Assembly: GCA_023249105.1 (NCBI GenBank)
Contig: JAHFDG010000011.1
Coordinates: 1 to 64,000, forward strand
DNA from: Candidatus Methanoperedens sp.
Lineage (GTDB): Archaea > Halobacteriota > Methanosarcinia > Methanosarcinales > Methanoperedenaceae
DNA: 64,000 nt
Direction: 5' to 3'
The notes beneath the pieces were generated by a model that ran no database searches, had not been told where the DNA came from, and was given only the letters and a program-made list of their open reading frames with translations. Numbering within the stretch: the first letter of the stretch is position 1; every line of letters starts with the position of its first letter. Shown here piece after piece: positions 1-64,000 of this stretch. The position numbers and the translations under genes were made by a program.

Positions 1-175
1 TTTTCGAGTGGAATTAGCGGAAGGATTAAATTTTTCAACTGGAATTAAAAATAATATCAAATTTTTTTTGATATTTTGATTTTTTGAGATTCATTGACGC
101 TATTTTTGGGACAGCCTGTAGTATTGAATATTAAAAAAATTGAGAGACTGTTTAGGTCTCAGGAGAAAGTGAATT

Positions 176-376
176 ATGAACGCAGGAGAATTGATGTATA
201 AACGTGCAAAGGAGATGAATTTAATAGACCCAATTGTAAAACTTTGCATTGACGTAAGAAAAGAAGGGATGAAAATAGGTTCAGATAAATGGACTGTTCA
301 TGGGATGCTTAGGGATTTAGGCACAGAAATTACTAAAAAAGATGGTATAAGACTTCCCGCTCTTCATGAGGATTAG
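176..376 (+). CDS. Small hypothetical protein, 66 aa
   Basis: The ATG start follows a good ribosome site (aggaga) by about ten bases, and a strong hairpin plus T-tract lies just after the stop, so this looks like a real monocistronic gene. The protein is charged and soluble with no membrane segment or Cys/His metal motif. I do not recognise the family. It lies in an AT-rich accessory stretch next to a gene fragment and a tRNA. Confidence 0.5.
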   Translation: MNAGELMYKRAKEMNLIDPIVKLCIDVRKEGMKIGSDKWTVHGMLRDLGTEITKKDGIRLPALHED

Positions 377-393
377 TAGAGCAATCAAGGAAA

Positions 394-440
394 GTGAACA
401 CGAAGATAAAAAGGTGTTCACGTTCTCCTTTTATTTTTTT
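394..440 (+). terminator. Hairpin and T-tract terminator after the 66-aa gene
   Basis: Perfect 8-bp arms gtgaacac (394-401) and gtgttcac (414-421) enclose a 12-nt loop and are followed by a T-rich run (428-440). The position is right for ending the 66-aa gene. Confidence 0.55.
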
Positions 441-443
441 TAA

Positions 444-611
444 GGAAAAAGCCCTGTAGTAAACGTAAATACAATCAACCATAACGCCGTATTTAAGGAA
501 TATATTGTATCCAGACAACATTACCAACACAAACTGAACCCATCTCGGATTGTTCCTAGAAAAGAGGGAATTAAGGAAATGTGGAGGAAGGTATTTGAAC
601 TCGGAATATGA
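444..611 (+). pseudogene. Decayed 3' fragment of an unrecognised gene (copy A)
   Basis: An open frame without a start runs 55 codons from just after a stop (441-443) to TGA at 609-611. It contains the peptide VVNVNTINHNAVF and ends in WRKVFELGI. The segment 455-495 matches 60128-60168 at 35 of 41 bases, and there the same frame reads VVNVTSIDHNPVF. Two shared in-frame pieces suggest remnants of one gene family. The family is not recognised. Confidence 0.4.
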
Positions 612-721
612 ACTGAGTAAAAAGCGGAGTAAGGTTCACTCCGAAAAGGGAACAAATAAAGGGTAGTAAACCTTTACAGCGTCAGGTTAATAGCTAACAA
701 ACTATATTAAAACATATTCGT

Positions 722-807
722 GCCGAGGTGGCAGAGCGGACTAACGCGGCAGGCTCGAGACCTGTTTTACCTTCTGGTAAGCTAGGGTTCAAATCCCTAC
801 CTCGGCG
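722..807 (+). tRNA. tRNA-Ser (anticodon CGA)
   Basis: The acceptor arms GCCGAGG (722-728) and CCTCGGC (800-806) pair perfectly. The anticodon loop CTCGAGA gives CGA, and there is a long class II variable arm (ttaccttctggtaa). The discriminator base is G. The CCA end is not encoded. Confidence 0.95.
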
Positions 808-840
808 TGATTTAGGCGTTCAAGCCAACATGAATGTAAG

Positions 841-890
841 CTATATAAATACTTTGAATTACCTATATAGTTAAACTATATAAATATATG
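841..890 (+). promoter_or_regulatory. TATA region with a palindromic operator candidate for the AbiEi-like gene
   Basis: The motif ctatataaat occurs twice (841-850 and 876-885). The second copy is part of an inverted repeat, tatatag-ttaaa-ctatata (864-882). It lies about 26 bases before the ATG at 908. A palindrome over the TATA box fits autorepression by the winged-helix protein encoded downstream; that role is inferred. Confidence 0.4.
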
Positions 891-907
891 ATGTTACATT
901 CATAATT

Positions 908-1489
908 ATGCGCGGAAAAGTAAGAGATAGAATACTCAGAGTTCTCGCAAATAATCCTTCCGGGAATATGAGTAAATATGAGATGGCCAAGCAGGCTGGC
1001 TCCACTTATCCATGGGTAAGGGAGTTTTTCTTAAAACTGGAAGAGATGGGACTGGTAAAAGGCACAAAAGTATTGGATTATCCTGCCCTGTTACGCTACT
1101 GGCAGTCAGTTTATATCAAGCACAAATACAGGGAGTACATAGTCAAAGAGCCTTTGAAGCTACTCAAAGATTGTAAATTACCTTACGCATTGACCACATA
1201 CCAGGCAGAAAATCTCATCCAGAATTACCTGTTTCCAAGTAGAGTCGATGTCTATATAAAAGAGGGCGATTGGAAACAGTGGCACGATATGATCTCAAAG
1301 AAGGGACTGGTAGGCAAAGGAAATCTGCGGCTATTGCTTGCGCAAGAGCATGTTTTTTATAAGTCCTTTGAGAAGGATGGTTTAAAAATAGTTTCAACCC
1401 CTCAGTTGACCGTTGATCTGATGATTGAGGGAGGAGTATGTGTCGAGGCTGCAGAACTGCTTATCGAGAAGGTTATGAAAAATGTATGA
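908..1489 (+). CDS. Winged-helix AbiEi-like antitoxin / transcriptional regulator
   Basis: This 193-aa protein has an N-terminal winged helix (about residues 3-55, with the recognition segment GSTYPWVREF) and a C-terminal region ending TPQLTVDLMIEGGVCVEAAELL, a layout seen in AbiEi-type antitoxins of type IV toxin-antitoxin systems. These antitoxins repress their own operon. The next frame starts inside its last codons (1482), as expected for a coupled AbiEi-AbiEii pair, but that partner is broken. The antitoxin itself looks complete. The family call rests on fold and context. Confidence 0.6.
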   Translation: MRGKVRDRILRVLANNPSGNMSKYEMAKQAGSTYPWVREFFLKLEEMGLVKGTKVLDYPALLRYWQSVYIKHKYREYIVKEPLKLLKDCKLPYALTTYQAENLIQNYLFPSRVDVYIKEGDWKQWHDMISKKGLVGKGNLRLLLAQEHVFYKSFEKDGLKIVSTPQLTVDLMIEGGVCVEAAELLIEKVMKNV

Positions 1490-1766
1490 ACCGCATGAGA
1501 TAGAAATTTCTTATAGATATCTTAAAACAGTGGTTAGCAGACTCGAAGAACCAATTTGTTTAATAGGTGGATGGGTTTTAACGGACGGTGAAGGGTCATA
1601 CATTATTCCAACCGGAACAAAAATCACAGAAAGCGCTTCATGGTCGGTTTTCGGCAAAACGTATAATCCGACAAGATACACGAGGGGCCTTTATCTGGCT
1701 AACACACATGATTCAGTAACACTGTTAGACAGGAGCGGCAATGTTATTGATGGGTATGCTTGGTGA
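1482..1766 (+). pseudogene. Chimeric remnant: AbiEii-like toxin N-terminus joined to a lamin-tail-like C-terminus
   Basis: The first 31 residues, ending LEEPICLIGGW, look like the start of an AbiEii-type nucleotidyltransferase, whose active-site region begins with a GGW-like motif. The frame overlaps the AbiEi-like gene by 8 bases. From the Trp on (WVLTDGEGSY to the end) the protein instead resembles the last strands of a lamin-tail domain. The joint at the shared Gly-Trp suggests a deletion through microhomology that fused two unrelated genes. No polymerase catalytic Asp residues remain, so toxin activity is unlikely. A real short fusion gene cannot be excluded. Confidence 0.45.
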
Positions 1767-2061
1767 TATAAGCGCGCAGGTTCGACATCGATAACCCCGG
1801 GCGGGAATCTCCACAGACCATTTGCGGCCGTGTTTTATGAATTCATTCTTGGCTTTATATGCCAAAAACGCTAACAAGCCCTGTACCCCTTCAAGTACGG
1901 GGTTATAGATGATTGCAGTTACGTTCATACCATTTGACTGCGGACGATAGGCGTTTATCATGCTCTCAAAAGGCGATAGGAACCCAAAACATCCTTATTC
2001 GATTAAAATAGGAAATTATAAGTCCTTTTAACACTGTGAATCAAAAATAGGAGGGTAATAT
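1767..2061. other. Intergenic stretch, no supported gene
   Basis: A complementary open frame (1725-1961) runs through here, but it starts near a weak site and its last third only shadows the chimeric gene, so I do not call it. The sequence agrees with decayed coding DNA after a deletion. A good ribosome site (ggaggg, about 2050-2055) lies at its right end. Confidence 0.4.
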
Positions 2062-2103
2062 ATGGAAAAGCTGAGCCATGTATATGAGATTCCCAAACCT
2101 TAA
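2062..2103 (+). CDS. Possible 13-aa leader ORF before the PH-domain gene
   Basis: The ATG follows a near-ideal Shine-Dalgarno (aggagggt) at 6-7 bases. The 13-codon frame (MEKLSHVYEIPKP) stops 11 bases before the ATG of the next gene. The site is stronger than that of the gene it precedes. It could be a translated leader, or the trimmed 5' end of a lost gene. There is no protein-level evidence. Confidence 0.25.
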   Translation: MEKLSHVYEIPKP

Positions 2104-2114
2104 GGTGAACTTTT

Positions 2115-2711
2115 ATGGCAGAAATTAAAGAAATAAAAATCAGTGAAGAATTTAGACCAGCTCCACAATTTAAAAAGCTCTATTACATTTATTTATTGTT
2201 AGCAATTGTCTTTGGTATTTTACCATGGTACATTCCTGTTTTACTTTCTGCCCCATTTACAGTAATTCTAGGCCTTTTAATATCTATTCCTGCTATTTTG
2301 ATATTCGTATCCTACTGGATCCCAAAATACTACGATACGATGCTTTACAAACTTACTCAAAATGAAATCGTTTGGAGAAGAGGAGTATGGTTCAAAAACA
2401 CAGGAATTGTGCCTTACAACAGAATAACCAATATCGATATTGTCCAAGGTCCTGTTTCAAGAAGTTTTGGAATAGCATCGATCAAAATTCAAACCGCTGG
2501 CTATTCGGGCCCATCAGGCGGTGGAGGTATGCTAGCCGAAATAAGAATTGAAGGAATGGAACAATTTGAGGATTTGAGAGAGTTAATAATGGGATTTGTG
2601 AGAGGCAAAAAACCCCTGGCAGTAGAAACTTACGAAGAAGATATTAACATGAAGATTCTTGATGAATTAGTTAAGATTAGAGGGCTCATGGAAAAATCCT
2701 CCCGAAATTAA
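2115..2711 (+). CDS. PH-domain (bPH2 / DUF304, YdbS-like) membrane protein
   Basis: This 198-aa protein has two membrane helices (about residues 25-45 and 50-70), followed by a bacterial PH-like domain beginning YKLTQNEIVWRRG and including the typical PYNRITNIDIVQGPVSRSFGIASIKIQTAG stretch (key residues R-I-T-N, G-P-x-x-R-x-F-G). YdbS/DUF304 proteins are small membrane proteins of poorly known role, some linked to envelope stress. A flexible charged tail follows. Length is normal for the family, and the start is preceded by ggtgaac. Confidence 0.75.
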   Translation: MAEIKEIKISEEFRPAPQFKKLYYIYLLLAIVFGILPWYIPVLLSAPFTVILGLLISIPAILIFVSYWIPKYYDTMLYKLTQNEIVWRRGVWFKNTGIVPYNRITNIDIVQGPVSRSFGIASIKIQTAGYSGPSGGGGMLAEIRIEGMEQFEDLRELIMGFVRGKKPLAVETYEEDINMKILDELVKIRGLMEKSSRN

Positions 2712-2943
2712 GGTAAATAAAGTTAGGGTAGACAGAGCGATTATTGAATTTAGAGACTGTGCCAAGATGTTATTTTTAATCGACTCACCCCCACAAAATA
2801 CTGCGCCTGAATTGAGATACTGAGTAACCGACCACGCAATGAAATTTGCAGGGCCTCCGGGCGGATCTCCGGGGACTCGGCATAATCGGTTTCCCTGATT
2901 TCTGTGCTTCAAGTCAGGCGGACGCTTATAAAATTGAATTATA

Positions 2944-4413
2944 CTATTTGGCTCTGATATTGGATACGATCCTGACCTTTGGGTAGCCCGCCCTGCCGTG
3001 GAACTCGTCGAAACTGTTATAATCTGGTGTTGAATTAAGCTTCCGGCATAGCGTTTCTATTTGGGACTTGAAACTGGAGTCTATCCAAAGCTCTACGAGC
3101 CCTCCTGACCGGAGGCACCTCATCATCTCGTCAATATTCTTATCTGTCAGTGGGGCGCCTTGCATAGTTATGTAGTCCGCAAATCCATCCTTGAATGGAT
3201 ACTGTGGGGGCGGGTTCCAAGATATCCCTCCTGGCAATAACACCAGTAACGGTATATTTCCATAAGGTGGCTGCGAATCTTTATCCTTTGTATTCAAGTT
3301 TATCGCACCATCAAACCCCGATTCAACCCCTCCAACAATATGGTGTCCTTCGCCCCCAACGTCCAGATGGATTTTGTATGAAGAATCGATATTTATATCA
3401 CTTCTGCCTGCAAACCTGTTTGGATCTTTAGTGGCAGGTATGCCCACCTTGGCAACGATGTTGTCTACTATCTGTTGTGTAGACATTCTTGGGGGCTTGG
3501 ATGGCTCTTTCTGTGCTTGACTAATCCAGTACATTTCGACTGCAATTCCTACTATTGCGATGAATACAGGAATTAAAATCAAAACAAAGGGGAATCCCAA
3601 AAGCTGTGCATGGTTCTTGAGGTTGTACTTGTCTTCTGCATCGTCCAGCGAGGGAAAAACCTCATCGCCTGCGAGTATATCCACTCCAGATTGGTCAACG
3701 TTCACCATGAACACGAACACATCCCCTACAAGACCGTTCAACGTGGATGCATAAGCATAGCTTGCCTGAAACCATCCGCCGATGGTGAACACAGTTGGTA
3801 ATTGTGGCCGGTCAGCGGGTTGCACGCTTCCGCTCAGGTCGTGCTCCGCATCCATGCTGCCATCTATGTAAAAGTTGAGTTTTCTCGTCAAGTGGTCGTA
3901 GGTCACGAGCACATGGTGCCACTCGTCGATCGATATCTTGCCATTTGAGTAAAGCGGTATAGCCTGGTTGTCCGGATTAGTGGCGTGGTCGTAGTAGAAC
4001 CAGAAAAGTAACTTTCCGTCAGTATGACTCACTGAAAGTCTTCCAAAAAGAGTGCCCCATTCGCTTGCCTGGGGGTCAACGTTCGCATAAGCCTTAAGGT
4101 TCACCCATACCGACAACGTATACTGGTTCGCATACCTCCCCATGTATGGCAGGTTAATGTACGCGCCACTTGTGGTAAAATCTGCTGCAGAACCCCACTT
4201 TCCTGGGGAGAACTTTACTTGTGCGCTGGGCGTTCCATTCAATTTGTGCCCGCCGTAGTCGTTTGCATCGCCCTTTAGGGGATAATATGCGAGCAGGTCT
4301 TGCTGTAATCGTGTTATATCACTCATGTGCATTTCCCCATGTGTATTTCCATTATTGTCATCTTTTAGTTCCTCCCTCTCCGGATATGGTTTCCATTCAA
4401 TTTTAGTATTCAA
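2944..4413 (-). CDS. LamG (concanavalin A-like) domain membrane protein
   Basis: This 489-aa protein has an N-terminal LamG/Laminin_G_3 domain (about residues 38-245), visible in motifs such as YTLSVWVNL, DEWHHVLVTYDH and KLNFYIDG. A single membrane helix (about 268-292, LLGFPFVLILIPVFIAIVGI) and an unrecognised C-terminal domain of about 190 aa follow. LamG domains bind glycans or proteins, often at the cell surface. There is no classical signal peptide, so the topology is uncertain. The gene stands alone and is divergent from the ATPase gene. Confidence 0.65.
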   Translation of the reverse strand: MNTKIEWKPYPEREELKDDNNGNTHGEMHMSDITRLQQDLLAYYPLKGDANDYGGHKLNGTPSAQVKFSPGKWGSAADFTTSGAYINLPYMGRYANQYTLSVWVNLKAYANVDPQASEWGTLFGRLSVSHTDGKLLFWFYYDHATNPDNQAIPLYSNGKISIDEWHHVLVTYDHLTRKLNFYIDGSMDAEHDLSGSVQPADRPQLPTVFTIGGWFQASYAYASTLNGLVGDVFVFMVNVDQSGVDILAGDEVFPSLDDAEDKYNLKNHAQLLGFPFVLILIPVFIAIVGIAVEMYWISQAQKEPSKPPRMSTQQIVDNIVAKVGIPATKDPNRFAGRSDINIDSSYKIHLDVGGEGHHIVGGVESGFDGAINLNTKDKDSQPPYGNIPLLVLLPGGISWNPPPQYPFKDGFADYITMQGAPLTDKNIDEMMRCLRSGGLVELWIDSSFKSQIETLCRKLNSTPDYNSFDEFHGRAGYPKVRIVSNIRAK

Positions 4414-4595
4414 TTATACTTTTTACATATATAATAACCAAAATGAATTATTATTTATACCACCATAATGAAAAACAAATCTATGGTATTTAAGCATTTC
4501 GAAATTATTTTTATGTGGTTAAAATATATTAATTAGAGGTCACAAACCCGAACAGTCGATTAATTTAAATATCATAAAGTTATCTTTACGATAAT

Positions 4596-5921
4596 ATGGA
4601 TAATCATAAAGATAAGTTGAGATCAGTAATTGAAGAATACTTGAGAAAAGAACTACCAGACTCGAAAGAGAGAGCGACCAGTCTGAAAATAGAAAGCGAT
4701 CTGATAAATGATATCGTGGGTCCGAGGCGGGCTGGAAAGACTTATTTAATGTACTTTACCATAAAAAAACTTCTGAGTACCGGGATAGAAAAAGAAGCCA
4801 CCATATACATAAACTTTGAAAACAGAAAACTGCTGCCTTTAACTCCAGAATATTTTAATGATTTAATAGATGTTATCCATGCTAAGAGGCTTTTCGAAAA
4901 ACATGAGACGGTATTCATTTTCCTTGATGAGGTCCAGAGGATCGAGGATTGGGAAAAATACATAAGAAGCATATACGACGAATTTAAAGGGAAAATAAAG
5001 ATATTTGTGTCCGGTTCGACTTCAAAACTGACAGAATCCGAACTTAGTTATTTGCTCACCGGCCGGCATTTAACAACACAGGTCTATCCATTAAGCTTCA
5101 GAGAATTCCTATCATTCAAAGGTTTCGATATAAAAGAATATTTTATCGAGGAAGATATCGCCTTGATAAAAGAATATTTCAGAGAATACTTAGAGTTTGG
5201 GGGATTTCCGGAAGTCGCTCTGCTCGGGTCAGGGAAAGAAGAACTAGTACAAACATTATTTTCAGATATAATAAATAGAGACATACTCCCAAAAGCAAAA
5301 CGAAGGGGCGAAATTATTGAGGACCTTGCGTATTTCTTATGTTCAAACTCAGGAAAACTGGCAAGTTTCGGAAAGTTAACAGGTACACTGAACTCGATGG
5401 GGATTAAAGTGTCAGTACCTACTTTCGAGAAATACTTCTCAATTATGAAGGAAGCGTTCCTTTTCTTTGACCTAACAATATACTCATACAAAGTTAAGGA
5501 TCAGATGCAGTATCCCAGAAAGATATACTGTGTAGACCCGGGTTTTATAAATTTTGCAGGGTTTAAATTTTCAGAAGACAGAGGAAGATTAATGGAAAAT
5601 CTGGTTGCAATGGAACTGCAAAGGACAAAATCCAAAAGTCCTTTGATTGAGATATTTTATTGGAAGGATCACCAGGGAAGGGAAGTTGATTTTGTTATCA
5701 GAAAAGGTCTTGAGGTAAAGCAGCTCATCCAAGTGACAGAAGCTTCAAACAGAGAGGAAATACAAAAAAGAGAGAATACGGGACTGTTGAGGGCAGACGA
5801 AGAATTTAAATGCAACAATTTGCTTGTAATAACCTGGGAGTTTGAAGGAGAAGAGATAATAGATGGCAAAAAAATTGTTTATAAGCCGTTGTGGAAATGG
5901 CTTTTAAAATGTTCTGAATAA
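4596..5921 (+). CDS. AAA ATPase with DUF4143 C-terminal domain
   Basis: This 441-aa protein shows a Walker A (GPRRAGKTYLMYF, about residues 40-52), a Walker B (VFIFLDEVQRIEDW) and a sensor-type serine segment (IFVSGSTSKL). The region LTGRHLTTQVYPLSFREFL is typical of the AAA_14/DUF4143 family. The C-terminal part has a restriction-like fold signature (EIFYWKDHQGREVDFVI, with D and E..K). These ATPases are common in archaea and some bacteria; their role is poorly known. The gene is complete. Confidence 0.85.
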   Translation: MDNHKDKLRSVIEEYLRKELPDSKERATSLKIESDLINDIVGPRRAGKTYLMYFTIKKLLSTGIEKEATIYINFENRKLLPLTPEYFNDLIDVIHAKRLFEKHETVFIFLDEVQRIEDWEKYIRSIYDEFKGKIKIFVSGSTSKLTESELSYLLTGRHLTTQVYPLSFREFLSFKGFDIKEYFIEEDIALIKEYFREYLEFGGFPEVALLGSGKEELVQTLFSDIINRDILPKAKRRGEIIEDLAYFLCSNSGKLASFGKLTGTLNSMGIKVSVPTFEKYFSIMKEAFLFFDLTIYSYKVKDQMQYPRKIYCVDPGFINFAGFKFSEDRGRLMENLVAMELQRTKSKSPLIEIFYWKDHQGREVDFVIRKGLEVKQLIQVTEASNREEIQKRENTGLLRADEEFKCNNLLVITWEFEGEEIIDGKKIVYKPLWKWLLKCSE

Positions 5922-5999
5922 CCCAGGGCTGTGGTTTGCGATATCAGGGAACTTTGCAGGTACTGTCAAGTCTTCGTCAGGTAAAAGTAAATCGCTCAT
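5904..5999 (-). pseudogene. Possible 5' fragment of a lost gene, 31 codons
   Basis: A minus-strand ATG at 5999 opens a protein-like frame (MSDLLLPDEDLTVPAKFPDI...) that stops within the end of the convergent ATPase gene. The composition looks coding, but the frame is too short for a domain. It may be the leftover start of a gene cut off when the ATPase gene arrived. The protein is not recognised. Confidence 0.25.
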
Positions 6000-6163
6000 C
6001 TCAAGAAGGCAGCCACGAACGATATAATAATATATATAATATTTACAAAAACAGATTAGACAGAACCATCTTGTATAATACTTAATCGATTTTTCAACAT
6101 TAGTTGAATCGTATAATCTTTCATGACTTTACTAATATTAGGGAATCCTAAATTTACTGGGGC

Positions 6164-7036
6164 ATGGGATTCAAAGCAACAATACATCTTCTTAATGCTT
6201 CAACATTGGTGGCGGTTTCAGGAGCTTTCAGGCTCTTCATAGCAGTTTTATTTCTGGGAACAGAACCCAGAGTTTTAGCTTGTATAGCAGGTGGTCTTGT
6301 GATATATACAATATATACTCTGGATAGGGCACTTGAATGCAAAGAAGACATCGTGAACAGAAGCGAATTAACAGGTTCAAGAAAGGATATTGCCCTTCTT
6401 GTGTCCGTCTCAGCTTTTAGCATTGGAACCTATATTTTATTCGAAGAGGGATTATATATTCTGCCTTTTCTACCACTTGTAGTTGGTTATTTGTATAGCA
6501 AAGGCATAAAAATCTGTGGGTCAAATTTGAAGCTTAAGGGCGGCCTTGGAGTTAAGAATCTAGTTGTTGCTTTGACGTGGGGATCCTTTATCACCGGGAT
6601 TGCGGGAAAATCTGTAAACAATATTATTCCGTTAATTTTTGTTTTCTCTTTTTTCAGCAGCAAGGTTTTCATAAACTCGATAATATATGATTTTAAAGAT
6701 GTAAAGGGCGATTCGCTGGCTGGTATTAGAACTTTACCTGTACAGTTAGGTGAAAAGAAGACCAAGGCTTTTCTTTCGATTGTGCATATAATGATACATT
6801 TAGGTATGCTCCTAGCGACTATTATGAGATTCATTGTGTTTGAACCAATAATACTTTTGTATAGTTTCACTGCTGGCATAATCTGCATTAATTATTATTC
6901 CGTAGCTACCGAAACCGAACCAAGAGCCAGAAAACTTATACGTGAGTTCTTGGTCGATGGTGAATCTACTACTGAAGTTAGCCTGCGTCTACTTATAAAC
7001 TCTTTATTTCTTCGGAGCGCTCTTTATAATATTTGA
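6164..7036 (+). CDS. UbiA-family prenyltransferase
   Basis: This 290-aa integral membrane protein has about eight hydrophobic segments. The two Asp-rich motifs of UbiA enzymes are recognisable: a divergent first one in YTLDRALECKED (about residues 46-57) and a clear second one, YDFKDVKGDSLAGIRTLPVQLG (D-x-K-D-x-x-G-D). UbiA enzymes attach prenyl chains to aromatic or glycerol acceptors; in archaea they make DGGGP lipids or quinones. The first motif lacks the usual Asn, so the substrate is unknown. The 3' end overlaps the convergent FilR1 gene by 44 bases. Confidence 0.8.
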   Translation: MGFKATIHLLNASTLVAVSGAFRLFIAVLFLGTEPRVLACIAGGLVIYTIYTLDRALECKEDIVNRSELTGSRKDIALLVSVSAFSIGTYILFEEGLYILPFLPLVVGYLYSKGIKICGSNLKLKGGLGVKNLVVALTWGSFITGIAGKSVNNIIPLIFVFSFFSSKVFINSIIYDFKDVKGDSLAGIRTLPVQLGEKKTKAFLSIVHIMIHLGMLLATIMRFIVFEPIILLYSFTAGIICINYYSVATETEPRARKLIREFLVDGESTTEVSLRLLINSLFLRSALYNI

Positions 7037-7781
7037 AAAGTTCTTCTCCCCATTTTAAAGCAGATTTATCAAAACTTATCAAATCTCTTTGGGCATCGAA
7101 AGTACCATTTTTAAAGAAGAGAGAAAGGGAGAGAAATTTGCTGGTTACTACAAAAGCAAGTTTAATGTCATCATTTAAAATGTGTATGCTTGTATTATTG
7201 TAATCGGAAAATCTTTGGAGGATATTCCCATGCTCATTCTTAACTTTCTCAAAGACATCTTTAGTTAAGATTAGAGTAATGTGAACTTTTCGCTGAGCCA
7301 ACTGTAAAAAGAACGATGGATAGGCTGGATTAAATATCGGGGCGACTCCCATTACAAAATCTGATTGTGCAATATTTTCAAAAAATTCTGTATGTGGTTC
7401 GTACATATTTTCCAATCTATTTTCAATCAATCTGCAATTTCCTAATTCACCAATTCTTTCCAATAAGTGTTGTGGAATAGCTTCAACCAGATGTTTTTCC
7501 CAGAATTCTTCATTTTCTTCGATTACATGCAAAGTATTGATTAATGGCTGAAAAACCTTGGCTACAACTTTTCCGATTGGGGTTAGCACATAATGTTTAT
7601 TATCTTTGTAAATTAAATTCTTGGTTTCCATTTCCTTGATGCGGGGGAGAATCTCTGGAGAAGATATATTGAAATGGTCTCTAATTTCAGCTAAAGTCCT
7701 TGGTTCTTTGAGTAGCAAAAAGAGAATATTTTTTCGCTTCTCTGAAAATGCCAGAACACTTAACAGTCCTTTCGATTTCAT
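6993..7781 (-). CDS. FilR1-type winged-helix transcriptional regulator
   Basis: This is a 262-aa protein. The chosen ATG has aaggaag upstream; a TTG three codons earlier is also possible. An ArsR-like winged helix (about residues 10-75, RTLAEIRDHFNISSPEILPRI) precedes a FilR1/DUF1724 middle domain with the typical LxxxxPxHLLxRIGEL and MGVAPIFNPAYPSFF segments. The family is linked to methanogenesis regulation in Methanosarcina (Msr proteins) and filament formation in Methanothrix. The convergent UbiA gene may or may not be a target. Confidence 0.85.
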   Translation of the reverse strand: MKSKGLLSVLAFSEKRKNILFLLLKEPRTLAEIRDHFNISSPEILPRIKEMETKNLIYKDNKHYVLTPIGKVVAKVFQPLINTLHVIEENEEFWEKHLVEAIPQHLLERIGELGNCRLIENRLENMYEPHTEFFENIAQSDFVMGVAPIFNPAYPSFFLQLAQRKVHITLILTKDVFEKVKNEHGNILQRFSDYNNTSIHILNDDIKLAFVVTSKFLSLSLFFKNGTFDAQRDLISFDKSALKWGEELFKYYKERSEEIKSL

Positions 7782-8083
7782 CGGAATCAACTTCCTTGGA
7801 GATTTTTGATACCACTCAATTTAGTCTCTTCGGTTAGACTATAGATAAAGCTATCGGTGGACTAATCTGCGTGTAGAGTACGCATTCATTAAGAATTGGA
7901 ACTGTCAAACTTAGGTTATCAGTTAGATACTCAACGGCGGCAAATCACACTGAAATTATTTTTGATGAATATTCAAACCTGATTCAGTTTTAAAAAAAGT
8001 TTATTCGGATTCATATCACTTCAAGGAGCCTCTCTTTCTGAGGTCAAAAAGCACACCTTGCAGCAAGCTGCGGGGTATACAAT
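7782..8083. other. Intergenic stretch between the FilR1 gene and the RiPP operon end
   Basis: About 300 bases with no supported ORF. It holds the promoter side of the FilR1 gene and the downstream side of the RiPP operon. A short hairpin-like gcagc-aa-gctgc (about 8060-8071) lies just past the last RiPP gene and could serve as a terminator, but it has no T-tract. Confidence 0.35.
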
Positions 8084-9307
8084 TTAAAGCAAATGTTGTA
8101 CTTGCTCCGCTGCTTTTTTTCCAGAAGAGATGGCGGCTGACATCCCATATGGCATGAGATGGTGACTATCTACATGAGTATAATCACCCGCTAAAAAAAC
8201 GCGCTGGGACGGATGTATTTTTTCTGCAGCCCAGGCACCATAACTTTCCTCCGAAATAATCGGGCTAATCATGTCCCAATGATGATGGTCTGCAAATTTT
8301 ATTTGTTCCTCCCTGAAGTTGCCAAAACCCAGAGCATCAAGAGTCTGCAACGCCATTTTCACCATTTCTTTTGCATGCAATTTACGCACAGGTACGGATT
8401 TAATTCCCATGAAGTAAAAGTATAACAATACCAGACCATCAACAGCCGTTTTCTGCCGCACAACGGTACTGGTAGCAAGATCCGGGGTAGCAATGTACGA
8501 AAACTCAGGAATCAGGTTTTCCGGTATTGCTAAAACGCACAGACTTCCTGTGCCGTAACGAATTCCATCCAAAAAAAGCCTGCTGGGGCTTTCTGCACGG
8601 GCGATAACGCAAGATGCTTCATGGGCTGGTATCGAGCAAATAACGGCCTTTGCAGAAAGGTGCTTAATTTGCCCCCCTTCATTGACAGTAATAACAACAT
8701 TTTGTCCCTGATCATCGATACTAAGTACCTGCACCCCACAACGAAGCCGTGATGATATACCTTCAATCAAGCCAGCAACCAACGCTCCATTGCCGGTTTC
8801 ATAATGTCCCATCTGAAATACCTGGAAGGCATCAAGCCTCCTTTGAGGAATATATTCACCTATCTCACCGGGGTGAATCAACTGAAAAAAAGCATTTAAC
8901 AACTCATACGATGGCGGCGAAAGGTCGGATATATCATGTGCGCCTCCATTGACAAAAGTGGTAATCTCTTCGATATCATTGTTTCGAAAATCAATTTTTT
9001 CAAGACAATCCACAACACTTTCGCCAAACCTGGTACGTCCTTTCGAACTGACTCCAATCATGCCATTTTCTTCGATCAGTGGCGGTGGAGCGATCCCGGT
9101 CGGGAAGAATGCCGGTTCAATAGCAAAAACTGCTCCGATTTCATAGCTAACCCCCATTTTTTCACGGGTAAGCACACGCCCTCCGGCATTCGTTTTTTGT
9201 TCAAGCACGATAATGTCTTTATCACGCAATGCGTATGCCGCGGAAAGCCCGGCCAGTCCGGCGCCGACAACTATTACCTCCTTGCATTCGTCTTGAAATC
9301 TTTCCAT
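8084..9307 (-). CDS. FAD-dependent amine-oxidase-like oxidoreductase of the RiPP locus
   Basis: This 407-aa enzyme has an N-terminal dinucleotide-binding motif (VVGAGLAGLSAAYAL, about residues 13-27), the GG motif (NAGGRV), and a C-terminal FAD-contact segment (QRVFLAGDYTHVDSHHLMPYGMSAA). The fold is that of flavin monoamine oxidases and phytoene-desaturase relatives, which oxidise C-N or C-C bonds. It is the third enzyme of a minus-strand operon, 11 bases after the prenyltransferase, so it probably acts on the modified peptide or on the prenyl group; this is inferred from context only. It is of normal length and complete. Confidence 0.75.
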   Translation of the reverse strand: MERFQDECKEVIVVGAGLAGLSAAYALRDKDIIVLEQKTNAGGRVLTREKMGVSYEIGAVFAIEPAFFPTGIAPPPLIEENGMIGVSSKGRTRFGESVVDCLEKIDFRNNDIEEITTFVNGGAHDISDLSPPSYELLNAFFQLIHPGEIGEYIPQRRLDAFQVFQMGHYETGNGALVAGLIEGISSRLRCGVQVLSIDDQGQNVVITVNEGGQIKHLSAKAVICSIPAHEASCVIARAESPSRLFLDGIRYGTGSLCVLAIPENLIPEFSYIATPDLATSTVVRQKTAVDGLVLLYFYFMGIKSVPVRKLHAKEMVKMALQTLDALGFGNFREEQIKFADHHHWDMISPIISEESYGAWAAEKIHPSQRVFLAGDYTHVDSHHLMPYGMSAAISSGKKAAEQVQHLL

Positions 9308-9318
9308 TTTATCCCCTG

Positions 9319-10137
9319 CTAATAATACAAATTAAATGTGTGATATTCACCCGCATTGATATCATCAATATCCATCGCAATAATAATTTTGTTTGATCCT
9401 GTGGCAGAAAAAGCAGTTGAAAGCTGTCTGGATCCTATTTTAGCTATAAAGTCGGAAGCATCGTAAGGGATCATATGTGCCGAAGCGCCGACTTTATCTG
9501 TGGAAAAGCCAAAACTCACCCGGTGGCAGCGCTCTGCTAACATTGTTACTTTTTCTCCAACTATATCTCGCAGCAATGCGTTATGTTCGCGAATCTCATA
9601 ATCGTGCATAACAGGATAGACCTTTAAAGCCGAAGCTCCGGAAAAAACGAAATCAAACCCGAAAAGGAATCCCTTGTGAATCTTAAGGCGGCGGGCATCG
9701 GGTGAAATACCTGCAAAGCCAAGAGCATGTGTTTCCATAGCCGGGTAATCTCCCACAATGTGCCACAGTTTGATTCTCGATGAGACAATATCCGGTCTCA
9801 GGTCTATACCGACTACGTTATAACGCACTTTTTCGTATAGAAAATCTGTTCCTATTACCTCATGATACAGTGAACGATCTATAGGAACCATTTTCGCATA
9901 ATCCTCTAAAAAGGCAACTATTTTAGGATTAAGACCGGATCCTCCGTTATTCTTGTACCAGAGGTTAAACCGCAATGGATGCACCATGTCGCCACATACT
10001 TTACAGGAGCATTCCAGATGAGCTTCGGGCGAAGCCCTCAATAAATCCAGAAATGGAACGAAAAGCGGTGTTGCACTGGATGCAAAGGATTTCAAATGCT
10101 TCCGGTATTTTTCTAATTGCACATTGGCTGATTGCAT
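9319..10137 (-). CDS. PatF/LynF-type peptide prenyltransferase (cyanobactin prenyltransferase family)
   Basis: This 272-aa protein matches what I recall of the PatF/LynF/PagF family in order: LECSCKV followed by RFNLWY (about residues 41-61; the family has a catalytic Glu in LExSCK), GIDLRPDIVSSRIKLWHI (110-127), DYP, GFLFGFDFVFSG (146-157) and the ending NLYY. These ABBA-fold enzymes place isoprene units on Tyr, Trp, Ser/Thr or termini of ribosomal peptides. Family members are known from cyanobactin clusters; here the companions are a radical SAM enzyme and an FAD enzyme, with no PatA/PatG proteases. The gene lies 21 bases after the radical SAM gene. Trp in the precursor tail is the likely acceptor (inference). 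Confidence 0.75.
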   Translation of the reverse strand: MQSANVQLEKYRKHLKSFASSATPLFVPFLDLLRASPEAHLECSCKVCGDMVHPLRFNLWYKNNGGSGLNPKIVAFLEDYAKMVPIDRSLYHEVIGTDFLYEKVRYNVVGIDLRPDIVSSRIKLWHIVGDYPAMETHALGFAGISPDARRLKIHKGFLFGFDFVFSGASALKVYPVMHDYEIREHNALLRDIVGEKVTMLAERCHRVSFGFSTDKVGASAHMIPYDASDFIAKIGSRQLSTAFSATGSNKIIIAMDIDDINAGEYHTFNLYY

Positions 10138-10158
10138 GATTAAAGAAGTATCCTATTA

Positions 10159-11592
10159 TTAGATGGCGCGAGGTGGCATTCTGGTTTGATGCGGACAGTC
10201 CGGCGGGGCTTCATATATAGTACCGTAACAAGCAAGAGAATCCCTGAAACACCATCCTTTCACATATATACATCTTTCAAAATCGGTACAATTGTAACAT
10301 TCAGAATTTTGAAAAAGTTCGCGTGAAGGATTATTGAATCTGTGTATAGCATCGGAATTCCATACGCCCATAACTCCGTCTTCGAAAACATTCCCTACAG
10401 TGTAAGCCGGTTCATTTGGCGTTTGTTCACATAGGGTAACTGCTCCATCCGGCTTTACTAACATTTTGGTGCGCCCTCCTGAACAGATCGGTCGCTTTGC
10501 CCAGACCTCAGGTGGAAGATTCCTGGATCCGCCAGTTGTAATATTATTCTGCATGAAGATAAAAATATCAGGGAATTCTTCCTTGATCTGACTCTCCATG
10601 GATATAAGACGTTTTTTCTGTTCCATGGTCAGGAAAAGTCTGTCATTATGCCGGTACAGTCCCCTGCTGTATTGAACAAAATGAAACTCGTTTATCCCCA
10701 TCGGCGCAAGACGCCTGACAAGTTCCAGCGGAGCATCAGCATTATATGAAGTAAGCACTGCTTTTACTCTTGGACTGATCCCGGCTTCGATCAGATTTCG
10801 AAGAGTATCTTGCGCTTTAGAAAGATAGTTCTTGTGCCGGGACAAAAAAGAAGCGAGCCTGTTATCAGTGCTGTCCAGAGATACCTGCATCGGACGCAGC
10901 GCCCAGTGGGGCACGTTTTTATTACCTATGTTCAGGTCAGCCATCCTTTGGGCCTGCTCCGGCGAAACATGGCTCTTTGTGGAAACAAAGAATGAGAAAT
11001 TCCGTTTGTCCAACTCTTCCATAATTTCCATGGCATCCTGGCGGCAAAAAATATCAGCGCCGCCAATATCAACCAATGTGATTTCATTTTCTGCGATTTC
11101 ATCCAGAATGGGGATCCACTCATCCAGACTACGCTCCGCACACGGCTCACGTTCAGCATAACAGTAAATACAGTCGCATTGGCATCGGTTGGTAAAGCTA
11201 ATTGCGATGGTGATAGGACGCAGCATTCTGTGCGGTGTCATTGTGTAGTTGGCAAAGTCCGGGATCAGGTTTTCCATGGGCTTGTCAAAGGAAGGGGACT
11301 GCGGTCCTTCCAATGAAAAAAAGCCATCCAGATGGGCAAGTTCAGTAGTAATCTGCTCAATTTCTTCAGCACTTTGCCCGTCGGTAGCATTTATTATTCC
11401 CTGTGCGGCTGTTTTTATTTCTGCCCAGGTATTATTTCCATCAAAAAGAAGAATAAATATCGATTCAAAAGGTGAAAGCACACGTGTAACTTGCTTTTGC
11501 AGGGAATGCAAATATATAACCATGCAATTGCCATCATTCCTGAAACGCCAATTTTCCGATATCCTCGGCCTATCCGTATCTGAAAATACCAT
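10159..11592 (-). CDS. SPASM-domain radical SAM peptide maturase with N-terminal PqqD-like domain
   Basis: This 477-aa protein has three parts. Residues 8-95 look like a PqqD-type RiPP recognition element. The radical SAM core carries CxxxCxxC at C137, C141 and C144 (NRCQCDCIYCYAE). A Cys-rich SPASM region (about 375-465) begins PICSGGRTKMLVKPDGAVTLCEQ and continues through CYNCTDFERC and GWCF, enough for auxiliary Fe-S clusters. Such enzymes form thioether, C-C or C-O bonds in RiPP precursors. It is the first enzyme gene after the precursor, separated from it by a hairpin. The substrate is most likely the 54-aa peptide; the bond type is unknown. Confidence 0.9.
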   Translation of the reverse strand: MVFSDTDRPRISENWRFRNDGNCMVIYLHSLQKQVTRVLSPFESIFILLFDGNNTWAEIKTAAQGIINATDGQSAEEIEQITTELAHLDGFFSLEGPQSPSFDKPMENLIPDFANYTMTPHRMLRPITIAISFTNRCQCDCIYCYAEREPCAERSLDEWIPILDEIAENEITLVDIGGADIFCRQDAMEIMEELDKRNFSFFVSTKSHVSPEQAQRMADLNIGNKNVPHWALRPMQVSLDSTDNRLASFLSRHKNYLSKAQDTLRNLIEAGISPRVKAVLTSYNADAPLELVRRLAPMGINEFHFVQYSRGLYRHNDRLFLTMEQKKRLISMESQIKEEFPDIFIFMQNNITTGGSRNLPPEVWAKRPICSGGRTKMLVKPDGAVTLCEQTPNEPAYTVGNVFEDGVMGVWNSDAIHRFNNPSRELFQNSECYNCTDFERCIYVKGWCFRDSLACYGTIYEAPPDCPHQTRMPPRAI

Positions 11593-11646
11593 TTTTCTCC
11601 TGATTACTTGTCCCTATCCTGCCACTATTCCTAAAATTACTCCCTC

Positions 11647-11702
11647 CAAGCTCTCCCAAAACGAATGTAAACAAAATCAGTCACCAGTTTTGGGAGAGCT
11701 TG
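11647..11702 (-). terminator. Perfect 16-bp hairpin between RiPP precursor and enzyme genes
   Basis: Arms 11647-11662 and 11687-11702 are exact reverse complements (caagctctcccaaaac / gttttgggagagcttg) with a 24-nt loop. It lies 42 bases after the precursor stop and 54 bases before the radical SAM start. In many RiPP operons a hairpin here stabilises or attenuates the transcript so that precursor exceeds enzyme. No long T-tract follows, so partial read-through or mRNA stability is likelier than full termination. Confidence 0.65.
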
Positions 11703-11744
11703 CCTCCCGGTGTTAATTTGACACGGGAAGGGGGCGTTTACCGC

Positions 11745-11909
11745 TTACCAATGCCAGCCGTTTGCACATCCTTCACAGCCTACTGTTGCTGCCTTATGTG
11801 CTTCCGTTACAGCTTCTTTCAAAATCTTCGCATCGACATTCACATTCTTTGCCTTCAGTGCTTTCTGAAGGGCGGAAATTCCCTTTTCCTTATTGGTTGC
11901 GTCACTCAT
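11745..11909 (-). CDS. RiPP precursor peptide, 54 aa
   Basis: The ATG at 11909 follows a near-perfect ribosome site (ggaggtgat), so I prefer it to an upstream start that would add 20 aa. The leader (residues 1-43) is charged and helical with no Cys or Trp. The C-terminal tail GCEGCANGWHW puts two Cys (45, 48), two Trp (52, 54) and one His (53) in the last 11 residues, the usual look of a modified core. There is no homologue I can name. Cys could form thioethers; Trp could be prenylated or cross-linked. It is the first gene of the minus-strand operon. Confidence 0.7.
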   Translation of the reverse strand: MSDATNKEKGISALQKALKAKNVNVDAKILKEAVTEAHKAATVGCEGCANGWHW

Positions 11910-12222
11910 GGATATCACCTCCTCCATTGAATGTATTGTTCTAAATTCCTCGTATTTATTAGTAATCATTTATAATCTTAGATGAATCAAATAATATTAT
12001 ACTATTAAACTATACATAGGTTCATAAGTAATTTCACATAAATACATCACAGTAGCGCTGATTATGCATATTTATTCAGGTTGCTGTGTATAAAAACCAT
12101 TTATGGATTGCTGTTGTGGATCCTATTTTATAACACTATTAGATTATATATCGTACAAGTTAAACAATTCCTTAAAAGATTTTATATATTGGCAATGACT
12201 ACCCTCAAATCAGGGTGGTATT
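11910..12222. promoter_or_regulatory. Divergent promoter region, RiPP operon and C45 hydrolase gene
   Basis: The stretch is AT-rich with no gene. On the minus strand, attataaatga (about 11966-11976) is a TATA candidate for the precursor. On the plus strand, ttttatatatt (12179-12189) lies some 35 bases before the hydrolase ATG. A short hairpin (ccctcaaatcaggg, about 12202-12215) overlaps the hydrolase leader. Confidence 0.4.
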
Positions 12223-13627
12223 ATGAGACAAGATGAAATACTTAAAAAGGCACAGTTTAAAGAACAAAATGGCGTAAAGATTCTGCGCATTAAAGGCAAA
12301 CCATATGAGATGGGCTATCAGCATGGCTATTTATTAGCTGGTAGAATAGCCCTTATGATAAACAGGACACTTCTGGCTACTGCCGCTTATGTTGCCAAAC
12401 AGACAGGAGCGGATATTAAAAAAGCGCAGGAGATGTTGTGGACCGGACAGAAAAAGGCGGAACCGTTTCTTCCGGCGGAGTTTAAAGAAGAAATGAGGGG
12501 AATCGCCGACGGCGTAAAAGCCGCAGGCGTGAGCGTAACCCTTGAGCAGATATTGCTCTGGAATACCAACTATGACCAATGGTGTATCTATTCCCATCCC
12601 CATTACTGGCAGTGCGACAGCAAGGGAAATCCCGAGCATCCGGGCTTAACCCAACCGGCTGGCGGCGGGTGCGGCAGCTTTTGCGCCTGGGATGAATGGG
12701 CAGGCGGCGATGGTAAATTGATTTTCGGCAAGAATGAAGACAATTTCAACATGCCGGAGCAATTGGATAACCGGATGATGGTCATAGCCGACCCGGATAA
12801 CGGGTTTGGTCACGCCTTCCTGACTTATCCGGGGATGATCGGCCTGGACGGGGGCGTAAATGAGGCTGGTTTTGAGATGATGACGCAACTGAACTCCATA
12901 CAATACGAAAGCATGGAAGGCTGCGGCATTGCCATATTCACACGCCTGCTGCTGACCCATGCAAGTACGGTGGATGATGCCATCAAAATATTCCAGGAGC
13001 CGGTGCGCAGGCATTGCATACCATGTGGCAGATGCCAAAGCCAAAAAGGCGGCGGTTGTTGAAACGTCTTCCAGAATGGTTTGTGTTCGCTATCCTATGC
13101 CCAATGTCAAAGCGATGTGGCAGACAAACCATTCCAACTGCTATCCGGGCTGGATGGGTTATTCGGGATACAATATGGTTGCAGACCAGGTCCTTGTGAA
13201 CGAACTAAAGGATACCTCCACTATTGAAAACTGGCAGGACAGCCTTAAAGAGCCGTATAATTTTTATGTCCAGGCGCCCAGCCGTTTTGAACGGTACGGG
13301 CAGTTGATCCACGAATATTATGGCAAAATCACTCCGGAAAATGCCATAAAAATATTAAGCGACCGCTACGACCCTTATACGCGAATGACCCGGCCGGTGG
13401 ATTTTCCCTCCTGGACTAATAATATCCTCTGTACCATATGTGCTGTGTATCCTGATTTTACTTATCAGGCGCAAGAGCCTGTGGGAACGTTTAAAGCCCA
13501 TATCGCCAATATGTGGAGCCTTGTGGCTTATCCCGAAACAGGAGATATCTGGCTGGCAATAAATAATTTCCCGGCGCAGTATGGCGGGTATGAACATTTC
13601 AATTTAAAGGAATTGCTGGGTCGTTAA
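12223..13627 (+). pseudogene. C45-family Ntn hydrolase/acyltransferase, frameshifted
   Basis: Two overlapping frames make one protein of about 467 aa. The first (12223-13062) holds the N-terminal half with KGKPYEMGYQHG and the Ntn-nucleophile region GGCGSFCAW followed by GKLIFGKNEDN, as in acyl-CoA:6-APA acyltransferase (peptidase C45) relatives. Near 13005-13015 the sense moves to the second frame (AGIAYHVADAKAKKAAVVE... to the stop at 13625). One missing base there would explain it; a sequencing error is also possible. The gene is divergent from the RiPP precursor. A link to peptide processing is only positional. Confidence 0.7.
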
Positions 13628-13709
13628 TAAAAGCGTGTCCTATCCTCAAAATCTACAAATGAGTATTATTATATAGTATGAATGTGTAGCCTGTAAATGG
13701 TGGTAAAAG

Positions 13710-14123
13710 GTGGATATCAGCGGTATCTGGTACAACGAACTCGGATCGATGATGGAATTAAGTGTTTCAGGGAATGTGATTAAAGGTAAATATCAAACAA
13801 AAGTTGGAGGCGCGCCGGGAATTTATCCTCTGGCGGGATATTTGAATGTGCCCAACCCCAATGGTATTGCTGTTGGCTGGACGGTTCTCTGGAATAACCA
13901 GTTTGGAAATAAGCAAAGTCTTACATCATGGGCAGGTCAATACCAGCTCGCCGACGGGATTGAGGAAATATACACATTCTGGCTGCTTGTGAGGGAATTG
14001 GAGCATGCTGAGGACTGGTCAGCTACAAACATAGGTCAGGATACATTTACCCGCAATAAACCAACTGAAAAGATGATTCTGAGGGCAAAGAAAAGAGGAA
14101 AATTTTCCCATCCAATCCAATGA
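13710..14123 (+). CDS. Avidin/streptavidin family biotin-binding protein
   Basis: This 137-aa protein starts with GTG after a purine-rich site. It follows streptavidin along its length: GIWYNELGS (biotin contacts N and S), KGKYQTKVG (Tyr), GWTVLWNNQFGN (Trp79 equivalent), SLTSWAGQY (Ser88, Thr90, Trp92 equivalents), FWLLV (Trp108), DWSATNIGQDTFTR (Trp120, Asp128). Only Ser45 of streptavidin is replaced, by Thr. No signal peptide is visible, so it may act in the cytoplasm or be released on lysis. It lies 82 bases after the C45 hydrolase pseudogene. Avidins are known mostly in vertebrates, fungi and bacteria; an archaeal copy suggests transfer. Confidence 0.9.
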   Translation: MDISGIWYNELGSMMELSVSGNVIKGKYQTKVGGAPGIYPLAGYLNVPNPNGIAVGWTVLWNNQFGNKQSLTSWAGQYQLADGIEEIYTFWLLVRELEHAEDWSATNIGQDTFTRNKPTEKMILRAKKRGKFSHPIQ

Positions 14124-14151
14124 GCATAATGCTGTTTTTATTTGCGCGTTA

Positions 14152-14179
14152 ATTTAGTTCTTGGTACCAGGAACTAAAT
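14152..14179 (+). terminator. Inverted repeat after the avidin gene
   Basis: The 28-base near-palindrome has arms atttagttc and gaactaaat around ggtacc, lying 29 bases past the avidin stop. It has no strong T-tract, so it may be a terminator or a protein site. Confidence 0.4.
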
Positions 14180-14337
14180 ATACGCCCTTCTCAGCCTGTC
14201 CTTGTGTTCATTATATTTTTTTCTGAAAGACGGGGCATCCATCATCTTATTGACATGGCATTTAAGTCTTGTTCAAGCACGCCGAGCTTGAAAATGTTGA
14301 TACGAGGGCGCTTTTCAGTCACATTGAGTTCGGGCAT
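14180..14337 (-). pseudogene. Short frameshifted protein remnant
   Basis: A minus-strand ATG at 14337 opens MPELNVTEKRPRINIFKLGV and stops after 31 codons. A neighbouring frame continues with coding-like sequence (DAPSFRKKYNEHKDRLRRAY). This looks like a small gene broken by one frameshift. The family is unknown. Confidence 0.3.
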
Positions 14338-14470
14338 GAATTCAAATTAAATTAAAAAATAGATGTATGATTCAATCCACCCATCACTGTTCGGATATAG
14401 TAGCTACAGTTTCCCCCGATAGCGATTACATACTTCCAACAACACAAAATACTGAAGAGTTGAAAAAACG

Positions 14471-14635
14471 ATGACAGATGAAAAAACAGCGCAGTATAAG
14501 ACCGAATATAAGGGCAGGACTTATTATTTCTGCGCTCCGGGATGTAAGAAAGCGTTTGAGTCCGAGCCTGAAAAATACTTAAAGAGCGGGCCAGTGGGCA
14601 TGGGCGGGGAAAAACCCTGGTGGAAATTCTGGTAG
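14471..14635 (+). CDS. YHS-domain protein, 54 aa
   Basis: The frame encodes KTAQYKTEYKGRTYYFCAPG followed by CKKAFESEPEKYL, the core of a YHS domain, with the C-x-x-x-C pair (residues 21 and 25) used for metal binding. The usual N-terminal DPVCGM motif is missing: an in-frame stop lies six codons before the ATG, so the protein may be trimmed. The tail ends KPWWKFW. YHS proteins bind or sense metals such as copper. It stands alone between the avidin and methyltransferase genes. Confidence 0.65.
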   Translation: MTDEKTAQYKTEYKGRTYYFCAPGCKKAFESEPEKYLKSGPVGMGGEKPWWKFW

Positions 14636-14960
14636 TTATAATACCATTGTAATTTTTCAATACCATTATAATTTTTAGTACCGTTTATAATTTATATCAC
14701 ATTTTCCATCTAACCATTGGGTGGTATAAACGGCAGGTTGGGGGGTGTTAGTGTTCCAAAAACCGGGTTTTTATTGCTATAGCATAGTTCGTAAATTTCC
14801 ATAATTTCAAATTTTGACATATTGTTTAAGCATTCTCCTGATATTCCAGACGGGATAACAGGATGAACAGGACTTAATATCGTATCCCGTCAATCCTGTT
14901 CGTATATACAACATCCTTGCGAGAATAATTTAGCATGTCTCAACCATAAGTATTTTTGCG
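14636..14960. repeat. Gene-free stretch with a three-copy short repeat and a shared G-rich element
   Basis: Three imperfect copies of taccattataattttt lie at about 14639-14695. At 14732-14760 ggcaggttggggggtg is followed by ttagtgtt, nearly the same as at 41049-41076. At 14852-14895 a short inverted repeat (acgggata / tatcccgt) surrounds aacaggatgaacagg. No ORF is supported. Confidence 0.45.
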
Positions 14961-15725
14961 CTATCTGCGGACATCCGCAATCAGAATAACCGTATCATAA
15001 GTGAACCCGAGCCTTCCGTTTTCAAGCTTCACCCGCAAACCAGTACCGTCATCGTTCGCGCTCTGCCTCATCAAATCTTCAATGACTTTTATCGTCTTTG
15101 TACCGGTTCCCGCCCGACTTATCCATTCATCAAAGTCCTGGGGAATATCTGTATGCTCAATATCGGCTATCACGGCTCCTATTTCCTTGACCATGTTTTC
15201 CATTTCACCAAGTGCATATATCCTGACATGCGAGGGGTCGCGCAGCTTCTCGATATGATTATGGAACATGCTCTTATCGCGGTCTTCGGATGAAACACCG
15301 TCAACTATGGTAATACGTTTCCTGCAAACCCGTTTCATTTCAAGCAAAGCCTTACGCGGGTCTGGAAAATGATGGAATGCGAACCTGCATGAGACAATAT
15401 CAAAGCTCTCATCAGGAAAAGGAAGCGATTCCACATCCGAAAGAAGGAATCCTGTATTGTCCAGTCCTGAGAGCTCCTGCTTTTCAATGGCTTTCATGAG
15501 CATGTTGCGAGTGATGTCGCAGCCGACTACGGTTTTCGCATTTTTTGCGAACTCAAGCGCGAGAAAGCCTGCGCCTGTGGCTATATCAAGAACACGATGG
15601 TTCCTTGTTACCCCTGACCTTTTCACTATTTCGGAAAGATGGACTCCGTCCACGAAGATGTTCCCTTTCGAGTATGCTTCCGCCCTCCTTCCGAATTGCC
15701 TTATCGCGCTTTCCTTGATGCCCAT
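14961..15725 (-). CDS. Class I SAM-dependent methyltransferase (UbiE-like)
   Basis: This 254-aa protein has the Rossmann SAM motif VLDIATGAGFLALEFA (about residues 45-60), the acidic loop GCDITRNML, motif II DVESLPFPDESFDIVSCRFAFHHF and a downstream VCRKRITIVDG. The order matches UbiE/MenG and related small-molecule methyltransferases. The substrate cannot be told. The gene is divergent from the LUD-domain gene, with its start about 110 bases from that gene. Confidence 0.85.
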   Translation of the reverse strand: MGIKESAIRQFGRRAEAYSKGNIFVDGVHLSEIVKRSGVTRNHRVLDIATGAGFLALEFAKNAKTVVGCDITRNMLMKAIEKQELSGLDNTGFLLSDVESLPFPDESFDIVSCRFAFHHFPDPRKALLEMKRVCRKRITIVDGVSSEDRDKSMFHNHIEKLRDPSHVRIYALGEMENMVKEIGAVIADIEHTDIPQDFDEWISRAGTGTKTIKVIEDLMRQSANDDGTGLRVKLENGRLGFTYDTVILIADVRR

Positions 15726-15837
15726 TATTGGGGTTTAGAGACGGGTTTAAGATATATACGTTCTGCAATCGTTTATCAGCAAATCTATATACGGCACATA
15801 AGAAATAATGTCCTGATAAACATGTTAAGAGAAAATC

Positions 15838-17034
15838 ATGAACTTTGAAGAAGTCATTGCCCTTCGAAAAGCTTTTAATTCAGTGAAGGAAAGGCAGGCT
15901 CTAAACCGGCCAAAAGACTTTTCAGAAAAAAAATTAAAGCTTATCTCTTCAAGGAAATCCTGTGTCGGGAATAACGAGCTTCTTGCGATTGCAATTGAGA
16001 AACTGAAAAAGAATGGCATAAAAGTCCATCTTGCGAAGGAAAAGCAGGAAGCCATTGATATTATCCTTGGTGAGCTAGGGAGTGAAAAACTTGTTGTCAA
16101 ATCCAAATCCAATGTAACAAAGGAAATAGGATTGACAAAAGCCCTTGAGGAAAAGGGTTTAACAGTAATAGAAACCGATATTGGGGACAGGATTTTACAG
16201 ATACTGGACGCAAAACCGTCCCACCCCACAGGGCCGGTAACTCACCTCTCTGCAAAAGAAATCGCACGGGGGCTGTCAAAGTACTATAATATTCCCATAA
16301 AAGAAGACCCCGAGGAAATTGTAAAAATAGTGAAAGCGGATGTGGTTTCCAATCTCGGAAAGGCAAAAATTGGCATCACAGGGGCAAATGCCATAACAGC
16401 GGAAGAAGGCTCTATCGTGATGACCCATAATGAAGGGAATATCTACGAGGTCATGCGCAAGGAAAAACATATTGTCGTAACTTCAATAGACAAGATATAC
16501 CCCGATATCGAATCAGCCGTGAACATGCTTAAAATCCTGAGCTTCAATGCAACAGGCTCGATAATTCCTTCTTTTGTCGAAGTGATAAGCGGCGTGAGCA
16601 AGACTGCTGATGTTGAGAAGAAATTTATTAAAGGGGTTCACAGCCCCTCGGAAATCGTATTGATATTGCTTGATAACAAACGCAGCGAGCTTGCAAGGAA
16701 TGGTTTTAAAGAGCTTCTGTACTGCGTCGGATGCGGGAATTGCCTCCTCCACTGTCCCATGTACAACACCATCGGAAATGAATTCGCAAAGGAAAATCAC
16801 CTTGGCGGGAAAGGAATTGCTTATTATTCCCTTTACAGCGATGAGAAGCCGGAGAAACTTGAGCTCTGTCTCACATGCGGCAGGTGTAAAGAGAACTGCC
16901 CTCTTGACCTTGATATACCTGCAATAATTAAAAAAATCAGAAGTGATGGGATTTCTTCAGAGATTTATTATTTTTTAAAATCCCATATGTTATGGGTATA
17001 TTACCAGCTCTGCCTGAGGTCAAAAGCTATTTAG
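15838..17034 (+). CDS. LUD-domain iron-sulfur protein (LutB/LdhH-like)
   Basis: This 398-aa protein has a LUD domain (about residues 45-270; GITGANAITAEEGSIVMTHNEGN is typical) followed by a ferredoxin-like part with two clusters, CVGCGNCLLHCP and CLTCGRCKENCP (about 298-355). LutB and LdhH proteins pass electrons in lactate oxidation. Here the protein lies a few kb from a LarA homologue, which fits 2-hydroxyacid metabolism. Its last 235 bases recur, diverged, at 18356-18590 beyond the subtilase gene. Confidence 0.85.
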   Translation: MNFEEVIALRKAFNSVKERQALNRPKDFSEKKLKLISSRKSCVGNNELLAIAIEKLKKNGIKVHLAKEKQEAIDIILGELGSEKLVVKSKSNVTKEIGLTKALEEKGLTVIETDIGDRILQILDAKPSHPTGPVTHLSAKEIARGLSKYYNIPIKEDPEEIVKIVKADVVSNLGKAKIGITGANAITAEEGSIVMTHNEGNIYEVMRKEKHIVVTSIDKIYPDIESAVNMLKILSFNATGSIIPSFVEVISGVSKTADVEKKFIKGVHSPSEIVLILLDNKRSELARNGFKELLYCVGCGNCLLHCPMYNTIGNEFAKENHLGGKGIAYYSLYSDEKPEKLELCLTCGRCKENCPLDLDIPAIIKKIRSDGISSEIYYFLKSHMLWVYYQLCLRSKAI

Positions 17035-17131
17035 ATTTTTCACATACGTTCCGAAATATTAATTTACCCCTCTGCTGTAACTATAATTAATTAACTTCAG
17101 GTTAATTTGAAAAATACAATAGGGTGACAAA

Positions 17132-18301
17132 ATGAAAAAAATTATGGTTGTATCTATATTGGCACTCATTTTTGCATTAGCAGTTGTTGGTGAAGCTAAT
17201 AATGCAAATAATGGTGCACCTTCGGAAAATGCAAAGAACCTCATTGTGGGTTTTAGTGATAAAATCCCGCAAGACATACACGAAAAAGTAAAAGCGCATG
17301 GCGCTTCAGTAGTCTCAAAGAATGACGAAATAAATTTCGTGGTTGTGGACCCAAAAGGAAGGAACAAGGCTGAATTAATGTCTGAGCTTGGAAGGCTTCC
17401 AAAGGCTGCTTACGTTGAGGAAGACTATATTGCCACGGCATTTCTTGACCCGAATGACACTGGCTACCCGAACCAATGGGGCCCAAGAGATATTAATGCC
17501 CCTCTGGCATGGGATATTACCCTTGGCAGTCCTAATGTAATAATAGCAATTGTGGATACAGGCGTTGATTATAACCATCCTGATATCGCAGCGAATTATT
17601 ACATTGGGGGTTATGATTTTATAAACAATGATGCAGACCCCATGGATGATAATGGTCATGGAACCCATGTAGCAGGAATAGCAGCAGCAGTAACAAATAA
17701 TGGTATTGGAGTTGCCGGGATAAGCCAATCTAAAATTATTGCTGAGAAGGTGCTAAGTGCAAGTGGAAGCGGCTCGTACAGCTCTGTTGCCAGCGGCATC
17801 ACTCACGCAGCAAATAACGGCGCGAAGGTTATCAGTATGAGTCTGGGTGGAAGTTCCTCCTCCCGCACATTACAGAATGCAGTGAATTATGCATGGAATA
17901 AAGGCGCGCTTATTGTGGCTGCTGCAGGGAATGATAACAGCGGGAAAATAAGTTATCCTGCTGCTTATTCCAACGTGATAGCGGTTTCTGCTCTTAACCC
18001 GGATGACAGCTTTGCATATTACAGCAATCACGGTAAGAAGATAGAATTATCCGCGCCTGGAACCAGCGTATACAGCACTTATCTTGGCGGGGGATATGCA
18101 ACCTTGAGCGGTACTTCAATGGCTACACCTTTTGTATCAGGGTCAGCCGCTTTAGTATTGTCCAAGAACAACACGCTTACCAACAAGCAGGTTAGAACCA
18201 TCCTTGATAATTCTGCGGTTGATCTCGGGGCAATAGGTAGAGATAACTATTTCGGATACGGAAAAGTAAATCCTTATGGGGCGCTTCTGCAGACCCCATA
18301 A
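17132..18301 (+). CDS. Subtilisin-like S8 serine protease, secreted
   Basis: This 389-aa precursor starts with a signal peptide (MKKIMVVSILALIFALAVVGEA), then an I9-like propeptide (about 35-95). The catalytic triad is clear: Asp in AIVDTGVDYNHPDI, His in NGHGTHVAG, Ser in SGTSMATPFVSG; the oxyanion Asn is in AAAGNDNSG. It should be exported and self-processed. It has a good ribosome site (gggtga). The gene lies between the LUD gene and a second copy of that gene's 3' end, so it looks like inserted cargo. Confidence 0.93.
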   Translation: MKKIMVVSILALIFALAVVGEANNANNGAPSENAKNLIVGFSDKIPQDIHEKVKAHGASVVSKNDEINFVVVDPKGRNKAELMSELGRLPKAAYVEEDYIATAFLDPNDTGYPNQWGPRDINAPLAWDITLGSPNVIIAIVDTGVDYNHPDIAANYYIGGYDFINNDADPMDDNGHGTHVAGIAAAVTNNGIGVAGISQSKIIAEKVLSASGSGSYSSVASGITHAANNGAKVISMSLGGSSSSRTLQNAVNYAWNKGALIVAAAGNDNSGKISYPAAYSNVIAVSALNPDDSFAYYSNHGKKIELSAPGTSVYSTYLGGGYATLSGTSMATPFVSGSAALVLSKNNTLTNKQVRTILDNSAVDLGAIGRDNYFGYGKVNPYGALLQTP

Positions 18302-18326
18302 TCTTTTTTTGTTTTTAAAAATATTG

Positions 18327-18355
18327 TATGCACCGAATAGAGGTTTGAACCTGAG
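18327..18355 (-). repeat. Degenerate copy of the tRNA-Gly 3' end
   Basis: The segment tatgcaccga plus gtttgaacctgagt matches the 3' half of tRNA-Gly at 19618-19650 (tatgcaccga, atttgaacccgagt) with a few changes. It adjoins the start of the duplicated LUD tail. A partial tRNA 3' end at one edge and the whole tRNA at the other is how integrated elements often look. Confidence 0.5.
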
Positions 18356-18600
18356 TATCACCTTGGGGACAAGGGGATTGCATATCATTCCCTTTACAGC
18401 GATGAGAAGCCGGAGAAGCTTGAGTTCTGTCTCAGTTGCGGCAGGTGCAAGGAGAACTGCCCTCTTGACCTTGATATACCTGCAATAATTAAAAAAATCA
18501 GAAGTGATGGGATTTCTTCAGAGATTTATTATTTTTTAAAATCTCATGTGATATGGGGATATTACCAGATTCTCCTGAGGTCAAAAACTCATGAGTTTTA
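18356..18600 (+). pseudogene. Duplicated 3' end of the LUD-domain gene
   Basis: The stretch matches 16797-17031 at about 90 percent by eye and keeps an open frame of about 80 codons (CLSCGRCKENCP cluster included) to a TAG. Differences are mostly silent or mild, so it drifted under selection or came from a related gene. There is no start or upstream part, so it should not be translated alone. Confidence 0.8.
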
Positions 18601-18664
18601 GAAAGATTAATGGGCGCTTCGTACTCATTACTTTATATCATATCGTATCAATTTTAAACAGTAA

Positions 18665-19651
18665 ATGACGTTGAAGACTGATGAAGCAATAAAGAAAGCT
18701 GAGCAAATTCAAGAAGATATACTCCATAATGAAGATATATCTACTCTAAAAATAGTTCGGCAATATTATAGTTTAGTTACATTACTTAATAAAGATGATG
18801 AAGTTGAGTGGGCATTAAATGAATTAAATGGATATAGACTTATTTCAAAAGTTCCTAGTTATAGAAAAGTTCTCTATCCAAGGGATAAAAATAAATTTGC
18901 GGCTGTTATTCATAGTTGTGGAATTTTGCAGGATAGATTACGAAATAATGAAACATACACATATAAATGTATTAAACATCCATTAATATTTTCAAGAACA
19001 AAGAAAGAATCAATCGTAGAATATCCAAGGTCTAAGATTGATATCAAACCCAAGAATCTTCTATATATACTAATTGCTATAAAAAATAGAATATATATTA
19101 AAAGCAATCACATTTTGCTTGAGATAAAATTTGGAAAATTCGAATTTGACATCTTCGAAGAAACACGTAAGGTTGTTGATACGGAACTCAGTAAGAAGTG
19201 CCCAAAGGCTTTTGAGAAATTAACAGAAGCGTATGAAGATTTGATTAAAAGCGAGAGTCTATTAGCTTTTCAGCAAACAGCACATGCATGTAGGGTTGTA
19301 CTAAAGGATTTCGCAGATACGGTCTATCCTGTTAGCGATAAGAAAACATTTATTGATTTGGATGGAAAACCGCATCCAATAAAAGATGATGATTATATAA
19401 ACCGAATAATAGCTTGTGTCCAAGAGAATCTAGATTCAAAATCTGATAGAGAATTCATTAAAAATTCCCTTATGTACCTCGGAAATTTTCTAAAAAGCAT
19501 AAATGATTTAACAAGCATCGGCACCCATAATGAAATATCCAAAGAAGATGCAAACAGATGCCTAATCTATACGTATCTTGTTTTGGGTGATATCATTAAA
19601 TTATTGGGCAAAACAGTATGCACCGATCGGGATTTGAACCCGAGTTATTAG
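18665..19651 (+). CDS. AbiTii-domain abortive-infection-like protein
   Basis: This 328-aa protein has an N-terminal region (about residues 5-60) ending in EWALNELNGY, typical of AbiTii domains found in phage-defence proteins. The rest is helical and charged; HNEISKEDANRCLIYTYLVLG near the C-terminus resembles helical tails of other abortive-infection proteins. The last codons (TDRDLNPSY) are read from tRNA-Gly on the opposite strand, so the gene was inserted into the tRNA 3' end or its stop was lost. It is AT-rich relative to its neighbours. No operon partner is present. Confidence 0.6.
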   Translation: MTLKTDEAIKKAEQIQEDILHNEDISTLKIVRQYYSLVTLLNKDDEVEWALNELNGYRLISKVPSYRKVLYPRDKNKFAAVIHSCGILQDRLRNNETYTYKCIKHPLIFSRTKKESIVEYPRSKIDIKPKNLLYILIAIKNRIYIKSNHILLEIKFGKFEFDIFEETRKVVDTELSKKCPKAFEKLTEAYEDLIKSESLLAFQQTAHACRVVLKDFADTVYPVSDKKTFIDLDGKPHPIKDDDYINRIIACVQENLDSKSDREFIKNSLMYLGNFLKSINDLTSIGTHNEISKEDANRCLIYTYLVLGDIIKLLGKTVCTDRDLNPSY

Positions 19652-19690
19652 CTTGGAAGGCTAAAGTCATAGCCGCTAGACCATCGGTGC
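19619..19690 (-). tRNA. tRNA-Gly (anticodon TCC)
   Basis: On the minus strand GCACCGA pairs with TCGGTGC, the anticodon loop is CTTCCAA (TCC), the T-arm is CGGGTTCAAATCCCG and the discriminator is A. The AbiTii-like gene ends inside it on the other strand. Confidence 0.93.
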
Positions 19691-19741
19691 AACCGATGTT
19701 TCCCTAAGTGATTAAAAGCATTTAACGGTTTCGTTATACAA

Positions 19742-21240
19742 CAGTATCTCCGAATCAAAATAAGCACTTTGATAACCCCCTCCCATATAAAAAGCGTCTT
19801 AGATTATAATAGATGTGGACAAACTACCGAAAGACGTCGTGATGTTCTCCCAGCCTACACGCCTTGTTAATGAGGCAAGGACATGGTCATCATTTATAAT
19901 CCCTCCGACTTAGAGTTTCTATTTTTGCAGAATTCGTATAAACCCAACAAAAACTCTTTAAAACTCACCTCCTCTTTATAAAGAACAACCCATAAAAGCT
20001 GAAGCACCTGTTCGTAAACAAAATAAAAAAAACGAATTTTAGCAAAAGTAGATTTCGACATTATGCGAGCTTCATCCTGAACTCTATATCTGGTCTCAAT
20101 CCGCCATCTGCACTTGTATGTGGGTATAAAAGAATCCAGTTTTATTTCGGATTGATTTGTCGCGAAAGCCCAATCAAATGATTTTCCACTTCGTTTATCA
20201 AATATACTTTTTAATAAAGCGACTGTTGTTTTACCTTTTATTACAGTTTTATTTTTATTCAATTCGAATTCGTAAATGATCTTTTTCTTTTCTGACTTGG
20301 ACATTTGTTCCAATTCTTTTTTTACTTTTTCATTCTTAGGAACAAAAATCAAATACGGATAACATGAATTATTCATTGAAAGAATCAAATCCTTACTAAA
20401 GAATCCTCTATCAAAAAGAACCAATTTTATTGATCTGACTAACGGTTTTACCATCGAATAGCACCAGCATACTTCCTTAGCCATACTATGACCAACGTAT
20501 ACAGGTACCGAAATCAACGGTATTTTCTGAGGCATGTCCGAACTTACAATTGAACAAGTAAGGAATTTGAACTTACCAGTAACAGCATGCTCACCTGTCC
20601 AGCCATAAATCCATAGACCTTGAACATCCCCATAGAAATTCTCTTCAGTATAATCAAATGCTAAAATAACATCTTTTTCATCCAGATGAAATCGATTCCC
20701 CAGAAGTTCAACCGTTTTTAGATATTCTAAATATATGTTAGAAGCTGGAACCCGTTTTATAGCAAGGTGAAGAGAATCTGCACGCGATCCTACAGTCTCA
20801 ACGTATGAGTTTGCAACTGCCGCATATAATAAATCAAGATCATAATTAAAACCAGAAAGAGTGGGTGTATTCGGTGATAGATCCAGGGCTTGATCAACAA
20901 ATGTATCAAGTGTTTTGAGAGTACGAAAATACCTGTCTGGATTGATGGTCAAATTATCACCAGATATACGGTACGGCCAAGGTAATCTTTTGGACAATCA
21001 ACTTTTGCACTGTTACCGAATTTCGTTACTTTGCGGATGAAAAACCCCTCTATTCCATCAATTTCAAGATGAGTTTGTGCCTGAATTGAAACTTTTCTCA
21101 TAGGATATACTATGGATATCCTAATATATAAATTTTTCGGTCAGAAGATGTTGGTTTGTAAAAAAGTAAATAGGAATGGTTTAAAAAGAAGCTAAAAAAT
21201 TTCACTTTAATAATTTTTTAACATTTTTTCGGAGATACTG
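19742..21240 (-). mobile_element. Complete insertion sequence, 1499 bp, ISH3-like
   Basis: Perfect 13-bp terminal inverted repeats, cagtatctccgaa (19742-19754) and ttcggagatactg (21228-21240), bound one transposase gene. The flanks carry a direct repeat atacaa (19736-19741 and 21241-21246), a clean target duplication, so insertion was by transposition and recent enough to survive. It sits between tRNA-Gly and the larA start. Confidence 0.9.
19894..20997 (-). CDS. DDE transposase of the IS (ISH3/IS4 superfamily)
   Basis: This 367-aa transposase has first Asp LAFDYTEENFYGD (about residue 114), second Asp in KLVLFDRGFFSKDLI, and the Glu in YKCRWRIETRYRV, the YREK-like signature of the IS4 superfamily. 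FDYT with the RWRIETRYR segment fits the archaeal ISH3 family. It is full length with no frameshift, so it is probably active. Confidence 0.85.
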   Translation of the reverse strand: MSKRLPWPYRISGDNLTINPDRYFRTLKTLDTFVDQALDLSPNTPTLSGFNYDLDLLYAAVANSYVETVGSRADSLHLAIKRVPASNIYLEYLKTVELLGNRFHLDEKDVILAFDYTEENFYGDVQGLWIYGWTGEHAVTGKFKFLTCSIVSSDMPQKIPLISVPVYVGHSMAKEVCWCYSMVKPLVRSIKLVLFDRGFFSKDLILSMNNSCYPYLIFVPKNEKVKKELEQMSKSEKKKIIYEFELNKNKTVIKGKTTVALLKSIFDKRSGKSFDWAFATNQSEIKLDSFIPTYKCRWRIETRYRVQDEARIMSKSTFAKIRFFYFVYEQVLQLLWVVLYKEEVSFKEFLLGLYEFCKNRNSKSEGL

Positions 21241-21268
21241 ATACAAACAATTAAGTTATTTTTGTGCA

Positions 21269-22498
21269 TTGAAGAAAGACGTGTTATACTATCTGCCATA
21301 CGGGAAAACAGAAGTTTCAATCGACATACCTTCCAGGTACAACGTCCAACTCATAAAACCGGATAATGCAGCAGATGCCGGGGATGAAATAAAAGAGATA
21401 AAAAGAGCGCTAAAAGAACCTATACACAGCAGGCGCCTCATTGAAATTGCCCGGGAAGGCAAGAAAGCCGTAATAATTGTCAGCGATACGACCCGCCCCA
21501 CCCCCACAAGCAAGCTCCTGCCTCCCCTGATTTCAGAATTGAAAGCCGGCGGGATTGAAGATGTAACTATTGTTTTCGGGCTTGGCATCCACAGGAAACA
21601 GACAGAGGATGAGAAAAAAGCCATACTGGGGGAATTATACGGCAAAGTAAAAGCAATAGAGCATGACGTCAACGATTGTGTATATCTTGGGACTACAAAA
21701 AGAGGCACTCCTGTTGAGATATTCAGGCAGGTTGTGGATACGGATATCGTAGTATGCACAGGGGCTATCGAGTTCCATTATTACGCAGGTTATTCAGGCG
21801 GCGCCAAGTCCATACTTCCGGCTGTATCCTCAAAGAGGAGCATCGATGCGAACCATGCGCTGATGCTTGACCCGAACTCCTCGGCAGGGCGGCTTGACAG
21901 TCCGGTAAGGACTGACCTTGAAGAAGCGGCACGAATGCTGGGAATCGATTTTATCCTGAATGTCGTACTGAACGACAGGAAGGAGATTATCTTTGCAGCA
22001 GCAGGTGATTACATAGAGGCACACAGGAAAGGCGCAGGATTTCTGGATAAGCTTTCCAGGATTGAGGTTGAGTCTTCGGATATTGCAATAGTTTCACCGG
22101 GCGGCTGGCCCAGGGACATCGATATATACCAGTCCCATAAGGCGCTTGAACATGTCAAAAATGCAGTAAAGGACGGAGGCTCGATAATCCTTGTCGCCGA
22201 GTGCAGGGAAGGCTATGGGAACCGCGTTTTTGAGGAGTGGCTGGAATCTGACCGCGACAAAGTGATTGATAAATTTAAATCCGGGTTCGTGATGGGCGGG
22301 CACAAGGCTGCGCTTATTGCAGCGCTTTCTAAGAGAATAGACCTGTATCTTGTGTCTTCGCTGCCCGATGATATGGTGAGGAAGGCGTATTTTATTCCTG
22401 CGAGCTTGGAAAATGCGCTGGAAGCGGCACTTGCGAAGCATGGGGAGAAGACAAAAATTATTGTGATGCCTTACGGCGGGTCGATGCTGGCTTTTTGA
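21269..22498 (+). CDS. larA: LarA-family (lactate racemase-like) protein
   Basis: This is a 409-aa protein with a TTG start; a GTG four codons later is also possible. LarA signatures are present: GLGIHRKQTEDE (His108 region), EFHYYAGYSGGAKSILP (His174 and the Lys that carries the nickel pincer cofactor) and SIDANHALMLDP (His200). LarA enzymes racemise lactate or other 2-hydroxyacids with NPN cofactor. No larB, larC or larE genes are seen here. The start lies 28 bases after an IS end, so its original promoter was displaced. Confidence 0.85.
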   Translation: MKKDVLYYLPYGKTEVSIDIPSRYNVQLIKPDNAADAGDEIKEIKRALKEPIHSRRLIEIAREGKKAVIIVSDTTRPTPTSKLLPPLISELKAGGIEDVTIVFGLGIHRKQTEDEKKAILGELYGKVKAIEHDVNDCVYLGTTKRGTPVEIFRQVVDTDIVVCTGAIEFHYYAGYSGGAKSILPAVSSKRSIDANHALMLDPNSSAGRLDSPVRTDLEEAARMLGIDFILNVVLNDRKEIIFAAAGDYIEAHRKGAGFLDKLSRIEVESSDIAIVSPGGWPRDIDIYQSHKALEHVKNAVKDGGSIILVAECREGYGNRVFEEWLESDRDKVIDKFKSGFVMGGHKAALIAALSKRIDLYLVSSLPDDMVRKAYFIPASLENALEAALAKHGEKTKIIVMPYGGSMLAF

Positions 22499-22522
22499 GA
22501 GTAAGCTAGACTATATTTATTT

Positions 22523-22723
22523 TCAAGCAGGATGCAAAACAGACTTTACCTTATCAAGTAACCCGGATAATAACCCCTTCTTTTTCCCGCAGGAGATATC
22601 ATCGACATATTTAAAAGATGTAATTTTTGTTTCATGAGGACCTTCCCATTCTTTAGCTTCAATGGGAGTCTCCTCTATTTCTTTTATTGCTGATTCTCTC
22701 TCATTTTGAGTGTACTTTTTCAT
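22523..22723 (-). CDS. Putative antitoxin partner of the BrnT-like toxin
   Basis: This 66-aa charged protein (MKKYTQNERESAIKEIEETP...) starts 6 bases after the toxin stop; a GTG three codons earlier would overlap the toxin by 4 bases. The N-terminal MKKY and the sequence around the start resemble the orphan at 60205-60387 (MRNY...). It is not a BrnA helix-turn-helix protein that I recognise. The role is inferred from coupling. Confidence 0.5.
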   Translation of the reverse strand: MKKYTQNERESAIKEIEETPIEAKEWEGPHETKITSFKYVDDISCGKKKGLLSGLLDKVKSVLHPA

Positions 22724-22728
22724 TATAA

Positions 22729-23016
22729 TCACTTTTTACATCTTTCCCTATATAACTTTTTATAGCCTTCTGAAGGTTCATAGGCTGTTAGGAGATAGAA
22801 GCTTTGTGTTGATTGCTGTACTAATACGACCATCAGAATCCTGCCATGAGATTCCCCAAGCACTACGTATCTCGTTTCTCCGCCAGTCTTATTCTTGCGT
22901 GAATATGTTTGACCATTAAGAACATTAAAAACATCTGATATACTAACTCCGTGCTTTTTTATGTGAGCTTCGGTTTCCAGCCCTGCTATAAGTTCTATCT
23001 GCTTCCAATCAACCAT
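22729..23016 (-). CDS. BrnT-like / DUF4258-like toxin
   Basis: This 95-aa protein has the small alpha-beta fold pattern of BrnT/RelE relatives: SISDVFNVLNGQTYSRKNKTGGETRYVVLGESHGRILMVVLV and a C-terminal LLTAYEPSEGYKKLYRER. BrnT toxins cut mRNA. Toxin comes first and the small partner follows directly. A decayed copy of the last 20 codons exists at 60393-60453. Confidence 0.65.
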   Translation of the reverse strand: MVDWKQIELIAGLETEAHIKKHGVSISDVFNVLNGQTYSRKNKTGGETRYVVLGESHGRILMVVLVQQSTQSFYLLTAYEPSEGYKKLYRERCKK

Positions 23017-23081
23017 TTAAGCCTGTGATAAGCTTTCTGTGACTTAATCATTTCTGATTATATTAGTCTTAAAATCATGAA

Positions 23082-23156
23082 TGGGCCCGACCGGATTTGA
23101 ACCGGTGGCCGCCCGGTTATGAGCCGGGCGCTCTAACCGGACTAAGCTACGGGCCC
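23082..23156 (-). tRNA. tRNA with CAT anticodon, probably tRNA-Ile2
   Basis: The arms GGGCCCG / CGGGCCC, the anticodon stem GCCCGG-CTCATAA-CCGGGC and the T-arm CCGGTTCAAATCCGG are all present, with discriminator A. CAT can be Met or Ile2. The GGGCCCG acceptor is typical of archaeal Ile tRNAs, so agmatidine-modified Ile2 is likelier. Confidence 0.93.
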
Positions 23157-23185
23157 AAAAAATTAAACTTGTCCGGTGACTAAAA

Positions 23186-23258
23186 CGCCGCCAACAGGGC
23201 TCGAACCTGTGACATCCTGGTTAACAGCCAGGCACTCTACCAGCTGAGTTATGGCGGC
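23186..23258 (-). tRNA. tRNA-Asn (anticodon GTT)
   Basis: GCCGCCA pairs with TGGCGGC. The anticodon loop CTGTTAA gives GTT, the T-arm is ACAGGTTCGAGCCCTGT and the discriminator is G. It lies 29 bases upstream of the CAT tRNA on the same strand, likely co-transcribed. Confidence 0.95.
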
Positions 23259-23436
23259 ACATTAAAGCGAATCTGTAAAGGCATACTCTGATTTAAGCCT
23301 TTTGTTAATGCTTAGGGTGGCCCATTTCTATGCAAAGAGCTGATTCATAATCTATTCCACGATTTCTCACAGGCGTATGAATTAGTGGAAAAAAGAAGGG
23401 CAAAATATGTTTTATTGTAATCAGGATCCGGAGTTA

Positions 23437-23793
23437 TTATTGATACCAATTCCCGAACGCCTGCCATCCACTATATGAAACACTGGCTTCTTTATTATTA
23501 TAAAGCGTTATTGTCAATTTTCCCCCGTTTGAGGAGTCGGTGAATATAATTTTCTGGACCGCCGCCGCGGATTCAATAATCTGCCATGTTCCTTCAGAAC
23601 CGTATCCAGCCTTATTATACGTTCCTGTAAAGCCTGGGTTTAAAGCGATCTTTATCGGGACGTTATAACCGACAGCTTCAATGCTCCCCTCTATAAAAAT
23701 AGGGCGATTATAATCCAGAGGGGGCTCATCGCATCCAGCAAATAATACTATTGGTATTAACAATATTATTATCCAGAATGTCTTACTCTTCAT
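23437..23793 (-). CDS. Small predicted lipoprotein, 118 aa
   Basis: The ATG at 23793 has gaggtaa upstream and gives a typical signal: MKSKTFWIIILLIPIVLFAGC, with a lipobox-like LFAGC at residues 17-21. The remaining ~97 residues read as beta-rich and soluble (EGTWQIIESAAAVQKIIFTD, KLTITLYNNKEASVSYSGW). The protein should be exported and anchored by its Cys. The domain is not recognised. Confidence 0.6.
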   Translation of the reverse strand: MKSKTFWIIILLIPIVLFAGCDEPPLDYNRPIFIEGSIEAVGYNVPIKIALNPGFTGTYNKAGYGSEGTWQIIESAAAVQKIIFTDSSNGGKLTITLYNNKEASVSYSGWQAFGNWYQ

Positions 23794-23929
23794 ATTATTT
23801 ACCTCACACAGAGACATCATTTGCCTGTAACCCTTCTGTTGCACCTCTATCTATTAGTCTATCTTATGTTATTACCCATTTAAAATCTTTACCCTACAAT
23901 TTTCGCCCCACTCCGGCTTATTACCTTAT

Positions 23930-24052
23930 TTATTTGATTTGTTTCATCCCGTGCACCTTAATGTTAACAACCGATTCAGCAATCTCGTTTATCGCCTTGC
24001 TCGGAATATTAAAATCCTCTACAATTGCTTTTGCAGTCGGGTCGTTTGCCAT
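23930..24052 (-). pseudogene. Small protein or C-terminal fragment, about 40 codons
   Basis: The minus-strand frame MANDPTAKAIVEDFNIPSKA... ends HGMKQIK. The open frame continues upstream without a better start, so it may be the tail of a longer lost gene. It lies next to tRNA-Cys, a common site for integrated DNA. The family is unknown. Confidence 0.3.
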
Positions 24053-24123
24053 CAGCTCAAGTGGATAATGCGCCTCGTCTATTCTTAATCCCTGAAACCC
24101 CCAAAAACCCCATCAAAACTATA

Positions 24124-24195
24124 AGCCAAGGTCCGGAGTCGAACCGGATTGGAATCGCTCTGCAGGCGATTGCGTAGCCGTTCCGCCACCTTGGC
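24124..24195 (-). tRNA. tRNA-Cys (anticodon GCA)
   Basis: GCCAAGG pairs with CCTTGGC, the anticodon loop is CTGCAGA (GCA), and the discriminator is T(U), as expected for Cys. Confidence 0.95.
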
Positions 24196-24315
24196 GCGTG
24201 GAAAGCAACGCTACATACACATGATAGATAATAAGGTTTTTTATAGCATTCGTTTTGCAGTTTTTAAAAAAATCAAAATTTATTTATATTAAATTATATT
24301 CACCTCCAATCATAA

Positions 24316-24398
24316 GGTATATATAGAATTACAAACAGTGAGAATTCTCGTACAATCGTTTGTATTTGTACAGTTGTCAGATAAAATTTTAACGGAGG
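24316..24398 (+). promoter_or_regulatory. Thermosome promoter with operator-like inverted repeat
   Basis: A strong TATA box (tatatata, 24318-24325) is followed by an inverted repeat gtacaa-N10-ttgtac (24350-24355 and 24366-24371) and a ribosome site ggagg (24394-24398) before the ATG at 24405. The repeat is well placed for a heat-shock repressor such as Phr; the regulator is inferred. Confidence 0.5.
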
Positions 24399-24404
24399 CT
24401 TATT

Positions 24405-26051
24405 ATGGCAGGACAATTAGGAGGACAGCCGATCTTTATTTTAAGAGAAGGCAGTCAGAGAACAAAAGGAAGAGAAGCGCAGAACAATAACATAATGGCA
24501 GCTAAAGCCGTGGCAGCAGCAGTAAGGACCACCCTTGGACCAAAGGGAATGGACAAAATGCTCGTTGACTCAATGGGAGATATCGTAATCACCAACGACG
24601 GTGCAACCATTCTTAAGGAAATGGATATCGAGCATCCGGCAGCCAAGATGATAGTTGAAGTCGCAAAGACCCAGGATGATGAGGTCGGAGACGGCACAAC
24701 CACAGCAGCAGTTCTTGCAGGCGAATTCTTAAAGAATGCAGAGGAACTTCTGGAACAGGGAGTACATCCCACAGTAATCGCAAGCGGATACAGGCTTGCC
24801 TCAATTAAGGCAAAGGAAATCCTCCAGACACTTGCAAAAAAAGTAACAAGTGATGATAAAGACCTATTATTAAAAATCGCAGCAACTGCAATCACCGGAA
24901 AGGGCGCTGAAGCATCAAAGGATGTTTTCGCAAACCTCGCGGTAAATGCTGTCCTTGCTGTAGTTGATATTGAAAACGGCAAAAAAGTCGTAGATGTCGA
25001 TGATATAAAAGTCGAGAAGAAAGTAGGCGGCAGTGTTGAAGATTCACAGTTGATTGAAGGCATGGTAATTGATAAGGAAAGAGTCCATACCAACATGCCA
25101 AAGAAAGTCACTGATGCCAGAATACTGCTTATAAACGAAGCACTTGAGATCAAGAAGACCGAAGTTGATGCAGAAATATCAATAAAATCACCCGACCAGC
25201 TCCAGTTATTCCTTGACCAGGAAGAACAGATGATACACGACATGGTCAACAAAGTAATAGACTGCGGCGCAAATGTCGTATTTGTGCAAAAAGGAATTGA
25301 TGATATCGCACAGCACTATCTTGCAAAGGCTGGAATATATGCAGCAAGGCGCGTAAAGAAGAGCGATATGGACAAGCTTGCACGCGCAACCGGTGCCAAG
25401 GTACTTACAAGCCTCAAGGAAATCAATGATTCCGATCTCGGAAAGGCAGGCCTTGTCGAGGAAAAGAAGATCGGCGACGAAGCTATGACATATGTAACAG
25501 AATGTCATAATCCAAAAGCAGTCTCAGTAATCCTTCGCGGCGGAACAGAACACGTAGCCGATGAAGCAGAGCGCGCATTACATGACGCACTTCGCGTTGT
25601 GGGCGTCGCAATAGAAGATGAAACACTTGTAGCAGGCGGCGGCTCGCCAGAAATTGAACTTGCATTGCGCCTGCGTGAATACGCAAGCACCTTGAAAGGA
25701 AGAGAACAGCTGGCTGTTGCCAAGTTTGCAGATGCACTTGAAGTTATCCCGAGAACACTTGCAGAGAATGCAGGTCTTGATCCCATAAACATGCTCGTTG
25801 AAATGAGAAGCCAGCATGAGAAGGGCAACAAGACAGCAGGTCTTAATGTGTTTACAGGTAAAGTCGTGGATATGTGGAAAGAAGGCGTTGTAGAGCCTCT
25901 CAGAGTAAAGACCCAGGCCATCAGCTCTGGCACTGAAGCAGCCACAATGATCCTGCGCATTGATGATGTACTGTCCAGCAAATCCGCGCCTGGAGGCGGC
26001 ATGCCACCTGGCGGAATGGGCGGTATGGGTGGAATGGAAGGAATGGATTAA
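24405..26051 (+). CDS. thsA: Thermosome subunit (group II chaperonin)
   Basis: This 548-aa protein has the ATP-site motifs [18 protein letters not shown] and GDGTTT (residues 95-100), the apical region with helical lid, the late ATPase segment [12 protein letters not shown], and a Gly/Met-rich tail ([18 protein letters not shown]) that fills the cavity floor. It folds proteins in the cytosol as a double ring of eight or nine subunits each. It is full length with a strong promoter and a clear terminator. Other subunit genes are not in the window. Confidence 0.97.
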
Positions 26052-26079
26052 AAGCGGGTATTTCCCGCTTTCTTTTTTT
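26052..26079 (+). terminator. Thermosome terminator
   Basis: The 7-bp hairpin aagcggg (26052-26058) / cccgctt (26064-26070) overlaps the last codon region and is followed by a T-run. Confidence 0.7.
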
Positions 26080-26089
26080 AGTGGTTCTA

Positions 26090-27217
26090 ATGGATATTCT
26101 TGATACTTCTGCACATTCCAGGGAAGAATCAGTCAGGATTCTCTCAAAAGAACTTGATAAAAATCCTATTTTAATGCTTACGGGTCCCCAGGGGGGAGGA
26201 AAGACTACTCTTGCTATTAAACTCCTTTCGGAAAATGTAGGCGCTTATCTTGAAGGCAGGGGGCGCGCGGCCCAGCCTGTAGTTCTTATAAGGAAAGATT
26301 TAGTTGAAAAAATGAAAGGAGAGCTTTACGAAAAAAGAAAACTTCCTATATTTGAAGGCGATGAGCAGGTTTGTGTTGATGTTTCCGTTTATGACCAGAT
26401 AAAATTATTAGTTGAAAATATTTTTGATGTAATGGAACTTGGGGAGACAGAACTTATCAAACAGATCACCATATTGACAAAAAAAATGGGTGTAGTTCCA
26501 AAAGCGATCGAACTTGTGGCAAGTGATGAGGAACTAATTAAAAGAAGACTTGTAAGGCATCTTGATGCAAAGGAACGTCTTTCGACCTTGATCGAAAAAG
26601 AGAAAAAATATGGTATAGAGTCAAACCTCTGGGGTATCCAGGGCGCAAAAATCACTGATATCGTCAACCGCGAAGGTGTGACGGATTATGATGAAGACCA
26701 GATTTCAAGGACTATCAAGGATTTCGACCGGGTCATCCCTACAAAAGATATGACCATTGAGGATTGCCTCCAGACGATGATAGAAATATCAAATAATGAA
26801 AATAAAGAGAGCGGTTTTCTTGTCGAGCACTCGGACGACGGGGATAAGATAATAAGCGACCTTATAGTGGGAAAAGGTGCGAATTCCATAATTGGGGTAA
26901 CGCTTCTTGAAATATATGTGGGTTTTCGCCAGAACAGGGCTCTTTATCGTGCTTATAAACATGCAAAAGAAGGAAAACTTGAGGTCATTCATTCCTACAC
27001 ACCATTACTTCAGGAACTTGAGTACAATGCAAATCCCTGGAATCCTCCTCTCTCTATTGAAATTCCGGTATTGTCCTCGGCTGATGTTGCAGCTTCGGAA
27101 AGGTTTGACATAATTGTTTCTGTGATCAGGCCAGATGGAATTGTGGAATCTTCCAGCAAGAAGAGGAAGAAGGAGCTGGAAGATATTGTTTCCGGGATAA
27201 TCGCGACAGAAGAATAA
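26090..27217 (+). CDS. P-loop ATPase of unknown function
   Basis: This protein is 375 aa from ATG at 26090; a GTG at 26081 adds three residues. The Walker A is plain (GPQGGGKTTLAIKLL, about residues 30-44). The middle is helical and charged with a candidate acidic motif (FEGDEQVCVDVSV), and the C-terminal half is beta-rich with EIYVGFRQNRALYRAYKHAKEG. I do not recognise the family. It follows the thermosome by 38 bases on the same strand but after a terminator. Confidence 0.6.
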   Translation: MDILDTSAHSREESVRILSKELDKNPILMLTGPQGGGKTTLAIKLLSENVGAYLEGRGRAAQPVVLIRKDLVEKMKGELYEKRKLPIFEGDEQVCVDVSVYDQIKLLVENIFDVMELGETELIKQITILTKKMGVVPKAIELVASDEELIKRRLVRHLDAKERLSTLIEKEKKYGIESNLWGIQGAKITDIVNREGVTDYDEDQISRTIKDFDRVIPTKDMTIEDCLQTMIEISNNENKESGFLVEHSDDGDKIISDLIVGKGANSIIGVTLLEIYVGFRQNRALYRAYKHAKEGKLEVIHSYTPLLQELEYNANPWNPPLSIEIPVLSSADVAASERFDIIVSVIRPDGIVESSSKKRKKELEDIVSGIIATEE

Positions 27218-27221
27218 GATT

Positions 27222-28307
27222 TCAGGGCTGCATCTGGAAAGGAACCAGTGTAAAGCAGAGAAGTCCCATGATAAAAGCAAAAATTCCTAAAGCGATTCTC
27301 TCTTTTCCTAGAGGCGTTTCATCATCGAGTGGTTTGGGGTGACCTGCGGCAGCAAAAAATGACAGGAATAGTCCCCATAATACCCATAAAAACCCATCGC
27401 GGTTCTGGAAATAAGTAAGGTAAAACCCAAGCGAGATTAATAAAAACGGTATAACTGTTGATACATGCCGGGCTTTTTCACCGAGCATTGCGCGAAGTAC
27501 ATGGCCGCCGTCAAGCTGCCCTGCCGGGATTAGATTCAAGGCGGTCACGAACATCCCCACCCAGCCCGCAAATGCAATCGGATGCAATGCCGCTGCATTG
27601 GCTGTCGGGATGAGACGTGTTATGAATTCAAAAAGCAGCGGGATACCTAATTGAAACTGGAATGAGCCCGGGTTTTGAGTTAGGGGGGGCTGGAGAAGAC
27701 CTATTATGGTGACAACTATCGAGACAAAAAGCCCGATCAAGGGGCCTGAAACGCCCACGTCAAACAGGGCTTTGCGATTGGGTATCGGTCCGCGGTGCTT
27801 GATTACAGCGCCCATCGTGCCTATTATGTTCGGGAACGGGATAAAATAAGGCAGTGATGTGCGCATGCCATGTTTTTTCGCTACAAGGTAATGCCCGGCT
27901 TCATGCGCCCCCAGTACGGTCATAATTGCAACAGTGAAGGGGAGGCCTTTTAATATATCCGAAGGATTGGTTATCGGATCGGCTGCAAAAAGGAACGAAC
28001 CCACAACCATCGTAGTAAGAACAGTAGCAATTGCGAGAACAACATTAATCCATCGCCGCTCATTTGCAGGCGTAATGGGCGAGGCTATGAGGATGTGTTC
28101 ACCCAGCTCATACTTAAAGGTGAACTGGTAACCTTTTTCAGAAAAAGTTTGCCATAATTTTTGATAAATTATCCTGGGGTCTTCTTTCGGGATTCCAAAG
28201 AAATAGATATTGCCGTTCTCATGCTGGATATCATATATGGAGAAAAACTGGTTGATTTTTCCTGCCAGTTCTTCATCTGCCTGGGACTTATTAATGAGAT
28301 TATTCAT
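27222..28307 (-). CDS. Site-2-protease-type M50 zinc metalloprotease
   Basis: This 361-aa membrane protein has a cytosolic N-terminal domain (about 1-85), then the zinc motif HEAGHYLVAKKHG, the conserved GVSGPLIGLFVS segment and the third ligand in LIPAGQLDGGHVL (Asp). About six to seven membrane helices are visible. The layout is that of sterol-regulatory-like S2P/EGY1 relatives, which cut membrane-bound substrates. Substrates are unknown. It is convergent with the P-loop gene and 4 bases from it. Confidence 0.9.
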   Translation of the reverse strand: MNNLINKSQADEELAGKINQFFSIYDIQHENGNIYFFGIPKEDPRIIYQKLWQTFSEKGYQFTFKYELGEHILIASPITPANERRWINVVLAIATVLTTMVVGSFLFAADPITNPSDILKGLPFTVAIMTVLGAHEAGHYLVAKKHGMRTSLPYFIPFPNIIGTMGAVIKHRGPIPNRKALFDVGVSGPLIGLFVSIVVTIIGLLQPPLTQNPGSFQFQLGIPLLFEFITRLIPTANAAALHPIAFAGWVGMFVTALNLIPAGQLDGGHVLRAMLGEKARHVSTVIPFLLISLGFYLTYFQNRDGFLWVLWGLFLSFFAAAGHPKPLDDETPLGKERIALGIFAFIMGLLCFTLVPFQMQP

Positions 28308-28338
28308 TTCTTATTTCTAATTGATATTTATTATATAA

Positions 28339-28734
28339 TTAACTCTCAACAGGGATAAATTTTGTCCCATAATATATCATTCCCCTGTCGCTTTCTTCAC
28401 CTAGTTTCCTGAATGCGGATTTTACTTTCATTCCTATATGGATATCTTCATGAGAACATATTACCTGTGAAGTAAGCCTGGGGCCTTCATCCAGTTTAAT
28501 TATGGCAAGTATATATGGTGTAAGCTTGGCATAATCTTTAGCTGCGCTGTGAACTATCGTAAAGGTCACCACCTCTCCTGCACCTTTGAACTTGAACGGA
28601 ACTATCACACCGTTCCTCCTGCATTTGGGACACATGTTACGTGGCGGATAAAAAAACCCGCCGCATTTTTTGCAGTGCGTTCCGATAAGATTGTACAGGT
28701 TTTTAAGCCTTCTCCAGAATCTTGGAACTGACAT
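28339..28734 (-). CDS. DUF35 Zn-ribbon OB-fold protein (acyl-CoA scaffold)
   Basis: The 131-aa protein has an N-terminal zinc ribbon CKKCGGFFYPPRNMCPKC (about residues 18-35) and an OB-fold with GAGEVVTFTIVH. In archaea DUF35 bridges acetyl-CoA acetyltransferase and HMG-CoA synthase in one complex so acetoacetyl-CoA is channelled. It is the last gene of that operon and overlaps the thiolase by one base. Confidence 0.92.
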   Translation of the reverse strand: MSVPRFWRRLKNLYNLIGTHCKKCGGFFYPPRNMCPKCRRNGVIVPFKFKGAGEVVTFTIVHSAAKDYAKLTPYILAIIKLDEGPRLTSQVICSHEDIHIGMKVKSAFRKLGEESDRGMIYYGTKFIPVES

Positions 28735-29903
28735 TATCTATCCCTCCCGAATATATGGACGACAGCAGTGCCGCCCGAACCTCCCACATTATGGGTCAGA
28801 CCTATCTCGGCGCCGTCTATCTGTCGCTTGCCCGCTTCTCCTCTTAGCTGGAGTGTAATTTCCACAGCCTGTTTTACCCCGGTCGCCCCGACTGGGTGGC
28901 CACATGCTTTTAATCCGCCAGATGGATTTATGGGAATCTTCCCGCCGAGGGCGGTCAAACCTGATTCGGTAGCCTTTCCCCCTTCACCTTTTTTCACAAA
29001 ACCAAGGTCTTCTATAGCGCATATCTCAGCAATAGTAAAACAATCATGCACTTCTGCAAAATCAATACCTTTTGGAGTGGTTTTCGCCATTTTATAAGCC
29101 CAATTCGCCGCAGCGACAGTTGCATCAAGTGTTGTAATGTCCGGCCTGTCATGAAGCGATATGGTACCGCTTGCCTGTGCAGATGCTTTTACATATATCG
29201 GCGTATCAGTGAACTTATGGGCTATCTCGGCCGGGGCAAGAACCACGGCAGAAGCGCCATCTGTAATCGGGGAACAGTCAAAGACCCGCAACGGGTCTGC
29301 CACCATGACAGAATTCAGGACTGTTTCTACCGATATTTCATTCTGGAACTGGGCTTTCGGGTTCATGGTACCGTTATGGTGGTTCTTGACAGCAACAGCA
29401 GCGAGTTGTTCTTGTGTTGTCCCGTATTTATGCATGTGCAGCCTGGCTATCATGGCATAAAGACCCGGGAATGTGGCGCCCATTATACCTTCCCATTCCC
29501 TGTCTGCTGCCGCTGCAAGGGCGTCTGTTGTGGTTTCGACACCCACATCGGTCATTTTCTCGGCTCCTCCCGCTATTACAATATCATGGTAACCTGATGC
29601 TACAGCGATAATTCCCTGCCGAAGTGCAAGACCGCCTGACGCACAGGCCGCTTCAACGCGCGTTGAAGGAATATGCAGGCTTGCCAGCCCGGAATAATCG
29701 GCAATCAGTGCGCCCAGATGTTCCTGCTCTATAAACCTGCCGCCGCTCATGTTGCCCACATAGAGGGCATCGATTTTCCCGCCCTGGACATTGGCATCTT
29801 CTATTGCGCTCACTCCGGCTTCTACAAAAAGTTCCCTGAATGATTTATCCCATAATTCGCCGAATTCCGTGCATCCGACTCCGATAATTGCTACATCTCT
29901 CAT
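28734..29903 (-). CDS. Acetyl-CoA C-acetyltransferase (thiolase)
   Basis: The 389-aa enzyme has the acyl-Cys in [14 protein letters not shown] (about residue 88) and the late His and Gly signature [11 protein letters not shown]. It condenses two acetyl-CoA to acetoacetyl-CoA, the first mevalonate step. The gene lies between HMG-CoA synthase and DUF35, the fixed archaeal order for the channelled complex. It starts 9 bases after HMG-CoA synthase. Confidence 0.93.
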
Positions 29904-29912
29904 GTAATCACC

Positions 29913-30953
29913 TTATAATTTGATTTTTCCTTTATGTCTCGCATAGGTCGCGTAATTGATATATATTGGATTTTCCAGGTATTTTTCAACACTGGGTGCA
30001 CCGTTGCGTATTTCTTCAATTTTATCAGTCACTACAAAGCTGAAAGCGTCGCTTCCTGCGCCTGAACCGAACGATGTCATGAATATCCTGTCTTCCGCTT
30101 TTGCAATATCAAGGGTTGCAGCCAGCCCCATCATGCATGAGCCGGAATACGTATTTCCGAGGCGCGGTACTACAAGACCGGGTTTAATCTGCTCATTTGT
30201 GAAACCAAGCATTTTCGCCGCTCGTGTCGGGAATTTGCCGTTTGGCTGGTGGAATACGGCATAATCGTAGTCAGAGGGTTTTGTGCCCATTCTTTCCATA
30301 AGACCCTGGGCTGCCGATGTAACATGTTTAAAGTACCCGGGCTCGCCTGTAAACCGCCCGCCGTGTTCAGGATATGGCATTCCTTCTCTCCTCCAGAAAT
30401 CAGGAGTGTCAGTAGTGAACGAATATGTGGATTCGATATTTGCAACCTGGTTATTTTTTCCCAGAATATATGCCACTCCGCCCGCAGCTGCCGTATATTC
30501 AAGCGCATCGCCCGGTGCTCCCTGTGAAACATCAGAGCCAATCGCCATTCCAAGCTCTATCATGTCCGAATCAACCATGCCCATGCACGTCTGGATGGCA
30601 GCCGTGCCTGCCTTGCACGCGAACTCAAAATCTGCCAATGTCAGGTCCGGGGTTGCTCCTACTGCCTCAGCCACAATCGTGCTTGAGGGTTTTACGGCAT
30701 AGGGATGGCTTTCCGACCCCGTATAAATAGCCCCGATTTTTTCAGGATTTATCCCGGCCCTATTGATTGCATTACGTGCGGCTTCCACCGCGATTGTTAT
30801 TGTATCCTCATCCATGTCGGGTACTGATTTTTCATAAACCATAAGCCCGTCAATTATACTGTTTGCATTTGCACCCCATACTTTAGCTATTTCCTCAACC
30901 TTAATCCTGTAGCGGGGTATGTAAACACCATATGAAACAATTCCAACATTCAT
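29913..30953 (-). CDS. Hydroxymethylglutaryl-CoA synthase
   Basis: This is a 346-aa enzyme; the ATG with gaggtgg seven bases upstream is chosen over a GTG three codons earlier that would overlap that site. The Cys nucleophile is in [13 protein letters not shown]; the His is in [29 protein letters not shown] is the usual archaeal start. It makes HMG-CoA in the mevalonate pathway. First enzyme gene of the ACAT-HMGS-DUF35 operon; a helix-turn-helix regulator gene lies just upstream on the same strand. Confidence 0.95.
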
Positions 30954-30989
30954 TTTTTCCACCTCTGTATGTGTATTTAAAATAGGATA

Positions 30990-31790
30990 TTAATGTTTTA
31001 TATCGTGCGATTGAAGCGCACGAATCAAATCAGCCATTGGCATGACCGTAGCAATGAGCGGTATGTGTTCGATTTCTGCTATTTTCGCTGCTACCTTGTC
31101 AACCTGTGATGCCGGAATCCCGTGGATTACAACAAGGGCAGGTTTCAGATTGGTCACCCTCAGGGCTACCATTGGCGATCTGCCAGTTGAGACCTCGGTA
31201 TATATCATTGCCCTTTCTGAACTCCAGCCGTATAACTTCTGGAACTCGTTGTAAGAAAGCTGGAGGATTGCCCGTAAGCTATTGATGATAGTATATCCGT
31301 ACAACGGTTTTATAAATTCGCTGCCCGGGCTGTACACAACTTCCCCGTTCACCAGTTTTGTTATGTCTTCCACGGTGATAGGCGAAAGATACTCATGAAT
31401 ATCATAAATTGCATCAGCGCTGAAACCTCCCCGCAACATCCCTTCGTAGGAACGGATTTTTGCTCCTCCCTTTGAGGCGTCCATTTCGATGACCGCCTCA
31501 ACAATCTTGCTCACTATGAAAATACCCGGCGATTTTCTCCTGCCGCTTTCGTAATCACTTATTACGGAAGGAGATACTTTCAGGAAAGAGGCAAGGTCGG
31601 TTTGTGAAATCTCAAAATTAGCGCGCCATTTTTTTAAGGTTTCCCCGGGATTATCTGATAGTGTAATCTCACCTGCCATTTTTTCTGCCAGTTTGTTTCT
31701 CAAATCCTGGTCAGAACCATTGAGAGGGGGATTATTGATACCAGAAGTAAGAGGGGCAGGCGACGAAGCAACAGCTGCTTTTTCGGTCAT
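30990..31790 (-). CDS. XRE-type HTH regulator upstream of the HMG-CoA synthase operon
   Basis: This protein is 266 aa from the ATG at 31790, probably leaderless; a TTG start would add 19 residues. The Cro/C1-type helix-turn-helix is at about 70-120 (FEISQTDLASFLKVSPSVISDYESGRRKSPG). A C-terminal ~150-aa domain follows, seen in conserved archaeal regulators. Its position 36 bases before the mevalonate genes suggests it senses the pathway and regulates the operon (inference). Confidence 0.85.
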   Translation of the reverse strand: MTEKAAVASSPAPLTSGINNPPLNGSDQDLRNKLAEKMAGEITLSDNPGETLKKWRANFEISQTDLASFLKVSPSVISDYESGRRKSPGIFIVSKIVEAVIEMDASKGGAKIRSYEGMLRGGFSADAIYDIHEYLSPITVEDITKLVNGEVVYSPGSEFIKPLYGYTIINSLRAILQLSYNEFQKLYGWSSERAMIYTEVSTGRSPMVALRVTNLKPALVVIHGIPASQVDKVAAKIAEIEHIPLIATVMPMADLIRALQSHDIKH

Positions 31791-31875
31791 GTTAAAGCGA
31801 GGTAACGATTTGAAGGCATATAAAACTAACGAAGCCAATTTCGTCAAGTAACGAAGTAAACTTTCATTGAGATGC

Positions 31876-32175
31876 TTATAGTGCTTCTATAGCTGTGGGC
31901 AATCCTTCCTCGTAATCCTTCAGGGTTATCTTTGATTTTATCCCTCTGCCAGATAACAATTCCATCATCTCGCCCACTGAGAGCTGTGCAATTTCTGCGG
32001 ACTCGCTTATAGTCGTTTTTCCTTCTGAAAACAGTTTGACAGCAAGTTCTTTTTCAATATCCTTTATACCATATTGCAAAGCCTGACGTATCAGTAATGA
32101 CTCTTCGATTGGTTCGTATTTCTTGATTCTCTTCAGAGAATCTATCAAATTCTCAGGTATTTCCATTTTATACAT
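31876..32175 (-). CDS. UPF0175-type small DNA-binding / antitoxin-like protein
   Basis: This 99-aa protein has EESLLIRQALQYGIKDIEKELAVKLFSEGKTTISESAEIAQLSVGEMMELLSGRGI, the UPF0175 pattern with a helix-turn-helix-like middle. Many UPF0175 proteins pair with PIN toxins, but no such gene is next to it here. The start could also be the second Met, three codons on. Confidence 0.75.
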   Translation of the reverse strand: MYKMEIPENLIDSLKRIKKYEPIEESLLIRQALQYGIKDIEKELAVKLFSEGKTTISESAEIAQLSVGEMMELLSGRGIKSKITLKDYEEGLPTAIEAL

Positions 32176-32266
32176 GTATATCCTGCCTTGCTTTTATGAT
32201 TAATTTAATGTTATACAAACGTGTGATGCGTCTTTTGGCAAACAACCGAATCCGATATAAACGTCT

Positions 32267-33271
32267 TTATGAGGGCATATAATAATAAAGTGAATAAAAT
32301 AATAAAACGAATATCATAAATAAGAGTGTCAACGTTAATCCAAAAGCATTTTTTGATATAATTTTTAATAATTCATCAAGCTTAGGTCGATTTTCATCTT
32401 TTGGATTGTCTGGCTTGAAATAGTCTTGTTTTTGATAGTACTGTATTTTCCAGATGCAGTAAATGAAACTTACAAATATAAGTCCAAATATAAATATTGA
32501 AATTAAAACCCACCAATTTAACCCGAATATTTTGAAAGCAACAATATCTATTATTATTACTGGTATAATATTGAGTATCCCAGCACAAATGCTAACTTCT
32601 TCGCATGGGCTTTTCTCTTTCGGGGGCTCATTTTTATTTTTTTCCTCCAAACATCCACGTAAAAACGAATATATTGCTTTTAGATATTCTTTATAAATAT
32701 TATAACTGCTTTTCCAGCAAATACAGGCAAGGCTAAGAGATATCAAAGCGATAACTACGGATAACAGCGGTGATATCTTCAAGACACGAACAAGATAAAA
32801 TGGTACAACTAACGAAAAAGGAACAAGTGCAATAAATGTATTTGCATAGAATTCTGAATAACGATGCTTTGAATTAATAAGGTATTCATCGATATTTAGA
32901 GCTTTGTCGCCTATTGCGCTGAAGAAATAGTGGCGTGTTAAATCTATTTCGAGTTTTCGTTCTTTTTCGGGATATAAGAATTCAATAAATCTGAAAATAT
33001 CCTTAATTTTTCCAAAGTTATTAAAAATAGAGCCCTGAATAATTAAATGGTGAATACCATCTATCAATACCCCAAGTATAGTTCCAGCCAAAACTATAAA
33101 TCCAAAGAATCCAACCAAATTGGCGGCATTACTATTAAACGCCCATGTAGTAAGATCTTTTGGACTCCAAATAGTTATCAGCATAAACAATGTTATTGCA
33201 GTAATAAATCCAGGAAATGTATGATGCAGCAAATCTTCGAATTTGAACTGGGTTGGAATATCGGATGCCAT
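32267..33271 (-). CDS. Multi-pass membrane protein of unknown function
   Basis: The protein is 334 aa from the ATG with agaggaag just upstream; an earlier start adds 23 residues of a Leu-Glu repeat. Six or so hydrophobic segments can be seen (about 25-45, 60-85, 140-185, 225-260, 300-330). No catalytic motif is apparent. It stands alone in an AT-rich patch. The family is not recognised. Confidence 0.55.
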   Translation of the reverse strand: MASDIPTQFKFEDLLHHTFPGFITAITLFMLITIWSPKDLTTWAFNSNAANLVGFFGFIVLAGTILGVLIDGIHHLIIQGSIFNNFGKIKDIFRFIEFLYPEKERKLEIDLTRHYFFSAIGDKALNIDEYLINSKHRYSEFYANTFIALVPFSLVVPFYLVRVLKISPLLSVVIALISLSLACICWKSSYNIYKEYLKAIYSFLRGCLEEKNKNEPPKEKSPCEEVSICAGILNIIPVIIIDIVAFKIFGLNWWVLISIFIFGLIFVSFIYCIWKIQYYQKQDYFKPDNPKDENRPKLDELLKIISKNAFGLTLTLLFMIFVLLFYSLYYYMPS

Positions 33272-33499
33272 TCTTTCTTCCTCTAATTCTAATTCTAATT
33301 TTTTTATCGGGACACGTTTTATAATTTTATTAAGTGTCAATCATATAAATACTTGTTGTGTAGTGGTTTATACAGGCTTACAATGAAGTTAGAACCCTAT
33401 ATTGCTTCATAATATATAATTGATGTTATGTAACTTTATCTCTTAATGGTTATTCTTCTTATGCTCTCGCCTACAGTTCCAGACAGTTTTTTTTTAAAC

Positions 33500-33676
33500 T
33501 CAAACCACTTCTCTCGGGTCTGCAATTTCCCCGCGCAAAGCGCTTGCCGCTGCTGTTTCTGGCGATGATAGATAAACAAGACCAACTGCCCCCATCCTGC
33601 CCTTAAAATTGCGATTGGATGTAGAAAGGCATGTCTCGCCTTCGCATATCACTCCCATGTGCGCCCCGAGGCATGG
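33500..33676 (-). pseudogene. Duplicated 3' end of the homoaconitase gene
   Basis: The minus strand reads the last 58 codons of hacA in frame to a [16 protein letters not shown] through [13 protein letters not shown]. It differs from 34165-34341 by scattered bases that are mostly silent (for example GAGGLIYL becomes GAVGLVYL). It lies downstream of hacA beyond the hicAB pair, with no start of its own. Confidence 0.8.
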
Positions 33677-33710
33677 ATAACTATTTCACCTCAAGTTATT
33701 TCTGTCTGGC

Positions 33711-33941
33711 TTATGCTATGGCTGATGCTTCCACTTTGACTCTTCCGATAATTATTTCTTCCCTGACGGGCGCTTCTTCCCTTTCGTCTTTTAAAGCAAG
33801 AAGGTGTGCTTCTATAGCTTCCTGTGTATTTTTCATCGTCTCCTCTATCGTTTCGCCCTGAGAATAGCAGCCGGGAAGAGATGGCACTTCTGCCCAGAAA
33901 CCTCCTTCTTCCGCCCGATATATCAGTACTGTGTATTCCAT
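33711..33941 (-). CDS. hicB: HicB-family antitoxin
   Basis: This 76-aa protein starts YTVLIYRAEEGGFWAEVPSLPGCYSQGETIEETMKNTQEAIEAHL, the HicB core (partial RNase H-like fold). No C-terminal DNA-binding domain is present. HicB blocks the HicA ribonuclease. It lies 11 bases after the hicA remnant and looks intact, although its toxin is frameshifted. Confidence 0.85.
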   Translation of the reverse strand: MEYTVLIYRAEEGGFWAEVPSLPGCYSQGETIEETMKNTQEAIEAHLLALKDEREEAPVREEIIIGRVKVEASAIA

Positions 33942-33952
33942 TGTATCACGTC

Positions 33953-34152
33953 CTATTTTAATAAATTCAGGAATTCCTCATCTGTTAAACCTGCTTTTTT
34001 TATTGCCGCTTTGAGCAGACCGATTTTAAGTTTTGAGGCGGGTATTGTTATAATCTGTCAACGTGGTCTCCTTTACCTCTCCTTGGAAGACCCCCTGCTT
34101 TTATAAAAGCTTTCATAGCCTCTGTTCCTTTAATGTTTCTGAGTTGCTTCAT
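33953..34152 (-). pseudogene. hicA: hicA toxin, frameshifted
   Basis: The ATG at 34152 opens MKQLRNIKGTEAMKAFIKAG, then GLPRRGKGDHV, with the catalytic His in GDHV. The frame then stops at a TAA. Shifting the frame restores ITIPASKLKIGLLKAAIKKAG and LTDEEFLNLLK to the stop at 33953. The two halves together make a normal ~65-aa HicA. The toxin is therefore probably inactive. Confidence 0.75.
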
Positions 34153-34164
34153 TGCTACTTTACC

Positions 34165-35409
34165 TCAAACCACTTCCCTCGGGTCTGCAATTTCCCCTCT
34201 CAGCGCACTCGCCGCCGCAGTCTCAGGCGACGAGAGATAAATCAAGCCTCCCGCCCCCATCCTGCCCTTGAAATTGCGGTTAGAGGTGGAAAGGCACGTC
34301 TCGCCTTCGCATATCACTCCCATATGCGCCCCGAGGCACGGCCCGCAACCCGGCGGCGCGATAATAACACCTGCTTTTAAGAGCGTGGCTATTATACCGG
34401 ATTCCGTGGCTTTTATGAGAATGGAACGCGAAGCAGGCAGCACAATCGTTCTTACTTTTACCTTTTTGCCGCGCAGGATATTCGCAACTGTCTCTAAATC
34501 TTCATAACGCCCGTTAGTGCATGAGCCTATGAAAACCTGGTCAAGCGGTGTGCCCGCAACATCGCCGATGTCTGATACATTATCAACTTCATGCGGCTTC
34601 GCAATTTGCGGCTCGATGTCGCCAGCATCGAAATCATATTCCTCGCAGTATTGCGCATCCTCATCGGCATATACAGGCGTGTATTTGTCCCTGGCTCTTC
34701 CCTTCAGGTATTCGAAGGTTGTTTCATCAGGCGGTACGATACCTGCTTTGCCTCCCATCTCGATAGCCATATTGCAAAGCGTCATGCGCTCAGACATCGA
34801 CAGGCTGCTTATGGTCTCTCCGTAAAATTCAACCGCCCTGTAGTTTGCGCCATCCGCGCCCACGTTTTTAATGATATAAAGAGTCATGTCTTTTGCGGAT
34901 ACGCCTTTTGCAAGTTTTCCTTTCACAGTAACCTTTATGGTTTTCGGGACACGAAGCCACAGTTTCCCTGTTGCGAAAATCTCAGCCATATCTGTCGCGC
35001 CCACGCCAGTTGCAAATGCCCCGAAGGCGCCGTAGGTGCATGAATGCGAATCCGCACCGATTATGAGTTTTCCGGGCATGGCAAACCCCTGTTCAGGTAA
35101 TACCTGGTGGCATATCCCTTCCCCGACATCGAAGAAATTGGTAATTCCCTGCTCTTTTATCCAGTTCCTGATATTTTGCTGCAATTTTGCGGCAGTTTCG
35201 TTGTTTGCAGGCGCAATATGGTCAAACGGTATGATTATCCGCCCCGGGTCCCATACCTTCTTTGCGCCCATTTCCTTAAATGCCCGAACTGCAAGCACGC
35301 TTGTCCCGTCGTGCGCCATCGCATAATCTATATTGGCTACGATAAAATCATCTGATGTCGCAGGTTTGCCGCAGGCGCGGCTGAGTATTTTTTCACTTAT
35401 TGTCGCCAT
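34165..35409 (-). CDS. hacA: Homoaconitase/isopropylmalate isomerase large subunit
   Basis: This 414-aa protein has the aconitase Fe-S cysteines in [10 protein letters not shown] and [12 protein letters not shown] and the substrate loop [18 protein letters not shown]. Archaeal enzymes of this length act in leucine synthesis or, in methanogens, in 2-oxosuberate synthesis for coenzyme B; which one cannot be decided from sequence alone. The small subunit is not in the window. Its 3' end is duplicated at 33500-33676. Confidence 0.9.
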
Positions 35410-35482
35410 TTTGTGATTAGAGGGTTTTTAAAAATAAATAGGTATTTACGGGAATGAAAAAAAGTTTAGTGTTGGGCAAATT

Positions 35483-35548
35483 CTTTGCGTGCTTTGCGCC
35501 CTCTGCGGTGGAAAATCCTGCACCGCAAAGCACGCCAAGAGCGCAAAG
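35483..35548. repeat. Imperfect inverted repeat (ctttgcg/cgcaaag type)
   Basis: Two 28-base arms, about 70 percent complementary, flank a 10-base loop (gaaaatcctg) and contain repeated ttgcg/cgcaa words. Similar ctttgcg repeats are scattered in many prokaryotic genomes. No gene is present in 35410-35691. Confidence 0.5.
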
Positions 35549-35641
35549 TTATTTTTTGAAGCGGGTCAGGCCACAGTTTTATTATGAATCAGCCCGTTCC
35601 ATAATCCCATGAAAAACTTTAGGAAAGTTTTATCAAAAGAT

Positions 35642-35694
35642 GGGGTATGGCGCGCCATACCCCTATACGTCATAAAGGGGCGTAACCCTTTATG
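35642..35694 (+). promoter_or_regulatory. 22-bp palindrome and a start-codon hairpin before the ATP-grasp gene
   Basis: Bases 35642-35663 form a perfect palindrome (half site ggggtatggcg). Just after it, cataaaggg (35671-35679) and ccctttatg (35686-35694) are exact reverse complements, and the second arm contains the ATG at 35692. No ribosome site is present. The first could be an operator; the second could hide the start codon in the RNA. Confidence 0.55.
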
Positions 35695-36588
35695 AAAATA
35701 CTGGTCGCAGAATATGCCGTGGGAGCAGGCGTGGATGAATTCATGCTTGAAGGAAAAGCCATGCTTGGTACCCTTGTGCGAAGTTTTGTTTCATGCGGTC
35801 ATGAAGTCTCTTATCCCACAGCTGGCGCACGACTTAATGCCGGTGAAGCTGTCATGGCTGGAAGATTTGAAGACGCACTTGAAAAATTATCAATAAAGTG
35901 CGATGCTGCTCTTGTTATAGCGCCTGATGAGATGCTCGGTGACATGACAGCGATAATCGAAGAGAACACGGTAAATCTCGGATGCCCGTCCGGTTCCGTG
36001 CACCTGTGCGCTGATAAATTAGAATGCACGCGCGCACTTGCTAAGGAAAAAATACCTGTGCCTGAAACCATAGGAAGCGGGGAATACGATGGCGATTTCG
36101 TTATAAAACCCAGGTCTGGATGCGCTTCCGAGGGAATATATAGAAGCAGGAGCGGCAGGTTAAGTGATGGTTTTATCGCTACAAGGTTTATTAATGGTGA
36201 ACATCTTAGCGCAAGCGTAATAACAGGCAAGACCCAGCTTCCCCTTACCGTCAACAGACAGCTTATTGAGATAGGCGGGAACATTTCATACAGGGGCGGC
36301 ACTGTACCATATTACTGCGGCAGGAATGACGAGATTATCGAGGTTGCAAAAAAAACAACAAAAATCCTGGGATGCCACGGGTATGCGGGGGTGGATATCG
36401 TACTCGGGGATAAGCCGTATGTTGTGGATGTGAACCCAAGACCCACGACTTCCATCATCGCAATTGCAAGGGTGCTTGAGATTGAAATAGCCGACTTGAT
36501 TGTGAAATCAAGTTTCGGGGAACTTCCGGGAGAAGTAAGCGTAAAAGGCAGTTTCACTTTTCAAAAAGCAAGTTTAGCTGGTCTTTAG
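35692..36588 (+). CDS. ATP-grasp ligase, MfnD (tyramine-glutamate ligase) candidate
   Basis: This 298-aa protein has ATP-grasp features: FVIKPRSGCASEG (about residues 140-152) and the metal-binding YVVDVNPRPTTSIIAIARV (about 246-264). It starts MKILVAEYAVGAGVDEFMLEGKAML, typical of the archaeal COG1821 group that includes MfnD, which joins tyramine and glutamate in methanofuran synthesis. Methanofuran use fits the lineage. It could also be another carboxylate-amine ligase of that group. The 3' end overlaps the convergent flippase-like gene. Confidence 0.7.
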   Translation: MKILVAEYAVGAGVDEFMLEGKAMLGTLVRSFVSCGHEVSYPTAGARLNAGEAVMAGRFEDALEKLSIKCDAALVIAPDEMLGDMTAIIEENTVNLGCPSGSVHLCADKLECTRALAKEKIPVPETIGSGEYDGDFVIKPRSGCASEGIYRSRSGRLSDGFIATRFINGEHLSASVITGKTQLPLTVNRQLIEIGGNISYRGGTVPYYCGRNDEIIEVAKKTTKILGCHGYAGVDIVLGDKPYVVDVNPRPTTSIIAIARVLEIEIADLIVKSSFGELPGEVSVKGSFTFQKASLAGL

Positions 36589-37599
36589 CGAACCCCATAA
36601 ATAAAATGCCCCAAGCACAGTGTTAAACCAGTAGGATGCAAGGCGATATAACAGCGTTGCAAGTACTGCAGTCTCGACCGGGACGCCGGCGTATATGAAA
36701 AGAATTGCCATGGTACCGTCCACTATACCGAGACCACCGGGCAGGAAGAGGGGGAGCCATCCGCTTATCATCGCGATTGTATAGGTTATGATAAGTATGC
36801 TGATATGGATATTCGTTTCACCTATTGAAAGAAATATTATATATATTGCCAGGATATCCAGGATCCATCCGAAATAAGAGAACAATATGGCCTTCCAGAG
36901 CCCGTATTTATTATGGCGGATGTTCCTGAGACCCCCGTGGAAAGAATCAATCGATTTCTCCACTGCTACGATGTACTCATTGTGGTCGAAGCCTTTTTTC
37001 ACCAATCCTATGAAAGGAGCAAAAAAACGGATGGAAGACTGGACAAACGAAGAGAGTTTGTCCTTCCTCAGATAGAAATAGATGATAAGCCCGAACGCGA
37101 AAACAGCAAGCCCGATAGAGAACAGCATTGCGGCTATTTGCCAGTTTGCAAGCTGGATTTGCCTGGGTTTTGTAAATAAGAGCCAGATGCCTATCATGCC
37201 GATTGTAAAGAAGGGGAACATGTTAAGCATCCTCTGCGACACCACCCCTGCAAAACATTCAGCCTTGCTGATGCCCGTCTCTTTCCCGAGCAGCATCGCT
37301 TTTACCGGTTCTCCGCCTGTCCCGAATGTCGGGGTTATATTGTTGATAAATGTCCCTGCCATAAAGAACCTGAACAATTTGTACAGGCTGATATCTGCAG
37401 ATATCAGGACCCGCCATGTGACCGTGTATGTTATAAGATTCAATACGTTGAGAAAAACAGCAAGCAGGATGAACGGTTTGCTGACATTTCCCATTAGAAA
37501 CAGGAATTTCCCAAACCCTATCTCGTGCGTGAAAACAGCAAAAATGACTGCTCCGATTATAACAACAAACCAGATATTTCTTGCTCTAAACCGTTCCAT
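36574..37599 (-). CDS. Lysylphosphatidylglycerol-synthase TM-region (UPF0104) membrane protein
   Basis: This 341-aa protein has eight or so membrane segments, with the conserved TFINNITPTFGTGGEPVKAMLL motif and the late LPGGLGIVDGTMAILFIYAGVP. These motifs mark the LPG_synthase_TM/UPF0104 family, proposed lipid transporters or flippases. The aminoacyl-transfer domain of MprF is absent, as usual in archaea. It is full length. Confidence 0.88.
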   Translation of the reverse strand: MERFRARNIWFVVIIGAVIFAVFTHEIGFGKFLFLMGNVSKPFILLAVFLNVLNLITYTVTWRVLISADISLYKLFRFFMAGTFINNITPTFGTGGEPVKAMLLGKETGISKAECFAGVVSQRMLNMFPFFTIGMIGIWLLFTKPRQIQLANWQIAAMLFSIGLAVFAFGLIIYFYLRKDKLSSFVQSSIRFFAPFIGLVKKGFDHNEYIVAVEKSIDSFHGGLRNIRHNKYGLWKAILFSYFGWILDILAIYIIFLSIGETNIHISILIITYTIAMISGWLPLFLPGGLGIVDGTMAILFIYAGVPVETAVLATLLYRLASYWFNTVLGAFYLWGSLKTS

Positions 37600-37738
37600 G
37601 TAATCCCCTCGATACTTGCATTGACAATAAATATAATTGCTGGTGCAAATCCAGAAAAGACAGCAGCCAAATTATTTAAATATCTATAAGTTATCTAATT
37701 AATGCCTCTGGATTTCAGAGGCAGAAGGGTACAACAAA

Positions 37739-38071
37739 ATGGCAAATTCAATGAGTGAAGATGCGTTATTTAAAGCATTATTAAAGAACAAACCACCACA
37801 GCAGCAAATACAAAAGCCTCCCGCACCACAACCGGCGCCAAAAAAAGAGACTTTCAAGGCTGCAGCGCCGCCTGCTGAAACTTACGAAATGGAAAGACCG
37901 GTTATTGAAACCCCGCCCCCAAAATCTCACGATACTGACCAGGTTGTAGAGGCAATTAAAAACCTGACATCAAGCGTGAATATGATGTACGGGCTGATGA
38001 AGACCGTAATCACCCCGGTGCTCGTGCTGATTCTGATTATCGGGGTTGCAATACTGGTGAAAGGCAAATAG
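37739..38071 (+). CDS. Tail-anchored hypothetical protein, 110 aa
   Basis: A Pro/Gln/Lys-rich soluble part (residues 1-75) leads to a short amphipathic stretch (VEAIKNLTSSVNMMYGLM) and a single C-terminal membrane helix (VITPVLVLILIIGVAILV) with KGK at the end. The layout is that of a tail-anchored protein facing the cytosol. The ribosome site is poor. The family is unknown. Confidence 0.6.
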   Translation: MANSMSEDALFKALLKNKPPQQQIQKPPAPQPAPKKETFKAAAPPAETYEMERPVIETPPPKSHDTDQVVEAIKNLTSSVNMMYGLMKTVITPVLVLILIIGVAILVKGK

Positions 38072-38074
38072 GGA

Positions 38075-38701
38075 TTATATACCAGAATATTGGGATGCCA
38101 TCAAAAGCGACATCCTGATTTGCTCACTGGCATCTTTTATTACTATGTCCCCATGGCCGGGGTACATGACGCTGACATCAAGTTGTGTGAGCTTTTTTAT
38201 GGATTCAATCAACTTTGATGCGTTTCCCCCATAGAGGTCGGTACGCCCGAAACTCCCATCCTGGAACACCGTGTCGCCTGAAAAAAGGCTTTTTGAGCCC
38301 GCATCGTAGAGGCAGATACCGCCGGGCGTATGGCCGGGCGTATGGATGACAAGAAGCCCGCCGAGAAGCTCTCCACCCTTTAAAAGAATATCTGGTACAA
38401 CCCGTGGAGCTTTCATCCCGAATAACTCCGAGGCGCTTGCGCGTGCATTTTGGAGGAGCGGCGCATCGTCTTTGTGGATTGCTATTCTGGCGCCAGTAGC
38501 TTCCGCGACAACCCCGGCACCGCCTGAATGGTCGTAGTGGCAGTGGGTGAGTATGATGGTTTCAAGGTCATCCGGACGGATATATTTCCTTAACTCTGAG
38601 ATAATCAATTCGCCGTCCATTCCCACATCGACGAGGATAGTTCCATCCACCAGGTATGCATTTGCATCATCGAAAGAACCTTCCAGTTTGGTAACCTGCA
38701 T
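38075..38701 (-). CDS. Metallo-beta-lactamase-fold hydrolase (glyoxalase II-like)
   Basis: The protein is 208 aa from the ATG preceded by gtgggg; a start nine codons earlier is possible. The zinc motif is THCHYDHSGG (HxHxDH), further ligands are in IHTPGHTPGG and LFSGDTVF, and the last His is in MYPGHGD. This set fits glyoxalase II-type or related thiol-ester/persulfide hydrolases. The substrate is unknown. Confidence 0.9.
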   Translation of the reverse strand: MQVTKLEGSFDDANAYLVDGTILVDVGMDGELIISELRKYIRPDDLETIILTHCHYDHSGGAGVVAEATGARIAIHKDDAPLLQNARASASELFGMKAPRVVPDILLKGGELLGGLLVIHTPGHTPGGICLYDAGSKSLFSGDTVFQDGSFGRTDLYGGNASKLIESIKKLTQLDVSVMYPGHGDIVIKDASEQIRMSLLMASQYSGI

Positions 38702-38845
38702 ATAAACCCCACTATATTCAGGATTCATTTAAACGTTTGCAGGAAAAATTTAAAACGTTCTTGTCCCCTGCATAAATGTCCCACAGCCGTGAAGGCATCA
38801 GGCAGATTTATATAGGGAATTTACATATTATATGCAGATGGAAAA

Positions 38846-39202
38846 ATGAGACTAAGTAAAAATAATCTTTTATTAATTGGAATTGTGCCGATAATCCTTG
38901 CTTTAGTAATAGGTTACAATTTCTTTGACGCTATTGGAATATTAAAACCTGGAGGTATGACGACCTTTCTAATCTATGACCAGTTGATCATCATAGGAGC
39001 AGCAATCTTTATAGGCGGTTCTATTTACTGGGGCATACTTGTTTATTATATCCATTTGATGCAAGAGAATGAAGTTGATATCCAGGACAACTTTACCCAG
39101 CTTGCTGGCAGCGGAACGGCGCATCTTGAAAACGCCAGAACGTTAATCGGCAAAGTCCTGGACGATATAAAAGCTGCTGAGCGGCTAAAGCCGCCTCAGT
39201 AG
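38846..39202 (+). CDS. Two-helix membrane protein, 118 aa
   Basis: Two membrane helices (about 8-28 and 47-72) are followed by a charged cytosolic tail (NEVDIQDNFTQLAGSGTAHLE...). Start at ATG after an A-rich leader. I do not recognise the family. A terminator overlaps its end. Confidence 0.55.
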   Translation: MRLSKNNLLLIGIVPIILALVIGYNFFDAIGILKPGGMTTFLIYDQLIIIGAAIFIGGSIYWGILVYYIHLMQENEVDIQDNFTQLAGSGTAHLENARTLIGKVLDDIKAAERLKPPQ

Positions 39203-39220
39203 AATTTTTTTATTTTTTTT
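39176..39220 (+). terminator. Terminator overlapping a stop codon
   Basis: The hairpin ctgagcggc-taaa-gccgcctcag (about 39177-39199) is followed by TAG and two T-runs. The stem codes for the last residues of the 118-aa protein. The same T-tract faces the end of the aminotransferase gene. Confidence 0.6.
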
Positions 39221-40364
39221 ATTTCAATATATTGCTGGCAGCCTCGACACCCGGCCCCATTTTCTTGACCACGTTGTTCTTGTGAAGCACTATTTCCACT
39301 ACCTGTACAGTGCTTAAAATATCCAGTTTGCTTATGTTGCCCATGCTCCCTATCCTGAATATCTTGCCCTCAAGAGCTCCCTGCCCGCCAGAAACCTGTA
39401 TGCCAAGTTCCTTTATCCCGCCGCGCAGTTTCTTGTCGTCGATGCCTGTGGGTATTTTCATGGCTGTAACCGTATTTGAGTATTTGCTGTATTTGTTCAA
39501 CTGCGGGAAAAGCTCGACATTCATTGCCGCCGCAGCCGCCCGCAGGGCTTCTGCGTACATGGCATGTCTCTTGATACGTGCTTCAAGCCCTTCTTCTTTT
39601 ACAATGCGCAGTGCTTCGTGCAGTGCAAAAAATAACGGAACAGCAGGCGTGTAAGGGGTCTGCGCTGTCTCTTTGTTCGCGGATTTCCTGTATGCTTTCA
39701 AATCCATATAATAAGGCGGCTTCTCGACCATTGAATCCCATGCTTTCTTGCTTACAGAGATGGCAGATAACCCCGGAGGTGCGCCGATGCACTTCTGGGA
39801 GCCGACTACTGCAATATCCACACCCCATTTATCTACGAGGACTTCATCCCCGCCGATGGTGGTCACGCCGTCCATAATGAACAGGGCGCCGTATTTTTTG
39901 GCAAGTTCGCCTATCTCTTTTGCCGGGTTCTTGATACCCACGGATGTATCATTATGCACAAGGGTAATGGCTTTTGCCCCTTCAGCCAGCGCGCTCTCCA
40001 CGCGGTCAAGTTCTATGGATTCGCCTTTTGTCCAGTCGAATTTGACAGCTTTCACATTGCCGTAGCGCTCGCCAATTTCCCTGAAGCGTTCCCCGAACTT
40101 GCCGTTCTCTATGGTTATGAGCGTGTCTTTTTCCCCGATGACGTTTCCGACAGCGGCTTCCATGGCGCAACTGCCCGAACCGCTTATTATATAAATATCA
40201 TTTTTTGTACCGAAAAGCTCCTGCAGTGTCTGTCGGCATTCGTTGTACATGTCGCCGAATTCCTTGCCGCGATGCCCGATTATTGGTTTTGACATGGCGC
40301 GCAGTATCCTTGGCGCCACGGGTACCGGGCCCGGTATCATCAATAAATTATTTTCAAGATTCAT
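39219..40364 (-). CDS. Class V aminotransferase (alanine/serine-glyoxylate type)
   Basis: This is a 381-aa enzyme. The ATG at 40364 has aaggag upstream and gives the usual MNLENNLLMIPGPVPV start; a longer frame upstream lacks any site. The PLP Lys is in AVVGSQKCIGAPPGLS (about residue 190), the Asp in FIMDGVTTIGG, and the early GSGSCAMEAAVGN binds phosphate. Archaeal members act as alanine- or serine-glyoxylate aminotransferases or phosphoserine-like enzymes. The exact substrate is unclear. Confidence 0.9.
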   Translation of the reverse strand: MNLENNLLMIPGPVPVAPRILRAMSKPIIGHRGKEFGDMYNECRQTLQELFGTKNDIYIISGSGSCAMEAAVGNVIGEKDTLITIENGKFGERFREIGERYGNVKAVKFDWTKGESIELDRVESALAEGAKAITLVHNDTSVGIKNPAKEIGELAKKYGALFIMDGVTTIGGDEVLVDKWGVDIAVVGSQKCIGAPPGLSAISVSKKAWDSMVEKPPYYMDLKAYRKSANKETAQTPYTPAVPLFFALHEALRIVKEEGLEARIKRHAMYAEALRAAAAAMNVELFPQLNKYSKYSNTVTAMKIPTGIDDKKLRGGIKELGIQVSGGQGALEGKIFRIGSMGNISKLDILSTVQVVEIVLHKNNVVKKMGPGVEAASNILK

Positions 40365-40485
40365 AATGGGTTTCTCCTTATAATTCCTGTTATTTTTTGC
40401 TAATACAACTATCTTGCATGTATATCTTTTGCAAAAAAAAAGAGAAAAGAAATCATTTAATATATCTTTGAATCCTTCAAAGTAA

Positions 40486-40953
<468 letters not shown>

Positions 40954-41043
40954 CAAAAACGGACACACAATTTATTTTCAAATCCAATCTTAAAAGCCGA
41001 TTGCTCAAAATTAGATTTATTGCTTGAAATTAACAATTAGAAT

Positions 41044-41097
41044 GATGGGCAGGTTGGGGAGTGGGGGTTAGTGTTAAAAAAGATTTACCTGCCCATC
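41044..41097 (+). repeat. Hairpin with G-rich loop, shared element
   Basis: Perfect 11-bp arms gatgggcaggt (41044-41054) and acctgcccatc (41087-41097) flank a 32-nt loop with two G-runs (ggggagtggggg). The left arm and loop (ggcaggttgggg...ttagtgtt) recur at 14732-14760. It lies 90 bases after ribC and 140 before rubrerythrin. It could be a small RNA, a transcript end or a mobile palindrome. Confidence 0.5.
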
Positions 41098-41237
41098 GTG
41101 CACCAATACCAACATTATTGTATATATATTTAACGAATTACTTTTGGAGCAAATTCCTGACAATATTTGCAAGATTATAAATTCCAAAAGCTTATGATAC
41201 AAGTAAAAACATTTATGCAAAAGTGAGGAAACCATAT

Positions 41238-41810
41238 ATGAATTTTAAAGGTAGCCAAACAGAAAAGAACCTTCTTGCAGCCTTTGCTGGTGAATCACAG
41301 GCTAGAAACCGCTATACTTACTTTGCAAGCGCTGCAAAGAACGAAGGACTTGAACAGATTTCTGCTATTTTCCTTGAAACCGCAGACAATGAAAAGGAGC
41401 ATGCAAAGATATTCTTTGCACACCTCCGGGGAGGGAATGTTGAGATAACAGCCATGTATCCGGCAGGGGTCATAGGAAAGACCGAAGATAATCTTCTTGC
41501 GGCAGCGGAAGGGGAAAAACTTGAATGGGGAACTCTTTATCCCGGATTTGCAAAGACTGCGAAAGAAGAGGGTTTTCCTGGAGTCGCCGAATCTTTTACC
41601 GAAATTGGCGAGGTTGAGCAGTTTCACGATTGGCGGTACAGGGAGTTATTGGAAATCGCAAAAGCCGGAACTTTCTTTAAGAGGAACAAAACCGTAAAAT
41701 GGCACTGCCGCAACTGCGGATATATCCATGAGGGTACAGAAGCGCCAAAAGAATGCCCGGCTTGCAAACACCCGCAATCATATTATGAGGTACTGGCCAA
41801 GAACTGGTAG
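41238..41810 (+). CDS. Rubrerythrin
   Basis: This is a 190-aa protein; the ATG with gaggaaa upstream is chosen over a GTG five codons earlier. The N-terminal ferritin-like four-helix part has the diiron motifs E...ARNRYTYFA and ETADNEKEHAK, with a second pair around ESFTEIGEVEQFHDWRY. The C-terminal rubredoxin domain has CRNCGYIHEG and CPACKHP. Rubrerythrin reduces peroxide in anaerobes. Context: followed by a Cys-cluster protein. Confidence 0.95.
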   Translation: MNFKGSQTEKNLLAAFAGESQARNRYTYFASAAKNEGLEQISAIFLETADNEKEHAKIFFAHLRGGNVEITAMYPAGVIGKTEDNLLAAAEGEKLEWGTLYPGFAKTAKEEGFPGVAESFTEIGEVEQFHDWRYRELLEIAKAGTFFKRNKTVKWHCRNCGYIHEGTEAPKECPACKHPQSYYEVLAKNW

Positions 41811-41819
41811 CCAATCGTC

Positions 41820-42245
41820 ATGAGAACACAGGATGGTGCCCTTGATTGCGATATTAAACTCTGCAATTCCCTCTGCTGCCGCAATTGCGCCGTCCTGACC
41901 CGGGATGAAGTTTCAGAACTGATTACAAATATCAGGAACGAGTATGCTCTTGAACTTGATTCCCGCAAGTATTTCAGGGCTGCAAAGGGCGAGCACGGTA
42001 TTTACTATGCGATGAAGATGATTAAAGGGCGGTGCATCTTCTTGAATAAGGAGAACCGGTGCCGCATTTACAAATGCCGCCCGGCTCTTTGTGAGTTATA
42101 CCCGGTTATTGATATTGATGCGGTGGATGAGCGGTGTCCGATTGTGAATAAACTCCCCGGTGAGAAGATTGACAGTTTGAAGCGGCAGTATGCGGAAAAA
42201 ATAGATGGAATGATACAAAAAGAGGAGAAATTCCTGTTTATTTAA
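41820..42245 (+). CDS. YkgJ-family cysteine-cluster protein
   Basis: The 141-aa protein carries the CxxxCCxxC-like cluster in CDIKLCNSLCCRNCAVL (residues 9-25) and CIFLNKENRCRIYKCRPALCELYP. YkgJ proteins bind zinc or an Fe-S cluster; their role is unknown. The start lies nine bases after rubrerythrin, so the two are probably co-transcribed in an oxidative-stress unit. Confidence 0.85.
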   Translation: MRTQDGALDCDIKLCNSLCCRNCAVLTRDEVSELITNIRNEYALELDSRKYFRAAKGEHGIYYAMKMIKGRCIFLNKENRCRIYKCRPALCELYPVIDIDAVDERCPIVNKLPGEKIDSLKRQYAEKIDGMIQKEEKFLFI

Positions 42246-42266
42246 GCATAATTCAATGCATTGAGC

Positions 42267-42845
42267 CTATTTCCATATATTCCCGTTATAGCTATTGGTC
42301 ACAGGACAACCGAGACACCTGTTCGATATGTGGTGTGCGCATTCCTTGCAACTGCACCCGTTTCCACATGGGGGCGTGCTGCTTGTATCAAAGTTCATCT
42401 TCACGGGCATGACTAAGTCTTTCATCGTGGTTATAACAATACTGACCTCCGCGCCTTTTACCAGGGGATTGCTTCTTAAATGCCCGTCCACGATAGCTTC
42501 AAGCGTAGCTATGTCCTCACCAATGAAAAAAAGACAGAGATTGTGCTTTCCCGATACGATAAGACCATTTAAGAAATAAGGGCAGTCCTTGAATATCTCA
42601 AGCACGGATGAGGTGTTGTTTGCAATCACATCAACTTTTGCCATGTATAGGTTCACTTTTTTCAGGTTCATGCCCACAACATGGGACAGCGCTCCTTTCT
42701 GTTTGAGCTTGTGAACCCGCGCGCTGACTGACGGCTGGGATATTTTGAGTTTTTCGGCCATGTCATTCTGTGACATTTCAGGGTTGCACTCAAGGAGGGA
42801 TAATATTTCCCTGTCTCTTTTGTCAAGGTCAAGAAATTCTCGCAT
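42267..42845 (-). CDS. Lrp/AsnC regulator with a Cys-rich C-terminus
   Basis: The 192-aa protein has an AsnC-type helix-turn-helix (MSQNDMAEKLKISQPSVSARVHKL, about 23-46), then a ligand-type domain, and a C-terminal tail with eight Cys and two His (CGNGCSCKECAHHISNRCLGC). The tail may bind a metal or Fe-S cluster, as in TRASH-tailed regulators of archaea. It is divergent from the ferredoxin gene and may control it and sense metal or redox. Confidence 0.85.
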   Translation of the reverse strand: MREFLDLDKRDREILSLLECNPEMSQNDMAEKLKISQPSVSARVHKLKQKGALSHVVGMNLKKVNLYMAKVDVIANNTSSVLEIFKDCPYFLNGLIVSGKHNLCLFFIGEDIATLEAIVDGHLRSNPLVKGAEVSIVITTMKDLVMPVKMNFDTSSTPPCGNGCSCKECAHHISNRCLGCPVTNSYNGNIWK

Positions 42846-42970
42846 ATATCCAGATATTCACCGAATTATTAAATAGTTTTCTATTATTTACAATCAAATA
42901 GTGAAATTATCATATAACTTAAAACCATTAAGTTTATAAATTATAATGCAGATATGACACATGATAACAC

Positions 42971-43684
42971 ATGAAACGAAGTATAGTATCCATAGATGAA
43001 GAAAAGTGTAACGGCTGCGGCCTGTGCATTCCCAATTGCGCCGAGGGGGCAATAAAGATCATAAACGGGAAGGCAAAGCTCGTAGACGAGCGGTTCTGCG
43101 ACGGTCTGGGGGCATGCCTCGGGCACTGCCCGCAGGATGCGATTACGATAACTGAACGAGATGCGCCTGATTTCGATGAGGCTGCTGTGAAAATGCACCT
43201 GAAACCAAAAACCGATGAGAAAAAAGTGGAGAAAAGCCTGCCTTGCGGATGCCCTGGAAGCATGGCGATGGATTTCAGGGGCGATACTAAAGCACATGCT
43301 GGAGCAACAGCGCGGCAGAACTCTGAATTGAGACAGTGGCCAGTGCAGCTCACCCTTGTTTCCCCTGAAGCGTCTTATTTTAAGGATAGTGAACTCCTCG
43401 TGGCTGCCGACTGCGTCCCATTTGCATATCCCAATTTCCATTCGGACTTCCTTGCCGGGAAATCGGTGATAATAGGATGCCCAAAACTGGATGATTCTGA
43501 TTTTTATGTTGATAAGCTAACTGAGCTATTGAAGAAGAACAACATCAAGAGCATCACGCTTGTGAATATGGAAGTTCCCTGCTGTTTCGGGCTACAGAGA
43601 ATAGTCGAGGAAGCAGTGGCGAGGTCTGGAAAGGTTTTGCCGATCAGGCAGACCGTAATAACGATACGGGGAGAGAAGCAATAG
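42971..43684 (+). CDS. 4Fe-4S ferredoxin-domain protein
   Basis: The 237-aa protein begins with two ferredoxin clusters, CNGCGLCIPNC and CDGLGACLGHCP (about 13-55). A linker with CGCPG follows, then an unrecognised ~120-aa part (VAADCVPFAYPNFHSDFLAGKSVIIGCPKLDDSDFY) seen in other archaeal 4Fe-4S proteins. It likely carries electrons in the cytosol. It is divergent from the Lrp-like regulator. Confidence 0.85.
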   Translation: MKRSIVSIDEEKCNGCGLCIPNCAEGAIKIINGKAKLVDERFCDGLGACLGHCPQDAITITERDAPDFDEAAVKMHLKPKTDEKKVEKSLPCGCPGSMAMDFRGDTKAHAGATARQNSELRQWPVQLTLVSPEASYFKDSELLVAADCVPFAYPNFHSDFLAGKSVIIGCPKLDDSDFYVDKLTELLKKNNIKSITLVNMEVPCCFGLQRIVEEAVARSGKVLPIRQTVITIRGEKQ

Positions 43685-43689
43685 ATTTT

Positions 43690-44766
43690 TTAAACGATTT
43701 CCTTTGAAGAATCTATAATTACTTTACCACGGATAAAAAACTTGATTGTATCCGCTGCCAGAGTGACATTTTTAGCTTTAGTTATCATGAGCTGGCTGAC
43801 CATTTTATCCTGAGCCTTTACAAATTTTATATCAAATATCACATCGCACTGCCACATGATTTCATTCTCGATTTTTTTATCAATAGTATCCCTCAATGAA
43901 AGCAAGTACAATATAGCATCATTATTTTTAGCAAAGTTATATAGAATATTCACAAAATCTTTTATGTTGTTTCTGCTTACGTTCAGCAACGGGAAAAAAT
44001 TGAAAGTATCAAAAATTATTATCGCATCCTTTTCCTTTATACCCTGCAACTTCCTTTTCATAAATTCCAGTACCCTGTGGTCAGTGTTTTCTCCTTCTCT
44101 TTCAGTTGTCAAAGGCAAATGATACGCACTGAAAACATCTATGAATTCGATACACGAGATATCGAAACCGAGTTTTTCCATTTCCTGGATGATGTACTTG
44201 GGTTCCCGTTCAGTTGTAATGTAATAGCTCTTCCTGGGCTGGGTAAAATGAAACAAAAATATCTCCGAATCGATTTCAGGGTCGGATATTACATATACCA
44301 TCGAACCTGAAGAAAGCCCCCCGCCCATGACATTATCCAGCATGCTTAAACCTGTGGGCTTTATCCATTCTTTTATTTTTATAGAAGCGTGTCCTTTTTC
44401 ATACCATTTTATCCGGTGCTTATCCAGTATTTTCACAAAATTGGCGATATCTATTGGTTTTGAAATGTAATCAATAAAGCCGGCCTCAAGAAATCGTTTT
44501 TTATTCTCTTCCAGGCCATATGCCGTTAGAGCTATTACAGGCACGTCTTTATACTCTGGCTTGCTTTTAATTATTTTTGTCACTTCAACACCATCCATGC
44601 CTGGCAGCGCTATATCCATAAATATCAAATCATAAACTTCTTTTTCCGTCTTCTTAATTGCCTCTTCCCCATCTACTGCCCCATGGGCGGTATAGCCATG
44701 TGCATTCAATACATCAAGCACCATTTCCATGTTGTAAGGGTTATCCTCGACCACGAGAACCTTCAT
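43690..44766 (-). CDS. Response regulator fused to a KaiC/RecA-like domain
   Basis: The 358-aa protein has a receiver domain (about 1-120) with phospho-Asp in DLIFMDIALPGMDG, DD-type acidic residues (VVEDNPYN) and Lys in YISKPIDI. The C-terminal part (about 140-350, TGLSMLDNVMGGGLSSGSMVYVIS, FHFTQPRKSYYIT, AIIIFDTFNFFPLL) resembles a degenerate KaiC/GvpD-like P-loop domain: the GK[ST] of Walker A is replaced. The gene overlaps the kinase stop/start by one base. Confidence 0.85.
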   Translation of the reverse strand: MKVLVVEDNPYNMEMVLDVLNAHGYTAHGAVDGEEAIKKTEKEVYDLIFMDIALPGMDGVEVTKIIKSKPEYKDVPVIALTAYGLEENKKRFLEAGFIDYISKPIDIANFVKILDKHRIKWYEKGHASIKIKEWIKPTGLSMLDNVMGGGLSSGSMVYVISDPEIDSEIFLFHFTQPRKSYYITTEREPKYIIQEMEKLGFDISCIEFIDVFSAYHLPLTTEREGENTDHRVLEFMKRKLQGIKEKDAIIIFDTFNFFPLLNVSRNNIKDFVNILYNFAKNNDAILYLLSLRDTIDKKIENEIMWQCDVIFDIKFVKAQDKMVSQLMITKAKNVTLAADTIKFFIRGKVIIDSSKEIV

Positions 44767-45506
44767 TATTTAATCCCCTTTCTTTGCTGTAAAGGCAAAA
44801 GAAACGTAAAGGTACTGCCCTCTTTGAATTTACTCTCTGCCATGATTTTACCTCCGTGCATCTCGACCAGATACTTTGAAATCACAAGCCCAAGCCCTGT
44901 ACCATCATATTCCTTGGTGATTCCCATATCAAGCTGCTCGAATGTTTTGAACAGTTTCCCCATATCATTTTCCCGGATACCAATACCTGTATCTGAAATT
45001 GAGAATTGCGCCGTATCTTCCAATTTCCTGGTTGTTATGGTTACAGTTCCACCTTCATCTTTGCTGAATTTCACAGCGTTATCCAGTAAGTTGAAAAGAA
45101 CCTGCCTGAATTTATTCTGGTCTGCATCTATTAACTCCAGTTGGGGATCAAGTTCTTTTTTAAGAATTATATTGCGTTTTGCTGCTTTATCTTTAAATAG
45201 AGCTATGTTCTCCTCTATGGCAAGTGGCACTGAAAACGGTTCAATGTTTAGTTCCATGTTTTCAGTTTCTATCCTGATAAGGTCGAATACATCGTTTATA
45301 AGATCACGCAATTGCATGCTGTTTGCAAGTATATTGTCTAAATAATGCTCCTGTTTTTCGTTCAATTCCCCTGCTACCCTCTGTTTCATTAATTCTGAAA
45401 AACCGATGATTGAATTCAAAGGCGTGCGAAGCTTGTGTCTCATATTTGCAAGAAACTCTAATTTTGCTTTGCTTGCACACACCGGGCGCTTTTTTTCAAG
45501 AGGCAT
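44766..45506 (-). CDS. Sensor-less histidine kinase
   Basis: The 246-aa protein contains only the HisKA and HATPase parts: phospho-His in FLANMRHKLRTPLNSIIGFSE (about residue 24; usually SHELRTPLN), N box FNLLDNAVKFSKDEGG, G1 SISDTGIGIRE and G2 GTGLGLVISKYLVEMHGG. No sensor domain or membrane segment precedes them, because a TAG stop lies two codons before the ATG. It sits before the response regulator, so they form a pair. Confidence 0.9.
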   Translation of the reverse strand: MPLEKKRPVCASKAKLEFLANMRHKLRTPLNSIIGFSELMKQRVAGELNEKQEHYLDNILANSMQLRDLINDVFDLIRIETENMELNIEPFSVPLAIEENIALFKDKAAKRNIILKKELDPQLELIDADQNKFRQVLFNLLDNAVKFSKDEGGTVTITTRKLEDTAQFSISDTGIGIRENDMGKLFKTFEQLDMGITKEYDGTGLGLVISKYLVEMHGGKIMAESKFKEGSTFTFLLPLQQRKGIK

Positions 45507-45509
45507 AAT

Positions 45510-45653
45510 CTACGTTCCGCCACTGGTATTTTCACGAATTCCGGCATCTGCGTGTCCTGATTTTCCCAGTCTGGCAATTCGCCGGTAAAATCCTGCCAAT
45601 TCATTTATGAGATGTTCATCTTTCAATTTGTTGTCCCCCAGGAGACTGCAAAT
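45510..45653 (-). pseudogene. Coding-like remnant before the histidine kinase
   Basis: The same frame as the kinase continues upstream for about 47 codons (LKDEHLINELAGFYRRIARLGKSG...) between a TGA at 45654-45656 and the TAG at 45510-45512. It may be a decayed linker of a once longer kinase, or a TTG-started small gene. The rest of 45507-45841 carries no gene apart from the ribosomal leader. Confidence 0.35.
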
Positions 45654-45790
45654 TCACCAACCTTCCACATAAGGTATATTTTTGTCCTATTCTATGTTTG
45701 TATCTAATACCTTTAAAAGCTTCCTGATTTACAGCAACCTGTGCCTGCCCAACCGATACCTTAAAGTACTATCTCACCAAAATTAGCACT

Positions 45791-45840
45791 CCCCTATCAT
45801 CCGTAGGAGACAATAGTCGATTACTACGGGAGGAATACTC
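45791..45840 (+). promoter_or_regulatory. Leader hairpin over the L1 ribosome site (autoregulation candidate)
   Basis: ccgtag (45801-45806) pairs with ctacgg (45824-45829), and ctccc upstream can pair with gggag (45828-45832) of the Shine-Dalgarno gggagg. In archaea ribosomal protein L1 represses its own operon by binding such a leader copying its 23S site. Whether L1 binds here is inferred. Confidence 0.45.
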
Positions 45841-45841
45841 A

Positions 45842-46483
45842 TTGGAACAAGAAAAGATATTAGAAGCTGTGAAACAGGCGCTGGAGAAAGCACCTGAGCG
45901 TAAATTTTCTGAAAGCGTTGACATTGCCATCAACCTCAAAAACCTTGATATGAATCAGCCTACGAACAGGCTTGATGAAGAGATAATCCTGCCAAACGGC
46001 CTGGGAAGACCCATAAAAATCGCGGTATTCGCAAAAGGTGAGACCGCGCAGAGAGCAAAAGGCGCAGGCGCTGATTATGTTTTCGACCCGGATGAAATCG
46101 CAGTTCTCGGCGAAGATAAGCCACGCGCAAAAGCCCTGGCAGAAGAAGTCAATTTCTTCATAGCAGAAGCTGCCTTCATGCCTGCAATCGGCAAAACACT
46201 TGGTCAGGTGCTCGGTCCGAGGGGAAAAATGCCCATACCCCTGACACCCGATAAAGATGTCGTGCAGATAATCAACAAATCAAGGAACTCAATAAAATTG
46301 AGGTCAAAGGATAAGATGACATTCCACATTTCAGTGGGAAAAAAAGAAATGGAGCCCCAGAAACTTGCACAGAATATTGAAACCATAATAAATCGTATCG
46401 AACACAGGTACGAACGGGGCTTGTATAATGTAAAATCCATATATGTCAAATCCACCATGGGACCTTCAGTGAGGGTGGTCTAA
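45842..46483 (+). CDS. rpl1: Ribosomal protein L1
   Basis: The 213-aa protein starts at a TTG, nine bases after gggagg. L1 features: KIAVFAKGETAQRAKGAGADYVFDPDE, GKTLGQVLGPRGKMP and the late NVKSIYVKSTMGPSVRV. It binds 23S rRNA at the L1 stalk and can repress its operon. The L10 gene begins directly after its stop. Confidence 0.97.
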   Translation: MEQEKILEAVKQALEKAPERKFSESVDIAINLKNLDMNQPTNRLDEEIILPNGLGRPIKIAVFAKGETAQRAKGAGADYVFDPDEIAVLGEDKPRAKALAEEVNFFIAEAAFMPAIGKTLGQVLGPRGKMPIPLTPDKDVVQIINKSRNSIKLRSKDKMTFHISVGKKEMEPQKLAQNIETIINRIEHRYERGLYNVKSIYVKSTMGPSVRVV

Positions 46484-47515
46484 ATGACGACAGAATTAGC
46501 TCACCAAAGTATTCACATTCCCAAATGGAAGAAAGATGAGATAGAGGATATAAAAAATCTGCTTACAACTCATTCATCGGTAGGCATCGTCGGGGTTCAC
46601 GGTATACCTTCAAGCCAGCTCCAGGTAATGCGAAAGAACCTGCGCGGTCTTGCTGATATCAAGATGTGCAGGAACTCCCTTATCGACCGTGCCCTTGACG
46701 AATCATCTGAAGATATCAAAAAGATAGGTAAGTATGTTGAGGACCAGACTGCTTTGCTATTCACCAACGAGAATCCCTTCAAGCTCTACAAGATTTTAGA
46801 TAAGGGAAAGACCCAGGCCCCCATAAAAGCGGGAGCGGTCTCTCCAAAGGATATAGTTATCGAGAAGGGACCAACCTCATTCCCGCCCGGACCGATAGTT
46901 GGAGAATTGACCGGTGCAGGAATTCCGGCAGGTATTGAAGGCGGAAAGGTAGTAATCCGCGAGACAAAGACGGTAGCTAAAAAAGGTGACGTGGTTGATG
47001 CGAAACTTGCATCCATACTCGCCCGCCTTAATATCCGTCCTGTGGATCTGGGGCTTGAACTTCGTGCTGTTTATGAAAATGGCATGATATATGAATCAAA
47101 GCTCCTGTCAGTTGATGAAGCACAGTATATAGCCAACCTGACTACCGCAGTCCAGAGGGCATTTAATTTATCCATCAACTCAGCATACCCGGCGAAACCC
47201 ACGATTAGTATATTGCTTACCAAAGCAGCATCCCAGTCGAGGAATCTTGCCATTAATGCCGAGCTGATAATACCTGATATTATCGATGTGTTGCTTTCAA
47301 AGGCAAACGCCCAGATGATATCGCTTGCAAGGGTTGCATCCGGAAAGGACGCAAATGCAATCGGCGACAAGTTGAAAGAAAAGCTTGCTTCTGCGCCCAG
47401 CGCAGAAAAGAAACCTGAGGTTGCGGCAGCTCCGGCAGAAGCAAAAGCAGAGAAGAAGAAAGAAGAACCAAAAGAAACAGAGATTGCAGCGGGCTTAGGC
47501 TCGTTATTCGGTTAA
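46484..47515 (+). CDS. rplP0: Ribosomal protein L10 (P0)
   Basis: The 343-aa protein has archaeal P0 structure: rRNA-binding N-terminal part (PKWKKDEIEDIKNLL, VGVHGIPSSQLQVMRKNLRG, NSLIDRALDE), an insertion domain, P1-binding helices, an Ala/Lys/Glu hinge and the shared tail AAGLGSLFG. It anchors P1 dimers at the ribosome stalk. It is adjacent to L1 with no gap. Confidence 0.97.
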   Translation: MTTELAHQSIHIPKWKKDEIEDIKNLLTTHSSVGIVGVHGIPSSQLQVMRKNLRGLADIKMCRNSLIDRALDESSEDIKKIGKYVEDQTALLFTNENPFKLYKILDKGKTQAPIKAGAVSPKDIVIEKGPTSFPPGPIVGELTGAGIPAGIEGGKVVIRETKTVAKKGDVVDAKLASILARLNIRPVDLGLELRAVYENGMIYESKLLSVDEAQYIANLTTAVQRAFNLSINSAYPAKPTISILLTKAASQSRNLAINAELIIPDIIDVLLSKANAQMISLARVASGKDANAIGDKLKEKLASAPSAEKKPEVAAAPAEAKAEKKKEEPKETEIAAGLGSLFG

Positions 47516-47534
47516 TTTATAAAAGGTGATTAAA

Positions 47535-47837
47535 ATGGAATACGTATATGCAGCGCTATTATTACACAGCGCAGAAAAGAAAATTACAGAAGAAGGAATC
47601 ACCGCTGTTGTCAAAGCAGCAGGTGCAGAAGTTGATGCAGTAAGGGCAAAAGCGCTTGTTTCAGCTCTTGAAGGTGTCAACATAGAAGAAGCTATTTCAA
47701 AGGCGGCATTCGCAGCCCCGGCAGCAGCTCCAGCAGCGGCAGCCCCGGCAGCAGCTGAAACGCCTAAGAAAGACGAGAAAGCAAAAGAAAAATCTGAAGA
47801 ATCTGGAATGGAAGGGCTCGGTGCACTGTTCGGCTAA
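47535..47837 (+). CDS. rpl12: Ribosomal protein P1 (L12 archaeal)
   Basis: This 100-aa protein starts at the ATG after aaaggtgat; a GTG three codons earlier overlaps that site. [30 protein letters not shown] dimerises; an Ala/Pro hinge and the tail [10 protein letters not shown], like that of P0, recruit elongation factors. It is the last gene of the L1-L10-P1 operon. Confidence 0.97.
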
Positions 47838-47943
47838 GAACCTACATTCTTTTTTATTTTTTATTTGTTTTTATTACAGTTAAATAATATATACTCAATG
47901 TTATTTTAAACGCAATATTTAAAATAACTGAGGTCATCTAAAC

Positions 47944-49617
47944 ATGGGTATCATGAGAAGCGATAATATCAAAAAAGGACTTGAGCGCGCCCCCCACAGG
48001 TCTTTATTAAAAGCAGTCGGGCTGACCGATGAAGAAATGGCTCTTCCGTTCATAGGAGTGGTGAATTCCTGGAACGAGGTAATACCCGGACATATACATC
48101 TTGATAAGCTTGCTGAGGCGGTAAAAGCTGGGATACGAATGGCAGGAGGCGTGCCTTTTGAGTTCAACACCATCGGGATATGCGATGGCATTGCGATGGG
48201 GCATACAGGCATGAAGAATTCGCTGCCCAGCAGGGAAATAATAGCCGACAGCATCGAGCTAATGGTGGAAGCGCACCAGTTCGACGGAATGGTCATGATA
48301 CCAACATGCGACAAAATTGTGCCGGGACATCTCATGGCTGCCGGGCGTCTTGATATACCTACTATAGTTGTAACAGGCGGGCCTATGATGCCGGGAATAG
48401 TGGGTGACGAACCCCGTGATGTGATTTCTTTGTTCGAGGCTGTGGGAGCGCGGCGCAGCAACAAACTCTCAGACCAGGAACTTAAGAACCTTGAGGACTG
48501 CGCATGCTGCGGGGCGGGTTCATGCGCCGGCCTATTTACAGCCAATACGATGGCATGCGTGACCGAGGCGCTGGGCCTGAGTCTTCCCGGATGCGGAACC
48601 GCGCATGCTGTGGACGCTAAAAAAGTAAGATTGGCAAAGCATTCAGGAATGAAGATACTTGAACTTGTGGAAAAAGGCATAAGACCAACACAAATAGTTA
48701 CCAGGGAATCGCTTGATAATGCGATACGCGTAGACATGGCAATAGGGGGCAGCACAAATACTGCTCTCCATTTGCCCGCAATAGCGCTTGAATTCGGGCT
48801 TGACATCCCGCTTTCGAGGTTTGATGAAATAAGCAAAGAGACGCCGCATCTTATAAACCTGAGGCCGGGAGGAGACCGCTTCCTTATCGATTTTGAACGC
48901 GCCGGCGGCGTGCCTGCAATCCAGCAGCGGTTGCAGGAGAACCTTGATATCAACACCCTGACTGTGTCAGGAAAAACGCTGGGTGAAAACCTGAAGGAGT
49001 ACATAATCATAAATCCACGTGCCAATAAGGAAATAATCGCAACACTTGGGTCACCTGTCCATGCAGAAGGAGGCATAGCTGTGCTGAAGGGAAGCCTTGC
49101 GCCTGATGGTTCGGTTATAAAGCAGACTGCAGTAAGCCAGAAAATGTTGAAGCATTCAGGACCTGCACGTGTTTTTGATGGTGAAGAGGCGGCGATGAAG
49201 GCCATAATGGAGAAGAAGATTAAACCCGGTGATTGCCTCGTTATCAGGTACGAAGGGCCAAAAGGAGGGCCGGGAATGCGGGAAATGCTCTCACCGACAG
49301 CAGCGATAGCCGGCATGGGACTTATCGATTCGGTTGCGCTCATAACAGACGGGCGGTTCTCAGGGGGAACGCGAGGGCCATGTATAGGTCATGTATCGCC
49401 AGAGGCTGCAGATGGCGGCCCGATAGCACTTGTGAAAGATGGCGATATTATTGAGATAGATATACCAAAGCGGATTTTGAATATTAAGCTCTCGCAGGAT
49501 GAACTTGAGAACCGAAGAAAAGCATGGAAACCGCCGGCTCCAAAGGTTACGAGAGGTTATCTTGCGAGGTATCAGAGATTGGTTAGCTCGGCGGATAAGG
49601 GTGCAGTTTTTTCATAA
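47944..49617 (+). CDS. ilvD: Dihydroxy-acid dehydratase
   Basis: The 557-aa enzyme has the Fe-S ligands in PTCDKIVPG and [18 protein letters not shown], the substrate loop [19 protein letters not shown] and the early [26 protein letters not shown]. It makes 2-keto acids for valine, leucine and isoleucine. Length is normal. The ATG could be either of two, three codons apart. No other ilv gene lies close. Confidence 0.96.
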
Positions 49618-49655
49618 ACGATGTTTGAAACGCGCTATTAAATGTTTAAAGCTCC

Positions 49656-50524
49656 ATGAAACCTGCAATATTTCACGTAGATGCATTCACTGACAAACCT
49701 TTTGCAGGAAATCCTGCTGGTGTATGCATCCTTCAAGAGCAATATGATGATGACTGGATGCAGAAAGTAGCGCAGGAAATGAATTTGTCCGAGACTGCTT
49801 TTCTTTACAGGGAAAATGATGGCTTCAATCTTCGCTGGTTCACCCCGGCTGTTGAAGTTGACCTCTGCGGTCATGCAACTCTGGCAAGTGCGCATGTGTT
49901 ATGGGAAGCGGGTTATCTGAAGCCAGACCAGCAGGTTCGATTTTATACACGCAGCGGGCTTTTGACTGCCATGCGCAAGGGTGACTGGATCGAACTTGAT
50001 TTCCCGGCAGAACCAGAAGAAAAAGCATCATCTCCTCCTGAACTCGTGGAGGCTCTTGGGGTTACGCCAAAATATGTTGGAAGGAACAGATTTGATTATC
50101 TCGTAGAAGTTGATTCCGAAGAAACAGTGCGAAACTTAAAGCCGGATTTTACTTTGTTGGGGAAAATTCCAGTCCGTGGAGTAATAGTTACGGGTCCTGC
50201 CACGTCGCAAGGGTTTGACTTTGTTTCACGATTTTTTGCGCCGGGAGTCGGAATCAATGAGGACCCTGTAACCGGATCTGCGCATTGCTGTCTTGGTCAT
50301 TTTTGGGGAAAACGCCTGAACAAAAATGAGTTATACATGGCGACTTGAATAAATACGCATGATACGCTCTACTGTGCCGTATTTATACGCAATTACTTAT
50401 GACGCTGTGTATAGTAGCCTGTCAGGTTTCTGCGCGCGGCGGTGTCCTGCGTGTTCGATTGGGCGGGAAACGTGTATATATCAGCGGACAGGCTGTGACA
50501 GTTCTGCGCGGAGAGTTACTCTAA
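49656..50524 (+). pseudogene. PhzF-family isomerase, broken by a short insertion
   Basis: The first 230 codons are a good PhzF protein: VDAFTDKPFAGNPAGVCIL, the Glu in MNLSETAFLY, GHATLASAHVLW and the late DPVTGSAHCCLGHFW. The frame stops at TGA (50346-50348). After about 75 bases the missing tail resumes in another frame (QVSARGGVLRVRLGGKRVYI to TAA at 50522). The intervening DNA contains a palindrome. PhzF relatives act as isomerases or epimerases with unknown substrates. The end overlaps the prenyl-synthase gene. Confidence 0.8.
50346..50422. repeat. Short insertion with inverted repeat inside phzF
   Basis: The interruption holds 9-bp arms ataaatacg (50349-50357) and cgtatttat (50378-50386) and two more tacgc words. 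Flanks are coding on both sides. It looks like a miniature palindromic element or the product of a small insertion; no target duplication is clear. Confidence 0.5.
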
Positions 50525-51483
50525 TACTTCCTCTCAATCATATAATCCGCAAGCCCGATGAGAGTCTTCTTTGCCTCGGAATCAGGAAGCGCTGAAAGTG
50601 CAGCCTTGCCTTCATCGACAAACCCAAGCGCTTTGTTCATTGCGTAATCAATCGAACCTGATTCTTTAAGGGTGGTAAGCGCTGCGGATATCTCGCTCCT
50701 TGTCGCATTGCTCTTCCCCAGCGCATCAATGCTCACGCCTTTTGACAATGCATGGATAACAATAAGTGTGCGTTTACCCTCAATAATGTCTCCTCCCTGC
50801 GCTTTCCCGAGTATTTCCTCAGGCGTTATAAGGTCAATAACATCGTCGTAAATCTGGAATCCAACGCCCGTCAGGCGGCCAAAATCCCACAAAGCCCTCA
50901 CTTGGTCACGGTTAGCACCTGATAACACTGCTCCTAATTTGAGTGCAGTAGCAAAAAGTACAGCCGTCTTTTTCTCGACCATTCGCATATACTCTTCTTC
51001 AGTCACATCCTTCCGTGTCTGGAAATTCATGTCCATCCACTGGCCTTCACAAATATCAGTGCAGGTCTTTGACAGGAGCTCAAGACTTTCAACAAGTCTC
51101 TGCGGTTCGCTTTTTGTACAGGAAAGGATCTCAAAAGCCTTTGAATAAAGGGCATCTCCGGCTATTATCGCTCTCGGAACGCCCCATTTTTTATGAACCG
51201 TTGTGAGTCCTCTCCGGAGGTCTGCCTCATCCATGATATCATCGTGAATTAGGGTGAAATTATGCACAAGTTCAACCGCGACTGCCGCAGGAAGAACATC
51301 CTCGGGCTTTCCGCCTACAGCTTCGGCTGCAAGCAATAATGCAGATGGACGAAGCCGCTTTCCCCCCCCATCAAGAAGATGACGCATGGCTTTATACAAT
51401 TCATCAGGCGGGGTAATTGGAAGGAACTTAGGGATAGATTCGTCAATCAATTTAGCTTTTTTCTGGAGGGTCTCTTCAATCAT
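50521..51483 (-). CDS. Polyprenyl diphosphate synthase (GGPP synthase type)
   Basis: The 320-aa enzyme has the first Asp-rich motif LIHDDIMDEADLRRG (about residues 80-94) and the second YDDVIDLITPEEILGK, typical of short-chain trans-prenyl synthases making GGPP or farnesylgeranyl-PP for archaeal lipids. The residue five before the first motif (Phe) favours C20-25 products. It is the last gene of the MVK-IPK-Fni-RNase J operon. Confidence 0.93.
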   Translation of the reverse strand: MIEETLQKKAKLIDESIPKFLPITPPDELYKAMRHLLDGGGKRLRPSALLLAAEAVGGKPEDVLPAAVAVELVHNFTLIHDDIMDEADLRRGLTTVHKKWGVPRAIIAGDALYSKAFEILSCTKSEPQRLVESLELLSKTCTDICEGQWMDMNFQTRKDVTEEEYMRMVEKKTAVLFATALKLGAVLSGANRDQVRALWDFGRLTGVGFQIYDDVIDLITPEEILGKAQGGDIIEGKRTLIVIHALSKGVSIDALGKSNATRSEISAALTTLKESGSIDYAMNKALGFVDEGKAALSALPDSEAKKTLIGLADYMIERKY

Positions 51484-51525
51484 ATACTGGTTATCTCCGT
51501 TTTAAAGACTGTCTTATGAGGTTTT

Positions 51526-52863
51526 TCATAGAACCATTTCCTCTCCATTTCTCATGATATGGACCGTATCACCGAAATGGTATCCGGCGTCCTCAGCCAG
51601 CTCCACATAATGGGAATGCATTACCATATTCCCGTGGGATGGGATAACCTGCTCGGGATTTACAAGACGCAGCAATTCCCAGTGGTCTTCCCTTGAAGCG
51701 TGACCCGATACGTGTACATTTTCATAAATACGAGCGCCCGCCATTTTCAGTTTAATCTCAAGAGCATGCCTGTTCGCAATCGTCATTGGGCTCGGGATGG
51801 TGTTTGCCGAGAATATGACCTTATCCCCGGGCTCGATCCTGAATTGTGTCTCACCATTAGCAATTCTTGTGAGTATTGAATTAGGCTCGCCCTGGTGACC
51901 GGTTACTATGGGGAGATAGTTCTTCTTTCCTTCCTGGGATATGCGTTTCAGGAATTTATCAACTGAGTTCCTGTTACCGTATATTTCAAGATTTTTAGGG
52001 AATTTAATATACCCCATCTTCTGAGCTATTGAAAGATAACGTTCCATTGACCGTCCCAGCAATACGGGAATCCTGTCCATTTCCTGTGCTGCCTGGATAA
52101 TTGCATTGATACGCGCAATATGTGATGAGAATGTGGTAATTATTACTCCTGATTCTGTCTCTTCAGTACCAAGAAGTACGTCACGTACAAGGTCTTTTGC
52201 TATTTGTTCTGAGGGCGTTTTCCCGGAGAGGCCAGAATTTGTACTCTCTGTTATCATGGCTTTTACGCCTTCGTTACCGAGCCTCCTTAACCTTGCGAAA
52301 TCCGGGGCTTCGCCGATGGTCGGGGTCCTGTCCAGTTTGAAGTCGCTGGCATATAGTACTGCACCGGCGGGAGTATGGATTGCTGCAAAAGCCGAATCCA
52401 CTATACTGTGCTGGATTCGTATGAATTCGATCTGGATATCAGGCGTAAGATTATATCGCCCGCCAATCTTCAGCGGGATAACCTCATTATTCACCCTGAA
52501 TTTCTTTTCATCTGATATCTCATGCTTTACAAGCTCTGCTGTATACGGCGTTGCTATTATGGGCGCCTTATATCTGTGGGCAAGCTTTGGAATGGCACCG
52601 ATATGGTCAAGATGACCGTGTGTGCAGACTATTGCTTTTACGCTCCCGCCTGCATCATTCATGATCGTGTCATCCGGGATCGCTCCCATTTTTATAAGGT
52701 CCATTGAATGCATTTTGTCTATTTCGACATCTTCATGTATCTGGACCCTGTCCAGTTGCAGTCCCATATCAAGGACAATAATGTCATTACCTACTCTTAC
52801 ACCGGTCATGTTCCGGCCCATTTCATTATAGCCGCCGACCGCAATAATTCCTATTTCTGTCAT
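51526..52863 (-). CDS. rnj: aRNase J, beta-CASP ribonuclease
   Basis: The 445-aa enzyme has the metallo-beta-lactamase motif CTHGHLDHIGAIP (HxHxDH), a beta-CASP insertion (ITTFSSHIARINAIIQAAQ), GHQGEP and the late VHVSGHASREDHWELL and PSHGNMVMH. aRNase J is a 5'-3' exonuclease in RNA decay. It sits inside the isoprenoid operon, between Fni and GGPP synthase, as in other euryarchaeota. Confidence 0.95.
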   Translation of the reverse strand: MTEIGIIAVGGYNEMGRNMTGVRVGNDIIVLDMGLQLDRVQIHEDVEIDKMHSMDLIKMGAIPDDTIMNDAGGSVKAIVCTHGHLDHIGAIPKLAHRYKAPIIATPYTAELVKHEISDEKKFRVNNEVIPLKIGGRYNLTPDIQIEFIRIQHSIVDSAFAAIHTPAGAVLYASDFKLDRTPTIGEAPDFARLRRLGNEGVKAMITESTNSGLSGKTPSEQIAKDLVRDVLLGTEETESGVIITTFSSHIARINAIIQAAQEMDRIPVLLGRSMERYLSIAQKMGYIKFPKNLEIYGNRNSVDKFLKRISQEGKKNYLPIVTGHQGEPNSILTRIANGETQFRIEPGDKVIFSANTIPSPMTIANRHALEIKLKMAGARIYENVHVSGHASREDHWELLRLVNPEQVIPSHGNMVMHSHYVELAEDAGYHFGDTVHIMRNGEEMVL

Positions 52864-52901
52864 TTAATTCACTCCATAATAATAATTTTATATTGTATAT
52901 T

Positions 52902-54011
52902 TTACATTTTATATCTTTTTCTTGCAAATTTAACAGTTTCAAAGCCTCTCTGCTCTAAAAACTCTCTTGTCCTTCCTGTAATAACCACAGGCGCATTGCC
53001 AAGCTCTTCAACATTCTGGCATCCGGTTAAGAACATGGCAACTTTGAGTTCTTCAATTATCATTGCCAGCTTATCGACCACGTCTTTCTGCCCCTTTAAT
53101 GCAGGCGCTACAAGCGGAAGCGCAATACCGCACAGTGATGCCCCCAGGGCAATGGATTTTGCCGCATCGATGCCTGAACGGATGCCGCCCGTTGCGATAA
53201 CAGGGATGGAGATAGTGGATTCTACTATGCTTACGGTTGTAGGTATCCCCCAGTTCCAGAATTCCTTGCCAAGATGTTCTGACAATAAATCACCGCGTTT
53301 TTGCGCCCTGTATGTTTCGACTCCAGCCCAGCTTGTCCCGCCGAGGCCGCCGATGTCTATAGCAGCGGCGCCAGCATCGCATATAGCCAATGCCTGGGAA
53401 TGGGCTATGCCTGCCCCTGTTTCTTTTACGATTACAGGAACCGAAAGTTCGGTACATATTTTCTTAATTGCAGCAAGGCATCCTGTGGCATCGATATTGC
53501 CTTCAGGCTGTATAGCCTCCTGCAGGAAATTCAAGTGAATCGCCATAGCATCTGCGCCTATCATCTCGACAGCCCGCTCAAGTCCTTCAATCCCGAACTC
53601 GCCAAGCTGGGCTGCGCCGACATTTCCATAGATAAACGCTGTGGGAGCTTTATCCCTTACTATCCTGAATGAATCTTCCATGCTCGGGTCTTCTATTGCA
53701 GCCCTCTGGCTGCCAACTCCGATACCAATGCCATGCTCCTCAGCCGCGCTTGCAAGGGTGGCATTTACGGATTTGGTGTCAGGATGCCCGCCCGTCATCG
53801 ATGCTATCAGGAACGGGGAGCGTAATTTCTTACCCAGGAACTCAGTCTCAAGATTCAGGTTTTTCTTGTTTATTTCGGGAAGACAATTGTGAACAAGTTC
53901 AAGGTCATCAAAACCGCAAGCTCTGAGCCCTGTATGACTTCTATGCGCTTCAACGTCTTTTTCAACGCATAATAATAAATGTTCAATCTTCCTATCGGAT
54001 GTAGTCATCAA
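52902..54011 (-). CDS. fni: Type 2 isopentenyl-diphosphate isomerase
   Basis: The 369-aa FMN-dependent enzyme shows SPFLIASMTGGH, GIGVGSQRAAIED, MAIHLNFLQEAIQPEG (with catalytic Gln/Glu), PVIVKETGAGI and DIGGLGGTSW. It interconverts IPP and DMAPP. Two ATGs are adjacent at the start. It is the third enzyme of the minus-strand operon. Confidence 0.96.
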   Translation of the reverse strand: MMTTSDRKIEHLLLCVEKDVEAHRSHTGLRACGFDDLELVHNCLPEINKKNLNLETEFLGKKLRSPFLIASMTGGHPDTKSVNATLASAAEEHGIGIGVGSQRAAIEDPSMEDSFRIVRDKAPTAFIYGNVGAAQLGEFGIEGLERAVEMIGADAMAIHLNFLQEAIQPEGNIDATGCLAAIKKICTELSVPVIVKETGAGIAHSQALAICDAGAAAIDIGGLGGTSWAGVETYRAQKRGDLLSEHLGKEFWNWGIPTTVSIVESTISIPVIATGGIRSGIDAAKSIALGASLCGIALPLVAPALKGQKDVVDKLAMIIEELKVAMFLTGCQNVEELGNAPVVITGRTREFLEQRGFETVKFARKRYKM

Positions 54012-54042
54012 GTACCTTTACGTTCGAACTTTTATATATAAC

Positions 54043-54810
54043 TCATTTGTCTGTTATCAATGTCCCTACATCTTCTCCATATAAAAATCTTAAGACTTGA
54101 CCTTTTCTTGAGGCATTGAAAATCCGCGAACTTATCCCTTTGCCTGCAAGTTCCAGGAATTCGGATACCTTCCCGAGCATTCCACCTGTCACGTCTGTTG
54201 ATGTTGAACCCTTGATATTTTTCTTCATATCGACAAAGCTAAGAGGCGTGATTTTTTTTATAATAATTCCCCTTTCATCCATCACGCCGTCAACATCGCT
54301 TCCCGCCCCTATTTTTGAGGCGTTTAGAGCCGGCGCGATGTACGGGATTATCCTGTCGCCTGAGAGGACTGCTGCACCTTTAATCCTGTCCATTACCACA
54401 TCCCCGTGAATTACAGGTATTATCCCTCTTTCTAACATCAATTTCACCTGGCTTAGCTGGAATTCAATGAGTTTCCCGTTTTCAAGGAGGCATGAGCTTA
54501 ATGGATGAACAGGCAGCGCATGGGCGCCCGCTCGATTCAATGATTCCACAACCATCGAATTCAGTGTTTTGACTGAAGCGTGTGTTAAATACACGCCTTC
54601 TGCATCGAATCGTTCGTCAAGCCTGTATTTCATCGCCTGCGGATGACCGAAAGACCCAGCCCCGTGGACAAGTATCAGGTTTGAACCGGATTCGGAGCTG
54701 AACGAGGCAATCTCCTGGGATATCCTGTCGATTTCATTTTGCCTGGCGCTTGATACTGAACCCTTGTCCGTTATCACGCTTCCCCCTATCTTTAAAATCA
54801 CAAGGCTCAT
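54043..54810 (-). CDS. Isopentenyl phosphate kinase
   Basis: The 255-aa kinase of the amino-acid-kinase fold has KIGGSVITDKGS at the start and HGAGSFGHPQAMKY, with the His that distinguishes IPK. GVMDERG and TDVTGGMLGKV bind nucleotide. It makes IPP from isopentenyl phosphate in the alternative archaeal mevalonate route. Its ATG overlaps the mevalonate kinase stop by four bases. Confidence 0.95.
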   Translation of the reverse strand: MSLVILKIGGSVITDKGSVSSARQNEIDRISQEIASFSSESGSNLILVHGAGSFGHPQAMKYRLDERFDAEGVYLTHASVKTLNSMVVESLNRAGAHALPVHPLSSCLLENGKLIEFQLSQVKLMLERGIIPVIHGDVVMDRIKGAAVLSGDRIIPYIAPALNASKIGAGSDVDGVMDERGIIIKKITPLSFVDMKKNIKGSTSTDVTGGMLGKVSEFLELAGKGISSRIFNASRKGQVLRFLYGEDVGTLITDK

Positions 54811-55706
54811 ATCTGTATTACCCCCTCTGGAGTGGCTCTTGTAATTATCGCCCTGCCGCCTGCTTTTTCTATGGCTTCGGCCACCTCGCGCGGCGAATCA
54901 GAAAGAGCGACCATACAGCCACCGCCGCCTGCGCCTGTGAGTTTTGCCCCGTATGCCCCCGCATTCCTTGCAGCATAAACAAGGGCTGATAATTCCATTG
55001 TGCTCACGCCAAGGGCATCAAGCAGCCCATGGTTCACATTCATGAGTTTGCCCAAGGATGTGTAATTTTTTTGGGAAACCATGAGTTCACCCTGTTTTGC
55101 GAATGAACCGATTGTTTTGATTATCGGGTTTATGATGTCGGGATGTTCTTCCTTGAGCCGGGCGACCTGCTGCACGAGTTTTGCGGTTTTTTTGGGGGAT
55201 GCGCCTTTATTCGTGTTGCCGATTACCACATCGCAGTCAAGGAGGTTAAGTCGCTTTCGTGAAGGTATCTCCACTACTCCTCCGAATGTCGAGACGAACG
55301 TATCAGTTGGGCTTGCAGCTCCCTGCACTTCCTTTTCTATCTCGTGTCCCATTTTTGCGAGTTCTTCTTTTTCATATCCAAGCCCGAATTCGATATTGAT
55401 GGCGGATAGTGTCGCTATGGTGACGGCTGCTGATGAGCCAAGTCCCGAACCTACCGGGATTTCTGAGGTTATTTCTATAAAGACATCCGGGGAACCCAGT
55501 TTCCTGATGGCTGAGGATACATAAGGATGCATATCAAAATCCAGCTTCGTTGTGCCGATATCCGAGGATATCGTTATTTCATTGGATTTCTTTGCGATAA
55601 CGCGGGTTCGAAGCTCGACAGCGCATGCGATTGCAGGCTCGCCATATACCACGGCATGCTCGCCGAACAGGTATATCTTGCCCGGGGCTGAGCAGGTAGT
55701 GGTCAT
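54807..55706 (-). CDS. mvk: Mevalonate kinase
   Basis: The 299-aa GHMP kinase has the substrate motif APGKIYLFGEHAVVYGEPA, the ATP loop PVGSGLGSSAAVTIA (about 82-96) and the late KLTGAGGGGCMVAL. It phosphorylates mevalonate. It is first in the operon with IPK, Fni, RNase J and prenyl synthase, so it sets the flow from mevalonate to lipids. Confidence 0.96.
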   Translation of the reverse strand: MTTTCSAPGKIYLFGEHAVVYGEPAIACAVELRTRVIAKKSNEITISSDIGTTKLDFDMHPYVSSAIRKLGSPDVFIEITSEIPVGSGLGSSAAVTIATLSAINIEFGLGYEKEELAKMGHEIEKEVQGAASPTDTFVSTFGGVVEIPSRKRLNLLDCDVVIGNTNKGASPKKTAKLVQQVARLKEEHPDIINPIIKTIGSFAKQGELMVSQKNYTSLGKLMNVNHGLLDALGVSTMELSALVYAARNAGAYGAKLTGAGGGGCMVALSDSPREVAEAIEKAGGRAIITRATPEGVIQI

Positions 55707-55772
55707 TCGATATCTCCAGCACCCCAGATGCGATGGATAAATATAAGGATTGCCCGATTTTGAGGATACGGA

Positions 55773-55874
55773 ATGAAAACAAATTTAAAGTTTGGAAGAC
55801 AAGCATCATTGATGAAAGTTTCTAAAGCCGAGCTTAAAGAGATTGAGCAATTAAAAAAAGGAGAAAAGGGATGA
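55773..55874 (+). CDS. 33-aa ORF coupled to a HicB-like gene
   Basis: The frame MKTNLKFGRQASLMKVSKAE continues as a Lys/Glu-rich helix and stops at TGA overlapping the ATG of the HicB-like gene (atga, 55871-55874). The coupling suggests a real small gene. It shows no HicA motif (no GSHH-type His). Confidence 0.35.
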   Translation: MKTNLKFGRQASLMKVSKAELKEIEQLKKGEKG

Positions 55875-56098
55875 ATTGTAAAGTCAGTGTTGTTATCGAA
55901 AAAGACAAATACGGTTATTATGCTTATTGTCTTGAACTTGAAGGATGCCAAACCCAGGGTGATTCTTTGGAAGAAGTAATGGCAAACATAAAAGAGGCTA
56001 TTGAACTCTTTCTTGAGACATTACCACCTGAAGAAAAAACCGCATGCTTAAGCAGGGAAATTCTAACAACGTCGTTAGAGGTAAAAGTTGAGTGCTAA
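55871..56098 (+). CDS. HicB-like protein (DUF1902/UPF0150 type)
   Basis: The 75-aa protein has VVIEKDKYGYYAYCLELEGCQTQGDSLEEVMANIKEAIELFLE, the HicB core fold. No HicA toxin gene is adjacent; only a 33-aa ORF precedes it. It may be an orphan antitoxin or have another role. It resembles the HicB at 33711-33941. Confidence 0.75.
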   Translation: MNCKVSVVIEKDKYGYYAYCLELEGCQTQGDSLEEVMANIKEAIELFLETLPPEEKTACLSREILTTSLEVKVEC

Positions 56099-56160
56099 AC
56101 TTTCACGATAGTGTTTTTCGGATAAATTATTAAACCTGCAAATTATCTTAAGTGCTTATT

Positions 56161-56526
56161 ATGAACATAAATGACTTAAAATTCGAAGACGGCCTGATTA
56201 CAGCAATAGCCCAGGATTACAAAACAGGCGAAGTGCTCATGGTCGCATTCATGGACAAAGAAGCGCTCAAAAAAACCATCGAAACAAAAAAAGGATATTA
56301 CTGGAGCAGGTCAAGGCGCAAACTCTGGAAAAAGGGGGAAAGCTCAGGTCATGAACAGATTATCCATGATATTTTGATAGACTGCGATGCCGATGCCGTA
56401 TTGCTCAAAATCGAGCAAATAGGCGGCGCCTGCCACACCGGTTACAGGTCATGTTTCTATCGAACGATTGAAGGCGATGTAATCGGTGAGAAGTTATTTG
56501 AACCTGACGAGGTCTATAAAAAATAA
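56161..56526 (+). CDS. hisI: Phosphoribosyl-AMP cyclohydrolase
   Basis: This is a 121-aa enzyme; ATG at 56161 is chosen over a GTG three codons before. HisI features: [67 protein letters not shown] with the zinc Cys residues. It hydrolyses PR-AMP in histidine synthesis. The stop overlaps the lipoprotein ATG. Confidence 0.96.
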
Positions 56527-57188
56527 TGAAAAAATGGTTAATTGTATTTTTTATAACTATTTTAGTCTCAGGCTGCATAGAAAAAGTTTCAATTCCGGGT
56601 CAACCAGAACGTACGAATACCGTAATTGATTCGAAACCAAATGCTACTTTTGCCTCCGGAATACCAGATAACACATCAAATGATACATTAAAAAATACCC
56701 CGGAAATTATTGTAACCAAAATGCCGTCTTCTGCCCCTACCAGTGTTGTTACCGTAAATCCCCTGACTAAATATGAAAAATTCGTTTCATGGCTAAAAAC
56801 AGATACAACAAATAAACATTCTTATACGGTAGATAATTCAAAATCATATCAGAACCAGTATGTGTGTTCCCAATTTACAAAAGACTTCATAAAAAACGCC
56901 ACAGATGCGGGATTTGAAGTTTATGCGGTGGGATTAACAGGCATTGTAAAAGGTCAAAACGACTGGCATATGCTGGCATCTGTTGTTCTGGATAATGATT
57001 TTTATTTTGTAGACCCGCAGACTGACCAAATTTTAAAGAAAACAGATATGTTCCATGCATATGGGTACGAGTATGCATATTTCGGTAAGGATGTGTACAT
57101 AGGCAGGAATAATGCAGAAATAATTATGCCTGTTTATTATCATCAAATAATAGGCCTGAACGGGCAGAATTTTGTGTATTTAAAGTAA
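56526..57188 (+). CDS. Lipoprotein with transglutaminase-like fold
   Basis: The 220-aa precursor starts [17 protein letters not shown], a lipobox, then a Ser/Thr/Pro-rich linker to about residue 85. The C-terminal part has Cys (QYVCSQFTKDF), His (NDWHMLASVVL) and Asp (YFVDPQTDQ) in the spacing of transglutaminase-like cysteine proteases. It should be exported and anchored. The function is unknown; it overlaps hisI by one base. Confidence 0.65.
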   Translation: MKKWLIVFFITILVSGCIEKVSIPGQPERTNTVIDSKPNATFASGIPDNTSNDTLKNTPEIIVTKMPSSAPTSVVTVNPLTKYEKFVSWLKTDTTNKHSYTVDNSKSYQNQYVCSQFTKDFIKNATDAGFEVYAVGLTGIVKGQNDWHMLASVVLDNDFYFVDPQTDQILKKTDMFHAYGYEYAYFGKDVYIGRNNAEIIMPVYYHQIIGLNGQNFVYLK

Positions 57189-57286
57189 CAGGATGATGTG
57201 ACTGAAGCATTAAATCGATACATTTAAATCCTTAAAAAGACTGTTTCTTATTGGAGACTGCATCCCAGTGGATGCCTTAGATTCAA

Positions 57287-57412
57287 ATGAACAAAAAAAT
57301 AACAGAAATCCATCAAAAACGGCCAGCCTTGATAAATGGGGGAAAAAAAGAGGCTGAAGCACTTGAATCGTGGATGATTGAAGAATACTTCGTCCCATAT
57401 CAAGCATCATAG
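57287..57412 (+). CDS. Possible small protein, 41 aa
   Basis: The frame MNKKITEIHQKRPALINGGK... EALESWMIEEYFVPYQAS has coding-like composition. No clear ribosome site is present. It could be a fragment. No recognised family. Confidence 0.25.
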   Translation: MNKKITEIHQKRPALINGGKKEAEALESWMIEEYFVPYQAS

Positions 57413-57434
57413 TCCTGGCCAATTGAGGAAAAGT

Positions 57435-57590
57435 ATGGAAGTAATGGGAGTTTGTAGTGTCTGCGGGCGCCCGGGAAAGCTATCCACATGCATGCTGTGC
57501 GGGAGCCTTGTTTGTTCGCAATGCCTGACAAAAGAAGGGGTATGCGTCAGATGTTCGCACGGCAGGTTCTATTCGGCTTCGAGAGAATAG
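57435..57590 (+). CDS. Small zinc-finger protein, 51 aa
   Basis: The ATG follows gaggaaaag. Eight Cys in CxxC pairs (CSVCGRPGK, CMLCGSLVCSQC, CVRCSHGRF) imply two zinc sites, as in small treble-clef or B-box-like archaeal proteins. The role is unknown. It is convergent with the DHH gene and overlaps its end by 22 bases. Confidence 0.7.
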   Translation: MEVMGVCSVCGRPGKLSTCMLCGSLVCSQCLTKEGVCVRCSHGRFYSASRE

Positions 57591-58573
57591 AAATACCGGG
57601 ATGAGATGGAATCTGTAATCGTCTTAAGGAGAAGGCTTTTTGACTTTTCATCTTCTGCAACAATACCCAGCACTCCCAACGGTATTGAAGTGCTTGCATG
57701 GAATGGTCCGCCTGTAACTTCCCCCCAATCCTCGAACGCTTTCCTGAGGATGTTTTTCATATTAAGCTCCATATTTTCAGACTCTGCGTATATATGAATT
57801 CTTGAGGCATCGACCGCGAACACAAGAGCGGTTGAAACCCCCTCAATATCCAGCATGTATTTGCAGACTTTCGGAATCGTGCCCGGGTCCTTGACAAAAC
57901 CTACAGTTGTAAAGAGATAAGCCCCTTTTATTATTTTGTTGTCTATTGCATGGGATAAATCATTAAATGTCTCTAACCTGACAGAAGGGTGTTCAAGGCT
58001 TACCAGTAATTCCATATCTACATATTTGTGGATATACCAGTATGCTTCGATATCCTCAAGCGTGAAGTTGGTTACCAGGTTCTTGGTTTTATCTCTTATC
58101 GCAAAGAGAAGGAGGGTTGCCAGTCTTTTATCTATTGCCACACCGAACTTCTTTAAATATTCAATCATTATGCTTGATGTGGTTTCTGTGGTTCTTACAT
58201 CACGGTAAGCGCAGCATATTCCTTCAGTATTTCCAAGTGTATGCCCGATTACGATTGAAGGAGTGATTTTTTCGCCTGTTAACTCTGTTGGCAGAAAATC
58301 AACAAAAGCTGTTTCCGTTTGGGATTGTGTGATTGCTTCGACTTTCATCACATCGTCGCCCAATACGTTGATGAGAGTCTTGTTCTGGATTACCCCTGTA
58401 TAATATATATCGGCATCCATGTTGTAGTATTCTGCTATACGTTTTAATGCAAGGGAGCTTGCCAGGGAATCTGAATCAGGGTTATTCCTGGTATAAATCG
58501 TAAGTCTCTTGCCTGGCTGTGATAATAGCTTTTTTAAAGCCCGCCGTTTCCAGAATGTAAAACTTTTGAACAT
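57569..58573 (-). CDS. DHH-family phosphoesterase-like protein with altered DHH motif
   Basis: The 334-aa protein has the first DHH-family motif NNPDSDSLASSLALKRIA and a DHHA1-like end (GEVTGGPFHASTSIPLG), but the namesake DHH site reads IVIGHTLGNT, lacking the Asp and second His. Its paralogue at 60588 keeps DHH. It may be a non-catalytic partner or binder of cyclic dinucleotide-like ligands. Confidence 0.8.
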   Translation of the reverse strand: MFKSFTFWKRRALKKLLSQPGKRLTIYTRNNPDSDSLASSLALKRIAEYYNMDADIYYTGVIQNKTLINVLGDDVMKVEAITQSQTETAFVDFLPTELTGEKITPSIVIGHTLGNTEGICCAYRDVRTTETTSSIMIEYLKKFGVAIDKRLATLLLFAIRDKTKNLVTNFTLEDIEAYWYIHKYVDMELLVSLEHPSVRLETFNDLSHAIDNKIIKGAYLFTTVGFVKDPGTIPKVCKYMLDIEGVSTALVFAVDASRIHIYAESENMELNMKNILRKAFEDWGEVTGGPFHASTSIPLGVLGIVAEDEKSKSLLLKTITDSISSRYFYSLEAE

Positions 58574-58884
58574 TTTATCCTGATTTGGTTATTCTGTTGG
58601 ATATATGTTTTGCAGGAATATGAGGGATGATTTTTGATAACCACAACATTTTACTCTGACATCAGGTAAACTGTGCCGAAGTTCTTGCACGGCGCACATT
58701 CGCTTTTGCGTGTTCCCTCTGGGCGGCGGGCTGTCCTGATAGCTTGCGCTGTGTACTTTAGAAATGCGTATTACAAAAAATTATGCCTAGTTTTTAAATA
58801 AACGTGAGTTATATTTGACTCAACTCACTCGATAAGATAATGTTAATAGTTTGTAATACAGTTAAGAATTATTAGGTTCCAAAA
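58574..58884. other. Intergenic stretch with a GC-rich patch
   Basis: No ORF is supported. A GC-rich patch lies at about 58675-58755 in otherwise AT-rich DNA. The right end (ataaacgtgagttatattt) may hold the promoter of the next gene. Confidence 0.4.
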
Positions 58885-60069
58885 ATGACAAACATGAGGC
58901 AAGCTTTCGTAATTATGCAAATTGGAAGTCCCGAAATGGATACAGTTTACCAAGATGCTATAGTTCCTGCACTAAAATCATGCGGTTTTAATCCAAAACG
59001 TGTAGATAAACATAACGAGGGGCGTCTGTTAAAAAGTGAAATAGTTGGATTTATTGAATCCTCCGATATCATTATTGCCGACCTCACAAATGAACGGCCT
59101 AATTGTTATCTAGAAGTGGGATACGCTATGGGGTTAGATAAATTCCGAAATTTAATTCTAACTGTACGAGAGGATCATAATAGCGATAGTCCAAATTATA
59201 AAAAGGGAGGACCCAAAATCCATTTTGATTTAAGTGGCTATGATATCTTGTTTTGGGAAAAGAACAATCTCATTGGATTCAAAGAAGAACTTGAAAAACG
59301 CGTTAGGCGACGTCTAGTAACATTAGCTCCTTATATGCCTACACCAGTTTCTTCATGGGATGAAGAATGGATTTCAAACCATAAAAAAGCAGCTTTATCG
59401 GAGCTAAAAAAATCTGGTAAATCTGGATTTATGGAGATTCGAATGACTTTACCCGATTTAAATTTGAATATTGCGCAAGGTGAACTGCTTCGAGTAGCTA
59501 ATCAAGCACAAATACATACATTTGGTTGGCCTCTTGGAGTTGTGCTTAATAGAGAAGAATATCGTCCAAAGTCAAAAACAGATGGCATTTTAGCTGAGAT
59601 AGACATTAAAGATAAAAGAAGAAGTACCTATGATTATTGGACTATTCGAAGAGATGGAACGTTTTATTTAGCAAAAAGCTTGTTCGAAGAAGCTGCTGGT
59701 AAATCAGATTATATCTTTTTTAATACAAGGATAGTTCGAATAACGGAAGCTTTACTTTACTCCTTTCGTCTTTATTCAAGTCTTAATGTTCCTCCAGATT
59801 CTCGCATTTTAATCGGAATACGTCATGGAGGGCTTAAAGGCTGCGTTCTTAGAGCCGTTGGAAAAAGAGATCTAAGTTATGGTTATAAATCTGATGAGGA
59901 TGAAGTATATAATGAAGTTGAAACAACCTTTGAGAAAATCGAATCTGACCTGGTGGATATAGTCCAAAAATTCACGCAACCTCTTTTTGTGGTATTCGAT
60001 TTTTTTGAACTCGATAGAAAAGTACTTGAAGATATAGTCAACAATTTCGTGGCAGGAAAAGTTACTTAA
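58885..60069 (+). CDS. Protein with N-terminal nucleoside-deoxyribosyltransferase/TIR-like domain
   Basis: The 394-aa protein begins FVIMQIGSPEMDTVYQDAIVPALKSCGFNPKRVDK and continues IVGFIESSDIIIADLTNERPNCYLEVGYAMGLDK, the pattern of a TIR/nucleoside-2-deoxyribosyltransferase-like fold (with acidic EVGYA). Such domains cut NAD or nucleotides in defence proteins. The C-terminal ~230 aa is unknown. AT-rich and isolated, it may be a defence effector. Confidence 0.65.
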   Translation: MTNMRQAFVIMQIGSPEMDTVYQDAIVPALKSCGFNPKRVDKHNEGRLLKSEIVGFIESSDIIIADLTNERPNCYLEVGYAMGLDKFRNLILTVREDHNSDSPNYKKGGPKIHFDLSGYDILFWEKNNLIGFKEELEKRVRRRLVTLAPYMPTPVSSWDEEWISNHKKAALSELKKSGKSGFMEIRMTLPDLNLNIAQGELLRVANQAQIHTFGWPLGVVLNREEYRPKSKTDGILAEIDIKDKRRSTYDYWTIRRDGTFYLAKSLFEEAAGKSDYIFFNTRIVRITEALLYSFRLYSSLNVPPDSRILIGIRHGGLKGCVLRAVGKRDLSYGYKSDEDEVYNEVETTFEKIESDLVDIVQKFTQPLFVVFDFFELDRKVLEDIVNNFVAGKVT

Positions 60070-60071
60070 AT

Positions 60072-60200
60072 GTAATTGAACCCTATATACTCGGTTTAAG
60101 CGATTCCATTAACGAAAAATGCGTGGTTGTAGTAAACGTAACCTCAATTGACCATAACCCCGTATTTATGAACCCCAAGTTTATTTATAAGAAAATCTAG
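60072..60200 (+). pseudogene. Decayed 3' fragment (copy B)
   Basis: An open frame with no start reads ...IEPYILGLSDSINEKCVVVVNVTS and IDHNPVFMNPKFIYKKI to TAG. The part 60128-60168 is the twin of 455-495. It may also be a shifted extension of the preceding gene. Confidence 0.35.
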
Positions 60201-60204
60201 GAAA

Positions 60205-60387
60205 TCACGCCACAGCAAGTCTTTTCTCGCTCTCTTTTTTCTTAATACCAGTTCTCTTGCCAGCGTATCTTATCTCAACTACATGACCTTTTACAAGCTC
60301 TTCCTTTTCCAGTTCTTTATCTAACTCTGTATCGCTTTCGATTTGCTGTATGAGGTCTTCCTCATCTTTTGCCTTGTAATTTCTCAT
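60205..60387 (-). CDS. Orphan antitoxin-like protein, 60 aa
   Basis: The charged protein MRNYKAKDEEDLIQQIESDT... starts in a context (aaaaagtgatta-N-catg) nearly equal to that of the antitoxin at 22723. Just upstream is a decayed end of the same toxin type. It should be the survivor of a second such pair. A GTG three codons before is an alternative start. Confidence 0.5.
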   Translation of the reverse strand: MRNYKAKDEEDLIQQIESDTELDKELEKEELVKGHVVEIRYAGKRTGIKKKESEKRLAVA

Positions 60388-60392
60388 GTTAA

Positions 60393-60455
60393 TCACTTTT
60401 TGTCTTTGTTCCTATTAACTTTTTATGGCTCTCGGAATCATCAAAAGCAGTTACC
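60393..60455 (-). pseudogene. Decayed 3' end of a BrnT-like toxin
   Basis: On the minus strand, taactgctttt and cataaaaagtta-N-agg followed by aaaaagtga match the last 20 codons of the toxin at 22729 (taacagcctat, tataaaaagttatatagg, aaaaagtga). Frameshifts and stops break it. No further upstream toxin sequence is visible. Confidence 0.5.
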
Positions 60456-60587
60456 AACTATACCATTATTACATTCTTTCTTGTTTTCACGACCATAAAT
60501 ATAAAACGCAGTAAAATCAATAAAGAGGGATTAGATAAGGTATTTAATGTGGTTACTTATAATACAAAATAAAGAGGAAGCTTAAAT

Positions 60588-62051
60588 ATGGCGGAGAAGT
60601 ACGACGAATCAAAGTCAATCAAGGTAACTTATGCTGTTCTGGGAAGCGGTGGAATCGGGCTTGCAATAGCAAAGGAACTTGAAACAAGAAGTAAAAATAT
60701 TATTCTCATAGATAATGATTCTGCAAAAATAGAAACATTAAAAGAGCAAAACCTGAATGCCCTTCTGGGAGATATCGGCGATGCCGAAGTTCTTGTTAAA
60801 CTCGATATCAGGAACATCGAATCTATTTTCATAATGAGCTCCGATATTGACGCAAATAAAAGGGCTCTGGCTTATATAAAAAAAGCAGCTCCTGATGTCC
60901 AGATTGTAGCAAGAGCGCAGAATTACCAGCAGAAAGAAGAAATGGAAACCGCAGGCGCAGACCTTGTTGTCCTGCCATCAAACCTTCTCCTCAAAGCCAT
61001 CGCCTCGGCTATTGTCCAGTACATCGAGAGAATTACATCGGTAAAATTAGCCCAGGAATTAAAAAAATTGATAAGTTCAGTAGGCGATGGACGATTAGCG
61101 ATTGTAGTCCACGACAATCCCGACCCCGATGCAATTTCAAGCGCCATGGGCTTAAAAGAGATAGCTAACAGCGTAGGGGTAAAAACAGAAATTCTTTATA
61201 AAGGAAAGATAGGGCATCATGAAAACAAGGCATTTATCAACCTGCTTGATATAGAATTGAACCAGCCAAAGGACTTTAAAGCTTCCGAATATAAGAAAAT
61301 TGCGATGCTTGAATGTTCAGTGCCGGGGGTGAATAATATGTTACCCCGGAATACTGAAATCGACGTTGTGATAGACCACCACCAGGCAGATATCGAAGAA
61401 GTAAAAGCGGAATATGTGGATATCAGGCCAAATATTGGCGCAACCGCCACTATAATGACAAAATATTTGCAGGATCTTGAAATACCGATAAAAATGGAAC
61501 TTGCAACTGCTCTTTTGTACGGGATTAAAGTCGATACTGATGATTTCCGAAGGAACACAGACCCTGCTGATTTCATTGCGGCTGCATACCTTTTCCCGCT
61601 TGCGAACCAGGATATATTAAGCAGGATCGAAACTCCTTCCAAGTCCACCGAGTCAATTGATATTCTCGGGGAAGCAATCAAGAACAGGCAGATAAAAGGC
61701 AGTTATCTTATTTCAAACGTGGGAACTATCAGGGACAGGGATACACTTGCCCAGGCGGCTGATTATTTGTTGACCCTTGAGGGAATAACTACGACTCTTA
61801 TTTTCGGGCTCGGCGAAGACACAATATATATTTCAGGGAGAAGCCGGGACGACCGGGTTAATATAGGCAAAGTGATGCAGGACGCTTTCGGTGCTGATAA
61901 AGCCGGGGGGCATGCAATGCTCGCCGGCGCGCAGATTCCACTGGGGGTGTTTAGCGGCACAAAGGACAAACAGACCCTCCTGAAACTTGCTGAAGAAGCT
62001 GTTGTAAAAAGATTCTTTTCTGTTGTAGGAATACAGAAAGAGCCTGTTTAA
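60588..62051 (+). CDS. TrkA-N plus DHH/DHHA1 phosphoesterase
   Basis: The 487-aa protein has an RCK/TrkA-N Rossmann domain (about 8-140; VLGSGGIGLAIAKELE, NIILIDNDS), then a DHH domain with NPDPDAISSAMG and VVIDHHQADIEE and a DHHA1 end (AGGHAMLAGAQIPLG). Such proteins hydrolyse nanoRNA, pAp or cyclic dinucleotides, here under control of a nucleotide-sensing domain. RBS gaggaagc. Confidence 0.88.
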   Translation: MAEKYDESKSIKVTYAVLGSGGIGLAIAKELETRSKNIILIDNDSAKIETLKEQNLNALLGDIGDAEVLVKLDIRNIESIFIMSSDIDANKRALAYIKKAAPDVQIVARAQNYQQKEEMETAGADLVVLPSNLLLKAIASAIVQYIERITSVKLAQELKKLISSVGDGRLAIVVHDNPDPDAISSAMGLKEIANSVGVKTEILYKGKIGHHENKAFINLLDIELNQPKDFKASEYKKIAMLECSVPGVNNMLPRNTEIDVVIDHHQADIEEVKAEYVDIRPNIGATATIMTKYLQDLEIPIKMELATALLYGIKVDTDDFRRNTDPADFIAAAYLFPLANQDILSRIETPSKSTESIDILGEAIKNRQIKGSYLISNVGTIRDRDTLAQAADYLLTLEGITTTLIFGLGEDTIYISGRSRDDRVNIGKVMQDAFGADKAGGHAMLAGAQIPLGVFSGTKDKQTLLKLAEEAVVKRFFSVVGIQKEPV

Positions 62052-62159
62052 GCCTGTTTAATTTGGAATTTCCATCAGATAAAATTCCGTGATTGATACC
62101 ACAGGATATATTTTCCAGAATGATTATGTATCTCCTTTACAATTACTACCCCAGATAAT

Positions 62160-64000
62160 ATGCAAAATGACGAGTATCAGCTGGATTATTTCAAAGAGAA
62201 CGGATTTGTGCGTAAACAGTGCCCGAAATGCGGCAAGAACTTCTGGACGCGGGATTCTGAAACTGAATTCTGCGGAGACCCGCCCTGCGTTTCATATTCA
62301 TTTATAGGAAAACCAGTTTTCAAGAAAGAATACGACATATCCTCCATGAGGGAAGCGTATCTTTCATTTTTCGAGAAGGAAGGGCATACCCGCGTTAACC
62401 GCTATCCTGTTATCGCACGCTGGCGTGATGATATTTATCTTACTATTGCTTCCATTGCGGATTTCCAGCCATTTGTAACATCAGGGCTCGTGCCGCCGCC
62501 TGCAAATCCACTCACTATTTCGCAGCCCTGCATCCGTCTAGATGACCTTGACGCAGTAGGCCGCAGCGGACGCCATCTTACAACCTTTGAGATGATGGCT
62601 CATCACTGTTTTAACAAGCGCGGGCAGGAAATATACTGGAAGGACAGGACTGTTGAGCTGTGTGATTCTCTGCTTGCCAGCCTTGGCCTTGACCTGAATG
62701 CTGTGACGTATAAGGAAGCACCGTGGGCAGGCGGAGGAAATGCAGGCCCCAGCGTTGAAGTGCTCGTGGGCGGGCTTGAACTTGCAACCCTTGTCTTCAT
62801 GGACTTAAAACAGACAAAAGGCGGCTCAATCGAAATAAAAGGCGAAACATACGAAAAGATGGATAATTATATTGTTGATACTGGTTACGGTCTTGAGAGG
62901 TTCGTGTGGGCATCAAAAGGTTCACCCACGATATACGATGCGGTGTTCCCCAAGATTGTTAATGAACTCATGGACCTTGCAGGTATTGAGCACTCAATTG
63001 ATAATCCTGAATACGCACAGATTTTCTCGCAGAATGCAAAGTTCGCAGGCGTGATGGATATCAGCGGACAGGCAAACCTTCTCCAGCTCAGGAAAAAAGT
63101 GGCAGACAGCATTGGAACTACCGTTGAAAAACTTCAGAATATCATGGTGCCGGTGGAGACTGTTTATTCTATCACCGACCATTCAAGATGCCTTGCCTTC
63201 ATGCTGGGTGACGGTATAATCCCGTCAAACGTCAAGGCCGGGTACCTCACAAGACTCGTGCTTCGCCGGACGCTTCGGCTTATGAAAGAACTGGACATAA
63301 GAGAGCCCCTGATTGAAATTATCGAGATGCAGATACGGAATTTCCCGGAATACCCGGAATTCAGGGAGCGGCTTGATACTATAAGGGAAATTGTTGCACT
63401 TGAGGAGGAAAAATATGCAGATACCATTGAGCGCGGAACAAAACTTGTGAAAAAGACGGCTTCGCATTTCAGGGAGAAAAAACAGGCTATCCCTCTTGGT
63501 GAACTGATACAGTTGTACGATACTCACGGTATCCCACCTGAAATAACCCGTGAAGTCGCAAAAGAAGCCGGAGTTGAAGTGGAGCTTCCTGATACATTCT
63601 ACTCTCTTGTCGCACAATCACACAGCAAGGCGCAGGAAGAGGAAGAAGAGACGCTTCCGCTTGATTTACCACCAACGCAAAAGCTCTATTATGAATATCC
63701 CGAACAGATGGAGTTTGAGGCAAAAGTTCTTGATGTTATTGAAAACAATGTAATACTTGACAGGACAATGTTCTATCCTGAAGGCGGCGGGCAACCTGCT
63801 GACCACGGGACGCTTTCGGTCAATGATTATGTCGCAAACGTAGTAGATGTACAGAATATCAATGGAGTTATTGTCCATGAGACCGATTCTGATTTCGGGT
63901 TCAAGAAAGGCGATACTGTAAAGGGAAAAATCGATTGGGAGCGCCGCCTCGCCCACATGAGACACCATACTGCCACTCATATCGTGAATGAGGCTGCTAA
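62160..64000 (+). CDS. alaS: Alanyl-tRNA synthetase, 5' part
   Basis: The frame is open from ATG at 62160 to the window end (613 codons). The N-terminal Zn-like CPKCGKNFW and catalytic-domain parts (VTSGLVPPPANPLTISQPCIRLDDLDAVG, RHLTTFEMMAHHCF, GGGNAGPSVEVL, YIVDTGYGLERFVWAS) show archaeal AlaRS. The editing domain begins with DRTMFYPEGGGQPADHG and MRHHTATHIVNEA (zinc HxxxH). The C-terminus lies outside. Confidence 0.97.
   Translation, partial: MQNDEYQLDYFKENGFVRKQCPKCGKNFWTRDSETEFCGDPPCVSYSFIGKPVFKKEYDISSMREAYLSFFEKEGHTRVNRYPVIARWRDDIYLTIASIADFQPFVTSGLVPPPANPLTISQPCIRLDDLDAVGRSGRHLTTFEMMAHHCFNKRGQEIYWKDRTVELCDSLLASLGLDLNAVTYKEAPWAGGGNAGPSVEVLVGGLELATLVFMDLKQTKGGSIEIKGETYEKMDNYIVDTGYGLERFVWASKGSPTIYDAVFPKIVNELMDLAGIEHSIDNPEYAQIFSQNAKFAGVMDISGQANLLQLRKKVADSIGTTVEKLQNIMVPVETVYSITDHSRCLAFMLGDGIIPSNVKAGYLTRLVLRRTLRLMKELDIREPLIEIIEMQIRNFPEYPEFRERLDTIREIVALEEEKYADTIERGTKLVKKTASHFREKKQAIPLGELIQLYDTHGIPPEITREVAKEAGVEVELPDTFYSLVAQSHSKAQEEEEETLPLDLPPTQKLYYEYPEQMEFEAKVLDVIENNVILDRTMFYPEGGGQPADHGTLSVNDYVANVVDVQNINGVIVHETDSDFGFKKGDTVKGKIDWERRLAHMRHHTATHIVNEAA

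Follow-up and report, generated by a model that had tools for sequence, protein, structure and literature searches.

To understand what a 54-aa peptide gene followed by genes for a radical SAM enzyme, a cyanobactin-type prenyltransferase and a flavoprotein might make in an archaeon, we examined a 64,000-nt stretch of DNA from the methane-eating archaeon Candidatus Methanoperedens sp. (hereafter the window; GCA_023249105.1, contig JAHFDG010000011.1, positions 1 to 64,000), which belongs to a 3.28 Mb, 134-contig genome. An initial annotation from sequence alone had described four tightly spaced minus-strand genes, encoding a precursor, a SPASM radical SAM enzyme with a PqqD-like domain, a PatF/LynF-like prenyltransferase and an FAD amine-oxidase-like protein, without the PatA/PatG proteases of cyanobactin clusters, and had proposed a new class of natural product. 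We found that the four genes are present as described. The interpretation was only partly supported, as detailed below.

A conserved four-gene cassette

Family searches placed each enzyme: Radical_SAM (5.6e-15) and SPASM (2.1e-10) for the radical SAM protein, DUF5838, the PatF family PF19156 (1.1e-20; 74.6 bits versus a gathering score of 28.8), for the prenyltransferase and Amino_oxidase (2.9e-21) for the FAD protein. The peptide matched no family. The enzyme genes are separated by gaps of 21 and 11 nt, and the peptide and radical SAM genes by 152 nt. The precursor gene has a strong Shine–Dalgarno sequence, which is conserved as AGGAGGTGA in all copies (Table 1). Between the precursor and enzyme genes lies a hairpin (z −2.9 and −3.9), supported by one compensatory base pair between the window and genome G015 but absent from G058; it may be an RNA element that sets the peptide:enzyme ratio. 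Just upstream of the ribosome site, genomes G006, G007 and G023 carry a palindrome (AAACATT-N6-AATGTTT), a possible operator or leader hairpin, although this is speculative. The window has only a degenerate copy, and no copy within 2 mismatches was found there.

Table 1 Features of the cassette and its surroundings in the window
Position	Strand	Feature	Details
11745..11909	−	Putative RiPP precursor peptide	54 aa; leader with LQKALKAKNVNVD, core VGCEGCANGWHW
11913..11924	−	Shine–Dalgarno region of the precursor gene	GGAGGAGGTGAT
11925..11941		Degenerate copy of the palindrome	Possible operator or leader hairpin, speculative
11647..11702	−	Hairpin between precursor and enzyme genes	AAGCTCTCCCAAAA...TTTTGGGAGAGCTT
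10159..11592	−	SPASM radical SAM peptide maturase (from sequence)	CX3CX2C at C137/C141/C144; possible N-terminal leader-binding domain
9319..10137	−	PatF/LynF/TruF-type ABBA peptide prenyltransferase (predicted fold)	E42 aligns with PagF E51, S208 with PagF F222
9352..9945	−	Exchanged prenyltransferase block (approximate extent)	aa 65–262; exchanged between type A and type B cassettes
8084..9307	−	FAD-dependent amine-oxidase-family protein	Nearest NCBIfam models HpnE, protoporphyrinogen oxidase, PigB and phytoene desaturases, all far below cutoff
6164..7036	+	UbiA-family membrane prenyltransferase	Beside the cassette in the window and G015 only
12223..13627	+	C45/AAT-family acyltransferase gene	Split into two overlapping frames
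13710..14123	+	Avidin-family protein	PF01382, 6e-26

To test whether this arrangement could be due to chance, we searched 60 genomes and found the transferase in six, counting the window's own (about 6 of 31 genomes of the genus). All four genes occur in the same order in G006, G007, G015 and G058, in which the peptide is 74–93% identical with an invariant C-ANGWHW end, so the arrangement is not due to chance. There are also two partial copies: G009 has the transferase end and the FAD gene at a contig start, and G023 has the peptide cut by a contig end. Only five complete copies are known, mostly from draft MAGs. PatA/PatG-type proteases are absent from the window cassette, and from the other complete cassettes as judged by gene order and ORFs.

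DNA homology begins just upstream of the peptide and ends at the FAD stop codon. Most neighbours differ (by our reading of the ORFs, an ABC transporter, a GTPase-like gene, a CheD-like gene and so on), except that G015 and the window share the insertion site. The cassette therefore appears to move as a unit, without a transposase of its own. The core genes IlvD and RNase J of G058 are 71% identical to those of the window, whereas its radical SAM and FAD proteins are 88–89% identical, which suggests horizontal transfer, although a misbinned 5.4 kb contig cannot be excluded. Scans of viral contigs for close relatives of the transferase and the radical SAM enzyme returned nothing, as did plasmid searches for the transferase and the FAD protein, giving no sign of a viral or plasmid carrier there. 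PHROGs gave only weak radical SAM/Fe-S and nucleotide-binding-end matches. We considered the neighbouring C45 acyltransferase, UbiA and FilR1 genes as cassette members and rejected them because only G015 shares them.

PRENYLTRANSFERASE

A search with phmmer against the PDB aligned the whole protein with SmiF (1.2e-23), KgpF and others. TIGR04445, the LynF/TruF/PatF model, was its only NCBIfam match (4.5e-23) but at 82.1 bits lay below the 140-bit cutoff, placing the enzyme in the wider family and outside the curated subfamily. To examine the fold, we used AlphaFold with an alignment of archaeal and cyanobacterial homologues, which gave a model with pLDDT 94.2 and pTM 0.90. Foldseek ranked the Trp prenyltransferase KgpF first (TM 0.90), followed by LimF, DciF, PagF, PirF and PatF, with TM values of about 0.8–0.9. 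One result that would have counted against the initial annotation, a better alignment to an unrelated fold, was thus not obtained. Invariant family residues are retained (H14, R56, D112, K123, GFDF 160–163, Y174, G210 and LYY). In a tree of the exchanged region, the archaeal enzymes formed one clade apart from all cyanobacterial ones (100/100), albeit with long branches, and identity to the cyanobactin enzymes is 19–27%.

S208 aligns with the position that differs between the PagF entries 5tty and 6pgn, the latter titled a PagF single mutant with GPP. In the PagF/PirF enzymes this position sets donor size, and E51 is the catalytic base. A single-residue donor switch is mentioned in PMC12076493. 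The small residue here (S208 in type A and N208 in type B) suggests a donor longer than C5.

Exchange of a block within the transferase gene

Comparison of the cassettes revealed two types. Between type A (the window, G006 and G007, with the G009 fragment also of this type) and type B (G015 and G058), the flanking DNA is about 90% identical, but across transferase residues from about 65 to 262 DNA identity drops to roughly 42–58%. Synonymous divergence is 0.1–0.5 before the block and saturated within it, whereas A–A and B–B pairs stay low throughout. On this basis we rejected positive selection on a few sites in favour of recombination. G015 is the closest of these genomes by core genes (94–96%) and shares the insertion site, so the exchange is recent. 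The peptide core barely changes (GCEGC in type A, GCDSC and GCEQC in type B, all followed by ANGWHW).

The radical SAM family and its peptides

We next asked whether radical SAM homologues also lie beside such peptides. Homologues occur in Methanosarcina-type genomes at 42–43% and 35% identity, and on rhizobial plasmids at 28–30%. Each lies beside a small GCxxC peptide: ...VGCDQCSNGMRW in G431, apparently Methanosarcina acetivorans C2A (5,751,492 bp; 42% identity), ...VGCGFCEVCITACTDCVAYS in G216 and G341 (both Methanosarcina), and ...GCDSCTVCPCMICW in Rhizobium and Mesorhizobium. A profile of the Methanoperedens peptides scored the G431, Rhizobium and Mesorhizobium peptides above all of 1,000 shuffles, with the Methanosarcina homologue at 22.7 bits, but not the G216 peptide. 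These results indicate that the 54-aa ORF is a member of a real precursor family, and that GCxxC is the most likely radical SAM target. The PqqD-like domain claimed in the initial annotation was not established: no Pfam or NCBIfam model matched it, and although a profile of the N-terminal domain had PqqD (5sxy) as its top PDB hit, the E value was only 0.42, so that the domain is plausible but unproven.

The G431 locus (4905–8731 of the fetched region), for which we found no description, provided further insight. After the peptide (core GCDQCSNGMRW) and the radical SAM gene come a 281-aa orphan and, overlapping it, a 412-aa protein that matches monodomain terpene cyclases (8paj 1.4e-57, MstE 3e-24) and shares the DADST motif with 8paj. 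The orphan contains GYEFDSNGNWVLKTY, which resembles the PatF signature GFDFxxxGxxxxxxY, although profile comparison with the PatF family gave a probability of only 12% over 50 residues. An ABBA transferase together with an MstE-like cyclase acting on Trp is a known pairing in NctPC (PMC13290415), and the G431 peptide has Trp only at its C-terminus. Prenylation followed by cyclization is therefore a reasonable reading of this locus and supports the C-terminal Trp as acceptor.

Comparison with known pathways

None of 19 cyanobacterial PatF loci has a radical SAM homologue or a CX3CX2C ORF of 200 aa or more within about 8 kb, or to the contig end where nearer. The radical SAM family was also absent from the 19 PatF-bearing cyanobacterial genomes, but that search lacked a positive control and is only supportive, and the neighbourhood comparison is the firmer test. 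Literature searches for prenyltransferases with radical SAM enzymes in RiPPs, archaea or Methanoperedens gave no description of this combination among the titles and abstracts of open-licence papers scanned.

Contrary to the initial annotation, ABBA peptide prenyltransferases are no longer confined to cyanobactins. MppC carries out leader-dependent Trp geranylation after a cross-linking enzyme in a lanthipeptide pathway (PMC12715784), but it pairs with a lanthionine synthetase and a Nif11-like leader in a cyanobacterium, whereas here there is a radical SAM enzyme and a short unrelated leader in an archaeon. NctPC-type ribosomal peptides carry polycyclic isoprenoids (Hubrich et al. 2024, as reviewed in PMC13290415). 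They share with the Methanosarcina locus an MstE-like cyclase and the idea of an isoprenoid on Trp, but NctPC is a fused enzyme, the review never mentions radical SAM, and the window locus has a flavoprotein instead of a cyclase. The cyanobactin enzymes KgpF, LimF, PagF, PirF and DciF are similar in length and predicted fold to the archaeal transferase, which has a radical SAM partner instead of PatA/PatG-type proteases nearby. PalQ/ComQ enzymes act on the C-terminal Trp of a ribosomal peptide, the likely acceptor here, but have an isoprene synthase fold, and the pal cluster has three genes (kinase, peptide and transferase) and no radical SAM (PMC10853753). The radical SAM enzyme has the domains of SPASM maturases of the sactipeptide, ranthipeptide, mycofactocin and PqqE types and a small Cys-containing peptide beside its gene, but it reaches no curated subfamily cutoff (57 and 45 bits versus 265 and 381 for mycofactocin and PqqE), and its peptide family has its own GCxxC core.

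Proposed pathway and alternatives

Considering these data together, we propose that the locus is a compact, horizontally moving biosynthetic cassette for a lipidated RiPP, a reading to which we assign a probability of roughly 0.68. In this model, the helical leader of the peptide (LQKALKxKNVxVD) is bound by the radical SAM enzyme, probably through its N-terminal domain, and the enzyme cross-links one or both cysteines of the GCxxC core, most likely as a thioether. The PatF-type enzyme would then attach an isoprenoid, probably longer than C5, to the C-terminal Trp of ...NGWHW, although W52 or H53 are not excluded, and the flavoprotein would finally oxidize either the isoprenoid or an aromatic residue. 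No protease, exporter or immunity gene is in the cassette, so leader removal and export would use host proteins or not occur. Our analysis demonstrates the gene set, its conserved order, the enzyme families, the prenyltransferase fold (as a high-confidence prediction), the peptide family, the mobility and the block exchange, whereas every chemical step, including peptide prenylation itself, is inferred, with no product, expression or activity data behind it. The proposed new class of natural product likewise remains an inference. The link between Trp and the transferase is not strict, because the G216/G341 peptides lack the terminal Trp and the rhizobial ones have it without an annotated prenyltransferase. 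The presence of radical SAM homologues beside related peptides, and the operon's combination of a SPASM enzyme, a PatF-fold transferase and an amine-oxidase-family flavoprotein without PatA/PatG, agree with the initial annotation; the mobility, block exchange and terpene cyclase locus go beyond it.

Two further possibilities specify this model rather than compete with it. The FAD enzyme, the least understood part, may act on the isoprenoid by desaturation, dehydroxylation or oxidative cyclization to give a terpenoid–peptide hybrid, since its highest-scoring NCBIfam model is HpnE (hydroxysqualene dehydroxylase), phytoene desaturases appear further down the list, and in G431 its position is taken by the terpene cyclase. 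This remains tentative: all scores are far below cutoff, structure prediction reached a pLDDT of only 36, and amine-oxidase-family enzymes have very varied substrates. It is also possible, but doubtful on present evidence, that the product is a secreted signal or toxin against relatives, with two lipid chemotypes on nearly the same peptide kept diverse like ComQ/ComX pherotypes. The block exchange, patchy distribution, varied insertion sites and a C-terminal Trp as in PalX and ComX-like peptides (PMC10853753) fit this idea. However, the cassette has no transporter, immunity or receptor gene, only five complete copies are known, and in ComX systems the peptide diverges too, whereas here the core is almost invariant.

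Two other readings are less likely. A membrane-anchored, peptide-derived redox cofactor rather than an antibiotic or signal, in which Cys cross-linking and flavin-dependent Trp oxidation make a quinone-like centre that the isoprenoid anchors in the membrane of an archaeon that passes electrons outside the cell, would fit the best NCBIfam matches of the radical SAM enzyme (mycofactocin and GeoRSP maturases, with PqqE also listed), the flavoprotein as last enzyme, the Cys- and Trp-rich core and the lack of exporter, protease or immunity genes. We consider it unlikely because those matches are far below cutoff, the cassette is patchy and moves between sites, which is unusual for a core electron carrier, and the related loci found in other taxa lack the FAD gene. 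Action of the transferase on a small molecule, with its position in a RiPP operon being incidental, is very unlikely: some family members accept free or protected amino acids in vitro (LynF/PagF, PMC7253389), but the nearest folds are all peptide prenyltransferases, gene order is fixed in five genomes and no small-molecule biosynthesis genes accompany it.

If our model is right, this would be the first PatF-type peptide prenylation in Archaea, which have abundant isoprenoid diphosphates but few known peptide natural products, and, as far as our searches reach, the first pairing of radical SAM peptide chemistry with prenylation. The apparent presence of a sister locus in M. acetivorans, a genetically tractable methanogen, makes the question directly testable, and the block exchange is a natural experiment on donor or acceptor specificity, with nearly the same peptide and two enzyme cores. 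A broader and more tentative hypothesis is that Methanosarcinales archaea make terpenoid–peptide hybrids. In this view, one radical SAM/GCxxC peptide family acquired different isoprenoid machinery in different lineages (a PatF-type transferase plus flavin oxidase in Methanoperedens; an unrecognized ABBA-like transferase plus class II terpene cyclase in what appears to be M. acetivorans), and in Methanoperedens the transferase's barrel is swapped as a block between cassettes to change the lipid on a constant peptide.

Surroundings of the cassette and related loci

The C45/AAT-family gene that is split in the window is intact (471 aa) in G015 (12308–13723 of the fetched region L012), which indicates a frameshift or assembly error. 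The avidin-family gene also lies next to the cassette. A related Methanosarcina locus in G470 (L062:4941–7872) has frame breaks in both the precursor and the 281-aa gene, and no cyclase was found by tblastn within the 12 kb fetched, consistent with a decaying copy or sequencing errors. In G216 (L054:10257–13620) and G341 (L058:9107–10714), the radical SAM/GCxxC peptide pair lies next to a CRISPR-like repeat array and genes that, by appearance only, resemble type III CRISPR.
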